From Bryum argenteum (Eukaryota > Streptophyta > Bryopsida > Bryales > Bryaceae): a DNA stretch of 64,000 nucleotides. The stretch covers positions 18,301,601 through 18,365,600 of the forward strand of contig CM073322.1 of assembly GCA_037043015.1 (NCBI GenBank). The letters run 5' to 3'. The position numbers and the translations under genes were made by a program. The notes under the pieces were generated by a model. That model did not search any database, was not told the origin of the DNA, and saw only the letters and a list, made by a program, of their open reading frames with translations. Positions 1 through 64,000 of the stretch are shown piece after piece; position 1 is the stretch's first letter, and each line of letters begins with the position of its first letter.

Positions 1-2641
1 ACTTCGGATCAGATGTCTTGCCAACATTGCGAGCCCTCTCCGCACAGTTCCACATAAGCTCCCGGGCATAATGTCCAGCATTAACTCCTGCCATCATTCT
101 GGTCTCTCCCATGAGTAATTGATCTTACAACAAAAGTGAAAGGGCTGTTGAAAACAGCTCGGAGGGTGGAGAGGTTAATGGGACAATAATTATATATTAG
201 GACAACATATTAGAACATCCTACATAAGCAGAGTACTCCACAATCACAATCTTCAGCTCAAAACAAAGAGGACTTATGATACAAAACTAGGAGAGCCCAT
301 GTTTGGTCCAAAAGAGTTTACCACTGAGAGCCCAGCCACCGACGCCATCAGCTACTCCGACCCACCGCGTCCCATCAATAAAGTACGCATCTTCTCCTCC
401 AGTCTTAACCTACATGCCGAGTTGCCCAAACCCAAACATAGAACGTGAGCAGAGGTGGTAGGGAAGTACATAAGAAGCGTTTAGCACGAAGGATTAATTT
501 TCAGCACATGGGTGAGATGGCTATGATATAATTTATCTGCATAAGCGCGAATAAACAAAGGAAAGTAATGGACTACCTTATTCGGGTGAGGAATCATAGC
601 TGCTGCCGAATTGAACATCACATCGTCACTTGGCTTCTGTTCTTGAATCCTGAAATTTAAAGAAGCACCTACTTTAGTAAAATTCAGAAGAAAGTGGAAA
701 GCAAGATAGTGGCTGACTACTATTGACAGACTACTATATATGAAAGTCTGACGTGCTTGAGACAAACTAACCTCGCGATACTCTTTCAAACTAACCATGT
801 GAAATACTAACTAACTACCAACAATCAACACGAAAGGATGCACAGAGAAAGTAAAAGTGCCCCTACTTAGATGAAGGCAAGGTGAAGAGATATAACGAAC
901 CCGATGCCAGAAGAATCAGAACCACTACTATCAGTTGGCGTCGCAGTGGTTGACGACGCCATACTTTCACCTCCTGCCTGAATTCCAATGCTCTGTTTTT
1001 CAAAAAATAACTGATGATATCAGTTGATGTAAAAAGTACAACAATAGCATCATCAGTGTTGAATACTAAGTTTATATCAGAATTGGGGGTGCATATTACA
1101 GTTCTGCTTACAATTGACAACTGGAACATGCACACAACAAGCCATCAAAACGAAAGAACTGTAACTCTTAAGGTATTCAGAGAGTTCACGCGCATCACCA
1201 AACCCTAATTGACTTCGAATGAGATTGACCAATAATCAACATATTAGCAAAGTTTCGTTATATATTGAAGGAAAGTTGAATGTACTCGTGCTTTGACTAA
1301 TCCAGATGCTTTTTCCAGACATAGAGCATACCATTGGACTGGACGTGCGAGTCCTCAAACTCGCGGCTACAATAGCTACGTAAAGGGCAACCGAAGAATA
1401 ATTTATCGAAATCGACACGAGCGGCATGGTAGCTTTACAGAGGGACCCGATTCACAAGGATTGGAAACCAGCTCCGCTTTGAGACGAACTATCTATAATT
1501 TAAGCTTGAACAACAAACTCCCACACTGAAATATAGTATTGATATCAAAAGTGAAAGGTTCAAGTATGTAACGTAAAGTAAGACTATTTAACATAGAGTG
1601 GTGAAGATAGTATGAAACTTCTCCATGTCAACATGCAAACAAGAATTCATTTGAAAAAGAACTTTATCGACCTGTAGAAAGTTCCCAACATGCCGTGCAG
1701 TCTTTCGACGATGGAGAAAGTAATACCTGATCTGAAGGCTCTGATTGAGGTTGTGCTTCCTCCATCCTTAACTCCTCTCCTCTCTGCTCATCTTCCTTCA
1801 CGTTTAGCTCTTGAGCAAGAGCCTCAGCACCACGAGCTAAATCACTTAAGGTCTCGGCATCAGGTACGTCGTCGAAATCAGACGAAACCTCTGGACGTGC
1901 TACACACTCTTCCGCGGCAGTATCACTATGGCTTCCATTCACGACAGCTCTGATATCCCCAGAATCTGAAGTTTTCGCTTCATCAATGTTAGTTCCATTT
2001 GCAACTTCTTTGGAAGACTGAACCTGTTCTGTTGAACCAAAGTTGAACATGAGACTGCCATCTGCACACTCTGTGAAACATGAAACTATCAAGAACATCA
2101 GGAAAAGAGCAGCACGCACAGTAACAAAGCCTGCAACAAGGGCAATATTACAATGTATCAGGAATCCAGCTTTTATTAATGAAAACCTTGCCAAGGCTAA
2201 ACCCCGATGTGCACTTGTCCAGTTACAATCACATGAGAGAAATAATGAAACTCTTGAGGTTGCAACATAAAGAATGATCATACATAAATATTGGAGCCAT
2301 ATTTTCATATTAAGATCAGCAAGTGTGTTCTCCCATTGCATTGCATTACGCTGAGAAAAGTTACCTTTAGTATTCAGGAGGACATACGTGGTAGCTGGCG
2401 GAAACGGGTCCTCAACGGAGCACTGCACCAGAAGCAAAGATTGTTGTTGCCGAGAAGATCTCTGCTGAGGCCTTGTCGATCTCGGCCAATGGAGATGGGG
2501 TAACGAAGAACGAGCAGCAGAAAGAGCAGAAAGAGGAGGAGAAGGGGACCCCTTGGTCCCCATGAGGAACTTGCATTGTCTTCGACAGAGAAATAATCCT
2601 CTACTCCCTAAAGCAGCTGCTCGAACACCGACGACGGACAT
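1..2641 (-). CDS. PP2C-type protein phosphatase, chloroplast BIPP2C1/PP2C62-like, N-terminal part, cut by window edge
   Basis: Serine/threonine phosphatase of the PP2C family, probably plastid-targeted. Exons read on the minus strand: 2641-2365, 2070-1727 (acceptor could be 2061), 977-901, 649-577, 403-322, 87-1, continuing past the left edge. The first exon has a basic, Ser-rich start ([15 protein letters not shown]) like a transit peptide; an in-frame ATG also exists at 2695. The second exon is acidic ([19 protein letters not shown]), as in the long N-terminal extension of BIPP2C1-like proteins. The next exons give [10 protein letters not shown], then [20 protein letters not shown] with VGGW, the metal-binding PP2C motif, then [18 protein letters not shown]. 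All six exons join in phase. The 749-nt intron 978-1726 may hide a further small exon around 1240-1480, and an alternative donor lies at 1672. The catalytic C-terminal half is outside the window. Family call is firm; subfamily name and N-terminal exon limits are inferred. Confidence 0.83.
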
Positions 2642-2699
2642 GGTTGAATTGCAACAAGCGTTGTTCATAATCTTCCCAGAATAAACTGTATTCATATGC

Positions 2700-4226
2700 T
2701 CTCCTTATGCCAAAAGCTGTATCATAACATAAACCCTGATCCCTGCACACACATCTCCTCGTTAAAATCACCTTGACTAAAACAATGACTCCCCATATCA
2801 TTCAAAGCCTTGACTGTAACGAAAACACGCTGATCTGATCAAGTTCCTCTCTCTATGCCACACACTGAGATCCACAGCATCAATCTCAAAAGAATAAAAA
2901 TTACGCGACATGAATTGATAGTAATAAACGATAAACCAGCAAAACAGATCAACAACAACAACTGAACTCGTGAAGATCTAAGCCCTAAGTTCATCTACGT
3001 TAACATAGTGAAAGTGAACGCATTAAAAACTCGCTAAAGTCCAAACCGTGAAACGTGTTCTTATAGCCAAATGCTTCGTAATCCGAAAACGCATACCTGG
3101 ACAGAGCGTTATCTACTGCTCACAACATCAATTTAGCTTTCTACGGGATCGACAACTCGCCTACAACGACAAATCAGGACCGACTCTGTCAATAACATTG
3201 CTCTAAGATCGCAGAATCAAACAAGGTACATTTTCCAAGGTGACCTAACCAAAGTCGAAACAGCGAGACCTGTACCTCTTAAAAGAATATGTGTCATAAC
3301 TAGATAGACCGACTAGCGTACACGATAGAAATATCTACTACTAGCAATCTCAGTTGAGCATTATGTGCCAAAAGATCGTAGACCTCCCGCAATTTCCAAG
3401 GTGAGCCAAACAAAGAATTAAACCAGCGCTTTCTACTGGAGTAAGTCATACCTAAACCGACGCAGAAATGTCTACTACTTCCAATATTGATTGAGCACTC
3501 TGGGTTTCCTTCGGAAACAAAACCTCGCTTAGAAGAGCCTACCATATGCTGCTATTTCTGACCGACTCGTTTCTGCTATGACTGCAATTTGCAGGGACAA
3601 CAGCAGGCTGCCGCACTATTAACCGCAACAAAAAAAAAGATCGTAGAATCAAACAAAAGCCTACCGGATTTCCAACCGGAGAAAAAAGGTCTAAACAGCG
3701 GACGCCTGTGCTTCTTAACCAAATACCTCATCCCTAGACCCACTAACGTTCGCTACAGAAATGTCTACTACCAGTACTTCCGATATCGATTGAGCCCTTC
3801 AAAGTCCCCGTAAAAGAGACAACCACATGCTCCTCCTGACCAGTGACCGAATCTTTCCAATGCTTCTCGATCATTGCAACTAAGGGTATCGAATTTGCAA
3901 GCAAAGGAGAGAGGATGAGCAGGTTTACCGTACCCTTAACTGCAGCCATTCCCCAGGTTGAAAGAGTAGATTGTCTTGAGTCTTGGCAATTGCAAACCCT
4001 GGTGGCTCAATGAGGCAATGGGGACTGTGGAAGGTGTTAAGTTAGGGCTTTTGGTGTTGGCGACATGCTCTTGTGGAGGCAACACAGAAGCAGCAAAGCA
4101 GTAAACCCTCCGTCGGTTCCGGAGAAGAATCTGTATCTACGAATCAGTTACGCTCCATCCGGCAGCAGTGAGGATGGAGACAACAGGCAATGGTAGGTTC
4201 CTAGATCTGTGCTATCTAGGACAGGT
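2700..4226. repeat. 5' flank of the PP2C gene with three degenerate direct repeats
   Basis: No convincing gene. Three diverged copies of a unit of roughly 115-135 bp occur at about 3232-3358, 3392-3505 and 3667-3800. Each begins with TTTCCAA and ends with a GAAATRTCTACTAC block followed by a TTGAGC block. The copies are preceded by a shared AAGATCGYAGA word. They lie upstream of the PP2C start and could be promoter or 5' UTR sequence. Confidence 0.5.
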
Positions 4227-5330
4227 CTAGATTCTTCGGTGGATAGCAGATTTGCACTTGTCAAGCTCGTGTTTACTGCAGGGATGCCACGTGTTGATGT
4301 TTTCCGAAGATACTTTGGCTGAGCTGGCTTTACAGCGTGGAGTTAGTTCAATCAACCCTAGAACGTCGAAGCTGACACAAAGTGTCCGATGAATGAATGA
4401 ATTTGAGATCTGATATTGGATGATAGACAACATTTTTTCATCTGAAATCATCTTCCCAAATTCCTCATCATTTATGGCGTTGGGTTCTGACATTCCAGGG
4501 CTAGAGTTTTCTCTCATCTTTGCACACTTGTTTGTGCAGAGATGACCACTTTCTTGCTGTATTTTTCCCTTATTGTATTGCTTTGAGAGAACTTATCGAT
4601 CTTGAAATTTTGGGACAGAGGGAGTATTTATTAATTGAACTAAGATTGGCGTTTAGTTAGAGTATAGTAGAATGTTCAATAATGGTGCAGTGTGGATAAT
4701 TGAGCTATAGCAACCTTCTCTCACACGTACATAAGAGCTTCTCTGTACAAGAGTATCGTGTACTCACTGCAAACATTATAGGGTTGTCACTTTAAAGCAC
4801 CATTTTCAAAACATTAGTTTATATTTCCAACTTCAAAAATTCATAACTCATTGTCGAAGGGTTCAAAAATGATGATTTCACCTCCTCTAGCTTTCTATTA
4901 ATTTTCCTAGTGCAAGAAAATCGTTTGCATTGGTAACATCTCTGTATATTTTTTGTACTAAAATTTGCGCCATTATCAGCCACCTTACTAAAAATGATGT
5001 TTCTATTTTGCTAGATCACTTTTAGATATAAGTACACATTGTCATAAACTAAAGAACAAGTGGAGATCAAATTTTCAAAAAATTCCGCTCAATACTGAAC
5101 ATACTTTTGAGAGTTTTGGCATCTTGTCCAAATAATCTAATTTATGTCAAATCTCACAAGAGAGTTACGATACCAAAAAAGAGCTATGAAATATCTAAAC
5201 AACATAAACTTTACTTCCATATACGAAGCTTGAAGTAGTAAATCAAAATGGTACACATAACCAATTACTATGAGTATTGCGATAATTTTCTTTTTGAATA
5301 ATATAGTATATACATATATAAACATGAATG

Positions 5331-5380
<50 letters not shown>

Positions 5381-6010
5381 CATACATGTTTATATATGTA
5401 TATAATATATTATAGTATCTTGTTTTTCTAAGTGACATTTGATGTAATTTAGATGAAATTCATCGATTCTATATCTATGCACTAATTCAATTAACTATTG
5501 AGGGTCCATTTACTAATTCTCTAACAACTTTTTAGTTTTGGATTTTATGATCTTCAATGTTTTCAAGATGATATATCTCATGAAACATATCGCCGTCCAT
5601 GTGTTGTCTACATTGGCAATTGTAAAATCTCTACTAGAGTGAATCCAACTCTAAAAGGACTATGAGATGGCATGTGAACAAATATCAACGATTTTTTTTA
5701 TATAATTACTAATTTTAGGTTAATATATTGAAGGATTTTTGGTTCAAGAGTTTTTCCCATCTTACAATTTAGCAACCAATTAATGTTATCAAATAGCTTA
5801 TACAAATGCATTGCTCAATACAAATAGTTAAGTTTGATCTACAATGATTAATCATGAAGTCACTTAAAGGTGATATAATCATGGTCCTAAAGTGCAAAGA
5901 TTGGACCTAAAATTATGATATAAACAAAAGCAAATGCCAACTTCAAAAATGAACTTATTCTTAAAAATTCTTTTGCATATAAAAATATTTATAGCAATTG
6001 AATTGCAATA
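4227..6010. other. AT-rich spacer with a TA/CATA microsatellite
   Basis: A 96-codon minus-strand ORF at 4227-4517 (starts MRENSSPGMSEPNAIND) is unrecognised and has no support beyond being open; it could be a chance ORF or an exon. The rest is AT-rich and shows no gene. A TA microsatellite with CATA edges occupies about 5332-5400. Confidence 0.4.
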
Positions 6011-6514
6011 ATGGCATTTGCATTGGAACGCAATAGAAACTTCCAACACTTTTTTGAGGCTTTAGAATTGAGAGCAGATAAAAGGCATAAAGAAATACTA
6101 GAGGGTTTTAGAGAGACAAAAGAGGAATGTAAATCTGAACTCCAAGAATCGGCAAGGGTAGTCAAAGAAAGTATGAAAGAATCTCTAAAATTTTGTAGAG
6201 AAGAAATGAAGGAATCATTAAAAGATGTCAAAGATGCTCACAAAGAGTTTCGAGAGGAGATGAAGATGTCCATCAATGAGTTGCGTGAGGAAATACGTTC
6301 TTTGAAAGCTGAAATGCATGAAGAAATGCGGACAGCAAAAACCGATTTTTGGAATGAAATTAATGCAATCAAGAAAAGAAACGAAGAGAAGACTGTTTCT
6401 ATTGAGGTGAAGAGAAGAGGAACACTTGAAAATGTTCATAAGATTGTATCAATTCCATCAAAATCTATCAACTTGATAAAAAACTTGGTTCACTTTTTCA
6501 AATGGTGGAGTTAA
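6011..6514 (+). CDS. Hypothetical 167-aa coiled-coil protein
   Basis: Single open frame without introns. Residues 15-120 are almost wholly helical and charged, with repeated E/K-rich stretches (KESMKESLKF, EEMKESLKD, ELREEIRSLKAEMHEEMR) that fit a long coiled coil. The C-terminus (LIKNLVHFFKWWS) is short and hydrophobic. I do not recognise the family. It sits in AT-rich repeat-laden DNA, 170 bp before a TTAA-flanked transposon, and codon composition is as AT-rich as the surroundings. It may be a fragment of a mobile element or a lineage-specific gene. The opposite strand is also partly open, so chance cannot be excluded. Confidence 0.35.
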   Translation: MAFALERNRNFQHFFEALELRADKRHKEILEGFRETKEECKSELQESARVVKESMKESLKFCREEMKESLKDVKDAHKEFREEMKMSINELREEIRSLKAEMHEEMRTAKTDFWNEINAIKKRNEEKTVSIEVKRRGTLENVHKIVSIPSKSINLIKNLVHFFKWWS

Positions 6515-6685
6515 AGCAACGATGCCATGATCATGGTAGGCTTATGCATTTGTATTTTGTTCTTTAAACAATGACTCATGTATAAAACTTCAATATAGTT
6601 ATTAATAGGTATTTGTTTTGGAAGTTTTCAAGTGCGTATTTTAAGAAGCTTCTATATCATAAGCTAGCATATAACATTCCATTCA

Positions 6686-7666
6686 TTAACCCCTAAACGT
6701 CCCTAGTGTCGAAAAACGACATTTTGGATGAAGGGCAGAAACTTTGAAGAGCCATAACTTCTTCATCCGGACTCCGTTTTTGACGAAATCACTTGGGTTG
6801 GGTCCCAAATTAAGTCTAGTTTGTGTGGTACAAATTGCAGACCTATACAAAGAAGTATGAATTAATGGCATGCATTTTAGTGACAGCAGCTTTTGGTTTT
6901 GAGATTTCAAACATTGGGCATGTTTCACCATTGCAAGCCAATTATGTAAAACCAAAAATGGTTTTCCATGAATTTTTTTTACATAAGTATGATCTTTAGA
7001 TGTATTCTAACAACTTTCTAGTTGCAAGTTTTTCGATCCAAATAACTTTGCTAGTGGATTTGCAATGATGTTTCTACAATGAAAAAAGTGAAAAAATGGA
7101 TGATTTTTGAGGAGCTAGATCTCCTTCATCCACCGTTAGATTTTGACTTTATTCTTTGGGATAGATTCCAATCATAGTCTATTTTAAGTGGTAGAAACCT
7201 TAACCTAATTGAAGATGTATTGAAGATAGGGCATGGATTTGAGTGCAAAGGGTCTAGTTTTGGACTATTTTTCCTTTGTAAATTTTGAGGCGATTTTCAC
7301 CATTGGAAGGCTACTATTTGAGCCAAGATATTTTTATGATGAATTTTTTTGGTACAAAAGTGTTTTTGAGATGAAGATGAACAACTTTCTAGTTGGTGGT
7401 TTTTTGATTGCAAATTTCATGTTGGTAGTATTTTCACTTCAAAGTGGAAATGATGGTATTTTGTAGCATGTTTTGCGCACTAATACGTTAGGATCTCCCA
7501 ATCTATGAGGTCCCATGAGTCAAGTTTTGGCCCACATGATCTACTACAAGTCTATTACAAGTTTGTACGGTTAAGATCTGAATAGCTTATCTTTATTTTC
7601 ATCTATATCACTTTTTTTGAAAATGAGTTTTTGGCTAAAAATACCCCAAGGACGTTTAGGGGTTAA
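6686..7666. mobile_element. TTAA-flanked piggyBac-like non-autonomous transposon, 981 bp
   Basis: Left end TTAACCCCTAAACGTCC, right end GGACGTTTAGGGGTTAA: a perfect 17-bp terminal inverted repeat including the TTAA. Just inside the left end is a small palindrome, GTCGAAAAACGAC, which recurs near ends of other copies. The interior is AT-rich with no long ORF, so it is non-autonomous. Its first about 270 bp recur inverted at about 28800-29066. Confidence 0.85.
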
Positions 7667-9120
7667 ATCACAATCTTTTATTTTTGTGAATAATTCATAA
7701 AGAACTTTAATAAGTTTATATATCCGTACCAAGTATGATGTAGGAAAATTTAAATTTTTAACAAATGTAATGTTTTATGATAGATATATTTCTGATTTGA
7801 AGAAGTAGCATGACAATTTTCTCTCTTGGAGTCGTTTTGAATATAGAATGTGTAAGTTTATATTTTTTGCATATAAGATTCATTAGATACTAGAAATTTC
7901 GGATACTTTGACTAAATCATATATATAAAATATTGATGAAATTTTTATGTAGATCTCCTTGATGAATAAGTTAAATACTTTTAAGTTCAAGAATAAATAA
8001 CTATTCATTTAAATATATATATTTTAGTATATCATTCATTTTTATAACTCCTACTGGTAGCATAATAAATCATTAATTTTATTGAAATGGTGAAAATAGG
8101 CACTGATATTCACCAATAAGCACAAGAAATGGTTCATACAACATTGCAGATGATTATGCAAGAAGATGTAACATTATATACCTTATGTTCTTTTTCAAAT
8201 GAATTGAAAAAAATGATGAGATTTAACATTCAAAAAAGAATTACATTGATTTGAAAGAGGTGTATTTTGACTTGAATTCCTATTATTTCTATGTGGTTGT
8301 ACAAATTGCAAAATAGTATTTGGTATTACATTAATCAATACAATCAAGTGAGAAATTATCAGATGTATCTCATGTAGTTCATTTGAAAATTAACTTCTAC
8401 CTTTACAATAAAGTTGTTTCGGACATGAACTCATATATGGATGCAAGGGTAATTTAGACGTTCCATATGACTTGTATGTTTATGCAATGATTTTAAAAGT
8501 TGTAGGCAACATTGTTAAAAACTTCTTACAACACTATTTCATGTACAAGAATGGGTTTTCTTGCAAGAAAAATCAAATGCACATTATTCATGATATTCAA
8601 TCATAAGAAAGGTCTTGAATAAGGTAGACAATGTTTCACATCACATGGTAGAAAATGGAGAAGACTTTGAACACTGTAATTGACAAGCCGATTTCACACT
8701 TGGTTGTCTATATATACACACAATTTAAATGCAATCTCAATTGAACAAATCCATTTTCATATTGGTTTTGAGTTACTGTGAGTACTAAGAAAGTTTGAGC
8801 CATCTCTAATTGATCGATCCATCAATCAAAAACACCTATTACACTATAACATTATTTTGAAGTAACAGAAATATTATTTTCCTATAATTTTCATAAACAA
8901 CTTCACTCATCACACCAACTATTATGGCACATTTCAAAAACTTTGAGTTTTTTTGACAACTGAGTGTCATATGTATCTATGGTGAAAATCAAATTAAAAT
9001 GAAAAGCTCTTAATTTTATACACAAATTTTTGAAAGCTCAAAGAAATCTAATTGATGACTTAAAACAAGACTTGATAAATAATTTGAGAAACATTTGGAC
9101 ATACCAAATAAACAATCAGA
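7667..9120. other. AT-rich spacer, nothing recognised
   Basis: About 75-80 percent A+T by eye. No ORF with recognisable content, no RNA gene and no clear repeat structure seen. Confidence 0.5.
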
Positions 9121-9872
9121 CCGTTTACCAATTATGGCTATGGCCCTTTGAATTTGATTAGTCTTAGAAGACCGTATGGAAATTAAAAAGTAAAAGGAAG
9201 GTATTAAATACACAAGCGAAAAAGTAAAAGCAAGGTTGTGGATAGATGGGAAAAGAAAGTAAAAGAGTGGGATATTGGAAATAGTAAAAGTAGGTATAGT
9301 AAAAGAAGTAAAGTAAAAGATCTTTGGACTATATAAGTGATTTTCTCTTCAAAGTTTTACATATTACTCTTCCATTCTTCTAGCATTGGAATTCAGGGAT
9401 TTTGTATACAAGCAAAGTTTGGTACTAAGAATACCTACAAATAATCAATTTTTAAATATTGTGTTACTATATTTTTCTATTTCTGGAAAATTTAAGATCT
9501 TTTCATTTCTCTTGAACATTCTTCGTACTTGGGTGGGCGTGGTTCATGAGTGAAGTCTCTAGAGTTAAGTTGATGAGTCTCGAGGGTTGAGTTGATAAGT
9601 CTCGAGAGTATAGTTGATAAGTCCTACATATATCTCTCTTGCCTCACCCACAATTGCTTTCCATTGAGTCTCTCATTTGTTCGTGTCTTTTCTTGGATTG
9701 TAGTTGGCATCTTTGTCTCTTTGTCACTTGTTTATTAGAGAATTGTTGGCATCTTTGTCTCTTTGTCACTTGTTTACTTCTTAGAGAATTGTTCGTGGGA
9801 CCACTTGTTTCAATACCTTCCCATCCGGAAAAGAAAAGAATCTACTTCCTCACTTGCATCAATGACGATCCA

Positions 9873-10248
9873 GATAGATGATAGATAGATAGATAGATAG
9901 AAACTCCGATCCCTTTCTAAGGGGCCGGCGTGAATGAAGTGTCCGTTCGTAATGCTAATATCCCGATGGCCACCGGACAAGGGGAAATTGGAACAATACT
10001 ACTTCCCCCTCTCGAGGGTGGACACTATAACTACGCTAGTTTCTAGCCTAGTTACTAGTGCCTTGAGGATACTTGACATAGTATCCCCCCAAAGGACTTT
10101 GAGGTACCCATACAACAAGGTCTAAGGACCCCCCACAATAGTTGGGTGGACTATAGTGGTGAGCACCTCGCCGGCATGGGGAATGGAACCCACGACCTCC
10201 TCAATGGGGGCCATGAGCCCCAACCACCAAGCCAAGGCTTGTGGTGCC
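9873..10248 (-). mobile_element. tRNA-derived SINE inserted at the start codon of the DWNN-RING gene
   Basis: Flanked by a perfect 14-bp target duplication, tcaatgacgatcca, at 9859-9872 and 10249-10262. Read on the minus strand it starts with GGCACCACAAGCCTTGGCTT, has an A-box-like GGCTTGGTGG and a B-box-like GGTTCCATTCC, and ends in a short TATC/GATA repeat tail. These are hallmarks of a tRNA-derived, RNA polymerase III SINE. A second copy lies at 34215-34568. The matching site in the paralogue near 55351 lacks the insert. Confidence 0.85.
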
Positions 10249-10251
10249 TCA

Positions 10252-11091
10252 ATGACGATCCACTACTATTTTGTTGCTTTTCCAAAGGTCCGCAAATCGG
10301 TTCCTTGCGAGGGCGATTCCCTCTCTCTTACAGAACTAAAAGATGCAATTGCAGCGCCGCTTGTTGATGGTTTACGCGGGAAGAGAATGAGAGAAACTTT
10401 CGATATCAAAATTTATGACAGTGATACAAAAGAGGAAATTCTAGATGCAAAGTGTAGGATCAAAAATAATGCTACTGTCTTAGCAAAAAGAGTTCCATTC
10501 TCTCGAATCGCCATACAAACTCTCAGAACTAATGAGCAAGTACCAATTAGCTCCAAAGGACAACATGAGGATACAAGCAACAACTCAACACCAAGTAGCA
10601 CACATTCAGAAGTCATCAATGACAATTTTGGAGACACTATGTATTCAATCGTGCATGCACCCCTTGGCAAAAAACGAGCATCATCTTACATTGAAGGAGT
10701 GGGTAATAAAAGGAGAATAAAAGAGGAGAGTACAAGTCAATGCGAGCAGATTCCAAAGGAGTTGACATGTTCACTTTGCAATAACGTGATGAATGATCCC
10801 GCGTTAATCTCGTGTTGCTATCTAAGCTTTTGTAGCAGTTGTATCAAGATTGCACTCACAGAGAAAAAAAAGTGTCCCAATTGTGAGTCTAGCAGATGTG
10901 TGCCCGCGAGTTTGCTTTCTAACCGCCAACTCAATACTTTGATTGAAACTTTCGTTAACAAGTCTACTTCAGCTACTCATGAGCCAAGGGATTGCAAACC
11001 CATTCTAGCTACTCATGAGCCAAGGGATTGCAAACCCATTCTACCTCGGAACCAAATCGACAATAATATGATACCCTTGGAGGGCAAGTAG
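10252..11091 (+). CDS. DWNN-RING protein, short RBBP6/PQT3-like E3 ubiquitin ligase, copy 1
   Basis: A 279-residue intronless gene. Residues 1-85 (MTIHYYFVAFPKVRK...) match the DWNN ubiquitin-like fold of RBBP6/MPE1 proteins, including the IYDSDTKEE and KRVPFSRI segments. A RING finger follows the pattern C-x2-C, CC, C-x2-C, CPNC. The CCHC zinc knuckle that normally lies between these domains is missing, and so is the long C-terminal region. Known full-length plant relatives (PQT3 type) are large, so this is a truncated, probably duplicated or retrocopied form. Start chosen at the ATG shared with the paralogue at 55351; the frame is open further up to an ATG at 10156, but that part is SINE sequence. 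A perfect 36-bp tandem duplication near the C-terminus repeats ATHEPRDCKPIL and accounts exactly for the 12 extra residues relative to copy 2. Expected role is ubiquitin transfer; activity is unproven. Confidence 0.75.
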   Translation: MTIHYYFVAFPKVRKSVPCEGDSLSLTELKDAIAAPLVDGLRGKRMRETFDIKIYDSDTKEEILDAKCRIKNNATVLAKRVPFSRIAIQTLRTNEQVPISSKGQHEDTSNNSTPSSTHSEVINDNFGDTMYSIVHAPLGKKRASSYIEGVGNKRRIKEESTSQCEQIPKELTCSLCNNVMNDPALISCCYLSFCSSCIKIALTEKKKCPNCESSRCVPASLLSNRQLNTLIETFVNKSTSATHEPRDCKPILATHEPRDCKPILPRNQIDNNMIPLEGK

Positions 11092-11639
11092 ATATGGGAA
11101 AGTAGATATGTACATTTAGAGTGGAATAATACTCACAAGTTGATTATTGCCCCAAGACATATATGAGATAACAAATTGTAATAAAAATTATCTGCCATTA
11201 AGCAAACATGTGGAAGTTCATTTTTTGAGACACTAGATAGTTTGTATTGTTGTTTCTACCTCCTTAAATCATTTTTCATTTATGGAAAAAAATATATGGA
11301 AACCATCTTTGAATATATTACTGTATGTATGCACCGTATGCAATTAAAACCATGTGATGCGAATGATAAATTGTTGTCCAGAAACTCCCTCTCTACCTCC
11401 AAGTTATGGAGCTTTCTAAAGACTAGCTCTGTTTAAAGAGATCCAACCCAACTTGGTTCTCTACTTGTCCAACACTCCAACCACCATTTCGAAAGAGCGG
11501 AACTCTAACCACGTTCTCGAGTGCATTACAAAGTTCAGCAAACATTGCAAACATAGCAAAAGCAAAGACAACATCCTACAATGTGACAGAGTGGGCTCAA
11601 AGAGTTTGAAAAATCTTCATGTAAATTGCAATATGATAC

Positions 11640-12790
11640 CAAGTCAACAAAATGATCAATCAAGTTCGTAACCGGAAGACCATGTATAGCCCTTCACTCA
11701 TTAAAGGTTTGAGAGTTGTCACGTGTTAATAGTAGATGATATGCTATCATTGAGGCAAAATTGAAATGTTAAGACAATATGTTGTAGGCCAAGTCAATAG
11801 AAAGTAAATCAAAATCAAATTTGTCAAAAAACTTGGTTCTTTCTATTCTAGAGAGACAATATTGATACCTAAAAGAATTAAAATCCACACGAGAAAAATT
11901 AGAATCGGCACAACAATTGCTATGTCGAATTGAAATTCTTTAAAAAAATCAATTATTTGATAGGAGGGTGTCGAACTAGCCTATGAAACTAGCCAACTTC
12001 CTCATCCTCATCATCCACGGTGATGGGCTCCGACGTTTTATTGATTGGTACCAAAAACAACCAGAAGCATGACATAACCAAGTACTACACCACACAACGC
12101 TAATTCAACATACATCATCACCATACATTTCTTACACGGAACAACGCACGGAACAACGCCCAGCAGGGAATGAATTACAAGTTGATTTTACTCTCAACCA
12201 ATAATTCCAAGTTTTGCAAAAAGAAGAGATGTACGTAGTGGCCCTCAAAATATAGATACATGAGGAACTACCCAGAAAGAATATTACAAAGTTTTTCAGC
12301 AAGTTCACTAATCATCACTGGCCTCATGGAGTTAGTTAGGGTTTAATGAATTCAGAGCTTAGGGTTCATTGTTGAGTAGATTCGGCGGCACTCTCATTGA
12401 GGTTTGTGACTAGTGCCCTCATGGCCGGCAAGCCATGTCTCGTGGATCAACTTCCATTGCAACCCATTGACGGAGTCCGACTGCACAAAACACACACACA
12501 TATACATGCGTGAATACTCACCATAGAATTTAAATCTTTCGAAAGAAATAGCAGTAGCAAGAGCTGGCAACTCACTTTAGCTTGCAACAGGGCACTTGTA
12601 AGCGCACACGATAATCGAGAACCTGCAAACATCCAAATGAGACACTGATGAGTAAATGCTCTATACCACTTGTTTGACACTCTTCCATTCCGTCATCATC
12701 TTATGCGTTCAGAAATGATGTAGTATTTTCCACAACATTCCTTTTGTGTTTGTGTTATTGCTGATTGTGACACTGCTCTAGAAGATAGAA
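11640..12790. other. Spacer and probable 3' flank of the sucrose-phosphatase gene
   Basis: No gene recognised. Two short direct words CACGGAACAACGC occur side by side near 12136-12158. Sequence from about 12710 belongs to a tandem duplication described separately. Confidence 0.4.
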
Positions 12791-13090
12791 CACCATGGAA
12801 TTTACAGCAATTATGAAACTTAAAAAAACCCTGATAACGTCGATGTGAAGAACAACCTACACTCAAAAAATCGACTAATTTGAGGAAAATTCATTCCATC
12901 ATCGACTTCTACGTTCATGGATGATACTAGTATTTCGAAGTGCATTTTCCATAACATTCCTTCTGTGCTTGTGTTGTTGCTGATGATGGTTTCATTTGAC
13001 ACTGTATAGAATTTAAGACACGGAGCAATTATGGAACTTAGAGCCCTGATGTTTAGATGCGAAGAACATCCTACACTTGAAAAAATCGAC
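12710..13090. repeat. Tandem duplication, period about 220 bp, at the 3' end of the sucrose-phosphatase gene
   Basis: About 12710-12870 and about 12930-13090 are diverged copies. Shared words include ACATTCCTT followed by TGTG.TTGTGTT, and CCTACACT followed by an AAAAAATCGACTA block. On the minus strand both encode a similar FFECR/FFKCR peptide, so the last coding stretch of the gene has been partly duplicated downstream. Confidence 0.65.
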
Positions 13091-14851
13091 TACTCTGTAA
13101 CTCTTGAGTATGGGTTCTTCACCTGATCGCTCCCACTTGTCGAACCTCGCAAGGTATATCGTGTCGGATAGCTTCTCAATTCGGACCCGATCGACCCAAA
13201 TACAGAACTCCTTGTTTTTCATCACACCATGCTTCTCACGCAGGGTATCGATCTCCTCAAAAGGATTGGTGATGATTCCGTAAGCATGCACGTAGCTGGC
13301 ATCATGAGCCTGTGCAGCATCATCCCACAAAGCAACATCAATAACCATGAAAGGGAATTCAGAGCTTCAAGCGTCGTATCAACGGGCGTACCAGTGATGA
13401 TTTAAGGCGGCTGAAAGCAAGGTCGGTGTTGTCAACATCGGCAGTCAACCACTTCTCCATCTGGAGCAGATACTCGACAACCTCATGGGCTACAGTGGAT
13501 ACACTGATTCCTGCAGCTCCTTCGACTGTGAGGTATGAAGGAGGGCGATCTCGTGGAGACATATTCGGCTGCAAGTTGAAATGCTCCATGGCCTCCAAGA
13601 TACCGGAAGCACAAGTTTTTGTTGCCAGAAAGATATGTGACTTGTCACCCGTGTAGTCTGAGTGCCACTTCAGAAGCTCCTCCATGGCATTTCCCACCTG
13701 CAGCAAAGCATCATTCCTCTATCACTGCTCAATAAAAAGGACGGGGATGACATCCAATGCTCAGGAGCTATGTTGGTGGTCTTACAATTACTCCATAGAC
13801 ATCAGGGCAGGTAAAAAGCTCCGCATCGTTGCCTGAATCGCCGCACACAAGAGTATGGCCGGGAGCGCGCCCTTCAGCTTTGAGTTTCTTCATCAGATAG
13901 TTGAGCGCTTGGCCTTTACCAGCTCCTGTGGGGAGGATGTCCATGTCTAAACCTCCGCTGTAGATAATCTTCGCATTGAGCTGCATAAAACAACAACCCA
14001 GTCAAAAAGAGCTCCAAAGAAAGTTCGAAATCAAAAGCAGTTTTCCTCTCACCTGAAGCTCCTTGAATCTTGCTGTCAACGTTTTGACGACTTCTTCAGC
14101 CTCACTTTTGTTCACGTAGAAGCTCACTTTATGAGGCCGCTGCTCTGACTCAACCTGGGCAATCAAAAAAGCCCCAGATGAACACCAAACCCATGCATCT
14201 TCGAACTCTTCTTCGATACATTGTTTCCAGGTTCCAATTTCAAGCTACAATACAATACCTGGAATTTGAGGTTCAATTTGTTGCCTTCTTCAACAATCGC
14301 CTCCCGGTTCCAACCCTGGTTAAGCTCCTCCTCCCAGCCGTGATCCGGAGTCATAGTCTCCCCGTAGACGATTTCAGTACCAACAGACATGATGGTAATT
14401 CCGGGGGTAAGCAAGGGCACGTGCGACCGAAGCTCGGCGTACAGAGCCGGGGAACGACCGGTGGAGTACACCAACAGAGAGTCGTGGTTGTAATCAGCTT
14501 GCCACAGAGCCCCGAATCGCAGCAGCGACGAATTGCGCTTATCCTTGTGATCGACCTACACACACAATCACCCACAAATTCTCATCAACCCTCAATTAAC
14601 TCCCAACCCACAAAAAACTACAAAACTTGTACATTGATTAGGGTTTGCTCGCTGCTCCGGACAGCGTCGATAAGCACAACACTTTCATTCAAGCTGTTAA
14701 CGAATCAATACGAAACCGATGCTTCTACAATGCACCACAATCCTCTGATTCTGATGGAGACTGATCGCACGAACAGATCCTTCCCAGCCCATACCATTGT
14801 GTTATCGAGGTCGGACACGATCATCAGCCGTGGAGCTCCCGCAAACCCCAT
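13013..14851 (-). CDS. SPP: Sucrose-phosphatase (sucrose-6-phosphate phosphohydrolase), C-terminal extension frameshifted
   Basis: Cleaves sucrose-6-phosphate to sucrose, the last step of cytosolic sucrose synthesis. Exons: 14851-14795, 14555-14259, 14154-14053, 13980-13786, 13697 onward; all join in phase. HAD motif I is VSDLDNT (Asp14, Asp16), motif II VYSTGRS, motif IV CGDSGND (about 198-204). Also family-typical are [13 protein letters not shown] and [13 protein letters not shown]. The catalytic core is intact. In the last exon the frame stops at 13359 after LKSSL plus ten unrelated residues, giving 329 aa instead of about 420. Family-like sequence continues in another frame ([15 protein letters not shown]) and then a third (13348-13013, with [33 protein letters not shown]). 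I see no intron that joins these frames. Either the C-terminal domain is lost by two indels, or the assembly has errors here. Confidence 0.88.
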
Positions 14852-15039
14852 GGTCGCTAAACTCTGCGAAAATTGCACAAACTGGGAATGTGATCAGAGC
14901 TTGAGCAATTGGTGGGCAATTTTGAATCGGAGAAGAAGTATTAGGGGCAGGAGCGCGATCCGCCGACGGATTTTGCTGAAGTCTAAGTGGTTTTGCTGGA
15001 TCGCATTGGCAATCTAGGCTGAGAAGCGAGACGGGCATG

Positions 15040-15755
15040 CATCGGGGAGGGGGTGTGTGGTTCTGGCAGGGCCCTGAAATCTTGGCCTTCCCTAGATGTT
15101 GAGAAGATAGAAAAGCTTAGATAGATGTGAAACTGGACTCCAGTTTGAATGTTTCGATAAAGTGAGTGTGCGATTGCCACGTGGCAGACCTGTGTACCTT
15201 CAGTTAGGTAGAGCATATGCTGGGGCGTTGAGCATCTCTTTGATGTGACACGTGGACAACAACTTTTGTATTTGTACAAGAGATTCCGTATTTGTATCTT
15301 GGCACCTCCAAGAAATTTATAACCAATCTAGTAAGTGGCTAGTTGATTGGGGAGTGGTCAAGTGAGTTAATTCTGAAAAACATGCAAAGTATTTAGAAGA
15401 TTGAACCAATTGGAATCATTACTTCTTGGTTCATGATGATGTAGTTATGAAATTTTAAAAGTAAAACCCGAAAGTGTACCCAAAACTGCTCACTCTAAAT
15501 CTACATTGTGGGTACATCAAAATCTATAATTGAACATTAAAATCTGAAATTGGACATCAAAATCCGAAATTCGACGCTATAATGTACCTCTAGCTTGAAT
15601 AGTTATAGTTAAAGGTTTGATGTGCTGCTTGGGTTTTGAGCCACCTACTATTCCTGAGTTAAGAAGATATGAATAAGACCTTGAAAACTTGGCTAGTCTC
15701 CTTAAGGAGCCTCTAGATACAAAACCCAGTTTGCATTTTACACACATTTATATGT
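15040..15755. other. Spacer upstream of the sucrose-phosphatase gene
   Basis: Promoter-side sequence of the gene to the left. No ORF of interest. A CCACGTGG palindrome lies at 15178-15185, a G-box-type core often found in plant promoters; whether it acts here is unknown. Confidence 0.4.
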
Positions 15756-16660
15756 TTAACCCCTACAGTTAAAAAAAGAACCCTGAATGGGTCGAATGAA
15801 GGTTTGGCCAGTCTCTAATTTACTATATTTAGCTCGCATGAAGTTGAAACCTTTTGGAGGTAGTAGAGTTGTTCCATAGCCTTTTAAAAAGTCACTCCAT
15901 GCTTCAGAATTCCTTATACTTCAGGAGATATTTTCGGTCGAAGTTAGAAAAACACTATTTGAAATCTACCCAAAACTGCCAATTTGCGGGTATAAGCTCA
16001 TCTATTCTCAAAAGTTGCCTTAAATCAAATAAACTGTAGAAACTTTAAAAGTTCACCAGAATTTGAGATTTTACATTTCTTTTCTCAAAAATTAAAATAA
16101 AATAAAATATATATTACATTATATATATATATTTTTTTTTTTTTAATTTTTTTTTTTTTTTTTTGTAAATATGGTAAAATACATGACCATTCCAATCCTC
16201 AATCCAATTACTTTTCAAATGCCATTTTTATTGTCAGAGAGGGGCCTTCGTATATGACTTTAATTAAACCTCGATGTGAACAAAGGAGCGTTTCTTTCAA
16301 GTTTTTATAGGTTGTATGACAGTATAATTGCATGGACATGTTCTTTACTCACCTAGGAACAAGAATTTGAAGAGCCTCATATCAAATTCGCTACCAAAAA
16401 TAGCTTTTTTGGCTCTCAAAGTACTAGTTACCCTTTCTACAAGAAGGGGAAAAATACAAACTTCTTGCAATTTTGGAACATTGTGATCTCACATTTGGTA
16501 AGGAAATTGAATATAAGATTAGATATACATACACACATACAAGTTAGGTATTAGGTCCTATGGTTACACACCAAAAAATACGTCAAAATTCAACTTGCAT
16601 CAAAAGAGGGTACTTTTTGGTAGTTTTGAGACTTTTCGGCAATTTTGAGGCTAGCTAGTT
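15756..16660. mobile_element. TTAA-family transposon, right end decayed
   Basis: Left end TTAACCCCTACAG. The interior matches 56409-57233 over long stretches (a TTTAGCTC.CATGAAGTT word, a GTCACTCCATGCTTC word, a GATATTTTCGGTC word). The right end near 16655 no longer shows a clean GGGGTTAA. Contains T-runs at about 16131-16164. Confidence 0.6.
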
Positions 16661-19600
16661 GGCATCGAAGGTAAACAACCACATATCTTGGGGACAAATT
16701 GGTGCTATGAATGTTCTCTACTTTGTTCTCTATGAATGTTATCAATTTAAGCATCCGGGGTCTCCTCCTTAAATTTTTGAGGAGAAGGAATAGATTGGTG
16801 AGGATGTTCTAAGAGCATCGCCATGCTTGGGCTGAACATGAACTTAGGAGATTTTGTTTAGAGTGAGTGTCTTTTGAGATTCCTTTCACTGATTCTCCTT
16901 CTGAGGCCGCCAAATTGAATATCCGCTTTGATACTATCGTAGTGGGTGACCATGGAACTTTGACATGGAACATGAAGTACATTTCATCTAAATCGTGTCT
17001 AAATTGAACATGAACTTTGACACTACGATAGTATCAAAGGACTAACTTTAACACCGATCGCTGTGGGTGACCATAAATCTGCCTATGTATTTGACGGTGT
17101 AAGAAAGCTAGAACATAGTGTTGAAAAAAGCGCAAGTATTTAGCCGGTGATGTAAGAAACCTTAACCAACATAGCTTTGAAAGGAAAAAAAAGTGGGTAT
17201 TCAATGCTCAGGAAATTTGCACTTGACTTGATGGTGAGATTCGAGGGAGTGCGGAGTAAGGTTTTTTTTAAGGGGCGAGCGTTAGTCCTCTCTTTGGGTG
17301 CCTGTGCAAGCTATAGTTGCGATCCATTGCGATCCACAGGGATGAATTTGCAACAGCCTTGAGCACTTATTGCCGGACGGATGGAGTAAAAACAACTTTG
17401 CTTCAGCTTCAACATAAGCGCAACAATGTGTTTTCTAGATACAACCCTTCACAATCATTCACAGCTTGATTATATCCTCATTGCTAAAGAAACTGCTACT
17501 CGGTCGATGTTTTATTCATATCTTGGGCAGTGAAAGATAATGGTCTATTCTGAGACAATTTCAACTGAAGCGAGAGAGGATGACTACAGCTGCAATCTTT
17601 GATCATGGAAGCTGACTATGAACACATGGTTGTAATGAAAAATACACTGCACAACTCATCTAGATTCACTAAACATACAAATACACTAGGGTTGTCTTGT
17701 CAGACAAAATTCTTATTCATTTGTCAAACACAATTTTATCTATAATTTTTGTCTGATAGGACAACGCGACTGTATAGCACATCGAAAGGCCGGGGATAGC
17801 GAACAAGCAACGCCACTGACAAGGAGAAGGAGACGGAGCAGCAACATCAACGCCGGCTATGGCTGCTGCCATGCTTGCGTATGAATTCCACCATCTTCGT
17901 GCGTGATCAATGTCGTCATCACTATTTCAATTTGTGACGATTGCGATCACTTACCTGCTGGGATTCATGATATACTGTACAGTACAGGCACGTCTAGATT
18001 GTAAGTTCATGAATCTGCCTTGATGCAGGTCATTGGAAGCTTCAAGTACTTCGATCATACTTTTTTCATTTCATTAAAAAAAAAAAAAAAAAAAAAAAAT
18101 ACAAAAATCACATTGAGACTGTAAAGTAAAGTCCGTTGCAATCGCATCAAGTTTAACTTCAATCTCGAAATAGTTTTAAGACATTAAATATCAGAAATTA
18201 CCTCCCATATTAACCCCTGAAGCAGATTGCTCTGCGTTGACAACCAAGTAGGCGTTTCTGAAATTGCTGTAAAAATCTTTCTGAGGTTTGAGTTTGAGAA
18301 ATTCAAGCGTAGGTTCTTGTTAAGAACCATCTCATTAGTCTGTTCACCAAGTTTCATCAAATTTGACCGTACGAATTTTGAGATATGTTCAGTCAAAGTT
18401 CCATGATTTGTAAAAAACGTCTTTTTTTATGGGCAAATTGATTTGATTCTGATTTGCTTTAGAGGTTAAAAAAAAATGAGTAACACCAATCAAACCTTGG
18501 TCCCTTGTTGTGTGAGATGTTTGTTTGACCTACCCTTAGTGATATTCTCCTTTAACTTGGAGGGGCGTAGTGGTGATTTCTTGTTGTATTTTTGGTACGG
18601 GTTGTAGGAGGACAACTAAATACTTTTTTGACTTTGGCAAGAATGGTAGAGATTTTGAGTTTTGGCAAAAAATTCATTAAGGATATACTGTAATTGCTTT
18701 GCAAGATCCTTCATAGAACACTTGTAATATTGTGTAGGGCTAAGCAAACAACGTCAAAGGTTTGTTGGTCGTTATAACTTGTTGAGAAATCATTATAAGC
18801 TAAAGACTAAAAAGCATATCATAGCAACCCTTTGATCAGCTTGAGCTCAAGTATCTCAAGAATAACCTCAAAAATTCTTTAAAAATATGTTTGTTATAAT
18901 GAATGTTGTAGGTGAAGCAAGAGTGAGAGCACTCAATAGTAGGTGGTAAACTCAATATTTGTGATTTTATTTTTGTGATTTTGAGTGATGTATGTGTAAA
19001 ATTGTTGTGAAGTAGCAGTACACTTTAGTGTGATTGTAATGCACTTTACAATTTTTAGTTTGGATGAACTTCAAGCAGAGACAAAAAAATTCTAAATTTT
19101 GAAAGATTATGTCTCAAAAGACAAATTGGTGAGCAATCTAGAAATGATTGCACGGGAGAGTGCTAATAAATGGCTCAAATTTTGAGATACCCTAATCTAT
19201 AGTGAAGATAATAGTGAAAGAAAATTTCATGCATGGGGAAAGTAAATGAAGAAAAGATCAAAGTGGATTCATCATTTTTGGACTCTTTTACAGTTTGTTA
19301 TGATATTTTGAAGGTGGACTTGTAGGTGTTTCTGAAATGGTGTCCTAATTTAACACCATGTAATGTTTGGGATGATTAAGTGCAGCGTACTATAGAAGTG
19401 TGCAGCTATCATGTAGCTTTGTATGAAGAAGCCTAGTGCTCCATTCATCGGTACTGCTCCGTTTTGGACCGCTCTCCCTTACGATTGTGCTTGCTGAAGG
19501 GTACCGACACTGGATCAGGAATGTACACAGAGTCTTTTACTGTTTGAGAGACTGCAGGTTTTGTGCTTTACTTGATTCCCATTAGTACATTTAATGCACA

Positions 19601-20040
19601 ATCTTTACTCTATTTGTCACCTGATTAATTGGGGGACGTTTCACAAGTAAAAATGTGCACGTTTCTTCATGGACTCTTCAACTAGTCAGTAATAACGATA
19701 TGTAGAACTCCTTCGCTAACTCAGGGCTGAGAAACTGCTGGAGTGCTCCAGAAAGAGTATCATTGGCGTTGACCTGTGGTCAACAATATGATAATAATCT
19801 ACACATTCTGTGATACTTTTCAGCGATACCTTCTTCTCTGGATAAGGACATGATCTCAACAAACAGCCTGCACAGTCACATGTTTTATTCGGCAACACTA
19901 GATCTACAGTGTGTTAAAGAATTGCATTGCAACTCCCGACGAAAGCAACACCAGAGTTCCTCACTCCTTGCTCTTCATCTCTAGAGATCAGATCAATGCC
20001 TTCGCAGGAATTAAACACGAGTGGCGGCCAGAAGAAGCGC
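16660..20040. other. Spacer, nothing recognised
   Basis: No gene, RNA gene or complete transposon identified. An A-run of about 24 lies at 18075-18099. Short open frames in this stretch show no family features. Confidence 0.4.
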
Positions 20041-20046
20041 ACATCG

Positions 20047-20178
20047 AAGGGTACACTAGCTGCCTGGCCTTCAACTGTGCTTAGGGCACACTAGCTGCCT
20101 CCAACTGTGGTTAGGGCACACTGGCTGCCTTCAACTGTGGTTAGGGCACTCTAGCTGCCTTCAACTGTGCTCAGGGCG
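20047..20178. repeat. Tandem repeat, about four units of about 33 bp
   Basis: Units share CTAGCTGCCT, TCAACTGTG and TTAGGGCAC words, at about 20050, 20085, 20118 and 20150. The copies are close to each other, so this is a recent minisatellite. Confidence 0.8.
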
Positions 20179-20179
20179 A

Positions 20180-21140
20180 TCTCAAAGTCTGTCGCAAGCT
20201 ACGCGTCCTTCGCTTGAAGCTGCTCACCGATCAGGTCAGGCAATCATCACGGTCTTCGATCGAACAGGGTCTGCTGGAAAGGTTCAATTCAGATATAGAT
20301 TGAGTATTCAAATAAAGCAGCCTGCAGGTCACGCCGATCTTTGGAGATTCAGTCAGCTATGTTCGATACTCAAAAGTCAAAGATGAGCTCTCAATCAGCG
20401 TCTTTTTTCCGCATTCTCCGATTTCCTCAAACTGGTTGAGTCACCCTAGAGCCTTGGCATGATCAAACAGGGTTGATTTTGATGACGAAATCAGTCTTTT
20501 CGGGGTCTTTCTGAACCCGTGGATGTAGCAACACGGCGAGAAAACGACTTCCTTGTTACGGGAATGGTAGGTGGACATGTTTGTGTATCTTGCAGTGGTG
20601 AGAATTGTCCGTTGCATTTTCTTGCTCGACGATTCATCAGTCTATGATCCAGAAATTGAACGCTGAAAATATGAAAAAGCGGGCTAAAACTTGTGCATAA
20701 TGATGAAATAATACTTTCAGAAAGATTTTTGAATTGTGTTTATATTTGAGGTGGCAAAACTTCAATTCGAAATTCAATTACTTCAAAATTTAACTTCAAG
20801 TTCTGAATTCAGACAAGAAAGTTGGAACTTCAAAAACGTCCATGAAAATTGACCGTAAGCAGATGGTGAAAATACCACATTCGCACCCTCCGATTCAGGT
20901 GGAAATTAAAACCTCTTCAGTCTCTCAATGTTGAGTATTGACTTGACTTGTGATTTGTGAAGATACCTTCGGCTATCGCTAAGTGACAAATTTGACTTGA
21001 AGACACATCTATTGCTAAGTCCTCCTTGGCAGGCACTTCTGAATTTATAGGGTCGCTGATGCTAAGAACTTCCGATCGAACTCCTGAAAGCTGACGTACT
21101 GAACTCCATGAGCACCAGAAACTAAGAAACCGCTGACCAA
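20180..21140. other. Spacer between two repeat arrays
   Basis: No gene recognised. Confidence 0.35.
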
Positions 21141-21950
21141 AAACTGAACATTGATGATCCAAGAGAACCCAAAAACCTAAAACCCTAGACCCTTCTGCTA
21201 ACAAAGAGAAATTGCTCACAAAGAAGACACTACTTTGCTCCATATCCGAAACCCCAACAAAGGTTCAGGCTGCGGTAAAAAGCATTTCTCAGGTTAGATA
21301 TAAACTCCGAGCAGCTTACACGGGAGGCAACTCTCCAGAATTTCAATATTCGACTGAACATTTATTGATCCCGGGAAACCTAAAACCCTAATCCCTAGGC
21401 CTCGTGCCATCAAACAGAGATGTTGCTCACAAGCAGACACTATCCTGCTCCAAAATCCGAATCCCCAACAAGATTCAGGCTGCGGTAGTAAGAATTTCTC
21501 GATACAGAAGGTCTTACATGAACCCCAAGTGGCAACCTTCCAACCTTTCAACATTCAGCTGAACGTTTATTGATCCAAGAGAACATTAAATCCCCCAACC
21601 GTAGACACTCCTGCTGTCGTACACAACTGAAAAGCGAAATAGCTCACAAAGTAGACACTGGTGTGCTCCAAATTCAAACCCCAAGAAGGTTCTGGCTGCG
21701 GTAATAAAAGATTCTTATTACAGACGGTTGTACAGAAATCCCAAGCATCTTACAAGAGGCAAAACTTCTACTGAACAGTTAATGATCCCAGGAAACCTAA
21801 AACCCTGAACTCGAGGCCCTTCTGCTACAATACAGAAAGTAATGGCGAAGTCACTATTCTGCTCCAAATTCCGAAACCTCAACAAAATTCAGGTTACAGT
21901 AAAGAAAAGTTCGTCATTACAGAAGGGTTTTACCCAAAGGTAGCTTACAG
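21140..21950. repeat. Degenerate tandem repeat, four units of about 205-220 bp
   Basis: Each unit carries, in order, a TGATCC..GA.AACC word, AAAACCCTA, a TTCTGCT or similar word, GCTCACAAAG.AGACACT, a TTTGCTCCA or CTGCTCCA word, CCGAA.CCCCAACAA and TTCAGGCTGCGGTA. Units begin near 21150, 21365, 21565 and 21783. The array ends about 200 bp beyond the stop codon of the DREB gene, so it may lie in or next to that gene's 3' UTR. Confidence 0.75.
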
Positions 21951-22136
21951 GTGCATCGTATGTAGCAAAAGCCGGCTAATTGCAGCACGGCCAAGAATGA
22001 TACTCAATTTTTTTCTAATATTGAAACCCTTGCACATTGGCAGCTTAAAAAATGTACCGGTCGTGCAAGGAAAAACCTAAAACTAACAAAATAGCAAACA
22101 GAGGATTGCTGAAAAATCATAATAATAATAATATAG

Positions 22137-23240
22137 CTATTGCCGAGGCGGCACATCACGAGTATCCCAAAGCTCGACGTGATTCTCCGGCACCAAAGGC
22201 TCGTTCAGGACACTCTCCAAGCTCTGAAGCTCCAGGTTGAGGAATTGCTCGCCCAAATTCTCTTCCTCCCATTGTTCCGCCATAGCCAAGCTGCTGGAGT
22301 CACCGGATCCTCCTGAAACAGTGTCGTCGTATGAATACGGCGTCTGGTAATCGAATTGGTCCAGGAAAAGCTCGATCGAATCCTTATCGAATTGGGACGG
22401 AATCGGTTGTTGCTGCTGCTGCTCTTGCTCGTGTGGTTGCTGCGACGAGGAAGACGAAGCAGTAGCTCCCCTGTCATCGTACAAGAAAACCTCCCGGGAG
22501 TCCAAAGTAGACCACGCTCGACCCGATTTCGCAAGCACAAGCTCACTCTCGTCGTCGTGGTAATCCGGAGTGATCCCAATGTGCATTGCGCTGTTGCAGC
22601 CTACATTCTCCGAGGTCGAGGTGGTAGGTTTGAAATCGAGCTGTTCGGTGATCTCGACGTCGTGCATTGCGGCAGTGGAGGATGAGGAGTTCGGGACGGA
22701 TGAGGCTACTTCAATCCCGGCCGATTCTTGAGGGGGCAAATTGAGCTCGGCTGAGGCGCCGTAAAGTTTCCGAGCGGCGATATCGTACGCCAGTGCGGCT
22801 TCGTGTGCGGTCGAGAAACTCCCGAGCCAGAGACGAGCCCGTTTCTTGGGCTCACGAATTTCAGCAACCCATTTTCCCCAAGTTCGCTGTCGCACTCCCC
22901 GAAACTCACACGCCATATTCTCTGGCCCTCCCTTCCCTTTCATTGCGCCCTTTTTCCATCTCTTCCCTGGTTTCCGAGGTGGCTTCTCTATGTGCCCCGA
23001 CGTGGGACTCAACCTCCCGTTCCCCGGATTGCTCAAGTGCATTGATAAACGACGAATTGTCTTCGTCGCTATTGTCTCCCTAAAAATTGAAGAGAAATTC
23101 CCCCCTGGACCTATTGCGACTGCCTTGTCCTCACCCACGCCCACTCGCAAAATGGCTGCACACCGCTTCTTCAAGCTGAATGGTACGCGTCTTTTTTCCG
23201 TCCACAATTTGTCAAATGGCTGCTGAATAGAACCTTCCAC
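22137..23240 (-). CDS. AP2/ERF transcription factor, DREB2-like
   Basis: Intronless 367-aa gene for a nuclear DNA-binding protein expected to bind DRE/CRT (A/GCCGAC) elements. The AP2 domain spans about residues 112-169: [40 protein letters not shown] and ELNLP. The domain has Val at position 14 and Glu at position 19, the DREB signature. The basic stretch before it ([21 protein letters not shown]) is the DREB2 (A-2) style nuclear signal. The C-terminal half is acidic and Gln/Ser-rich ([27 protein letters not shown]), fitting an activation region. The first ATG gives an unusually long N-terminus; Met67 (about 23042) is a reasonable alternative start. DREB2 genes are usually induced by drought or heat, but no such control is shown here. 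Confidence 0.9.
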
Positions 23241-23930
23241 AACACCGAAACAGCAAAATCTCTAAAACCCAAAACCCAACCCCAAAACGCTAAAAACTCT
23301 CAACTGAAGTAGCGATCACTCAACAATTGCGAGGGAGAATTCACTCTCAAAAAATTCTTGATCGCCGACGAATTCCGGTCACCGATCAGCGAATTCTCTA
23401 CCAAATGTAAAGTCTGAATATCCGGATTTGAATTGAGCTTAGGCGCAAGCGATTGCGGCGCAGTAAAATTGAAGTAGGATTGAAGTTGTGATCGAGTAAG
23501 GAGGTCGGAGGGGGGTAGGGGGGTATATGAGGAAGAGTCGAGAACAGGCAGGCAGGGGAGGAGGAGGTGGGACCGGCCACCTGCGTGGGACATTTCCTAG
23601 GCTGTTGTCACCACGGCGGTTAAGGAGTGGGTTGGGTAGTTGTCTTGCGCCCGGGTGCCAGGTCAGCGCTGGAGGTCGACGAAAGCGGGTCGGAAGGTAC
23701 CTAGGGAGGATTGAGGAGCACGGTCAGTGCTCGTCCGCCCGGGTCGGTCCAACCTGGCGGGTACGGGGCCACGCCTTCTCTTACTTCCCATTCGCCACGC
23801 CAGCCACTTCCATCGACCCGGTCGAGCTGGTTCCCTGTAGGTCGTTGGATCTTCATCTACCATCCGGAACTGTCAGGGAGTTTCAGGCGGCGCGAGCCCC
23901 CCCCCCCCTCGTGTGAACGCGGCTCGTCGG
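23241..23930. promoter_or_regulatory. GC-rich upstream region of the DREB gene
   Basis: Directly upstream of the DREB start, with composition shifting to high G+C from about 23500 to 23930, including a C-run at about 23897-23908. No TATA box is assigned. Open frames on both strands here look like composition effects. Likely 5' UTR and promoter. Confidence 0.45.
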
Positions 23931-24532
23931 CGTGACTACGCGAAGTTTCGCGACAATTCGGCTATTACTGCAGTCCTTGGCAGTTATTGTTTGGTTTTCT
24001 TGGTTTTCTGCATACCAGCCTCGGTTGTTGTGTCTCTTCACTCCGCAGAAAGGGCCCTAGTGTAATGATGTTATTTCATATATCTTACAATACATGGAGA
24101 TGATTGTACCATGTTGTCTTGCATGCACGAACAAGTACGTACATGTTCTAGAATGTTTGAAGTTAAAAGTCAAATGCTCACAAAGAGGGTACCTAGAATT
24201 TTACATGTTTATCTTTGCAATATTCAATTTATGATTGAGGAAGTGGTGGAAAACATTTATGTTTCATCTTCATTGACATTGGAACAATGCCACGTCTTGG
24301 TTTAAACTGGAAGGATGTGAGCAATGATAACGTTGAATATTCATATTTTGATGCTTGTTCCTGAGCATGTTCATAAGCACACATGAAACTTCTTATTGTA
24401 GAAGTGCCCCATGTTCTATCAATAGTACAATTCTTGATTAATTTTTTTAATGAACCACTCGCACACTAAAGGATATTGCTTTCTCCTTAAGCCCCATGTA
24501 TGGCTTGAGTCACCGATAGAAAGCATTACTTA
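23931..24532. other. Spacer, nothing recognised
   Basis: AT-rich, no gene or repeat identified. Confidence 0.35.
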
Positions 24533-24939
24533 GAGCATCTCCAACGGAGACTTTGCCAAATGACTTTGGTAGAGGCTTTGGGCAAGCTTGGAGAAACTGC
24601 CAAAGGGCAGAAAAGTCGGTCCACTGGCACCACGCCCACCGGTGGCTCTGAAATGTACTCCCTCTTGACTTCGAAGCAACTTCCGGCTCCTAGTTGCTCA
24701 ACGTCAGAAGCTCTTGGAAGACGAAAAGCTGCAAAAGCCAAGAAGATTCGCTTTGACCAGCTCTCAAGTGCGGTGTAGGGCGCTCTGTATGTCGTGAGAT
24801 TTGGCCGTGCCCTGGGCCTCGTTGGCCGAGCCCGACTTCCACGCTACCGTTGCAGAGTGAACGGTGCGATTCCACTTTCGGAGGTTGGCAGCAAGTGGCC
24901 GTTTTTTTTTGCCTCCCAGAGCCACTGCTGGAGACGCTC
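24533..24939. mobile_element. MITE with PIF/Harbinger-like ends, TTA target duplication
   Basis: Left end GAGCATCTCCAACGG, right end CTGCTGGAGACGCTC: an imperfect inverted repeat. Flanked by TTA at 24530-24532 and 24940-24942. The interior is GC-richer than its surroundings. GAGCATCTCCA termini with 3-bp TTA duplication resemble Harbinger-type MITEs. No transposase. Confidence 0.7.
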
Positions 24940-24942
24940 TTA

Positions 24943-26860
24943 TATGATTCTCTACACCATGGTCCACTTGTTCAATAACAAGGACATCTCAAATTAGCAA
25001 TATAATGCACACGTCCTCAAATCAAAGATGAGGTTCAATAAGCAAGCATAGGAAACTTCGATTGCCTCACATCCAACCATTAAAAAACAGAATGAATGCA
25101 AAAAGCAGATAAAACAGAAACATAGAATATACTGAAAACTGGCACGGACTCCAATCCCAAACACACAGCAGCCAAAGACCGTGAAGTAACCCAATTGGTC
25201 TCGTGACGACCACAAACTTCATCCATTACACAGAAATTCATTCGTCGCGCAAACTTCATTCGTTGCACAAACCAGCAGCTTCACGAACAAGCCAAGATGT
25301 GGCAGGGCGTCAAGTGGCAGCCGGAGCAGCATTCTTGAGCATCAAGCAAACTGCAAAGGCGAAGAAGCAGGTAAGGCATGGCTCTCGACCCCACCGACCG
25401 GAGGAAGTGGATAAAAGGGAATGCTGAGTTGCATAGATCCTCGGGCGGACCGCAAGCCAAGTGTCCCTTCCTTTACATTCTTGCAGCAGGAATGAGGCGG
25501 TACGGTACTAACTTACTAGGCCGGGTTTACACTAGAGCCAGAAATGGGAGACCCATGTGGCCCTGACTCAAGTGCATTTCTTCTTGTCCTGACATGGCCT
25601 CCGAGGAAAGGAACCCCACCCATTTGGGGAACTGCTCTCTTGTCAGCGGCATTTATTTGCCCCTGGTGTAAAATATCATTGGCCCCCCGGCCTCCGCTTC
25701 CTTGTGGAAAGTGGAAATTGGGCCTTATGTGTAGAAAGGATGGATGCGATCGGATCCTGAGTGCATCGGCAGGCTGGGGTGCGATCGGGTGGTAAGCAGA
25801 TGGATTCTGTCCACGCCCCTCCCTGGCATCATCACTCATGGGGCGCCCACACGCGTGGGTGACAATTGTTGGTTGACATGGCTGGGCGTGTGTTCGTCTT
25901 TCTACCCATCATTCTCATGGCAAGGCACGTAATATGTACATGGATAATTGCTATCATTCTCAATTCTAGTTTCTTCTCAATTGCGGTAAGCAAAGAATGT
26001 GCTGCCGAATGTATATCATTTGTTTTTTGAATATTTCTTGGGGATAACTATGCGGTTGATTTTGGGGAAAGTTCAACCATGGAGGGACAAAGCTTTTATG
26101 TTCGATTCGGATTTGACCCTCAAAGGTCTAAGGGTAGCGGCCTGAAATTTTCTCTAGATAAGTGAGTGAGTAAATTATTTGTTTCTTTTTTTTAAAGAAA
26201 AAATATGAACATCAAAATTACTTGATTTTGTATGAGAAGCTACGGAGATGATTTTCACTCTACAAATTTAGAGGTTCAGTAATTTTATGAGAGGGGGCAC
26301 TTCAAATTATGTTAGGAAACCAACTTTGACCAAGCATTACTACTTCATACTAAAACAAAATGAGATTGGTATAAAAGTAATGTAATAGAATGGATTCACC
26401 TACCACCTAGGAGGCTTAGAATCATTTGGCGGAAGTACACAAAAACTCAAAACCTTGTTAAAACGGTGGAAGGTATGAATTTTTTATAGCAAGTTCTATG
26501 TAAAGGGTTTCTTGGAATGACTATTCATTGGATTACACTCAAAGAGAGCTCATTAAAGTGATAGTTATTTTATGTGACGATTCTTGTGAAGTTTAAATAA
26601 TCCTTGGAGTTTGCAAACTTACAAGGGCTTTTAAAGTTTCTAGTTTTTTAAAAAAGCTGACCACTACAAAATACCACAACGTTTTCAACTCCTTTTTAGT
26701 TATATAAGTATCGATATTCAAATCTCTGTTTAGTACAAGAAGTGAAAATTGAAAAAAGTGAACCATGGTAGTTCTTCTCACTATTGTTCTTTGTGCTACA
26801 AAACTTTGTTGGTAGGTTATTCAAGGGGCTCTATACGGAATGAATGCAAAAGCTCATTGG
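24943..26860. other. Spacer, nothing recognised
   Basis: A moderately GC-rich patch at about 25250-25880 holds several short open frames without family features. The remainder is AT-rich. Confidence 0.35.
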
Positions 26861-27199
26861 TTAACCCTTATACGCCCATGGGGTCTGAAACGGGCAACCC
26901 AAAATTGGATCACAACATCTTTTGGACTTGGGCATCATGAATGAACCAATCAATGATGAGCTTGCAACCTCCTACAAGCTTATGTACAACCCCAACCTAC
27001 CTACCACAATCCTTTCAAACCACAAAATCACTCATACAAATTGTGATTTGAATTGTAAAATTTCACTTTTTGAATATATCACAAGGAGGTGACCAGTTTG
27101 ACATCAAAATATAAGTGAAATGTTCATTACAGTGAGAGGTACAGAGAAGATTCTGTTGGAATCAAGCCCCTTGGGCTTGCTTGGGCGTTTAAGGGTTAA
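26861..27199. mobile_element. TTAA-flanked piggyBac-like MITE, 339 bp
   Basis: Left TTAACCCTTATACGCCC, right GGGCGTTTAAGGGTTAA. The interior matches the outer element at 57535-58118 in reverse orientation (shared GATGAGCTTGCAACCTCCTA and ACCTACCTACCACAATCCTT). Confidence 0.85.
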
Positions 27200-27913
27200 G
27201 ACCGTACCATCCAAATTGGCGATGAAGAAAACCTTGCCCAACTTGTTTTTGGGAACTTATAGAATATAAAAGATAATATGTAACTTGGGACAAACGATCA
27301 CCTTACATGTCTTGTTGAGCACAAAATGAAGGTAACTTATTTGGATCTCAAGCGTATATTCTAATAGAAGAATTATTGTAATTCATATGGACCAAATATT
27401 GAGTCATGGAAACTCACGGATTGCAAGTTCATGATGTATTAGTATTAAGAACAAATTGCAAAATTTCATCATTGTCACTTTAGTATGGAAATTTCACCAA
27501 CAAATCGATTGCAATGAAAAAATATAGATTACCAACAAGGAATTTGTTTACCTTCATCTCAAGAACACCATTGCACAAGAAAAATTCATCAAATATATAT
27601 ATTGGCCTATATATTGGTGAAAATTAGAATGGTGAAAACTGCCAAAAACTTTAGAAAGGAAAAGTAGTTCAAAACTAGATTTTTTTCACTCACACCTATG
27701 ACTTCTCTTCAAAGCATCTTTGATCTAGAGAAGGTTCTACCACTAAAACTAGACTTGATTGGAATTCATTCCAAAACAAAGTTGGATGAAGAACAACATT
27801 GGATGAAGTTTTGTACATGTAGGAAAGGTAGTAAGGCATGATGTTTTTGTTTGGATCTTGAATCCAATAATTCTTTACAAGCCTTTCTAATTATTGGAAT
27901 TGGGCCTTTGTAC
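27200..27913. other. AT-rich spacer, nothing recognised
   Basis: No gene or clear repeat seen. Confidence 0.35.
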
Positions 27914-28352
27914 TTAACCCCTAAACGCCCAAGGGGGGGGGGGTAAAGCTCCTAACAGTTGGTAATAATGCTGATTTTTTCAAAACTGCGTAAAGAAAAA
28001 TAAAAGATGAAAATGGAAAATCCAATTGTAGGATCTTCTTTGGAGCATGACAATTAGTATGATCTCCAAGTTGCATGCCATTTGGAGCTATCGATTTCAA
28101 GATCCACGCAAAAAAGGGGTGAAGATCACACCACCAAAACTTTCATGAAAAATCTCTTTCGCCCACTCTCACAAATTGAGGATCAAGGTTTTTACTATTT
28201 ATCCAAGGAGGGAGTAGAGTAAACCCACCGAGGAGTTGAGCAAAAAAAACGGTGGATGAAAAATCGATGGGATGAAAGCAGGGCTGTGCACCAAAGACGG
28301 AGCCTCACATCCAGAATGTCAAAAAACGACACTGTGGGCGCTTAAGGGTTAA
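27914..28352. mobile_element. TTAA-flanked piggyBac-like MITE, 439 bp
   Basis: Left TTAACCCCTAAACGCCC, right GGGCGCTTAAGGGTTAA. A G-run lies at about 27933-27943, just inside the left end. Near the right end is the palindromic GTCAAAAAACGAC word also found at the left end of 6686-7666. Confidence 0.8.
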
Positions 28353-29066
28353 GTTTCAGCATACCTCCATGTGAAAAATCAAGCATTTCTTTAGGTTATA
28401 TAGGTTGCATGAGGGTAAAAGTTGCATACACATGTTTCTAACTTACCTAGGAACAAGAATGTGAAGAGCCTCATGTCAAATATCCTTCCACAAATGGTAT
28501 TTTTGGCCCTCAAAACATTACATTTGCCATTCTATAACATCGAAAGAATTTTTTTTCCAACTTTGAACGTTATGATCTCACAAATGGTGAGGATATTGAA
28601 TTAAAAATCTTGTATGCATTTACATGTACAAGTCAAGCCGGTTCTAGATACTATGGTTACGTACTTCAAACTTGTTAACTTGTTACGTACTTCAAAACTT
28701 GTCAAAATCAAAATTTGCATCTTGCATCAAAAGAGGGCACTGTTGAGGGCTTTTGGTTGTTTTGAGGTTGCTCACCTCCAATGCTTGAGATATATATTTG
28801 ATTCCAAATAAATGGCTTGCAATGGTAAAACATGCTTTATGTTTGAAGTCCCAACACCAAAAGCTTGCTCCCACTAAAATGCATGCTATGAATTCATACT
28901 TCATTGGATAGGTGTGCAATATTTACCACACAAACTAAACTTGATTTAGAGACCCAACCTAAGTGATTCCATCAAAACTCGTCATTTCATGGAGTTATGA
29001 CTCTTCAAAGTTTCAACCCTTCATCCAAAATGTAGAAAAACAACATTGGGGACACTTAAAGTTAAT
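28353..29066. mobile_element. Chimeric relic made of two TTAA-family elements
   Basis: 28353-28760 matches about 56845-57200 (GTTTCAGCATACCTCCATGT, GAACAAGAATGTGAAGAGCC). 28800-29066 is an inverted match of the left 270 bp of 6686-7666 (ATGCATGCTATGAATTCATA, CATTTCATGGAGTTATGAC) and ends in a decayed GGGGACACTTAAAGTTAA. Confidence 0.65.
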
Positions 29067-29129
29067 AAGAAGTCTTTGTACAATGTATGTGAAGCAACTT
29101 TTTACGATATTATAAGGTAAAGGACAACA

Positions 29130-29362
29130 TTAACCCTTAAAAGTCCCTTGGGGATAGTATGTACGCTATCGTATAATTAGGATTTGCTACCAACAAGAAA
29201 CTCTAAACTGGAATCGTAATAGCTCACTAGAACCGCATGAATTCAAATGTCAACTTCTTCTTTGAACTCAAACCCATTAATCCCTAAAGGTCTGAGCGTG
29301 CCGTGGCGACCAGTAGAATACGGTGTATTTTGGTTGTATTTGGAGTGAATGCACACCTTTAA
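29130..29362. mobile_element. TTAA-family MITE, left member of a dimer, right arm inverted
   Basis: Begins TTAACCCTTAAAAGTCCC. Its first about 143 bp are nearly identical to the start of 29359-29590. From an internal TTAA (about 29268) to the right TTAA the sequence is the reverse complement of the normal right arm, so GTCCTTTAGGG-type end sequence points inward as TCCCTAAAGGTC. The right TTAA is shared with the next copy. Confidence 0.75.
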
Positions 29363-29590
29363 CCCTTAAAAGTCCCTTGGGGATAGTATGTACGCTGTCG
29401 TATAATTAGGATTTGCTACCAACAAGAAACTCTAAACTAGAATTGTAATAGCTCACTAGAACCGCATTAATTCAAATGCAACTTCTTCTTTGAACTCAAA
29501 CCCATTAAAGGTGTGCATTCACTCCAAATACAACCAAAATACACCGTATTCTACTGGTCGCCACGGCACGCTCAGACCTTTAGGGGTTAA
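29359..29590. mobile_element. TTAA-flanked piggyBac-like MITE, 232 bp, right member of a dimer
   Basis: Left TTAACCCTTAAAAGTCCC, right CAGACCTTTAGGGGTTAA. The same element is found in reverse orientation at 57879-58111, so this is the canonical form of the subfamily. Confidence 0.85.
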
Positions 29591-30265
29591 TGCAAAAGTA
29601 CATAGAAAGCCTTGCTCATTGTTATTCTTGTACAGTACAAGACATTAGAAATGACCTTATAACCAGCGAAGTAGTATTAGCATGAAGATGCATGAATTTT
29701 AATTCACGAATCTCCATGCCCCATTTGGTTTGATGGTTTCAATATTGATTTGATGGTTTCAAGAGTGACAAAGGAGACCCACCCAATGAGACTCGTGTGA
29801 TAATTACATGCAATTACACTTTGTTGGAATGATCCATTCTTTGTCAGATTAGGGATGCAAGGTTGCCCAAAATTTGACCTCCCTAGCCAAAAGAGGACCA
29901 TAAATTATAAGTGGGTTCCGTTGAAAGCAGAGTCTCAAGGTCTCTACCTTTTAACCTTCGATGATTCAAAACTTCACATTTCAGAAAGAGAACACACGAA
30001 CCACATGATAAGCTCCATTTGCTCGTAATAAAAAGTACACCCACTTGACAGATCATTCCTTTTTACACAAAGATTTTAATACCTCGACTAAACTTCCTCC
30101 TGATTCAACTTGAAAAAGCTCTATGACACAAGCTGGAATCTCTCAATTCCCCGAAATCATCAGATGCACAAATCACATTAAGATTTCTAACATCGCTCCT
30201 ACCGGTGAAGGAACTGAACTGGACGGAACTAAGTTTGCTGCCTAAGAGACATTGCATAGAACTCC
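29591..30265. other. Spacer and 3' flank of the prefoldin gene
   Basis: No gene recognised. The part next to 30265 is probably the prefoldin 3' UTR. Confidence 0.4.
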
Positions 30266-31137
30266 CTACTTCGCTTTTCCAGCTTGAGCTGCCTGTATAC
30301 GTTGTTGTAATTTCATCACCTGCAACAATCCCAAGATACTCTCATTGAAACGAGAGAGAGAGAATGCGAAGTTGTGTATCAAGTAGAAGTAGATAGAAAC
30401 CAAAGATTGCAAAAAGGTCAAATATATCCTTCATCTCTGAACAATATTGTTGTAAAAGAGGAGAATGTATTACCTCGTCCCGCTTGGAGTTTTGTTGCTC
30501 TTCCATTGTCTTTAATGTCCCATCCATACGTCGCCTGTAGAATCAGAGTTGTTAACATGTGATAAACCCTAAACATGACAAGAACACCGACAGAAATATA
30601 ATATTCTTACAACTCAGCGGTGATGTAATCCAGGCGCTTGTTGACATTAGCTTTCGCTTCAGCCAAATCTTGTTTCACCAAAACAGGGCCGATCAGCTTG
30701 AACACATTCGCATCATCATCCAGAAGCTCCAATTCCTGCAATAATGATGAAATGAATGTCGGCATCAAGTTGATATACGGAAAGTAGTAGCCCATATTGT
30801 GATAAGAGGCACTATACCTTCTGCACCATTTCGTTCTCTCCATGCTGCACAGTATACTGCCGCCTTACTTGGTGATTCTTACCTATATCTGTGATGACAG
30901 CCAAGGAATGAACAACAATGTGATTGAGCGCTAACAACCGCAAAACCCTAGAGTGTAAAACCCAGCTGATTTCCTTGAAGCTTGGTAGGTCATCATCCAT
31001 AACAATGCTCAAGAGAAAGTAGAAATCGATCTAAGAGAAATGCTCAAGAGAAAGCGTAAGCAACCTTTCTGGATTGCATTTAGTGCAGAGGCCTGAATCT
31101 CCAGCTGCCCTTGAAGCTCTTTCAATGCAGCCGCCAT
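30266..31137 (-). CDS. PFD6: Prefoldin subunit 6
   Basis: Beta-type subunit of the hexameric prefoldin co-chaperone, which hands nascent actin and tubulin to the CCT chaperonin in the cytosol. Five exons, all in phase: 31137-31065, 30888-30818, 30735-30611, 30534-30474, 30319-30266, giving 127 aa, close to the usual length of about 129. Family landmarks are KDIGKNHQVRRQYTVQ, ENEMVQKELELLDDDANVFK, LIGPVLVKQDLAEAKANVN, KRLDYITAEL and the second helix MKLQQRIQAAQAGKAK. The protein is an antiparallel coiled-coil hairpin. All introns have GT-AG ends. No anomalies seen. Confidence 0.95.
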
Positions 31138-31536
31138 CGCCTGAAATACTGTTCTCTCGCTTCTCTCAAATTATTCAAAAAAACGAATTGTCTGGCTGCG
31201 ATGCGAGAGGTTCTTTCGTTCTTACAAGATCGAACAAAAGATGCCAGCTCACTTGAAGAAAAATTGATGGCAATCTTCTCAATCAGAAAACAAAGGTCCT
31301 CGAAGCAGCTATCAATAGAATCCGAAGCAATGATCTGAGGCCTCGAACCGAAACAACAATCGCTTTGCGCGATTTGCACTGCGATTGATTTCGCCCTCCT
31401 CGACGACCCAGAACGCGAGTAACGAGAAACCCTAATTTTCAGCCTGGGATCTGATTGAGGTCTCTATTTTTTTACCTCACTCAAGATGTTAATTAGTGTT
31501 GATCACTCTAATTGATATAACTGGTGTAGCGTTTAA
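31138..31536. promoter_or_regulatory. 5' flank of the prefoldin gene
   Basis: Immediately upstream of the prefoldin start; probably 5' UTR and promoter. No defined element assigned. Confidence 0.35.
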
Positions 31537-31616
31537 TTGGCCCTTAAATGCCCAGCCCCTCTGAAAATACACTAAAAAGCATGCCCCAGGGGCATGCCTT
31601 GGCGTTTAAGGGTTAA
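31537..31616. mobile_element. Minimal 80-bp TTAA-family element with a central hairpin
   Basis: Left CCCTTAAATGCC preceded by TTGG (a decayed TTAA), right GGCGTTTAAGGGTTAA. The centre is a near-perfect hairpin, GCATGCCCC-A-GGGGCATGC. The whole element can fold on itself. Smallest member of the family in the window. Confidence 0.65.
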
Positions 31617-32129
31617 AACTTACCAACTACCGTATGTCATAGGCCATTTCGACGGAAATTAAATTTATTCAACACTTCCAAAAAGATTCAAAATTTCTTG
31701 TTATAAAAAAATGTTACTGGAACTTGAATGAAATTGGAATTGGCTTGTTGAATTGAAAATCTATAAATATTTTTTTTTTAATAAAAAAAATTAAAAAAAA
31801 GTTTATTCGACAACAAGGTGTTGAATGGCCTATCATGTACGATATATTCATAAGATTGCCCCTCTCTATTTAGTATAGATGGTTGTTTTCTCACTACTAA
31901 GACTTATGAAAAGTGAAGACGTATAGCAAATTCTAAGTATATAGTGTCGCAACACTAAATATAATTTTTGATGTACTTGATGCCAATAAACCTTGAGTTT
32001 GGACTCAACTCTTATAGGTCCGAGGGGTCTCTTCTAAATGACCATGGAATTAAATGTGACCATGCATTTTACAAATGTGACAACCTTTATGGGACACCCA
32101 ATTGTAAATTTTGTTCTATTTGCTCAAAA
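31617..32129. other. AT-rich spacer, nothing recognised
   Basis: Poly-A and poly-T tracts near 31771-31801. No gene. Confidence 0.35.
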
Positions 32130-33063
32130 TTATCCCCTAAAAATCCAGGAAAACCGATTCGGTTTTCTGAGATTTCGGGCAGCTCATTTTAAGCATTTAA
32201 ATTGATATTTTTGCCTAAGATTTTTATTGCGTGCTCCCCATACAGTAATGTGTATGTGGTGAAATTTTCAAAGTCAAATTTTAATTTTATAGCCTTCACC
32301 TAGAAATTTTAGGTTTCAAGTCCAAAATGGGCAGTTTAAAATTAATTTTTTAAATTTTTCTTTTTAGAAATATGTTCATTACCAAGTTACTATTCAAATT
32401 TCAAAGTATCCAAAGTCAAAAAGTTTACCAATTTTACAAGGGCAGCCTCCAAAACTTTCAAAAACAATCTTCTCAATTTCTAGTAATTTTACAATTTTTT
32501 CTTTCAAAAATTGCCAAAATTTGAGATTTTGGATTTTTTCCAAGATTTTTTTTTTTTCGAAATTCACATTATCATAAATGCACCTTCTCACCGTCGAGAT
32601 TTTTCTCAAAGTAAATATATCATATGTGGTGCTTGTTTTACTATATGGTTGTTTTAAGACCTTCTTTCATAAAATATTTACATTAAGGTCAAAAAGTGGA
32701 TTTGGTCTCTAAACTTTTGCATGAGCATACCCAACTTGATTACCTACATGAAAAAAAATGAGGGAAAAATATTTGGAATAACAATCATCAAGTTGCCCTT
32801 GGCACCATTTAGACAATGCCTCTCACGCAGCGGCAAAAAAAAGTGTTGGTCAAACTTTGATTGTTATGATCTCACAAATGACAAACATCCAACGGTTGAA
32901 ATTTTGACCAGTCCTTTGTATACAACTTAGGTACAAGATCTTACGGTTCAAAGTCTAAAACCAGAAAAAAAAGTCTCTCCATTTCCCCATTTCCCAACAA
33001 AGGTGAAAAATGGCAGTTTTTGGTTCTGGAGGTCGAGAAAACCCCTGGATTTTTAGGGGTTAT
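32130..33063. mobile_element. TTAT-flanked piggyBac-like transposon, 934 bp
   Basis: Left TTAT then CCCCTAAAAATCCAGG, right CCTGGATTTTTAGGGG then TTAT. The same tetranucleotide TTAT flanks both ends as a direct repeat. Sister copy of 35136-36064, with matching interior throughout (GTGCTCCCCATAC, CCAAGTTACTATTCAAATT, TCACAAATGACAAACATCCA). No coding capacity. Confidence 0.85.
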
Positions 33064-33431
33064 GATTCATGAGAGGCCGTTGATTCAAGTTGAAGTGCAT
33101 AAACTCCCGGAGACGTCGCGTGGAACATGAAACTTGTTGATTGCTAGCCTTGAAAAACTAGTCATCTTGACTTTGATCATTGATTAGAAGAGCTCGGACC
33201 ATGCTATTGTGGAGTTTTTTATGCCATATGAAAATTTACAAATGACAACAATTGTTATATTGCTATTATCATTCACTATTTATTATATGAAGCTTTTACA
33301 AAGTCTCGCATTGCTTGTAAAGGGAATGATCCAATGGGCAAATTATGAGAAAGGTATAAACACGTGTAATGTTGTATAGCACATAGATATAAAGGCAAGA
33401 CGAAGGACCTCCCTTTGTAGGAAGACTACAT

Positions 33432-33691
33432 TTAACCCCAATTCCGTTTAAATGGCACTATGCCATGTGCCATTTTGTCAGACTAGATCTTACATTTGTG
33501 CTCATATAAAATGGTATATTCTGTAATATCACATTTTTTTTGTAATATCACTTCTTTGTATACATTGTCACTCATTTTCCCTAATATCACCTTAAATTTC
33601 TGTTATATCACATGGTTTTTGAGCTACACTTCAGAAAGTTGAGGTACGCCATTTTATCGGAATAATGTCATTTTAACGGAATTGGGGTTAT
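33432..33691. mobile_element. TTAA/TTAT-flanked MITE with a different inverted repeat, 260 bp
   Basis: Left TTAA then CCCCAATTCCGTTTAAATG, right CATTTTAACGGAATTGGGG then TTAT. Ends start with CCCC like the main family, but the next bases differ, so this is another subfamily. The interior has repeated TGTAATATCAC words. A decayed relative is at about 58630-59255. Confidence 0.75.
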
Positions 33692-34202
33692 TTAGGAAAG
33701 TTACAGAGTTGTTTTTGGGCATGCCCACAATTAGGCAAGTTATTATATGATTGATTGATACATATATTATTACTTTGGACGTGGATCAGTCTCTCCAAAA
33801 CAAAGTTTGTATCAGTGAGTAGACTAACTTTGCATTGTGGAGTCATTATATACTTGTTCCAAACTCGGTTTGTTATACAATGCAAAAACTAAACCTCTTG
33901 TACAAAAACGGATTCTATATCTTCATATTGTCTTGAATTGAGCTAAGATTTCATCACAAAAAGTAATCTTAATTTTTGATTCGACCTTAATGAGTTCAAT
34001 CTTACACACATGAAATTGAATGATACAAGTAGGGGAATACAAGTGGGGGTGGTTTCATAATTCTTTCCTTAATTTTGCCATAATTTATAGGGGAATTTTC
34101 ATAAAGGGGAACACTTTTGTGAAATGTATTGAAATAGGAGAACAATTATTTGCAAAGTGGAGAAGGAAAAACGTCCCACTATCACTTAAAAAGTACAAGA
34201 AA
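33692..34202. other. AT-rich spacer, nothing recognised
   Basis: No gene or repeat identified. Confidence 0.35.
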
Positions 34203-34214
34203 AACTGCTTGTTA

Positions 34215-34568
34215 GATAGAAACTCCGGTCCCTTTCTAAGAGGCCGGCGTGAAAGAAGTGTCCGTTCGTAATGCTAATATCCCGATGGCCACCGGACAAG
34301 GGGAAATTAGAACAATACTTCTTCTCCCTCTCGAGGGTGGACACCATAACTACGCTAGTTTCTAGCCTAGTTACTAGTGCCTTGAAGATACTTGACATAG
34401 TATCCCCCCAAAGGGCTTTGAGGTACCCATACAACAAGGTCCAAAGACCTCCCACAATAGTTGGGTGGACTATAGTGGTGAGCACCACTCCAGCATGGGG
34501 AGTAGAACCCGCGACCTCCTCGTTGGGGGCGTAAGCCCTAACCACCAAGCCAAGACTTGTGGTGCCTT
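34215..34568 (-). mobile_element. tRNA-derived SINE, second copy
   Basis: Target duplication of 12 bp with one mismatch: aactgcttgtta (34203-34214) and aactacttgtta (34569-34580). On the minus strand it starts AAGGCACCACAAGTCTTGGC, with an A-box-like GGCTTGGTGG and a B-box-like GGTTCTACTCC, and ends CGGAGTTTCTATCTA. About 90 percent identical by eye to 9873-10248. Confidence 0.85.
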
Positions 34569-34580
34569 AACTACTTGTTA

Positions 34581-35135
34581 CTTTTAATATCCTAAAATAT
34601 CAAGTATCTTCATTTTAGCTTTGATATGTTTACTTTAGATGGAGAAAATAAGATTAAAAAAATACTTTGGTTCTTCTTTCAATAAATACTTTGCATTTGT
34701 TCCTTTGTTTGAAAATATTTTATAAAAGTGTTCCCCTTCATGGAGATTCCCTTGGTTTAAAAGTGCCACGTGGCACCCTCCACAAGCGGTCCACTAATTA
34801 CGTATTGTTGTTTCTATGTGCCTCATATGACTATAAGGCATGATCTCACAAAGCTTACTAAGACCATAGGGATTAAGATGACAAGAAAGTGACACTTGAT
34901 TGAGAGTTGTCCTATTCTAAGCGAGGCACTAAGGCGGTATGTTCCAAAGTGAGTTAGTAGGTGGTCTCTACGTAAATGAGTATCGAAAGTAATATAAATA
35001 AAATAGAGAGTTAGATAAGGAGTTAAGCATTTAGTTCATCAGATGAATGGCCAACTATGCTATCCTACGCTACTTGAAAGCATAGTGAATGAAATAATGG
35101 CCTTTTTATGATTGTATTGTGATCCAACTTACAAG
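34581..35135. other. AT-rich spacer, nothing recognised
   Basis: No gene identified. Confidence 0.35.
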
Positions 35136-35550
35136 TTAACCCCTAAAAATTGAGGAAATCAGATTTAGTTCTCTGAGATTTCGAGCTGCTCATTTTAAGA
35201 AAATAAATTGATATTTTTGCTTAAGATTTTTACTAAGTGCTCCCCATACTATAATGTGTATGTGGTAAAATTTGCAAAGCCAAATTCTAGTTTTTAAACC
35301 TTCATCCAGAAATTTTAGGCTTCAAGTCCAAAACGGATAGTTTAAATTTAGCTTTTTCGAAGTATTCATTTTTAGGAATATGTTCATTACCAAGTTACTA
35401 TTCAAATTCCAAAGTGACCAAAAGTCAAATCGTTTACCAATTTTACAAGGGCAACCTCCAAAACTTTCAAAAACAACCTTCACAATTTCTAATAATTTTA
35501 CAATTTTTTCTTTCAAAAATTGCCAAAATTTGAGATTTTGAAAATTTTCC

Positions 35551-35587
<37 letters not shown>

Positions 35588-36064
35588 CAAAATGCACATA
35601 CTCATGAAGGCACTAACTCACCGTCCAAATTTTTCTTAAACTTAACACATCATATGTGGTGCTTGTTTACTTTATTGTTGTTTTTAGACCTTTCATAGAA
35701 TAATTTACATTAAGGTCAAAAAGTGGAATGAGTCCCTAAAATTTTGCAGGAGTGTACCCAACTTGATTACCTACATGGAAAAAAATGAGGGAATTTTTTT
35801 TGGAGTGACAATCATCAAGTTGCCCTTGGCACCATTTAGACAATGCCTCTCAGACAGCAGCAAAAAAAGGTGTTGGACGTTATGATCTCACAAATGACAA
35901 ACATCCAACGGTTGAAATTTTGACCAATCCTTTGTATACATGTTAGGTACAAGATCTTACCTTTCCAAAAGAAGTTTCTCCATTTCCCCATTTCCCAACA
36001 GAAGTGAAAAATGGCAATTTTTGGTTTTGGAGGTTGAGGAAACGCTTGGATTTTTAGGGGTTAA
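35136..36064. mobile_element. TTAA-flanked piggyBac-like transposon, 929 bp
   Basis: Left TTAACCCCTAAAAATTGAGG, right CTTGGATTTTTAGGGGTTAA. Same subfamily and orientation as 32130-33063. Contains a T-run of about 37 at 35551-35587. Confidence 0.85.
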
Positions 36065-37354
36065 CCATTTGAATTTCCCCATACTGCAGAATGATATTCA
36101 CCAAGTATTTACAATACATAATAATTGGAATCCCTTTGCATTATTCTTGAACGTAATTTGTACCAACCGTGATACTTAAGATCTCATTTCCAACTTCTTA
36201 GGGCAGTAGACAAAGATACGAACTGAAAGTAAAGACCTGTATTAGATACTTATTTGATCATCACTTAAGGCAGGTTGGCTGCAATAACAAAGTGAACCTG
36301 GCCTCGTGCAATCATGTCCTCTTGGTGTTCGCAAATAATTGTGCCATCACACATCCACTATCAGATAACAAATCACTTGTTGAAGCAGTCCAGTACCTTC
36401 ATCATAGTCAAGCAACCTGGAAAAAGGACTTGAAACTGGATCACTTTCTTGCACGCTCCTTCACAACCTCATCAGCTTTTAGCACTGCCACAGTGAACCC
36501 ATTATTGACTAGCATAGTATGATATTATTACCAATACGTTCCTATACGATTATGATACTATGAACTGCATACATAGTCACTACATCTCTATACTCGTACA
36601 TGATTTTACTTGAACACAAGGGTGGATCAAAGATATTACTTCTCCAGCAGTTGCTTGTACATATAACATGGTTACAGGCTCAGAAGGTGGTGACCAGTAT
36701 TGATCCCCCTTTTGAACCTCGAGTGATTTGGAACACAATAGTATACCACTTATACTCAGCCCCCACAGCTGACAGTAGGGTACAGGAAGATGCCCTCGCT
36801 GATATCAGGTACGGACCAATGATCTAAATCATGTACAGATCATGATATAGGAAAGTCTACTCGTCCGATTTTGACGAAGGTCTCATCAACGTAGCATTCA
36901 TGAACCAAGGAAAATTGGACTTTGATTGCCGAAGCAAGAAAATGATTCTGATCTTGGCCAAATTCTGCTCCTGGTAACAAAATAAACTTCATACAGACTG
37001 GTCTGGTGCTGCTTACAGCCATTCCCCTCACAACCTGGAGCTGGCAGATGGCTATGTACAGGAAGATGCCCTCGCTCTGTTGCTCTGCCTCCTTTGTCAC
37101 TCTGTTTTTGGACTCTCTAGCATGATAAGTACCAGCCCAGGGCAAATTTCTCCTTCGACTAAGCTCAAAACCTATTGACATGTACATGCTACCGACAGCC
37201 GAAAATAGACAATGCCTGCCGAAATTCTGTGGACACAGATAACCCTCTCCACTACACGAGCCCACCTGAATCTCCCCGTCCGCTGAAAATGATAAGTACA
37301 GTTCCTTGATTCATCTAAAAGTTTGGTTTTAATACAAACGAGTGGTTCAGCTCA
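36065..37354. other. Spacer or 3' flank of the GRF-finger gene
   Basis: On the minus strand a coding-like stretch ends at a stop near 36450 (reads NNGFTVAVLKADEVVKERAR); it could be the last exon of an unrecognised gene, but I could not join it to anything. A 20-bp direct repeat, tacaggaagatgccctcgct, occurs at 36781-36800 and 37057-37076. A 141-codon minus frame at 36840-37265 shows no family features. Confidence 0.35.
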
Positions 37355-40300
37355 TTACAACAACCTCTGCAGCTCCACCTGCCTGTAGCGTTCCTTCCGA
37401 GCTTCTCGTTTCTCCTTCGCAGTTACTCGTGGAGTATCAAGCCACCTGCAAAAGTAGAAGATCATCCCAAAATGATTATTTCGCCCTCTTAACGACGAGA
37501 GTGAGCCTTCTGACTACAAGAAACGCATGTTCATGCAGTGGTTGGGCCACACAGCGTCCATCATCACTGAAAATGACATTTGCATCTACGCTATTGATGA
37601 TCGTAGAGTTCAATAAGCAGAAGGCTGATATTTCATGAGGCTTCAGCTTTTTATGCAATTCTTCTATGAGCGGATTAAGTTGATATGTAGGTGAAAACTA
37701 TCCAATGAAAACTAGAGCAGCAGGTCTCTCCAGGTAAAAGCATGTACATAGAGGCGATCCTATTAGCAACCATGACTGGTACAGGAGCTGGAATAAGCTG
37801 ATAATAAAACCACCATATAGCTTCCAAAAAGTGAAGAGGGGGAGATATTCGAAGTCGTGATTTACCTAAAAAAATTGCAGCGTTCCTCATTCACTTGTAA
37901 AGGAGTTTTCCGCTTCTTTGAGAAGAGTTTTCGGTTGTTGATACAGCCCCAGTAACGAAGACCTTCATTCGGATCGCCACTTCCCGTAACGAATCTCAAG
38001 GTTGCTTGACGCGGAGCAATTTTGCATGAACAATACGGAGGAACGATATCTAAAGGCAGACCTTCTGTAACATACAGGTTACCGATATGTCAACAGTGAA
38101 CACAATCGATCCAATTCACTCAGTGCTTTTGAAACTCAAGACTTTTTCTTAACAACATAATTCATAATCAACTAATAATGTGCTAGAACCTTCAATTTCT
38201 GTTCCATCGGTCCAGATTCCCCAATATGCAGTCGTACCATCACAGGTACAGGCAACACAAGAAATCCGGAAGAGAAACTGGCTCGCCATTTTTAATTATC
38301 TTACACAACAGTCTAAAGATCTGGAGATGATGAGATAGAAACCTGTGGAAGCACCCGGGAAGCCACTTAAAGGCATTTCACCACCTTCTGGACCACTGGA
38401 GGCTCCTGCTTCAGGCTTTCCGTTCTCTCTCTCTGTGTTACTGGCCGACCTCTCGAGCTGAGAAACCCTGTCCTCCCCATGTGATTCTGTCACTGTATTG
38501 CCTTCCATAGCTGTGCTGCAAATAAGCATGGAACTTGGCTCGCCATCAGCCTTCCCCACAACCCCGCCCTGAAACACACGCCCCCAAGACTTGAATTCTT
38601 CACTCTATAACGACAGAACCTACCAGAGCCCTTACCAACATGTGCAGCTCTAAACAAGTATTTAACGTTCTCGCAAAAAAAATTGTGTAATAGCTGCAAC
38701 TGAACTGAATTGAATTGAAGTTGAAGTCAAACACAACTTGCAAAAAGAAACGGAACGGGGACAATAGTTCAGAAAACAATCAACTGTCTGTATTTGAAAT
38801 TGACTCGTTGATAATAGCACTTCAGAGTCAGCTCTGTTCCATGATTCTTAAGCTCACCAGTACAGGCTCGGGAGTATCGGTAACACCAACGGGTGCTCCA
38901 AGCTTGAGCCCACCTGTTGAAGGATGTTGAAAACCAACAGGCTTCTTGCTGTCCTTCCTTGGTCTTCCCCTTTTTCTCTTCACAGCAGTTTCCCCTCCTG
39001 CGAAAACTGCGGTAGGGTCTCCTACATAATGTTCACCTGATGGGATTGAGGCCTCATTATCCATTTCCGTGTTCCCAAGTGCAGCATGTCTTGCGTGTAA
39101 TGCTCCATTTGCTAAGTCCAAGCTGTGCTCGTTATAGGCCTCATGTTCTTTTTCCTGCTCATCTGTAACGATCGAGGAATCGTCTATTTCACCTCTGGCA
39201 AGCCTTAGATGTGCACTATGTGTACCTTGCGAAGTGTCACCGGACTGCAAAAGTCGCAAGTCACTCTGAGACGTATCAGACCCATTCAAACCCTTCCTAG
39301 ATAAATTCGGTAGAAGAGGTACTCTGCCTGTAGACTTCTCATTCCTCCAATCTAAAGGCACGTCAACCCACTGAATTTCTACTTGTTGCCTCGGACCACC
39401 CTTCGGTGAAGGAACTAATGAACGTGACCTTTTACTAGTAACAGCTGGAGCACCAATAGAACCTATGGATCTGGTCTTTTTACCAGAAGCAAGCCTCCAC
39501 ACTGAGTTCACAAATCCTGCATTTTCACTAGCAGCTGCAGCTCCAGCATGATCCGTATCGCGGGGAGATTTAAAGGCAGCGTCCTGATCATGATGTGTAT
39601 GTGCAAGATCTTTTTCAGGCTCGGGGCTACTCACTTGGCCCACTCTAGCATCAGGACCGCCATTTCCTATCAAGTTGCTCCCACTGACGGCAGGCTCCTC
39701 CATTAATCCATCTGTCCGTTTGATACTTTCCTGAAAGACGTCAGTTTCAGGCTTATCGCCAGACAGCACGGGTTCCCTCTGTTCAGCATCGTCTAAGGTA
39801 CCCGGCGGCTCGGATGTTTCACAAGGAGGGACAATGTCAGTCTCCACTGCTTCATCTAACTTAGATGGGCTAGCCCTTTCTATCGATAGATTGTTTTCAT
39901 GATTGATAGCATCTTCTGTAACTTGATCTAGAATATCAACACTCTGGGAAGAGTTATGAGTAAATATCTCAACACCCTCAAGGGATGCAAGATGCTCCAA
40001 AGGTGCTGTCGAGTCAGTCTTGTCATGGGCACTCTCGTCAATACTTCCAGGAACATTCATGATTGTGGTCTCATTCATGAACGACTCGTGCCCATCAGCT
40101 TCAAGTGAAGTACCAGTTTGAGCAGCCAGCATCTGAAGCGAAACAACCCGGATAACTGGTTAATCTAAACTACTCTTTAAAAATAAACAAAAGTTGGTGT
40201 TCGCTCACATGCTGTCCTTCATTGCCAACTCTTGATGACCACCACCTCCACATATCCAGCACCCTCGACAAGTACAGGATGAGCATAATGTAAAGGGTTC

Positions 40301-43300
40301 CTTGGTGAGAATCATCATGACACCTAATGCAACCACCCCACAACTAAGCGCTTCAGGAATCTTCCTCGAGAATTGCGGCTTTCACAAATTCTTTCATCGG
40401 GTTGTCAGTTCCTACTTCATAAGGGCTCGTGTAATGTGCATATTAAGATATCGAAGTGACTAAAACGTCTATAAGTAACGGTCAGATAATGACAATCCAC
40501 AATTCAAGGATGGTCTACTCGACAACTACCGCAAAACCAGATCATTACTTACACTTGTCTGAGCCTTATCGCCTAAGGTTTGATCATCACGCAGCACTTC
40601 ATGTTGCGTATCCACTGGGTCCTCTTTCAAGACGTCACCCACGTCCTGACCAGGTATAGGATCCGAACCACCTGCTTGGCTATCACAAGCAAGCGAAATA
40701 TCTTCATCCCCACCCACCGCATCGACAGGTGGAGTGTCTAATATGATGTTTTCTTCATCCGCATGCGACTCCTGAGTAACATGAACCTTTCCTTCTGCTT
40801 CGTTTAAATTCACATCTGGCGATGCTGGACCAGGAGCAGCATGATCGTCTGGCGATGCTGAACCAGGAGCAGCATGATCGTCTGGCGATGCTGGACCAGG
40901 AGCAGCATGATCGTCTGGCGATGCTGGACCAGGAGCAGCATGATCGTCTGGCGATGCTGGACCAGGAGCAGCATGATCGTCTGGCTCAGACACGCTCAAG
41001 GACTCGGCTACGTTTGATTCCATCGCAGGCAGTTCCTCTTCGGTTACTGCAGATTCATTGACCGCTACTATCGTCGTCACTTCGTCCGTTTTCATGCCAA
41101 TACTATCACCTTCCTCTGTTTCCATATCCTGTTCGTTCTTACATATCTCTTCCTCTTCTGCCACTTGCAGCGCTTCCTCTGCTTGCTGCTCTTGCTTTAC
41201 CCATGGTATTTCTAATGACCATGGATCATCAGGATCGTGAACATCCTCGGCAGGTAGCTTCGCTTCATACCGGACGGTTGGGAAGACGCAGGCTGATAAG
41301 GGAGTCTCGATCACGGAAGACGAGAGAATTTGGTTCACAGGATCCTGCGCACACACGCAGCTACTCATCTCATTAGCCCATGAATGCAATGTCAAGAGAA
41401 AAATGACCAGCTTGCACACACAGGAAGGCAATGACTTACCGTAAGAGCACCAGAAATGCTCTTCCGGGCAGAGGCTCTTTTCGGTGAGTCGTTCTCCCGC
41501 AGAACAGAGTCTTCCGAAAGAACCCAAGACAGCTTCCTCTTCTTAGGTGAGGACTTGGACTGGCTAGATTCTTTGGGATCAGATGCAACATCTGAAGGGG
41601 TAGATTTTCCAAACGATTGCCCCGACGGTGATAGGCTGTCGTCATTGCCAATATTAATGTTAGTTCCTTTCCTGGTCGCCCTTGCAGGTACCACAGGCTC
41701 GATAGCGCCATAAACTTCAGAGAGAGGTAGCTTTCTCTGTTGTCGCCTTGTTTGTGACTTGGTTTTCTTTTCACTTTCGAGTAGAGAAGTTTCTTCTGTA
41801 GGCTTCGGCTCTGTAGAGCTACCAACCTTGTTCTTCTTGTAATAACTCTTGAAGCGGTTGTCTTTTTCCTCCTGTTGAAGAGCTCCAGCACTTTCAACAT
41901 TCGTCACAGTATTTGGTGAAATTAGAAGAGGAAGGGTGGTCTCGGCGTCCGAAGCTCCAATCTGCCCAGTTGACCGTCTAAAATATTGCAAAGGCTTTTT
42001 CTCCGAGGAGGCAAAACCAGTATTTCTTCCGCTACCGCTACCACCAAGAGGATATCGACTGCTAGGTCCACTCTCCCCTCGTACACTGCGTCTCTTACGC
42101 CACGTAGCCCCTTTCTCGAACACTTGCGATTCTGGCCCAACATAACTGTCCGTCCAGTCAATTGTGCGCTTTCCTAAGGTACTTGCAGGAGGACTGACTG
42201 CAGAAGTATCTAAGCTAAGTTCTGGCGCTGGCTCAGGAGCTCCTTTTCGTAAGGAAGAACGAGTCAAGGTTCCTGCAGAGCTAGGCCGCTCTGCACTCAG
42301 TACGTCATCCCTTGCAGATTCCTCAAGAGGTCCCCTTTTCCGCAGCACTCGTGCCGGCTTAGCGTTTGTTTCAGGCGTAGATTCAGGAACTTCCGATAAC
42401 TGCATGTCATCATCAGTAGTGTCCCTAGGGGTTAATAATTTACAGGGCGAAATTTCTTCTTCACCAGAAGGCCTGATGCCCGCAGCAGTAGGCGAATCGA
42501 GGCCACTTTTCTTGGCAGAAGATCGTGTCAAGTGAGAGGCATTGACGTCTTCCAACTGTGCCTTGTTTTTCTCTTGATTCTTTTTGTCCTCCTTCGAGGG
42601 ATGCCTTGGAGGGTCCAACCACCTGCAAGATCGAATTGCAGTTAGTAGTCTAAAAATGGGAGTTTCTAGTTCGGTCGCAGAGCGAGTGATTTTTCAGACA
42701 CTTAAGCATCAATTAGGCAAGGAAAGGAAAGCTAGAAATAAGGTTCAGATACAAGCAAATTCTGGGAATAAAGATACCACAGAAATGCACCTGAAGAATC
42801 TACACTTCCCAATCGTATCAGACTCTTTCCTTTTGCCCTTTCTCTTGAAAAAAGATGGCTCTTGAAGGGAGCACATTAGATATCGCAAGCCCCGATTCGG
42901 GCTCTTTTCACCAACGACTCTCACAACAGCAACAAGTCCACATTCGCAAAGCACTCCATCCTTGTTTTCTTCTGTCATACCTGATGTCAACAAAGAAAGG
43001 CATGAAGCCGATGCAAAACTTACATGCGAGCTAAACCACTGGCTCGTTGAATCAAGAAATATGGAACGAAGAGAGTAAAAACCGCAATTCGGATGGAGTG
43101 AGAATACCTTCGATGTTATCTGGCTTCCTTTTCTCCACCCTATTAGAAGCTTCAGCGGTTGCAGCGGCTTCCGCAAGCCCATCTGCCAATCCTTGAGCAA
43201 CTTCATGCGCAACACTTTCAGCGATAACTTCAGCGACGGCTTTAGCTATAGCCATCCTTTCAAATCTTCCACTGTCAAACAGCCGACCCTCCGTCGAACC

Positions 43301-44813
43301 TTGTCCATAAGAACCAGCTGTTTCTTTGGCGATGGTTTCTGCTATGCTTTCCGCTATACCTTCGGCGACCCCCGCAGCAACTCCTGCTGCTAAGACCTCT
43401 GCTATATTACTGGAAGGTATTTTGTGACTTGGTGCCATCGCCAAACTCTCGACATTGCTCATCGAGCCATCAAGATCTGTCGTCGTTTCACCTGTCTGAG
43501 TGGATTCAAGCAAAGTTTCCTCGCAAACTTGAGCATTTATGGAATCAGTAGACTGGTCCAATGCTGCCTTCACGGTACCATCTATATCCATGTCTGAATC
43601 CCTCGACAGATCAATAGTCTTCACGGTACCATCTATGTCCATGTCTGACTCCCTCGACAGATCAACAGTGTTCACGTTACCATCTATGTCCATGTCCGAC
43701 TCCTTCGGCAAATCCGCAGTAGGGTCGACTTGTGCAGATTGAGCCTCGCCAACTTCACCACCACCGTCTTCCACTGGTAATGAGATATCAGTTGCTGCAG
43801 CAAAGGAAAGCGACCAATTCAGACATTACAGCGAACATGCATCATGCGAATCATTGTTAAAGTGAAATTCCTTTCTTACCAGCTTCTTCAACAACGTCCG
43901 TAGACAAGGAGTCCTTCGCGATTTCTCCAGCCATCCCTCCACCTTGGACTTCATCTTTCGCTTCTGATTCATCGTCCTTGGTCACAGTGTCCGTAATCAC
44001 CGTTGTTACAGTTTCCGTGATCACCGTTGTCACAGTGCCCTGAACAACATTACTTACACCTCCTGCGGACATCTGCTTAACCTCCAGTATCTCCTGCAAC
44101 GCAGTAGATAAAGAGTGCTAAGCTTTTGATCCACCGAGGGTCGATACCCTAGTATGTGATGATAGCAACGGAATTCTTCCTCGAAATTAGAACTCAGAAT
44201 CTCGAACCAGAAAACTTTACCCTAGGATACTCCAGATTTCCTTGTGATACAGCCAACAAAGAATCGAAACCCTAACATGTCCTTGAACAGAAGCATTAGG
44301 TTTAAGATTGCCACTTCTGAATATCATGTAGAGCATCGAAGTTGACACTAATTTTTGAACTCAGACTTCGCAAAACTGAGAAACTCTGATTAGAATACTG
44401 CAATGGTGACATGTTATGCTAAAGGAAATCAGGTTTAAGCTCCAATATAACTGTTCACTAGCGAAAGAAACCATAATGGCATCGGTGCTCACTTCCACGG
44501 TTTCGACGGTACATTGCACGTTACTTCCGCCTTCCTCTCTCTTTTCATCGCCGCCCTCGGAGACAACAATACTCGTCGCGCCTAACCCACTTTCCTCGTT
44601 CTCAGCTTCTTTAAGAAAAGTCTTTCCTTCATCCGCACTCCCCACTTGACCTGAGTCAAGAATGTCGCTCCTTCCGCCACCGGCCAGGTTAAAAGGTTCT
44701 GAACCTCCAAGATTGTCTACTGCATTTCTAGCGACATCCTCCGTTTCCATTTTTTCCTTCGTCCCTTTCACCTTCGCTGTCCAGGAAACTACGGTTACCA
44801 GCGATAAGCTCAA
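37355..44813 (-). CDS. Large nuclear protein with two GRF-type zinc fingers and an AT-hook
   Basis: Ten exons: 44813-44493, 44093-43880, 43794-43108, 42980-42791, 42622-41440, 41344-40553, 40132-38858, 38568-38343, 38064-37866, 37445-37355. All join in phase to about 1725 aa (or 1704 from Met at 44750). Two GRF zinc fingers, each split by an intron at the same codon: the first has CECG, RGLRYLMC and CRFFRWLDPPRHP; the second has CSCK, EGLRYWGC and CNFFRWLDTPRV. Such fingers bind nucleic acid or protein in DNA-repair and RNA factors. An AT-hook, KRKRGRPRK, lies about 110 residues before the second finger. Much of the rest is acidic, low-complexity and repetitive: about three copies of a SDMDIDGTVK unit, an alanine/glutamate-rich segment, and five perfect-looking PDDHAAPGPAS units. 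An unused coding-like stretch (AYWGIWTDGTEIE, ending 38190) may be an alternative exon. I do not recognise the overall protein; a chromatin role is inferred. Confidence 0.8.
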
Positions 44814-46250
44814 GTTTTGTTGATGACGGCTTGGAATATAGACATCTTCGAAGCTCCTTCCCAGAACCGTACTAATTATACCACTTCTTGATTAAACAAG
44901 AAGCTAAAATCAGATAGAGGGTTACGATCAAACCCCAACCTTAACCAGGTAACCCCGACCTTAACTACGTACTCGATGTCTGCAGTTGCTGCATCATCTT
45001 TGAGTCACTGATCGGCGCTTCAGGTTTATAGCTGCAGGAACCAGAAAACTCCAGAAATACTACGGCACTTCGCTGCCAGCAAAATGGCTTGATAAATATA
45101 TTAATTTAGCTTAGTAAGTACGCCACGGGCATTGTCAAATTGGCCCAAACATAAGGGTAACCTTAAGCAGGCGCGTAAACCTAATGCAAATCTCCACAAC
45201 ATCCGAGGTCCCGTGAACCGATCGAGTAAACACTTTCAAGACGTCTTTCCGGGATAAAAAGAGCTGATGAAAGACTTAAGCACCAAGTCAACCTATGCAC
45301 ACTGTCCCGATCTCGAAGCCCCCTGGCTGATCAAAGCACGTCCAATTCGGCAACCTCGTAGTTTCTAAACCCCAAAGAAACCCCCGACCTCCAGGTGAAG
45401 CCACTTAGGATCGGCTCGTGACCCGGCAATGTAACGGAAACACCTCGAAAGGGCTTCCGCCAACAACGTCAGCATCAAGAGCTCCAAATCTTGTTTCCCG
45501 CTTTCAAATCGTCCCCCGTCCAGAAAACGGCGGGGTTGCAGCCCCAAAAAAAATCCCGCACCAGAAATGCGAAAATCCTAACAAGAAAACAACGATAGCG
45601 GAATCCAAAGCTCGTAACCTGCAAAAACCTCGTTCGACATGACCTAGAGAGCGCAGAAAATTAGAATGTGGATACCAGAAGTGCGCAGCAAGAGCTGAGG
45701 ATCACCAAGACCAGGAACTAATGTCCGAAATGAGGGACAGCAAGCCCAGGAACGAAGCGAAGAAGAGAGCAGCATACGGCCATGTCCACCCGCCATAGCC
45801 GTGAAACTCCAGAGCTCCCACGCTCACGCTCATCAGCCCGCTTTTCACCCCATTCCTCGTATCTACCAATCCTGACACACAATCCTCACCATCCGTACAT
45901 CCTTCGATCTCCCCGTGTTTGCACAGACAGAGCAATCTATTGCGTTCCTAGACCTGTCGATATCTTCGTCTCTTCTACGACGAGTACTCTGGAAGGGGTG
46001 ATACGTTTTATTTAAATTTTGGTTGAAGAATCTGCAAATGCATGTTGGAAATGGATGTTTTTTGGCAGTGTTGAAAAAGCTTGATGATTGCTCTTCCTTC
46101 ATGACAGTCTCCCCTTGTGAGTATTTGTCAGTTTCATGGATCCTTTGCAACCAAGTTATAGCTTATTGTGTTCCTCAATCCTCATCATGCCTTCCTTACA
46201 CTGGCAGAAGGCAGAAAGCTACGTTATCACAACAGGTCTTGTCTCTGTAA
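44814..46250. other. 5' flank of the GRF-finger gene with a possible small membrane-protein ORF
   Basis: The minus strand at 45935-45702 encodes 77 residues ending in a hydrophobic segment (TWPYAALFFASFLGLLSLIS). It could be a small membrane protein, an upstream ORF or chance. No other gene recognised. The sequence nearest 44813 is probably 5' UTR and promoter of the gene to the left. Confidence 0.3.
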
Positions 46251-46493
46251 TTATCCCTTAAACGTCATATGCTTTCCTGATACCACACCCAAAATCTCTT
46301 TTAAACTCCATTTTTAGCATTATTCTATTTTTAATTTGCTTGAGCTCTATTCTAAGAAAGTATAGATCTCTTTAAGGTGCTCAGTTTGGAATTCTAAAAA
46401 TTCCATTTGGTATAATGGAGTGTAAGTTATGAGCAAGATTCTCTGGAAAAAAAAACCCAACCCCTCGGGTTGGGTCTGACGTTTAAGGGTTAT
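46251..46493. mobile_element. TTAT-flanked piggyBac-like MITE, 243 bp
   Basis: Left TTAT then CCCTTAAACGTCA, right TGACGTTTAAGGG then TTAT. The 13-bp inverted repeat is perfect, and TTAT is in direct orientation on both sides. Near the right end is a small hairpin, CCCAACCC-CTC-GGGTTGGG. Confidence 0.88.
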
Positions 46494-47324
46494 ATCCCCG
46501 GGTGGTTTTTGCTCAACCAAAAGTTTCATATGCATGACTAGTTTGTAGAACCGGTGTCCTTCGGACGCACAAAAAAAACTTGATTTCAAAAGTAACTTCA
46601 TTAATAAAAAAATCTAAAATTGTCGTATGAAAGTCGTGTGGCCATTGAGGTACGAACAGACATTGTATTCACGCCAATCTTCGACTTGAAGATTGGAGTT
46701 CTTATCTATCTATCTATGTATCTCTCTGTCGTATGAAAAAATTGAGTATCCATATATGTTCTTTGGTCACAAAGCAAGACACCAAGCATGTGATTTTTCG
46801 TCATGTTCATGTGATGCCAAGTTGCCAATGGATCGCCATGCGTTATGCGTTCATGTGTTTTTTGTCATGTTCATGTGATTGCCAAGGTGTTTTTTGTGAT
46901 TTTTAGTTACGTTCATCAGTTCATGTCATGCCAAGCTGCCAAAGGATCGTTGAACTGTAGTATGTTATAGAAGTATATTTTATGCTCTCAACAATAATAT
47001 TTTGTATCTTTTATGTCAATTTTCAAGATTGAGTTACTATGTTTGAATTCGCTTCAAGGTTATAGGGTCCCAAATATTATTCCAGATTGGAGCATGTTTG
47101 TAGACTTTTGCAAACGCAGTAGGTATATAGTCACTTAAACATGATAAACAGACTTGGAGCAAGTGTTGTTGAAATTTTCATCCTATTCATTCTCAAGTAT
47201 ACAATTCTAAAAAAGCATGAGCTCCTGTTGAGTGACATTAAAGGCGCAACTCTAGATTACAACACCCAAAACCAGAAGAGTCAAAACAAATTGATTTGTC
47301 GAAAAAATCTTCAGTGTTCATATT
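46494..47324. other. AT-rich spacer, nothing recognised
   Basis: A short TCTA/ATCT repeat lies at about 46703-46726, and an irregular repeat of GTTCATGT.ATGCCAAG words at about 46800-46940. No gene. Confidence 0.35.
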
Positions 47325-47945
47325 GATAAGATAGGTGATAGTGGACAAGAATGGGTGACATTTGATAAGATCAAGTGACAATGTACAAAATCTGGTGATA
47401 GTACACAAGATTGGGTGACAAGAAACAATGTTGTGTAGTAGTGTACAAGATCTGGTAATAGAACACAAGATTGGGTGATAGTGGATAATATTGCGTAATG
47501 GTGAACAAGATATGGAGATAGTAGACAAAATAAGGTAACAGTGGCAAAGAGGGAGCTATAGTGTACAAATCAGGTGACAATGGATGAAATAAACAGGCAA
47601 TATACAAAATTAAATAATAGTAGATTACAAGGAATGGTAGTAAACAAGAACGGCTAACAATGAACAAAAATCCACTGACGGTGAACTAGATCAGGTGACA
47701 GTGGACAAGATTGACTGATAGTAGAGAAGATCAAGCACTAGTGGACAAGATTGGATGACAGTGAACAAGAACAAGGATGATAGTGAACAACAACATGTGA
47801 CAATAGACAAAATTAAGTGATAGTCGACAAGATTGGATGATAGTGAACAAGATTAAGGTGACACGACAAGATTGGATGATAGTGAACAAGATTAAGGTGA
47901 CACGACAAGATCAAGGGATAGTATACAAGATCGAGTCACATTGGT
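47325..47945. repeat. Degenerate minisatellite, unit about 22-26 bp
   Basis: About 25 variants of GTGATAGTGGACAAGATTGG follow one another. The most recent duplication is near 47820-47905, where two units with GATTGGATGATAGTGAACAA are identical. On the minus strand the array is open in places and would read as short Cys/Thr/Ile-rich repeats (CTITRFCTLS type); I take this as a by-product of the repeat. Confidence 0.85.
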
Positions 47946-48613
47946 CACAAGGTCAACATGTTCATTGAGAGTGGTCTTGAAGTTAAGAGAAAATTTACTA
48001 TGTGAGTTGACAAGATTAGTTACAGTGGAGAAGATAATGTCATACTATAGAAGATTAGCCATTGTGGTCATCGAGTTGACAAGATTAATTTTTTAAAACA
48101 AGATTCTTGACAATAATTGTGAAAGTTGGTGATTGCTGACAATGGTTGTAGAGTTAGCTAAATCTTTTATAATGTGAATTAGTTATGTCATTACAAAGTT
48201 TTTGAAAGTTAACATGATCTTTATCGTGTACACAATAAGAACTGAACATGGTCGTCGTAGTAACTATGATACGAGAGAAACAACAATGGTTGTCATAATA
48301 ATGGTTGTCACAACAATGGTTGTCGTTACATGTTCATTGACAAGAATAATTTGCTATAAAAGCTCGTTGTAATGTCAAAATGATCTTTGTTGTCCAAAAC
48401 AATATCAACGAGCAAAAAAAAAAAAAAAAACTAAACTTATGTTCTTTGTTGAAAGTTAAAGTTGGTGTTATTTTTAAAATTGGTCATATTGCATGTTGTG
48501 AACCATAATTATGGAACTAGCAAGTACTTTATAGCATGTCTTAAGTTTACAAGTATGTTTACATGTCAAAATTATTAATGTACTTGCCACATGTCCTTAA
48601 TAAATCATGCTTG
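47946..48613. other. AT-rich spacer next to the minisatellite
   Basis: More diverged GTTGACAAGATTA-like words extend the array to about 48100. A short run of ACAATGGTTGTC words lies at 48280-48325. No gene. Confidence 0.35.
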
Positions 48614-48881
48614 TTAACCCCTAAAGGTCCTTTATACAAAATTGTTTAAATTATCAAAATGAACCTTCCTCTACTTCAGGTGCAAAGAAACTCAATCTAA
48701 GCATTGATTAAAAGATCCGACCGTAGGATCTTGAATTTAACTTGACCCTTTTCTCGAATGTCAAATTTGAACCGTTAATTTTTCTCCAATTTTGAGATTA
48801 TAATGGTCAAAGTTGGCTGAATTTTATCCCTGCGGAAATTCCAAATAGCGATTTCCGCTTTTTTGGACCTTTAGGGGTTAA
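48614..48881. mobile_element. TTAA-flanked piggyBac-like MITE, 268 bp
   Basis: Left TTAACCCCTAAAGGTCC, right GGACCTTTAGGGGTTAA: a perfect inverted repeat of 17 bp including TTAA. No coding capacity. Confidence 0.88.
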
Positions 48882-49900
48882 GAAGTTACATCACCTACAA
48901 CTTTGTCATCGCGTGTATCCCACTCAGGTGAAAATATGCCAACACGTTCGACATTGTTAATTGTAGTTACATGTGTCTGCCAAACATTTCAACCGAAACA
49001 ACATCACTTATCTTAACCAATCAAGCAAGAAGTTGCACTCCATAATCTGACAATAAAAGGGTCGAGAGGTCGACATAGTTTATACTCATGCTAGTGATTT
49101 GGTTTACAAGAGCGCAATATGGTTTTTATTGTTGGCTTGTTTGGCAATTGTTACTCACCCTAATCCTTTCGTGAGATAAGCCCAATTGCTCCGTTAAGAA
49201 CATGGTATAGCTCAACATTTGTAGGCGGGTGAAGCTCATTTTAGCCCCTCAACTACAATAAATTGTTATCATGCACTTGTCATGTTGTAAAATAAATGAG
49301 TACATTGTCATGTTGCATTGTAACCGTGCACTACTATGTTGCAAATTTAACAATGAATCGATTTGTTATCAGTATGAAACTCTCATAGTGTACCGCCATG
49401 TTTGAAATATAATAGTTAAGTGTAGTATTGCACTTTTATTAATGCAATGATATTGGTTCATTAAGACTAAAGAATATAGGCTATTGACCATTTCACCATC
49501 GGATGTTTTTAACTGTTCTTGACTCCGAGACGTTTTTAACCATTTTCATTTTTCAACCTTTCTTGCCCTTCCAATGTTCCTCAACGGCCCTTCAATAACA
49601 TGTATGATAATTTTTAGAGAATGGAACGTCAATGTTTTAGAATATTACCCTTGGACGTTTTTATACAGCCGTTGAGGACTCCGAAAGGTATAAAATGGTT
49701 CGAAATCCTGTGCTAATAGAGAATATCACTCACACAACTTTTAGAAACTGAAATGGGTAAATTCAACACACTTTCATTTGCCCATGGGTTTACATCGCCC
49801 TTAAATATCTGATTCAATCGACCATTTGACCATGCGCTCCCATTGTTCTTACAAATTTTAAAGTTACGCTATAACTTCACATCATCCACACAAATTTTCT
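48882..49900. other. AT-rich spacer, nothing recognised
   Basis: No gene or RNA identified. Confidence 0.35.
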
Positions 49901-50430
49901 AGTTTACCATGAGAGATTCAACACACTAGTAACACATAGTCATGACTCAACTTCACAAATTGAGGTGATGTGAAGTCATGACGTAACTCCAAAAAATTTA
50001 AGGGTGATGGGAACCCATGGGCCACTTGTGTATTGAGAATGTTGCGTTCAACTTAAGAAATTTGTGTGGCAATGTGAGATTATGGCGCAAGTTTAGAAAT
50101 TGGAGTGACCTCAAACCATGGTGGAATTTTCAAAAATTTAAGGACAAGGGAAATGCATGAACTAGTGTTGTGTTGAATTTGCCCCCATTCAACCTCATAA
50201 ATTTACGTGAATGATGGGAAGTTTGTAATGCAACTTCACAAATTGGGGTGATGTGATGTCTCAACGTAAGTGATGGGAAATTATGACGCAAATTCACAAA
50301 TTGGGGCGATGTGAAGTCACAACGTAGCTTCAAGAAATCAAAGGCAAACATAGCGCATAGGCCAATGATGCATTGAATAAAAAAGTTTAAGGTGATGGGA
50401 GCCCATGGGCTAGTGGTGTATTGGATCAAA
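49900..50430. repeat. Degenerate repeat region, unit about 85-140 bp
   Basis: Recurrent blocks in order: TTCACAAATTGGGGTGATG, a TGAAGTCA.GACGTA word, AAAATTTAAGG.., GATGGGA.CCCATGGGC, and GTGT.TTGA. At least four imperfect copies are seen. Not coding. Confidence 0.6.
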
Positions 50431-50728
50431 CTAAATTCTCATAAGAATGTAAACAACCAAAAACCTTGAACTTAAAATTTAGTCATCTATACATATAGAA
50501 TATGAGAAGACTTTTGCATTACCTTTGTAGGTATGTTTGTCTAAAATGACACCCTTTTCTAAACACACAACTTATGAATAAAAAATATTCTTAACCTCTT
50601 AACAATTCTTATTTCAATTCCAAATTCTTCAACATCTAATCAACTCCAATTTAACTTTGTTCTCACAGCTTTCAAATAAATTGATTTTTGAATTAAAGCA
50701 TATTTCTAAAAGACTTTGAAATCATGTT

Positions 50729-51173
50729 TTAACACTAGGACCGATTGCTACCGTATCTGTAACATATTAAGTTACGCTTATCCATAGGGTGGTGGAGGTT
50801 CATTGGTTGCACGAAATGACTTAAACTTTGGTGTAGCACTTCCTAACAACTTGCCTAAAATAGCTACAACAACAATATACCAATAGAACATACTTTAGAT
50901 GCACTCATACGGAGTGAAATGAGTACGCCATGAGATTCTGGAAATGGTTGAAAATGGATAGTTCTGATTGGTCAAAGTCGTGGGTCATATCCCACATCAA
51001 CAAGGTCTAATCAATCAAAATAGTTGCTAGGCAATGTATACATACCATTGATGTAGAAACATCAAGGGTTCAGGCTCAAAGCACAAGAAAAAGATAGGTG
51101 TGTTTCAGCCCTATAAGCGTAACACATATGTTACGCGTAACATATATGTTACGCTTATCGGTCCTAGTGTTAA
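50729..51173. mobile_element. TTAA-flanked MITE with CACTAGG ends, 445 bp
   Basis: Left TTAA then CACTAGGACCGAT, right ATCGGTCCTAGTG then TTAA. Near the right end are short palindromes built from GTAACATATGTTAC. The ends begin with CACTA, the CACTA-superfamily hallmark, but that group makes 3-bp duplications, whereas here TTAA fits both flanks. Confidence 0.7.
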
Positions 51174-51766
51174 CCAACTTGATGTCAACTTCGGAGTAAT
51201 TCCATATACTTATGTCTATAAGGCGTGGTAAATCTTTCACTCATGTAGGCTACCAAACATTCCTTAAACTAAAAGTTCCATCAGTTCTAGAAGGATATAA
51301 ACTAGAGATGTTATTAAGAATAATACAACATTAAATATGCTCCAAATTATGAAATATGAAATATGCTCGACAATATGAAATATGAAATATGCTCCAAAAT
51401 AAGGATATCTTAAATTGTAAAAGCATGTACACAAAAAAATAGGTCAAACAGACACTCTATCCACACCAACCTCAAAATAAGTTTGCAAATATTGTCCAAA
51501 TATTGGTAACCATGTCTTGCACACATTTGGAACAGAATAATTCATCCACAGTCCATCCATCAGCCACAGTCCTCATTCATCCATCTTCATCGTGCGCAGA
51601 GTAGGGTTTCTCGTGTCTCCACTACGCTCTGCACTTTCACGGCAAAGTCAGTCGTCCATCGTCGTGTGCGAACCCGTCGCGACCTCGCGATCATTCGATT
51701 GTACCTTCTCTGGTGATTACTCAGATACCTATAGTTAAAATTTTGAAAATTTTGGGGGATCCGGCG
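51174..51766. promoter_or_regulatory. 5' flank of the EMC2 gene
   Basis: AT-rich, becoming GC-richer from about 51590; the latter part is likely the EMC2 5' UTR. Short direct repeats of an ATGAAATATGCTC word lie at 51335-51400. Confidence 0.4.
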
Positions 51767-53855
51767 ATGGTGGGAGCGAACGAGGAGCGGGAGCTGAACA
51801 GGTTGGAGCAGCAGGTGGAAGAGGGCGGGGGAGGCGTAGTGGAATACCTCAGTCTCGTCCGCAAGTTGAAGCTCCGAAGATCGCAGATTGTCGCGAAGCA
51901 TGGGCTCGAACTGCTCAATAACGCGAGCGAGAAGTCTAAGCTCGGATCCGATCGTACGTCCGTGTAAAACCCTTGCTCCGAAACCTGATCGCAGCTCAGA
52001 AATTTTAATTCGTCACAAATGTGGCGAGCATCAGATCCACTTAATTCTTATGTACATGGCTTCTGCCGGTTTTTAGGGTTTAAGGACAGCAGTAGTGCCT
52101 AGTGAGAATTTTGTTCTGAACCAGTTTTATCCGTTTGCGACAAAAGAGAGAGTCATGCAGATTCAGTCATGGTTTATTATCATAATTAGAATAATAATAA
52201 TAATTATTATTATGCTGGCCAGAGTTTAAATTTCGTGGCGGTGGTTGCAGTATGGACAGTATACGAGCAAGTAGCCATAGCTTGCATGGATTGCCATTCG
52301 CTTGATGCTGCCAAGGTATGTTTAAGCCAAATCAAAGTTATGCGTGGGAATCAATGTTCGCATCAAGCATATTCCCAGACTGATGTTCGTTGTTTTATAC
52401 TGGCTACAGAAATGTATTAATGCTTTGCATTCGAAGTTTCCCGACAGTATGCGTGTTGGTACGTATTCTTCCTTCAGAGCTTTCCTTATTGGATTCACGG
52501 TATTTGTTGCTAGTGCTGATGTTCGACGATGTAGGTCGGTTGGAGGGGATGTGGTACGAGGCAAAAGGCTCATGGCAAAAAGCCGAGAAAGTGTATTCAA
52601 ACATTTTGACAGAGAATCCTTCAGACACTGTCAGTGCCCACCTATCTCCTCAAATCTTTCGTGAAAGAATGAGATCAGTTTCACTCTACTTTGTGGACTG
52701 CAATTTCACCGTGTTTTTTTTCGCAGGTTGTACACAAACGAAGGATTGCCATGAATAAGGCTCAGGGAAATATGGTGGCTGCTGTAGAAGGTCTTAATAA
52801 ATACTTAGAAACGTAAGTGTGCTGGTCTCTTTGATGTCATCGATGTGGTTTTGGTAGTAGTTTCAGTTCTTGTGCTTGCGATGGAGAATTTTTTGTCAGT
52901 CCTTCATTTTATGATATTTTAAACTCGATTCTTGTTATGATGCTTGTTCTAGAACATTTTTAGTTAGTCTGTGAAGGAGGTCATCTCTCTCTGATGGTCG
53001 AGGCTTTGCAGGTTCATGGCCGATTTCGATGCATGGAGAGAACTCGCTGACATATACACCAGCCTGCAGATGTAAGGCTCTTTCAGAACATTCATCTGCA
53101 TATCTAAGATTGCTAGACCTAGTGCTTTGTGGAGGTTTCTGTGAAAGAATTAATCAGACTGTGCGGATGTGAGCAGGTACAAGCAGGCGGCCTTCTGCTA
53201 TGAGGAGCTCATCCTTGGACAACCTACAAATGCGCTATACCACTTGGGATATGCTGAGGTAAGCATTTGGTATTGCTATCGTTATTTTGTGCAAGTTCTT
53301 TTTGGGAAACTGCTTACTGTTGAATAGGTTGTATGCTGCAATCAAATTAACTTCGTTTAAAGATTGGAGAGCACACTTATGAGTTGGGTGAAGAATTGTG
53401 ATTGACATGCCGGCAGTTCACATCATAACTTTTCCTAATGCTCATGACTTTGATGCAGTTGCTGTACACGATAGGTGGCATTGATAATTACCGGATGGCA
53501 CGAAAGTATTATTCTGCAGCAATTGAATTGAGTGGAGGCCAGAATTTACGTGCTCTATATGGTGTTTGTCTGGTATGCACTCAACAAAAGTCCTATTGGA
53601 TGGGTTTATGTTTGTTATGAGTTCACTCTTGACATTGAGGACATAAGAATGTTGATGTGAGGAATGCATTTGTGGCAGTGTGGAGTTGCCATCAATCAGT
53701 CGAAGGGGCGTGGACGAACTGAGGAGAAGGAGGGGCAGGAGCTGATCTCATTAGCTGCATCTGCTATTTTGAAGAAGTACAAGGAGAAGGCTCCAAGCAA
53801 AGTTGAGCTTGTATCATCTCTTCTGAACAAGCAAAAGCAATTAGCAGCTGCTTAG
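51767..53855 (+). CDS. EMC2: ER membrane protein complex subunit 2 (TPR protein)
   Basis: Cytosolic TPR subunit of the ER membrane complex, which inserts tail-anchored and multi-pass proteins. Nine exons: 51767-51953, 52251-52315, 52410-52458, 52535-52629, 52727-52812, 53012-53071, 53177-53258, 53459-53572, 53679-53855. All are in phase and give 304 aa, the usual length. Landmarks along the protein are VEYLSLVRKLKLRRSQIV, WTVYEQVAIACMDCHSLDAA, LEGMWYEAKGSWQKAEKVY, RRIAMNKAQGN, FDAWRELADIYTSLQMYKQA, AFCYEELIL, YHLGYAE, MARKYYSAAIELSGGQNLRA and the Lys-rich tail. An in-frame ATG at 51713 lies upstream, but the MVGANEERELN start matches the family. The inverted duplication at 53989-56105 starts only about 135 bp past the stop. 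Confidence 0.95.
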
Positions 53856-53988
53856 GTCCTTTCTTTACGAGCTTGAGCTTTCTGTACCCTGATTACATAT
53901 CTTAGCTATTTTTTAGGTTGAATAATTGAGCGTCATGTAGGATAGTTGGGAACTTTAGGATAAATTCTGTTCATGAGGTTACCTGTAT

Positions 53989-56105
53989 GCAATTTACATG
54001 AAGATTTTTCTAACTGTTTGAGCCCACTCTGTCACATTGTAGAATGCTATTTTTGCTTTTGCTACGTTTGCAATGTTTGCTGACTTTGGAATGCACTCGT
54101 GAACGTGGTTTAATTAAGTTCCGTTCTTTTGAAATGGTGGTTGGAGTGTTGGACGAGTACAGAACCAAGTTGGGTTGGAACTCTTTAAACAGAGCTAATC
54201 TTTAGAAAGCTTCTTAATTTGGAGGTCGGGAGGGAGTTTTTGGACAGCAATATATCATGGTTTTAATTGCATACGGTGCATACATACACATTGCATACGG
54301 TGCATACATACAGTAATATATTCAACGAACTTCCATGTGCTTAATGGCAGATAATTTTTATTACAATTTGTTATCTCAATTTGTCATTTGTTTTGGGGCA
54401 ATAAACAACTTGTGAGTATTATTCCACCCTAAATGTATATATCCACTTTCCCTCTACTTTCCCTCCAAGGGTCTCATATTATTGTAAACAACTTGTAAGT
54501 ATTATTCCACTCTAATTGTATATATTTATTTTCCCTCTACATTCCCTCTACTTTCCCTCCAAGAAAATCATATTATTGTCGATTTGGTTATGAGGCAGAA
54601 TGGGTTTGCAATCCCTTGGCTCATGAGAAGCTGAAGTAGACTTGTTAATGAAAGTTTCAATCAAAGTATTGAGTTGGCGGTTAGAAAGCAAACTCGCAGG
54701 CACACATTTGCTAGACTCACAATTGGGACACTTTTTTTTCTCTGTGAGTGCAATCTTGATACAAGTGCTACAAAAGCTTAGATAGCAACACGAGATTAAC
54801 GCGGGATCGTTCATCACGTTGTTGCAAAGTGAACATGTCAACTCCTTTGGAATGTGCTCGCATTGACCTGCACTCACCTCTTTTGTTCTCCTTTTTTTAC
54901 CCACTCCTTCAATGTAAGATGATGCTTGTTTTTTGCCAAGGGGCTCCTGCACAATTGAATACGCAGTGTCTCCAAAATTGTCATTGATGACTTCTGAATG
55001 TGTGCTACTTGGTGTTGAGTTGTTGCTTGTATCGACTTGTTGTGCTTTGGGGCTCATCGGTGCTTGCTCATTAGTTCTGAGAGTTTGTGTGGCGATTCGA
55101 GAAAATGGAACTCTTTTTGCCATGACAGTAGCATTATTTCTGATCCTAAACTTTGCATCTAGAATTTCCTCTTTCGTGTCACTGTCATAAATTTTGATAT
55201 CAAAAGTTTCTCTCATTCTCTTCCCGCGTAAACCATTGACAAGCGGCGTTGCAATTGCATCTTTCAATTCTCCAAGAGAGAGGGAATCCCCCTCGCAAGG
55301 AATCGATTTGCGGACTTTCGGAAAAGCAACAAAATAGTAGTGGATTGTCATTGATGCAAGTGAGGAAGTAGATTCTTTTTTTTCCTAGATGAGAAGGTAT
55401 TGAAACAAGTGGTTGCACGGACAATCCTCTCACAAGTAAACAAGTGACAGAGAGACAAAGATGCCGGAGACAAATCCAAGGAAAGACACAAACACATAAG
55501 AAACTCAATGGAAAGCAATTTTGTGCTTTATTTCTTGCTTACTTAATCGACTTGTTTAGTGAGGCAAGAGGTATATGTAGGACATATCAACTAAACTCTC
55601 AAGACCTATCAAGTAAACTCTCGAGACTTATCAACTAAACTCTCGAGACTTAGTAACTAAACTCTCCGGACTTCACTCATAAACCACGCCCACCCAAGTA
55701 CGAAGGATGTTTGTGAGGAATAAAAAGATTTAAATATTTCCAGAAATGGAAAATATAGTAAGACAATCTGCAAAACTGATTCTTTGTAGGGTTATCTTAA
55801 TACAACCCACAACACTTTCCTTGCATATAAAATCTCTGAATTCCAAGGCCAGCACAACGAAAGAGAAATATGTGAAACTGTGAAGAGAAAATCACTTAAT
55901 ATATAGTCCAACGTTCTTTTACTTTACCTTCTTTTACTTTTACCTATTTTTCAATATCTCACTCTTTTACTTTCTTTTCCCTTCTATTCATTACATTGCT
56001 CTTACTTTTTCCCTTGTCTGTTTATTACCTTCCTTTTACTTTTTTTTACTTTCCATACGGTTTTAGACCAGTCAAATTCTGAGGGCCATAGCCATAATTC
56101 AGCAA
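53989..56105 (-). repeat. Right copy of the 2.1-2.5 kb inverted duplication
   Basis: Reverse-complement mate of 9121-11640. It lacks the SINE. Its left border falls just downstream of EMC2. Contains an about 16-bp tandem duplication of a GCATACGGTGCATACATAC word at about 54270-54312 and duplicated TTCCCTCTACTTTCCCTCC words at about 54445-54560. Confidence 0.8.
54548..55351 (-). CDS. DWNN-RING protein, short RBBP6/PQT3-like E3 ubiquitin ligase, copy 2
   Basis: Intronless, 267 aa, paralogue of 10252-11091. The DWNN fold covers residues 1-86 (ends MAKRVPFSRI). Residues 87-165 are a low-complexity linker with a basic patch (GKKRRTKE). The RING finger uses Cys173, Cys176, Cys188 or 189, Cys194, Cys197, Cys208 and Cys211, with the CC pair and CPNC typical of RBBP6. 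The zinc knuckle and everything after the RING in RBBP6 are absent. The start lies in the un-interrupted ancestral context (CATCAATGACAATCC), which shows where the SINE entered copy 1. Both frames have stayed open despite many nucleotide differences, which hints at selection but does not prove it. Function as a ubiquitin ligase is inferred. Confidence 0.78.
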   Translation of the reverse strand: MTIHYYFVAFPKVRKSIPCEGDSLSLGELKDAIATPLVNGLRGKRMRETFDIKIYDSDTKEEILDAKFRIRNNATVMAKRVPFSRIATQTLRTNEQAPMSPKAQQVDTSNNSTPSSTHSEVINDNFGDTAYSIVQEPLGKKQASSYIEGVGKKRRTKEVSAGQCEHIPKELTCSLCNNVMNDPALISCCYLSFCSTCIKIALTEKKKCPNCESSKCVPASLLSNRQLNTLIETFINKSTSASHEPRDCKPILPHNQIDNNMIFLEGK

Positions 56106-56408
56106 GGAGTGTAGTACAGGCACTCTAAAAGCCACAAGCAGGCAGCTACTAACTTAGCTTTCAGTCACCAGCCTTTCTTGTCCACAATTGATCGTACCTC
56201 TCATGATTTAGTGGCCTCTCACAAACACTAAGCTACTCTAATGACTAAGCTATGAACCTCGCCCCATTGATAGGGCTGAATGGCCATGTCTAACATTTAG
56301 TTAGGGGAGAGGGGTTTCTAAATATAGAATTCCTCTAAATCCACACCTGGCCACAATTTTCAATTTTATTATTATTATTATTATTTAATTTTGATTTATT
56401 TTTTGGAA
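56106..56408. other. Spacer, nothing recognised
   Basis: Short ATT trinucleotide run at about 56367-56384. No gene. Confidence 0.35.
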
Positions 56409-57233
56409 AATTCCTCAATCCCTAATGTCGAAAAGAGTGAAAATCGGGTCGTTTGGGGTGTGGTCAGCCCCTTATTTAATATATTTAGCTCATATGAAGT
56501 TCAAACCTTTCGCAGATTGAAGAGTTTTTTCATACCTTTCCGAAGAGTCATTTCAAACTTCAAAATTCCTCATACTTTAGGAGATATTCACGGTCAAATT
56601 TTGAAAACACTATTTGAAATGTGCCCAAATTTAAAAAGTGCCGAAACTCCGGTATCTGCCCAAAATAAATAAGATCGCTAGAACTTCAAAATTTGCGAAC
56701 AATTGAGATTTTACTTTTTTTTTACAAGTTTGTCTTTTGTACTTGGAAATAAGGTTTTAGAGCACAATCTCACTGTTTGGATCTTTCATCCAATTGTTCT
56801 TCACAAGCCATTTTTATTATCAAAGAGGGGCCTTTGAAGTTGAATTTCAGCATACCTCCATGTGAAAATTCAAGCACTTCTTAAGGTTTCATAGGTAGCA
56901 TGAGGACGAAAATTCCATTGGCATGTTCCTAACTCTCTTAGGAACAAGAATTTGAAGAGCCACAGTTCAAATTTACTCTTGAAATTGGTCTTTTGGGCTC
57001 ACAGAAAACTTCACACCCATTTTGCAACAAGGGAAAAAAGCTTAATTTTCGACTTGATCTCACAATCGGTGAGGAATTTGAAACTAAGTTTTGGTACTCA
57101 CATACATGGTAGAGTTAGGTATAAGATCTTACACTTTCATACTTGAGATTACGTCAAAAGTTGAAAATATTCATCAAGAGGGTAGTTTTGAAGAGTTATG
57201 TCAGTTTTGGGGGCTTTTGACTTTAGGGGTTAA
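56409..57233. mobile_element. TTAA-family transposon, about 825 bp, left end decayed
   Basis: Right end CTTTAGGGGTTAA is intact; the left end reads CAATCCCTAATGTCGAAAAG, a decayed CCCCTAA end. Same subfamily as 15756-16660, and its right half is also found at 28353-28760. Confidence 0.7.
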
Positions 57234-57534
57234 AGACCAAGGCTTTAGCCAAAATGTACGGGTGATAACCTTTCCGAATGAATGAGTTAAATGACTCTGT
57301 TATATTCCGCCTTCCACCATGACAAGAAATCGAAAGTACTTTCAAATTCAAAAGTTCAAATTCAAAAATTTTGAGGTTTTCCCAAAAGACGGAATGAAAT
57401 ATCCCAAAAAGTCGAGTTAAACTTCAAGTAAACTACACGTTTTGATGAGAGTTGGATTTGTGGAAAGGTTGTGGCGGGTTTCTATTGTTGATAAGAGTTG
57501 GATATGTAGAAGCGTTGTGGTGGGTTTCTATCTG

Positions 57535-58118
57535 TTAACCCTTAAACGCCGAAGGTGACCCGACGCGTCATGTTCCAAGAGAATCTCCACTGTAGCTCTC
57601 AATATACTCAACTTTTCACTTTTATTTTGATGTCAAACTGGTCACCTTCAGTCTTGTGATGCATTCAAAAAGTGAAATTTTAGAATTCAAATCCCAATTT
57701 TGTGCTTTGAAAGGATTGTGGTAGGTAGGTTGGGGTGGTACATAACCTTGTAGGAGGTTGCAAGCTCATCATTGATTGGATCATTCATGATGCCCAAGTT
57801 CAAAAAGTGCACTATTCATGATGCCCAAGTCCAAAAGATGCTGTGATCCAATACTGGGTAATCCGTGTAGCCTGACGTTTAACCCCTAAAGGTCTGAGTG
57901 TGCCGTGGTGACCAGTGGAATACGGTGTAATTTGGTTGTATTTGGAGTGAATGCACACTTTTAATGGGTTTGAGTTCAAAGAAGAAGTTGACATTCGAAT
58001 TAATGCGGTTCTAGTGAGCTATTACAATTCCAGTTTAGAGTTTCTTGTTGGTAGCCAATCCTAATTATACGACAGCGTACATACTATCCCCAAGGGACTT
58101 TTAAGGGTTAAGGGTTAA
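57535..58118. mobile_element. TTAA-flanked piggyBac-like MITE (outer), interrupted by another
   Basis: Left TTAACCCTTAAACGCC. The right end is split: TGACGTTTAA at 57873-57882, then after the inner element GGGTTAA at 58112-58118. Without the insert it is about 355 bp and matches 26861-27199 in reverse. Confidence 0.85.
57879..58111. mobile_element. TTAA-flanked piggyBac-like MITE (inner), nested, 233 bp
   Basis: Left TTAACCCCTAAAGGTCTGAG, right GGGACTTTTAAGGGTTAA. Inserted in the TTAA of the outer element's right inverted repeat. Reverse-orientation copy of 29359-29590. Confidence 0.88.
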
Positions 58119-59489
58119 GGTACGCGATTGAACTGAAAAAGAGAGAGAGCTAATGCGCAACTCCCCGGTTTATATAGTGCGAAGATCTGCCATCATGGCG
58201 GGGTGGGTGGCCGACGTACTTGACCGTACAACTACCACAGGGATTGGGTGAACTATGATTCTAACTCCGTTTGGACTTTCATTAATGGCACTACCAATTA
58301 TTCGGGAGTTCTATTGATTGCTCCTTCTAACCCCATCTTTGTCGGGTCTAGAACCTCACTTTGGCGGCCTGCCATAGGTGGTGGGTCAAATAACGATTAG
58401 TCAAAGAAGGAGAATCATCTTTGCCTTGCTACATTCATCTAGTCTTGTTCCTTTGGCAAGTACGTTGGAAATGCCCTTACACGCATAATTATTGTATGAT
58501 AAGGTACGCAATGTTCTTGTGAATCATCCTTGCAATGCAATGAATTGAATCAACATGTTCCTCGAGAAACTCAATATTTGCAGTAGTAAGCAATTTCAAC
58601 GGCAACATTTCAAGTGCCAATCTACTTCTCATAAATTGCATCACTTGAAATATTACAACTACTTTCTGTAATATCGTCTCTTTGTTAAAACAACTGTCCT
58701 ATACATTGTAGCCTCACCTACTTTGGTCCAAATTCATATATATCTAGTCATTTTTTTTTTCTTTCTTCAGTATTTCAACTACACTACTAAACCCATCTTT
58801 CCTACTAAACATTTCTATTTTATCAATACTCAATCTATTGGAACCACCATGCTAACCTCAAAGCTTCTTATTGAATATGAGTTGACGGCCTTCAAGACAT
58901 GCAATGGAGCAACATTTTTGGAAATCTATGCACAATTGAAGCTATATATGGTGGTTATGAATCACACGTTGAATCTTTGATTCAAGGTCCGTGATGCATG
59001 TAATGAGCAGTATTAATGATTCTCTTAGAATGACAATATTCAAAGTGTCACTTTTATATACCAAAATCGTCATTTGGTCATAAAGTTTCATTGTGGTTAC
59101 ATATTTGGTCACACTTCCATATGTGAATTCGTTGATGCCTTTTCCGTAAGATCATTTCACACTCTCGTCCTGCTGAAATCAAATCTTATTGGAAGTACCA
59201 ATTTTTTTTGCTGAATATGCCATTTTAAGGGAATTGAGGGTCATTGTAAGGAACCGACAGGATTTGAGGCACATGTTGAAGCTACTATCATAGCTAGCTG
59301 ATTCTTATAGGTGTGGTGTGGAAGAGCAAACAGGTCCGTCACACGGCGCAGTGTCAGAGTCTGCTGGTGACTTCAGTCCTGAAGGATGTGAACACATGAA
59401 CCACAACAATTAATGCCAGGGTGCCTATAAGAATGAGTGCTTCCAGTCATCTGATCAACATCGGGTTGCATCACTTGAGGCTTGTAGCG
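58119..59489. other. Spacer with a decayed MITE; 5' flank of lipid transfer gene 1
   Basis: About 58630-59255 resembles 33432-33691 in its CTGTAATATCG words and its right end CCATTTTAAGGGAATTG. A TATAAG word at 59426-59431 could be the TATA box of the next gene. No gene in between. Confidence 0.4.
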
Positions 59490-60155
59490 ATGACGAGATC
59501 GATGGGCTATGGCGTGGTGCTGGTGCTCGGACTGATCATGATCCTGCAGCTGCAGCAGGGGGCGCAGGCGCAGTCGTGCGGTGGCCAGGACTTGAACAAA
59601 CTGGCTGTGTGCTTGCCGGCAGCCACTGCGAACGTGATGCCGTCTGCCGCTTGCTGCCAGAACCTCGGCGCCTTCCAGAACAGTGAGGCTTGCCTGTGTG
59701 CTGCGTCCGCTAATGCCCGCTTCACTTCTTCGGGAGCCAAGAAAGAGTTTGCCCTCCTCATCCCCAAAAAGTGTAACCTCAAGTTCAAGGCTGGATATGT
59801 GTGCAACGGTAAGCAAGCAATTCATACACTGTCAAGACATTCCATCATGTTTCAAGCCTAACTTATAACTGCAGTATTCATTCAGCTTGTGTTGTATCAC
59901 TAATCACATTGATCACACAAGCAAAGTTCACGGAGTCATCGCAAGTCCCACCCAAAATTACCGTTTTGTGCTTGTGAATGATGCTGACTACAGTGCTGGT
60001 GGACTTTGTAAGATGCGGTTTCTAATGGTGTCTACAGCAGTGTTTTCAGTCATCGTTGGATTGTATAGTATCATAAAGGGGTTCATGCTAATTGAGTATT
60101 CCGACGTTCACGGCTTGGTTGATGTGCAGGTGTTGTAATTCCAGGAGGTCAGTAG
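59490..60155 (+). CDS. Non-specific lipid transfer protein, 8-cysteine type, tandem copy 1
   Basis: Secreted lipid-binding protein of the apoplast and cell wall. Two exons, 59490-59808 and 60130-60155, give 114 aa. The signal peptide is about residues 1-27 (VVLVLGLIMILQLQQGAQA). The eight cysteines follow the nsLTP order C-C-CC-CxC-C-C: Cys30, 41, 55, 56, 68, 70 (CLC), 95 and 105. The intron splits the codon after VCN, and the last exon adds only GVVIPGGQ. That tail and the intron position are identical in the gene at 61248, so the two are tandem duplicates. An in-frame ATG at 59421 exists, but the start used here gives a clean signal peptide. Roles in cutin or wax transport are typical of the family; none is specific here. 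Confidence 0.9.
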
Positions 60156-61139
60156 CGAGAGGCTCGATCAGCTGTTGGTAATTCTAGCTGGGATTGAATG
60201 AGAGCTCATAGTAGTATATATAGAATAAGATAGAGCGGGTAGCTAATCTCTGGTTCATTGATCGAGTCGACGTTCAATGGAAGAGTTGCAAGTGATTGAT
60301 TGATCGACGTACGAGATTGAATGGAAGGAATGAGTTCGCTCTCTGGGTCTAGCTCCGAAACCGCTTCATGCGGGTTCCATAAAATCCAGGACTCTGTTTA
60401 TTATCTTGTTTATCTTGTTTATCATCATGCCTGTTGGAATATGAGAACTTAGCCTCAATGGCAATTTTTGAGATGCAGTAATGTGGAGTGAGAAGCTTCA
60501 ATTCCACTCATTTGGTTAATGAACAAAATGACTTGCCAATTATTCCACTGAGTGGGACTCTTCGATTCTCGATCGAAGTTCTAGAACCACTGGTAGAATG
60601 TTCCTCTAATCCACTGGCATTTCATACCTTTCCGGACATATCAAGAACCGGTGCACTTGCATCTAAAGAAGAGAAAACGATAAGGCATTATGAGCAGATA
60701 GGCTCCTGGAAAGTCTATAATGACCTCACTCAAAACCCAAGGAAAGATTCATGGGATGCGCGCCTTGTCCTACAATCCAGAATCTCTCAGCTGCAATCTT
60801 CGATCTCGCTGCATCTGTGACAGACTGATAGATTAAATATCGGTGCAGTGCAGAGTCCAACCCTGCATGGACCTCGTTCAATGCTTTCTTATCAGCTCTT
60901 GGCACATGTATCATTTACCTTCCACATTCATACGTGCACACCTTCAGTCTGACTTCCAATCTTACCAAGTACGTGTTGAAAACGTTAAGCCCCGCTTATC
61001 ATACAGGACTTGCCATCCCCGGTGGAGTATTGGACTTGGCGTGTTGAACATGTAAACATGTGCAACAACATGGTCTCCATGAATTACGGGCAGCATGTAA
61101 ATGACATGTTCTTTGTTCTTCAGGAGGCACATTCAGCAG
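60156..61139. other. Spacer between the two lipid transfer genes
   Basis: Contains the 3' UTR of copy 1 and the promoter of copy 2. A 110-codon plus frame at 60488-60820 shows no family features. Confidence 0.4.
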
Positions 61140-61147
61140 TATAAATA
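61140..61147 (+). promoter_or_regulatory. TATA box of lipid transfer gene copy 2
   Basis: TATAAATA, about 108 bp before the start codon; a good plant TATA match at a sensible distance for a short 5' UTR. Confidence 0.6.
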
Positions 61148-61247
61148 CATATACTCGATGCAAGGGTCCAGAACATCCATAGGAAGAGCTGGCTTGATTT
61201 ATTCGCGAGCACCGGTATTTGTAAGGTCAGGCCCATTGCTCGATCAA

Positions 61248-61693
61248 ATGGCGAAGAACTTCATGGTGGCGCTGGTGGTGCTGGTGACGGTGGCGATGAG
61301 CAGCATGGTGGTGACGGAAGCCGCATGCCCCGCCATAGAATTAGATCCGTGCTTGCCAGCAGCAGAAGCGGATGTGGAACCCACAGCTGAATGCTGCACA
61401 ACCCTCAACACCTACGTTTCCGAGGGCAATGATCCGTCGTGCTTGTGCGAGGCTGCCATCGGCACCGCTTACTTCACTGAAAACTCCGTCGATTACGCCA
61501 TCCTGATTCCCCAGAAATGTAACCTCGCCTACGAGGCTGGCACCGAGTGCGATGGTTAGCCACACACCCACTCCCTGATTATATCCATAGTGATTTATCT
61601 TCTCGATGCAAGGGCTCCGACAATTCATGATCCGGCTAAAGAGGGTGTGCTTGTTTGGGGTGTGCAGGTGTAGTGATCCCTGGGGGTCAGTGA
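61248..61693 (+). CDS. Non-specific lipid transfer protein, 8-cysteine type, tandem copy 2
   Basis: Two exons, 61248-61554 and 61668-61693, give 110 aa. The signal peptide is about residues 1-25 (ALVVLVTVAMSSMVVTEA). Cysteines 27, 35, 49, 50, 65, 67 (CLC), 91 and 101 keep the nsLTP spacing. Shared with copy 1 are LIPxKCNL and the exon-2 peptide GVVIPGGQ. Between the other cysteines the two proteins differ strongly, and copy 2 is much more acidic (ELDPCLPAAEADVEPTAE, ENSVDY) where copy 1 is basic. This suggests divergence of ligand or wall association after duplication. The frame is open back to 61101, but the TATA box at 61140 makes the 61248 start more likely. Confidence 0.9.
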
Positions 61694-62085
61694 TCGACTT
61701 GAAAGTGACGCCACCTTCGATCCATAGCATGGAGAAGTTTCTAGTGGCCTGTTTTGCACTTGAGTCGGTGTCTTATTAGCTATTTTTCTTCAATTGCGAT
61801 CATGAAACTAGGATATGGTGGATGATTCAGAATAAGTCATCATTCAATAGTCAGTGTTGAATCGAATGTTTCACACGACGAAATAAAGTTGCTCTAGTGA
61901 TTGGCCCTTCGTCAATCTTGAGCAATCGTTCTTATGATATAGCCCTTAGATTCAGAGTTGCTCATCGGAGTTATATTTGACTGAGAAAGCGTTCATTGTG
62001 CCAACTGCTAAAATTAGATAGTTCGCTCTTTCTACTTATTTATTCTTAGTTCTCAAGCCCGGCGAGACAACAACAGAGTTCAATT
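61694..62085. other. 3' flank of lipid transfer gene 2 and 5' flank of the tRNA gene
   Basis: No gene recognised. A CAA word (62071-62073, CAACAGAG, and 62081-62083) precedes the tRNA, as is common for plant tRNA transcription starts. Confidence 0.35.
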
Positions 62086-62159
62086 GTCTGGTTAGTGTAG
62101 TCGGTTATCACGCTAGTCTCACACACTAGAGGTCCCCAGTTCGAACCTGGGATCAGACA
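62086..62159 (+). tRNA. tRNA-Val (anticodon CAC)
   Basis: A full cloverleaf of 74 nt. The acceptor stem GTCTGGT pairs with ATCAGAC, with discriminator A. The D arm carries the A box (TAGTGTAGTCGG). The anticodon stem CTAGT/ACTAG encloses the loop CTCACAC, giving anticodon CAC for valine. The T arm is CCCAG-TTCGAAC-CTGGG, holding the B box. No intron. A T-run (TTTTT) directly follows and would end RNA polymerase III transcription. Confidence 0.95.
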
Positions 62160-62255
62160 TTTTTAAATTTTGCTTGCCATTTCCCTTCCTTCTAAAATGT
62201 TCATGTTCTTCTAAAACTTCCACTCGTGTTCATGTTATCTTTTACTTTTTACTTA

Positions 62256-62414
62256 GGGACGCTTTACATGGGGAGTCAAGTCATGAAGAGAAAAATTCTT
62301 CCCAATATGATTGGTTCATTTTTTGAACTATAAGTAATGAACTAAATCACATGGAGTGGATTTTTGCGATCCTTTGGTCCCATGACTTCCTTGACTCCCC
62401 ATGTAAAGTGTCCC
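62256..62414. mobile_element. MITE, 159 bp, with long inverted repeats
   Basis: Left end GGGACGCTTTACATGGGGAG, right end CTCCCCATGTAAAGTGTCCC, with the repeat continuing as TCAAGTCATG versus CATGACTTCCTTGA. The arms are about 33 bp. The flanks give no clear target duplication. Superfamily not assigned. It lies about 97 bp past the tRNA gene. Confidence 0.75.
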
Positions 62415-62926
62415 GTAGACTAAAAAAAGTGAAATAATGATTTCTAGTTCTAATTTACAATCAAAGTAGTATTGAAGCTAAGCACATAAGTAGTGGTATC
62501 ATATGAGAATGTACACGTTGATCAAGATTGTGATATCCCAATTAAACATTCTTTCTCTACAAAAAAGAGGTGGACAGTTTACCTTGCTCTCACAATATAT
62601 AAAATGTTTACTTCATTTTATCAAAAAACAATACCTTTACTTATATGTTATTTTCTGTCGTCGAAAATACTTTGAAATTTCATATCATTCAATCAGCATG
62701 CCAGACTTGGATGATAAACGTTCATTAAAGAGTGACGGAGAGCACTGAACCCTCAGTTTATCATTCATCAGCTTCCTTTTCCTGCCTATGATACCACAGT
62801 GAGCTCACTGTAAAGCAGCGAGCTTCGTCGTCGCAGAATTGCTACTCCTAGCGCAAAATTTTGGACAGAATACCCTCGATTGCGCAGCAGCATATGTTCA
62901 TTTTGTGATGCTGAGTTTTTAGAAGC
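62415..62926. other. Spacer and 5' flank of the Rpr2-type gene
   Basis: No gene recognised. The part after about 62770 is probably promoter and 5' UTR. Confidence 0.35.
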
Positions 62927-64000
62927 ATGGGTAAGAAGCGTGGTGGCGGTGGTGGAGGTGGGGGCGGAGGTACACTCGGCTATGGCATGAACAAGAAGCC
63001 TCCTCCGACATCTGGATTGCTGCAACATGGGAAGTCACAGCCGGCGTCGTTGCGGCAACAGTCAGGAAAGGGAGGAGCAGCGACGAACCCACAAACCTTA
63101 AACCCCGGCCAGCAGGCTGCAGCATTGCGAGCTGATCATCTACTGCGCATCGCCACCTGGGCCAGCGCGAATGTTCCCCCTCTCGGCGCTCTAATCGGCG
63201 CCCGCCTCGGTTCCCTGTGCGAAGCTGCCGGCGTCCCTGTCCCTGAAAACCCTCACTCCATCTGCCAAAGGTACTGTAATCGTCCTTTCATCAGATTCGA
63301 CAATATCGTGTTTTCATCAATCTCTGAACCCTAATCTCTAGCTTTTGATGCTCTGTGCGTGCTTTCATCAATCTCTGAACCCTAACTCTTGAGCTTTTGA
63401 TTGTGCTTCCGTAAAACCGTAGCTCGAATTGGTAGGAGTCGGTTAGTTTGACGGGGTGAAGATGATTGCTTGCTGCTTGCATGACGAAATAGGGTTTTGT
63501 GCAGGTGTGAGTCCATAATGCAGGTAGGAGTGAATTGTTCGGTACGCGTTGTGAAAAACAAGAAGGGGAAGTCTAGCATATCCAATTACGTAAATCATAT
63601 TTGCCACTTCTGCAAGCACGGAAACGCGAAACCTGGAACGGTGAAAAAGCACGTGAAGACGAAGATCGCACAGGCAGCAGCGCGTTCAAACCTCAATGTC
63701 TTGGGAGCTTCTCTAACAGACAAACGGACGCCACTGCACGGACCTCCTGTAGAAGAGACATCTTTGCAGAAGCAGCAGATAGTGTCTGCTGGTCCAGAAG
63801 CTGTAGAATCAATTCTCGACAAGGAGCCTCCGATGGGTGTGAAAGTTCCTGAGAGCGAATCTTCTGTTCCTATGGAGACGAGCCAGCAGGGACAAGAAGA
63901 GGCCTCAGAATCTGTTGATATGGAGATTATTGCTGAACAAGATGATGCGAAAGTGGCTCTCGGCATGGAGCCTCTGAACACCATACAGCCTGAACAGGAG
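62927..64000 (+). CDS. RNase P/MRP Rpr2 (Rpp21)-type subunit family protein, cut by window edge
   Basis: Two exons are visible: 62927-63270 and 63505 to beyond 64000, at least 280 aa. The N-terminus is a Gly run after MGKKR, followed by a Gln/Ala-rich linker. A helical segment (QQAAALRADHLLRIATWASA) leads into the zinc-binding Rpr2 domain: Cys113-x2-Cys116 (CQRCESIMQVGVNCSVRV) and Cys148-x2-Cys151 (VNHICHFCKHGN), then the basic KKHVKT. This domain is known from RNase P/MRP proteins that help process pre-tRNA in the nucleus. The part after the domain is long and acidic (EESASESV type, METSQQGQEE), longer than in small Rpp21 proteins, so this may be a plant-specific extended member. The 3' end is outside the window. 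Confidence 0.82.

Follow-up and report, generated by a model that had tools for sequence, protein, structure and literature searches.

The piggyBac superfamily has been mostly an animal story, and the finding of what looked like its MITEs in a 64,000 nt stretch of the moss Bryum argenteum genome (the window) raises two questions. A first-pass annotation had read the segment 57535-58118 as one such MITE inserted into another, and had taken this as proof of a TTAA target duplication. Does the locus bear that reading, and does the same genome hold a transposase able to move such elements?

A nested insertion and its relatives in the window

The junctions at this locus are as the annotation described them. 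The outer element extends over 57535-58118 and carries the inner element (57883-58107, 225 bp) in its right inverted repeat, with TTAA on either side, the site being a TTAA internal to that repeat. The order across the junctions is GACGT-TTAA, the inner element (CCCCTAAAGG...TTTTAAGGG), TTAA and GGGTTAA; joining the flanks with a single TTAA restores the expected outer right end, GACGTTTAAGGGTTAA, which agrees at 15 of 16 bases with the outer left end (GGCGTTTAAGGGTTAA) in reverse complement. The two alignments proposed as checks were also made: the joined outer element aligned from end to end with 26861-27199 (280 identical, 39 mismatched and 56 gap positions), and the inner element was 96.1% identical to 29359-29590 over 233 bp. 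The features of the locus are as follows.

57535..57538, unstranded: left TTAA duplication of the outer element, from the junction reading
57539..58114, minus strand: outer MITE, 347 bp without the 229-bp insert; same family as 26865-27195, orientation reversed relative to it
57879..57882, unstranded: TTAA at which the inner element inserted, in the right inverted repeat of the outer one
57883..58107, plus strand: inner MITE, 225 bp
58108..58111, unstranded: second TTAA copy from the inner insertion
58115..58118, unstranded: right TTAA duplication of the outer element

With two mismatches at most, the end motif TTAACCCYTAAAVGYC is found at 25 places in the window, where 100 shuffles average 0.38. 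Scanning for 4-bp direct repeats of whatever sequence that adjoin CC-starting inverted repeats with at least 11/14 agreement gave ten pairs (seven TTAA, two TTAT and one AATT), whilst ten Markov nulls gave 0-3 pairs each and none with TTAA. One TTAA pair is a cross-pair of two elements, and the AATT pair falls inside another element. A further TTAA pair, 18214-18465, has TTAA on both sides and inverted repeats agreeing at 11/14, and was excluded from the element counts as doubtful. The scan missed the outer element, the inner element and 29363-29586, the two ends of which, taken as they stand, fall short of 11/14 agreement; adding these three to the remaining pairs gives ten complete elements. 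In addition to the nested pair, the elements of this end type in the window are the following.

6690..7662, unstranded: 973-bp element, TTAA, with ends of the same type and without a frame of 120 residues or more
26865..27195, plus strand: intact outer-family copy, flanked by TTAA at both ends
27918..28348, unstranded: 431-bp element, TTAA, situated in an older repeat
29130..29362, minus strand: inner-family copy with a TTAA-bounded piece, 29277-29362, inverted in place
29363..29586, minus strand: full inner-family copy; the TTAA at 29359-29362 is common to it and the neighbouring copy
32134..33059, plus strand: 926-bp element, TTAT on both sides
35140..36060, plus strand: 921-bp relative of 32134-33059 (82% identical), TTAA-flanked; parts near both ends resemble those of transposase-bearing elements
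46255..46489, unstranded: 235-bp element, TTAT on both sides
48618..48877, unstranded: 260-bp element, TTAA

In all ten complete elements a 4-bp duplication, TTAA in eight and TTAT in two, adjoins CCC ends. With the outer right end taken from the joined sequence, CCC is present in 20/20 ends and a C at position 12 in 19/20. Together with the rearranged copy at 29134, the ten elements amount to 5,106 bp, or 8% of the window.

A second nested case is provided by 27918-28348, which lies in an older repeat whose relatives at 56735-57006 and 16195-16420 lack the interruption. When the element and one TTAA are removed, the flanks align to both relatives without a gap over the junction; keeping one, two or no TTAA scored 284, 276.5 and 272.5 in one comparison and 224.5, 221.5 and 217.0 in the other. 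Two older related repeats, 15746-16648 and 56394-57233, each have a CCCC end and TTAA on one side; the copy into which 27918-28348 inserted, around 27800-28660, is a third.

The full-length (233-bp) copy at 29130-29362 carries an exact inversion of the 86 bp that reach from an internal TTAA to the terminal one; with this piece turned back, it has 227 bases identical to the 232-bp neighbouring copy. Such a product would be expected if one end of the element alone had attacked the TTAA inside it, and we suggest that the copy may be the footprint of a self-insertion.

Other repeats are also present in the window. An element with inverted ends of about 32 bp (ACCCCAATTCCGTT...) at 33432-33691, flanked by TTTAA and TTAT, has no detected sequence in common with the piggyBac-like MITEs. 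Dispersed gene-like copies (10126-11091, 54548-55384 and a piece at 34213-34570) lie within longer repeats, their longest DNA matches being 88% and 93% identical; 10126-11091 codes for a DWNN domain with a RING-like part, and the copies perhaps stem from a captured or transposed gene. An ERF protein encoded in the window has its closest match in an unnamed protein of source 'lgn' (93% identity over 86%); the nearest from named species are those of the mosses Ceratodon purpureus (59%) and Physcomitrium patens (56%).

Ends and transposases across the genome

Searching the B. argenteum assembly (258.8 Mb, 25 contigs) revealed 4,477 occurrences of CCCYTAAACGCCC, compared with 26 of a reversed control pattern. 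The first-pass annotation had proposed counting such ends next to TTAA: 4,024 (89.9%) follow this tetramer, with 33 preceded by TTAT, 43 by CTAA, 41 by ATAA and the remaining 336 by sequences outside these four. At least 40 further inner-family matches were found at 94-97% identity (best 40 of 949 candidates scored), and at least 39 of the outer family at 89-94%, along with six secondary ones (best 40 of 3,007 candidates scored). Amongst the loci fetched, 36 of 39 inner-family copies are flanked by TTAA on both sides and three have one differing side; in one of these three, L034, the first bases of the element are changed and the boundary was misplaced by the script. For the outer family the flanks are TTAA/TTAA in 21 of 35 copies, TTAT/TTAT in one, CTAA/CTAA in one and unequal in 12, ten of which still have TTAA on one side; we read the unequal flanks as later mutation or a misplaced boundary. 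One locus (L044, C3:10781342-10781915) is a tandem of two inner-family copies with one TTAA in common.

The elements are strongly short on contig C1, the largest of those seen (44.1 Mb). It holds 93 CCCYTAAACGCCC ends where about 763 would be expected by length, 0/33 of the TTAT-, 0/43 of the CTAA- and 0/41 of the ATAA-preceded ends, 0/45 paired ends and 5/116 of the matches to the transposase profile described below. C1 might be a sex chromosome or heterochromatin, among other possibilities.

A tblastn search of the 64-kb window with Trichoplusia ni piggyBac found no convincing transposase (best E 1.5). In the whole genome, a profile search with PF13843 gave at least 116 scored matches from 776 candidates, with a best E of 7.4e-82; every match listed is above the cut-off, and by our count 23 of them contain an internal stop. 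No match was found in 14 control genomes.

The regions around 20 of the best 23 PF13843 matches were then compared with the ends. In 15 of the 20 the transposase, which the first-pass annotation had suggested searching for near such ends, is enclosed by TTAA-flanked, CC-starting inverted repeats agreeing at 11-14 of 14 bases; the elements so bounded are 4.5-6.5 kb long, L011 alone reaching 8.4 kb, and one end of L028 begins TCC. The other five (L013, L015, L022, L025 and L026) have no TTAA/CC pair at 10/14 or better. Ends of the YCCYTAA type occur in 12 of the 15, including CCCTTAAACGCCC, which the outer MITE also has, and CCCCTAAARATCC, which nearly matches that of the 32134/35140 pair. CC-starting pairs with other tetramers in the same regions mostly agree at 10-12/14, with a GTAC pair at 14/14 in L010, and dropping the CC condition gives 14/14 pairs with other tetramers in L009, L010 and L014, both scans being made without a shuffled control. 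A first pairing for L009 (7,317 bp) was dropped, its right end being that of a neighbouring MITE copy; the nearest good pair spans 4,942 bp. Elsewhere, C6:5515093-5519934 has TTAT on both sides of 4,842 bp with a PF13843 match inside.

Some of the window MITEs resemble these larger elements. The 929-bp MITE (the 35140-36060 element) is 68-73% identical to right-end parts of L012, L014, L019, L020, L021, L024 and L028, and about 80-82% identical to left-end parts of L012, L020 and L024, whilst 48614-48881 is 70-77% identical to right-end parts of L012, L019, L020 and L028. The terminal 30 bp of the outer family match L009, L010 and L027 at 87-90%, in a comparison that used the 7,317-bp version of L009. 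No match to the inner family was found among the 15 elements compared, hence a partner for this family can be proposed from its ends only.

Eight stop-to-stop moss frames of 730-1187 residues were scanned, and PF13843 is the sole Pfam domain in 8/8; a second one, such as might mark the cysteine-rich C-terminal domain of piggyBac, is seen in none of them, and T. ni piggyBac gives none either. The DDE domain is preceded by 259-715 residues, which is longer than the presumed 129 residues of T. ni piggyBac. In the frames of L010, L014, L016, L019, L023, L024 and L028 this region is about 370-715 residues long and has no Pfam domain.

Against the PDB, the L010 transposase matched only piggyBac (6x67, E 2e-29) and piggyBat (9c0f, 7.7e-24) at E of 0.001 or less. 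It aligns with 6x67 through three acidic blocks, DE, DN and VD, which we take to hold the catalytic DDD residues; the DDD feature of piggyBac is thus seen, through these aligned blocks, in this one transposase. The alignment with piggyBat extends nearly to the C-terminus. A protein search with a whole moss transposase gave at least two matches (best 8,000 word-sharing candidates scored), and the DDE region of L010 gave 80 relatives from 2,711 candidates. Unnamed proteins from ENA or JGI are 64% and 58% identical to it, four others lie at 38-41%, another reaches 60% across 35% of the query, and the remainder are at 25-37%; the relatives with named hosts are from animals, at 27-32%. No named plant is among the 80, in a database that includes Ceratodon and Physcomitrium proteins, but annotated proteomes may omit transposons, hence this does not show that plants lack them.

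Of 52 sequences submitted to a tree, 51 were retained: 18 stop-free moss regions, T. ni piggyBac and some of the 80 relatives. All 18 from the moss fall with six unnamed proteins into one clade with 100/100 support, within which five label changes are required for the moss rows, placing the unnamed proteins in between the moss lineages. The grouping follows the ends: L009, L010, L018, L023 and L027 (CCCTTAA) fall together, as do L014, L019, L020, L021, L024 and L028 (YCCCTAA). L019 and L020 are near-identical, as are L014 and L021, and six PF13843 matches tie at 258.4 bits, which suggests that these elements may have spread recently. A tentative reading, close to evenly balanced, is that mosses have a deeply diverged piggyBac clade of their own, its proteins long at the N-terminus, its lineages each having their own inverted-repeat variant and set of MITEs, and some members still being mobile; this would make it a native, mobile piggyBac system in a land plant.

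The depth of the moss clade, with no named member among the tree rows, and the 259-715 residues ahead of the DDE domain might be thought to indicate that the mover belongs to a PF13843 group outside piggyBac, for instance an IS1380-like or otherwise divergent lineage. We consider this very unlikely, as the alignments of L010 take in the DDD blocks of T. ni piggyBac and reach almost to the C-terminus with piggyBat, and the combination of TTAA with CCC ends is that of piggyBac. A piece of the inner MITE found no match in prokaryote genomes, and PADLOC returned no result.

Length of the target duplication

A TTAA site cannot separate a 4-bp duplication from a TA duplication with ACCC..GGGT ends, hence the nested insertion does not by itself prove the former: the description of the elements as piggyBac-like MITEs stands, but the claim that this locus alone establishes the length of the duplication does not. 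All ten window elements fit 4 bp with CCC..GGG ends, and all ten equally fit 2 bp with ACCC..GGGT ends, at an offset of one. Tc1/mariner (Stowaway-like) MITEs with a TA duplication, ACCC...GGGT ends and a preference for TTAA would therefore account for the nested insertion and the TTAA copies equally well.

The copies at other tetramers decide the matter. As 32134-33059 and 46255-46489 have TTAT on both sides, the fourth base is part of the target; in these copies the bases preceding CCC and following the right TTA have changed in concert. The CTAA/CTAA copy of the outer family places the first base in the target as well. Across the genome, 13 of the 33 CCCYTAAACGCCC ends preceded by TTAT have an ATAA-preceded partner no more than 5 kb away on the opposite strand; the number of such pairs expected by chance within 10 kb is about 0.03. 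One of the pairs bounds the 4,842-bp C6 element with its PF13843 match, and three short TTAT pairs that were read have flanks differing from one another. The duplication is hence settled as 4 bp long by the TTAT- and CTAA-flanked copies. These are not the TA duplications of Tc1/mariner or Stowaway elements, and the genes found between such ends encode PF13843 proteins; we regard a Tc1/mariner origin as exceedingly improbable.

Other TTAA duplicators fare no better. Sola3 elements duplicate this tetramer. Kolobok elements do too, but one account gives their ends as 5'-RR (PMC9587614), as opposed to CCC in 20/20 ends of the window elements. The transposase frames scanned between such ends contain PF13843 only (8/8), leaving Kolobok or Sola3 with a negligible probability. 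PIF/Harbinger (Tourist-like) MITEs with a 3-bp TTA or TAA duplication are scarcely credible: both trimers adjoin the ends, but 3 bp fits 0/10 window elements at the three symmetric offsets tried, the asymmetric reading that this leaves would have the fourth base of the TTAT copies agree by accident, and the transposase is of a different family.

The elements thus show the 4-bp TTAA duplication, the CCC or CCYT ends with inverted repeats of about 12-19 bp, and the PF13843 partner between like ends that characterise piggyBac. The ends, the 4-bp duplications, the restored outer end and the transposase genes bounded by like ends and duplications can be read directly from the genome, and the TTAA, TTAT and CTAA duplications with PF13843 between like ends identify the elements as piggyBac MITEs of a land plant that also holds their autonomous relatives. 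The original assignment to piggyBac from a TTAA duplication and CCC ends is in this way borne out by the TTAT/TTAT and CTAA/CTAA copies and the bounded transposases. We are almost certain that the window elements are non-autonomous members of the superfamily in a moss, presumably moved by the PF13843 transposase of larger relatives.

In the mechanism we propose, a PF13843 DDE/D transposase from such relatives in the same genome would bind the 12-14 bp inverted repeats of CCCYTAAA type, excise the element and join it to TTAA, or occasionally TTAT or CTAA, with duplication of the four target bases. At 57879 the target would have been the TTAA contained in the CCCTTAA-type inverted repeat itself. 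The cutting chemistry and the mobilisation in trans are inferred from established knowledge of piggyBac.

Comparison with known elements

The closest parallels are in animals. An account of Pokey and mPok, piggyBac superfamily elements of Daphnia, describes MITEs and autonomous elements with common ends, as in the moss; the duplications there are TTAA (88.13%), TTAT (5.93%), ATAA (5.09%) and CTAA (0.85%), so that Pokey has the same minor sites, and insertion into the TTAA beside another copy gives rise to tandems (PMC3849761), which the inner-family tandem at L044 resembles. Unlike the moss elements, which are dispersed over contigs, Pokey has an animal host and is partly targeted to rDNA. The piggyBac-like coral MITEs known as CMITEs are described as having CC[C/T]T ends, TTAA and tandem arrays (PMC2872659); their host is again an animal, and the likeness is one of description and not of sequence. 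T. ni piggyBac and piggyBat have the PF13843 transposase, TTAA and CCC ends in common with the moss elements.

In plants, a table for the fern Ceratopteris contains 1,230 PiggyBac repeats (PMC6890710), and a 2023 review places PiggyBac among angiosperm MITE superfamilies (PMC10004981); the accessible portions of these two sources do not describe a transposase-bearing element with its ends and duplications. The introduction of a 2025 paper treats plant piggyBac cases as occasional and little studied (PMC12732532). We recognised no account of moss piggyBac elements in the open-licence literature searched, and in the available text of a moss genome paper 'piggybac' occurs solely within 'piggybacking' (PMC10619864).

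What stands out here is therefore not piggyBac MITEs or their transposase, which are known, but the moss host, how many transposase frames are open and how the MITE ends go with particular transposase lineages. The many open-frame transposase matches and thousands of matching ends make the life, inheritance and control of piggyBac elements in plants testable, and a piggyBac native to plants could be turned into a tool for delivering genes to them without scars.
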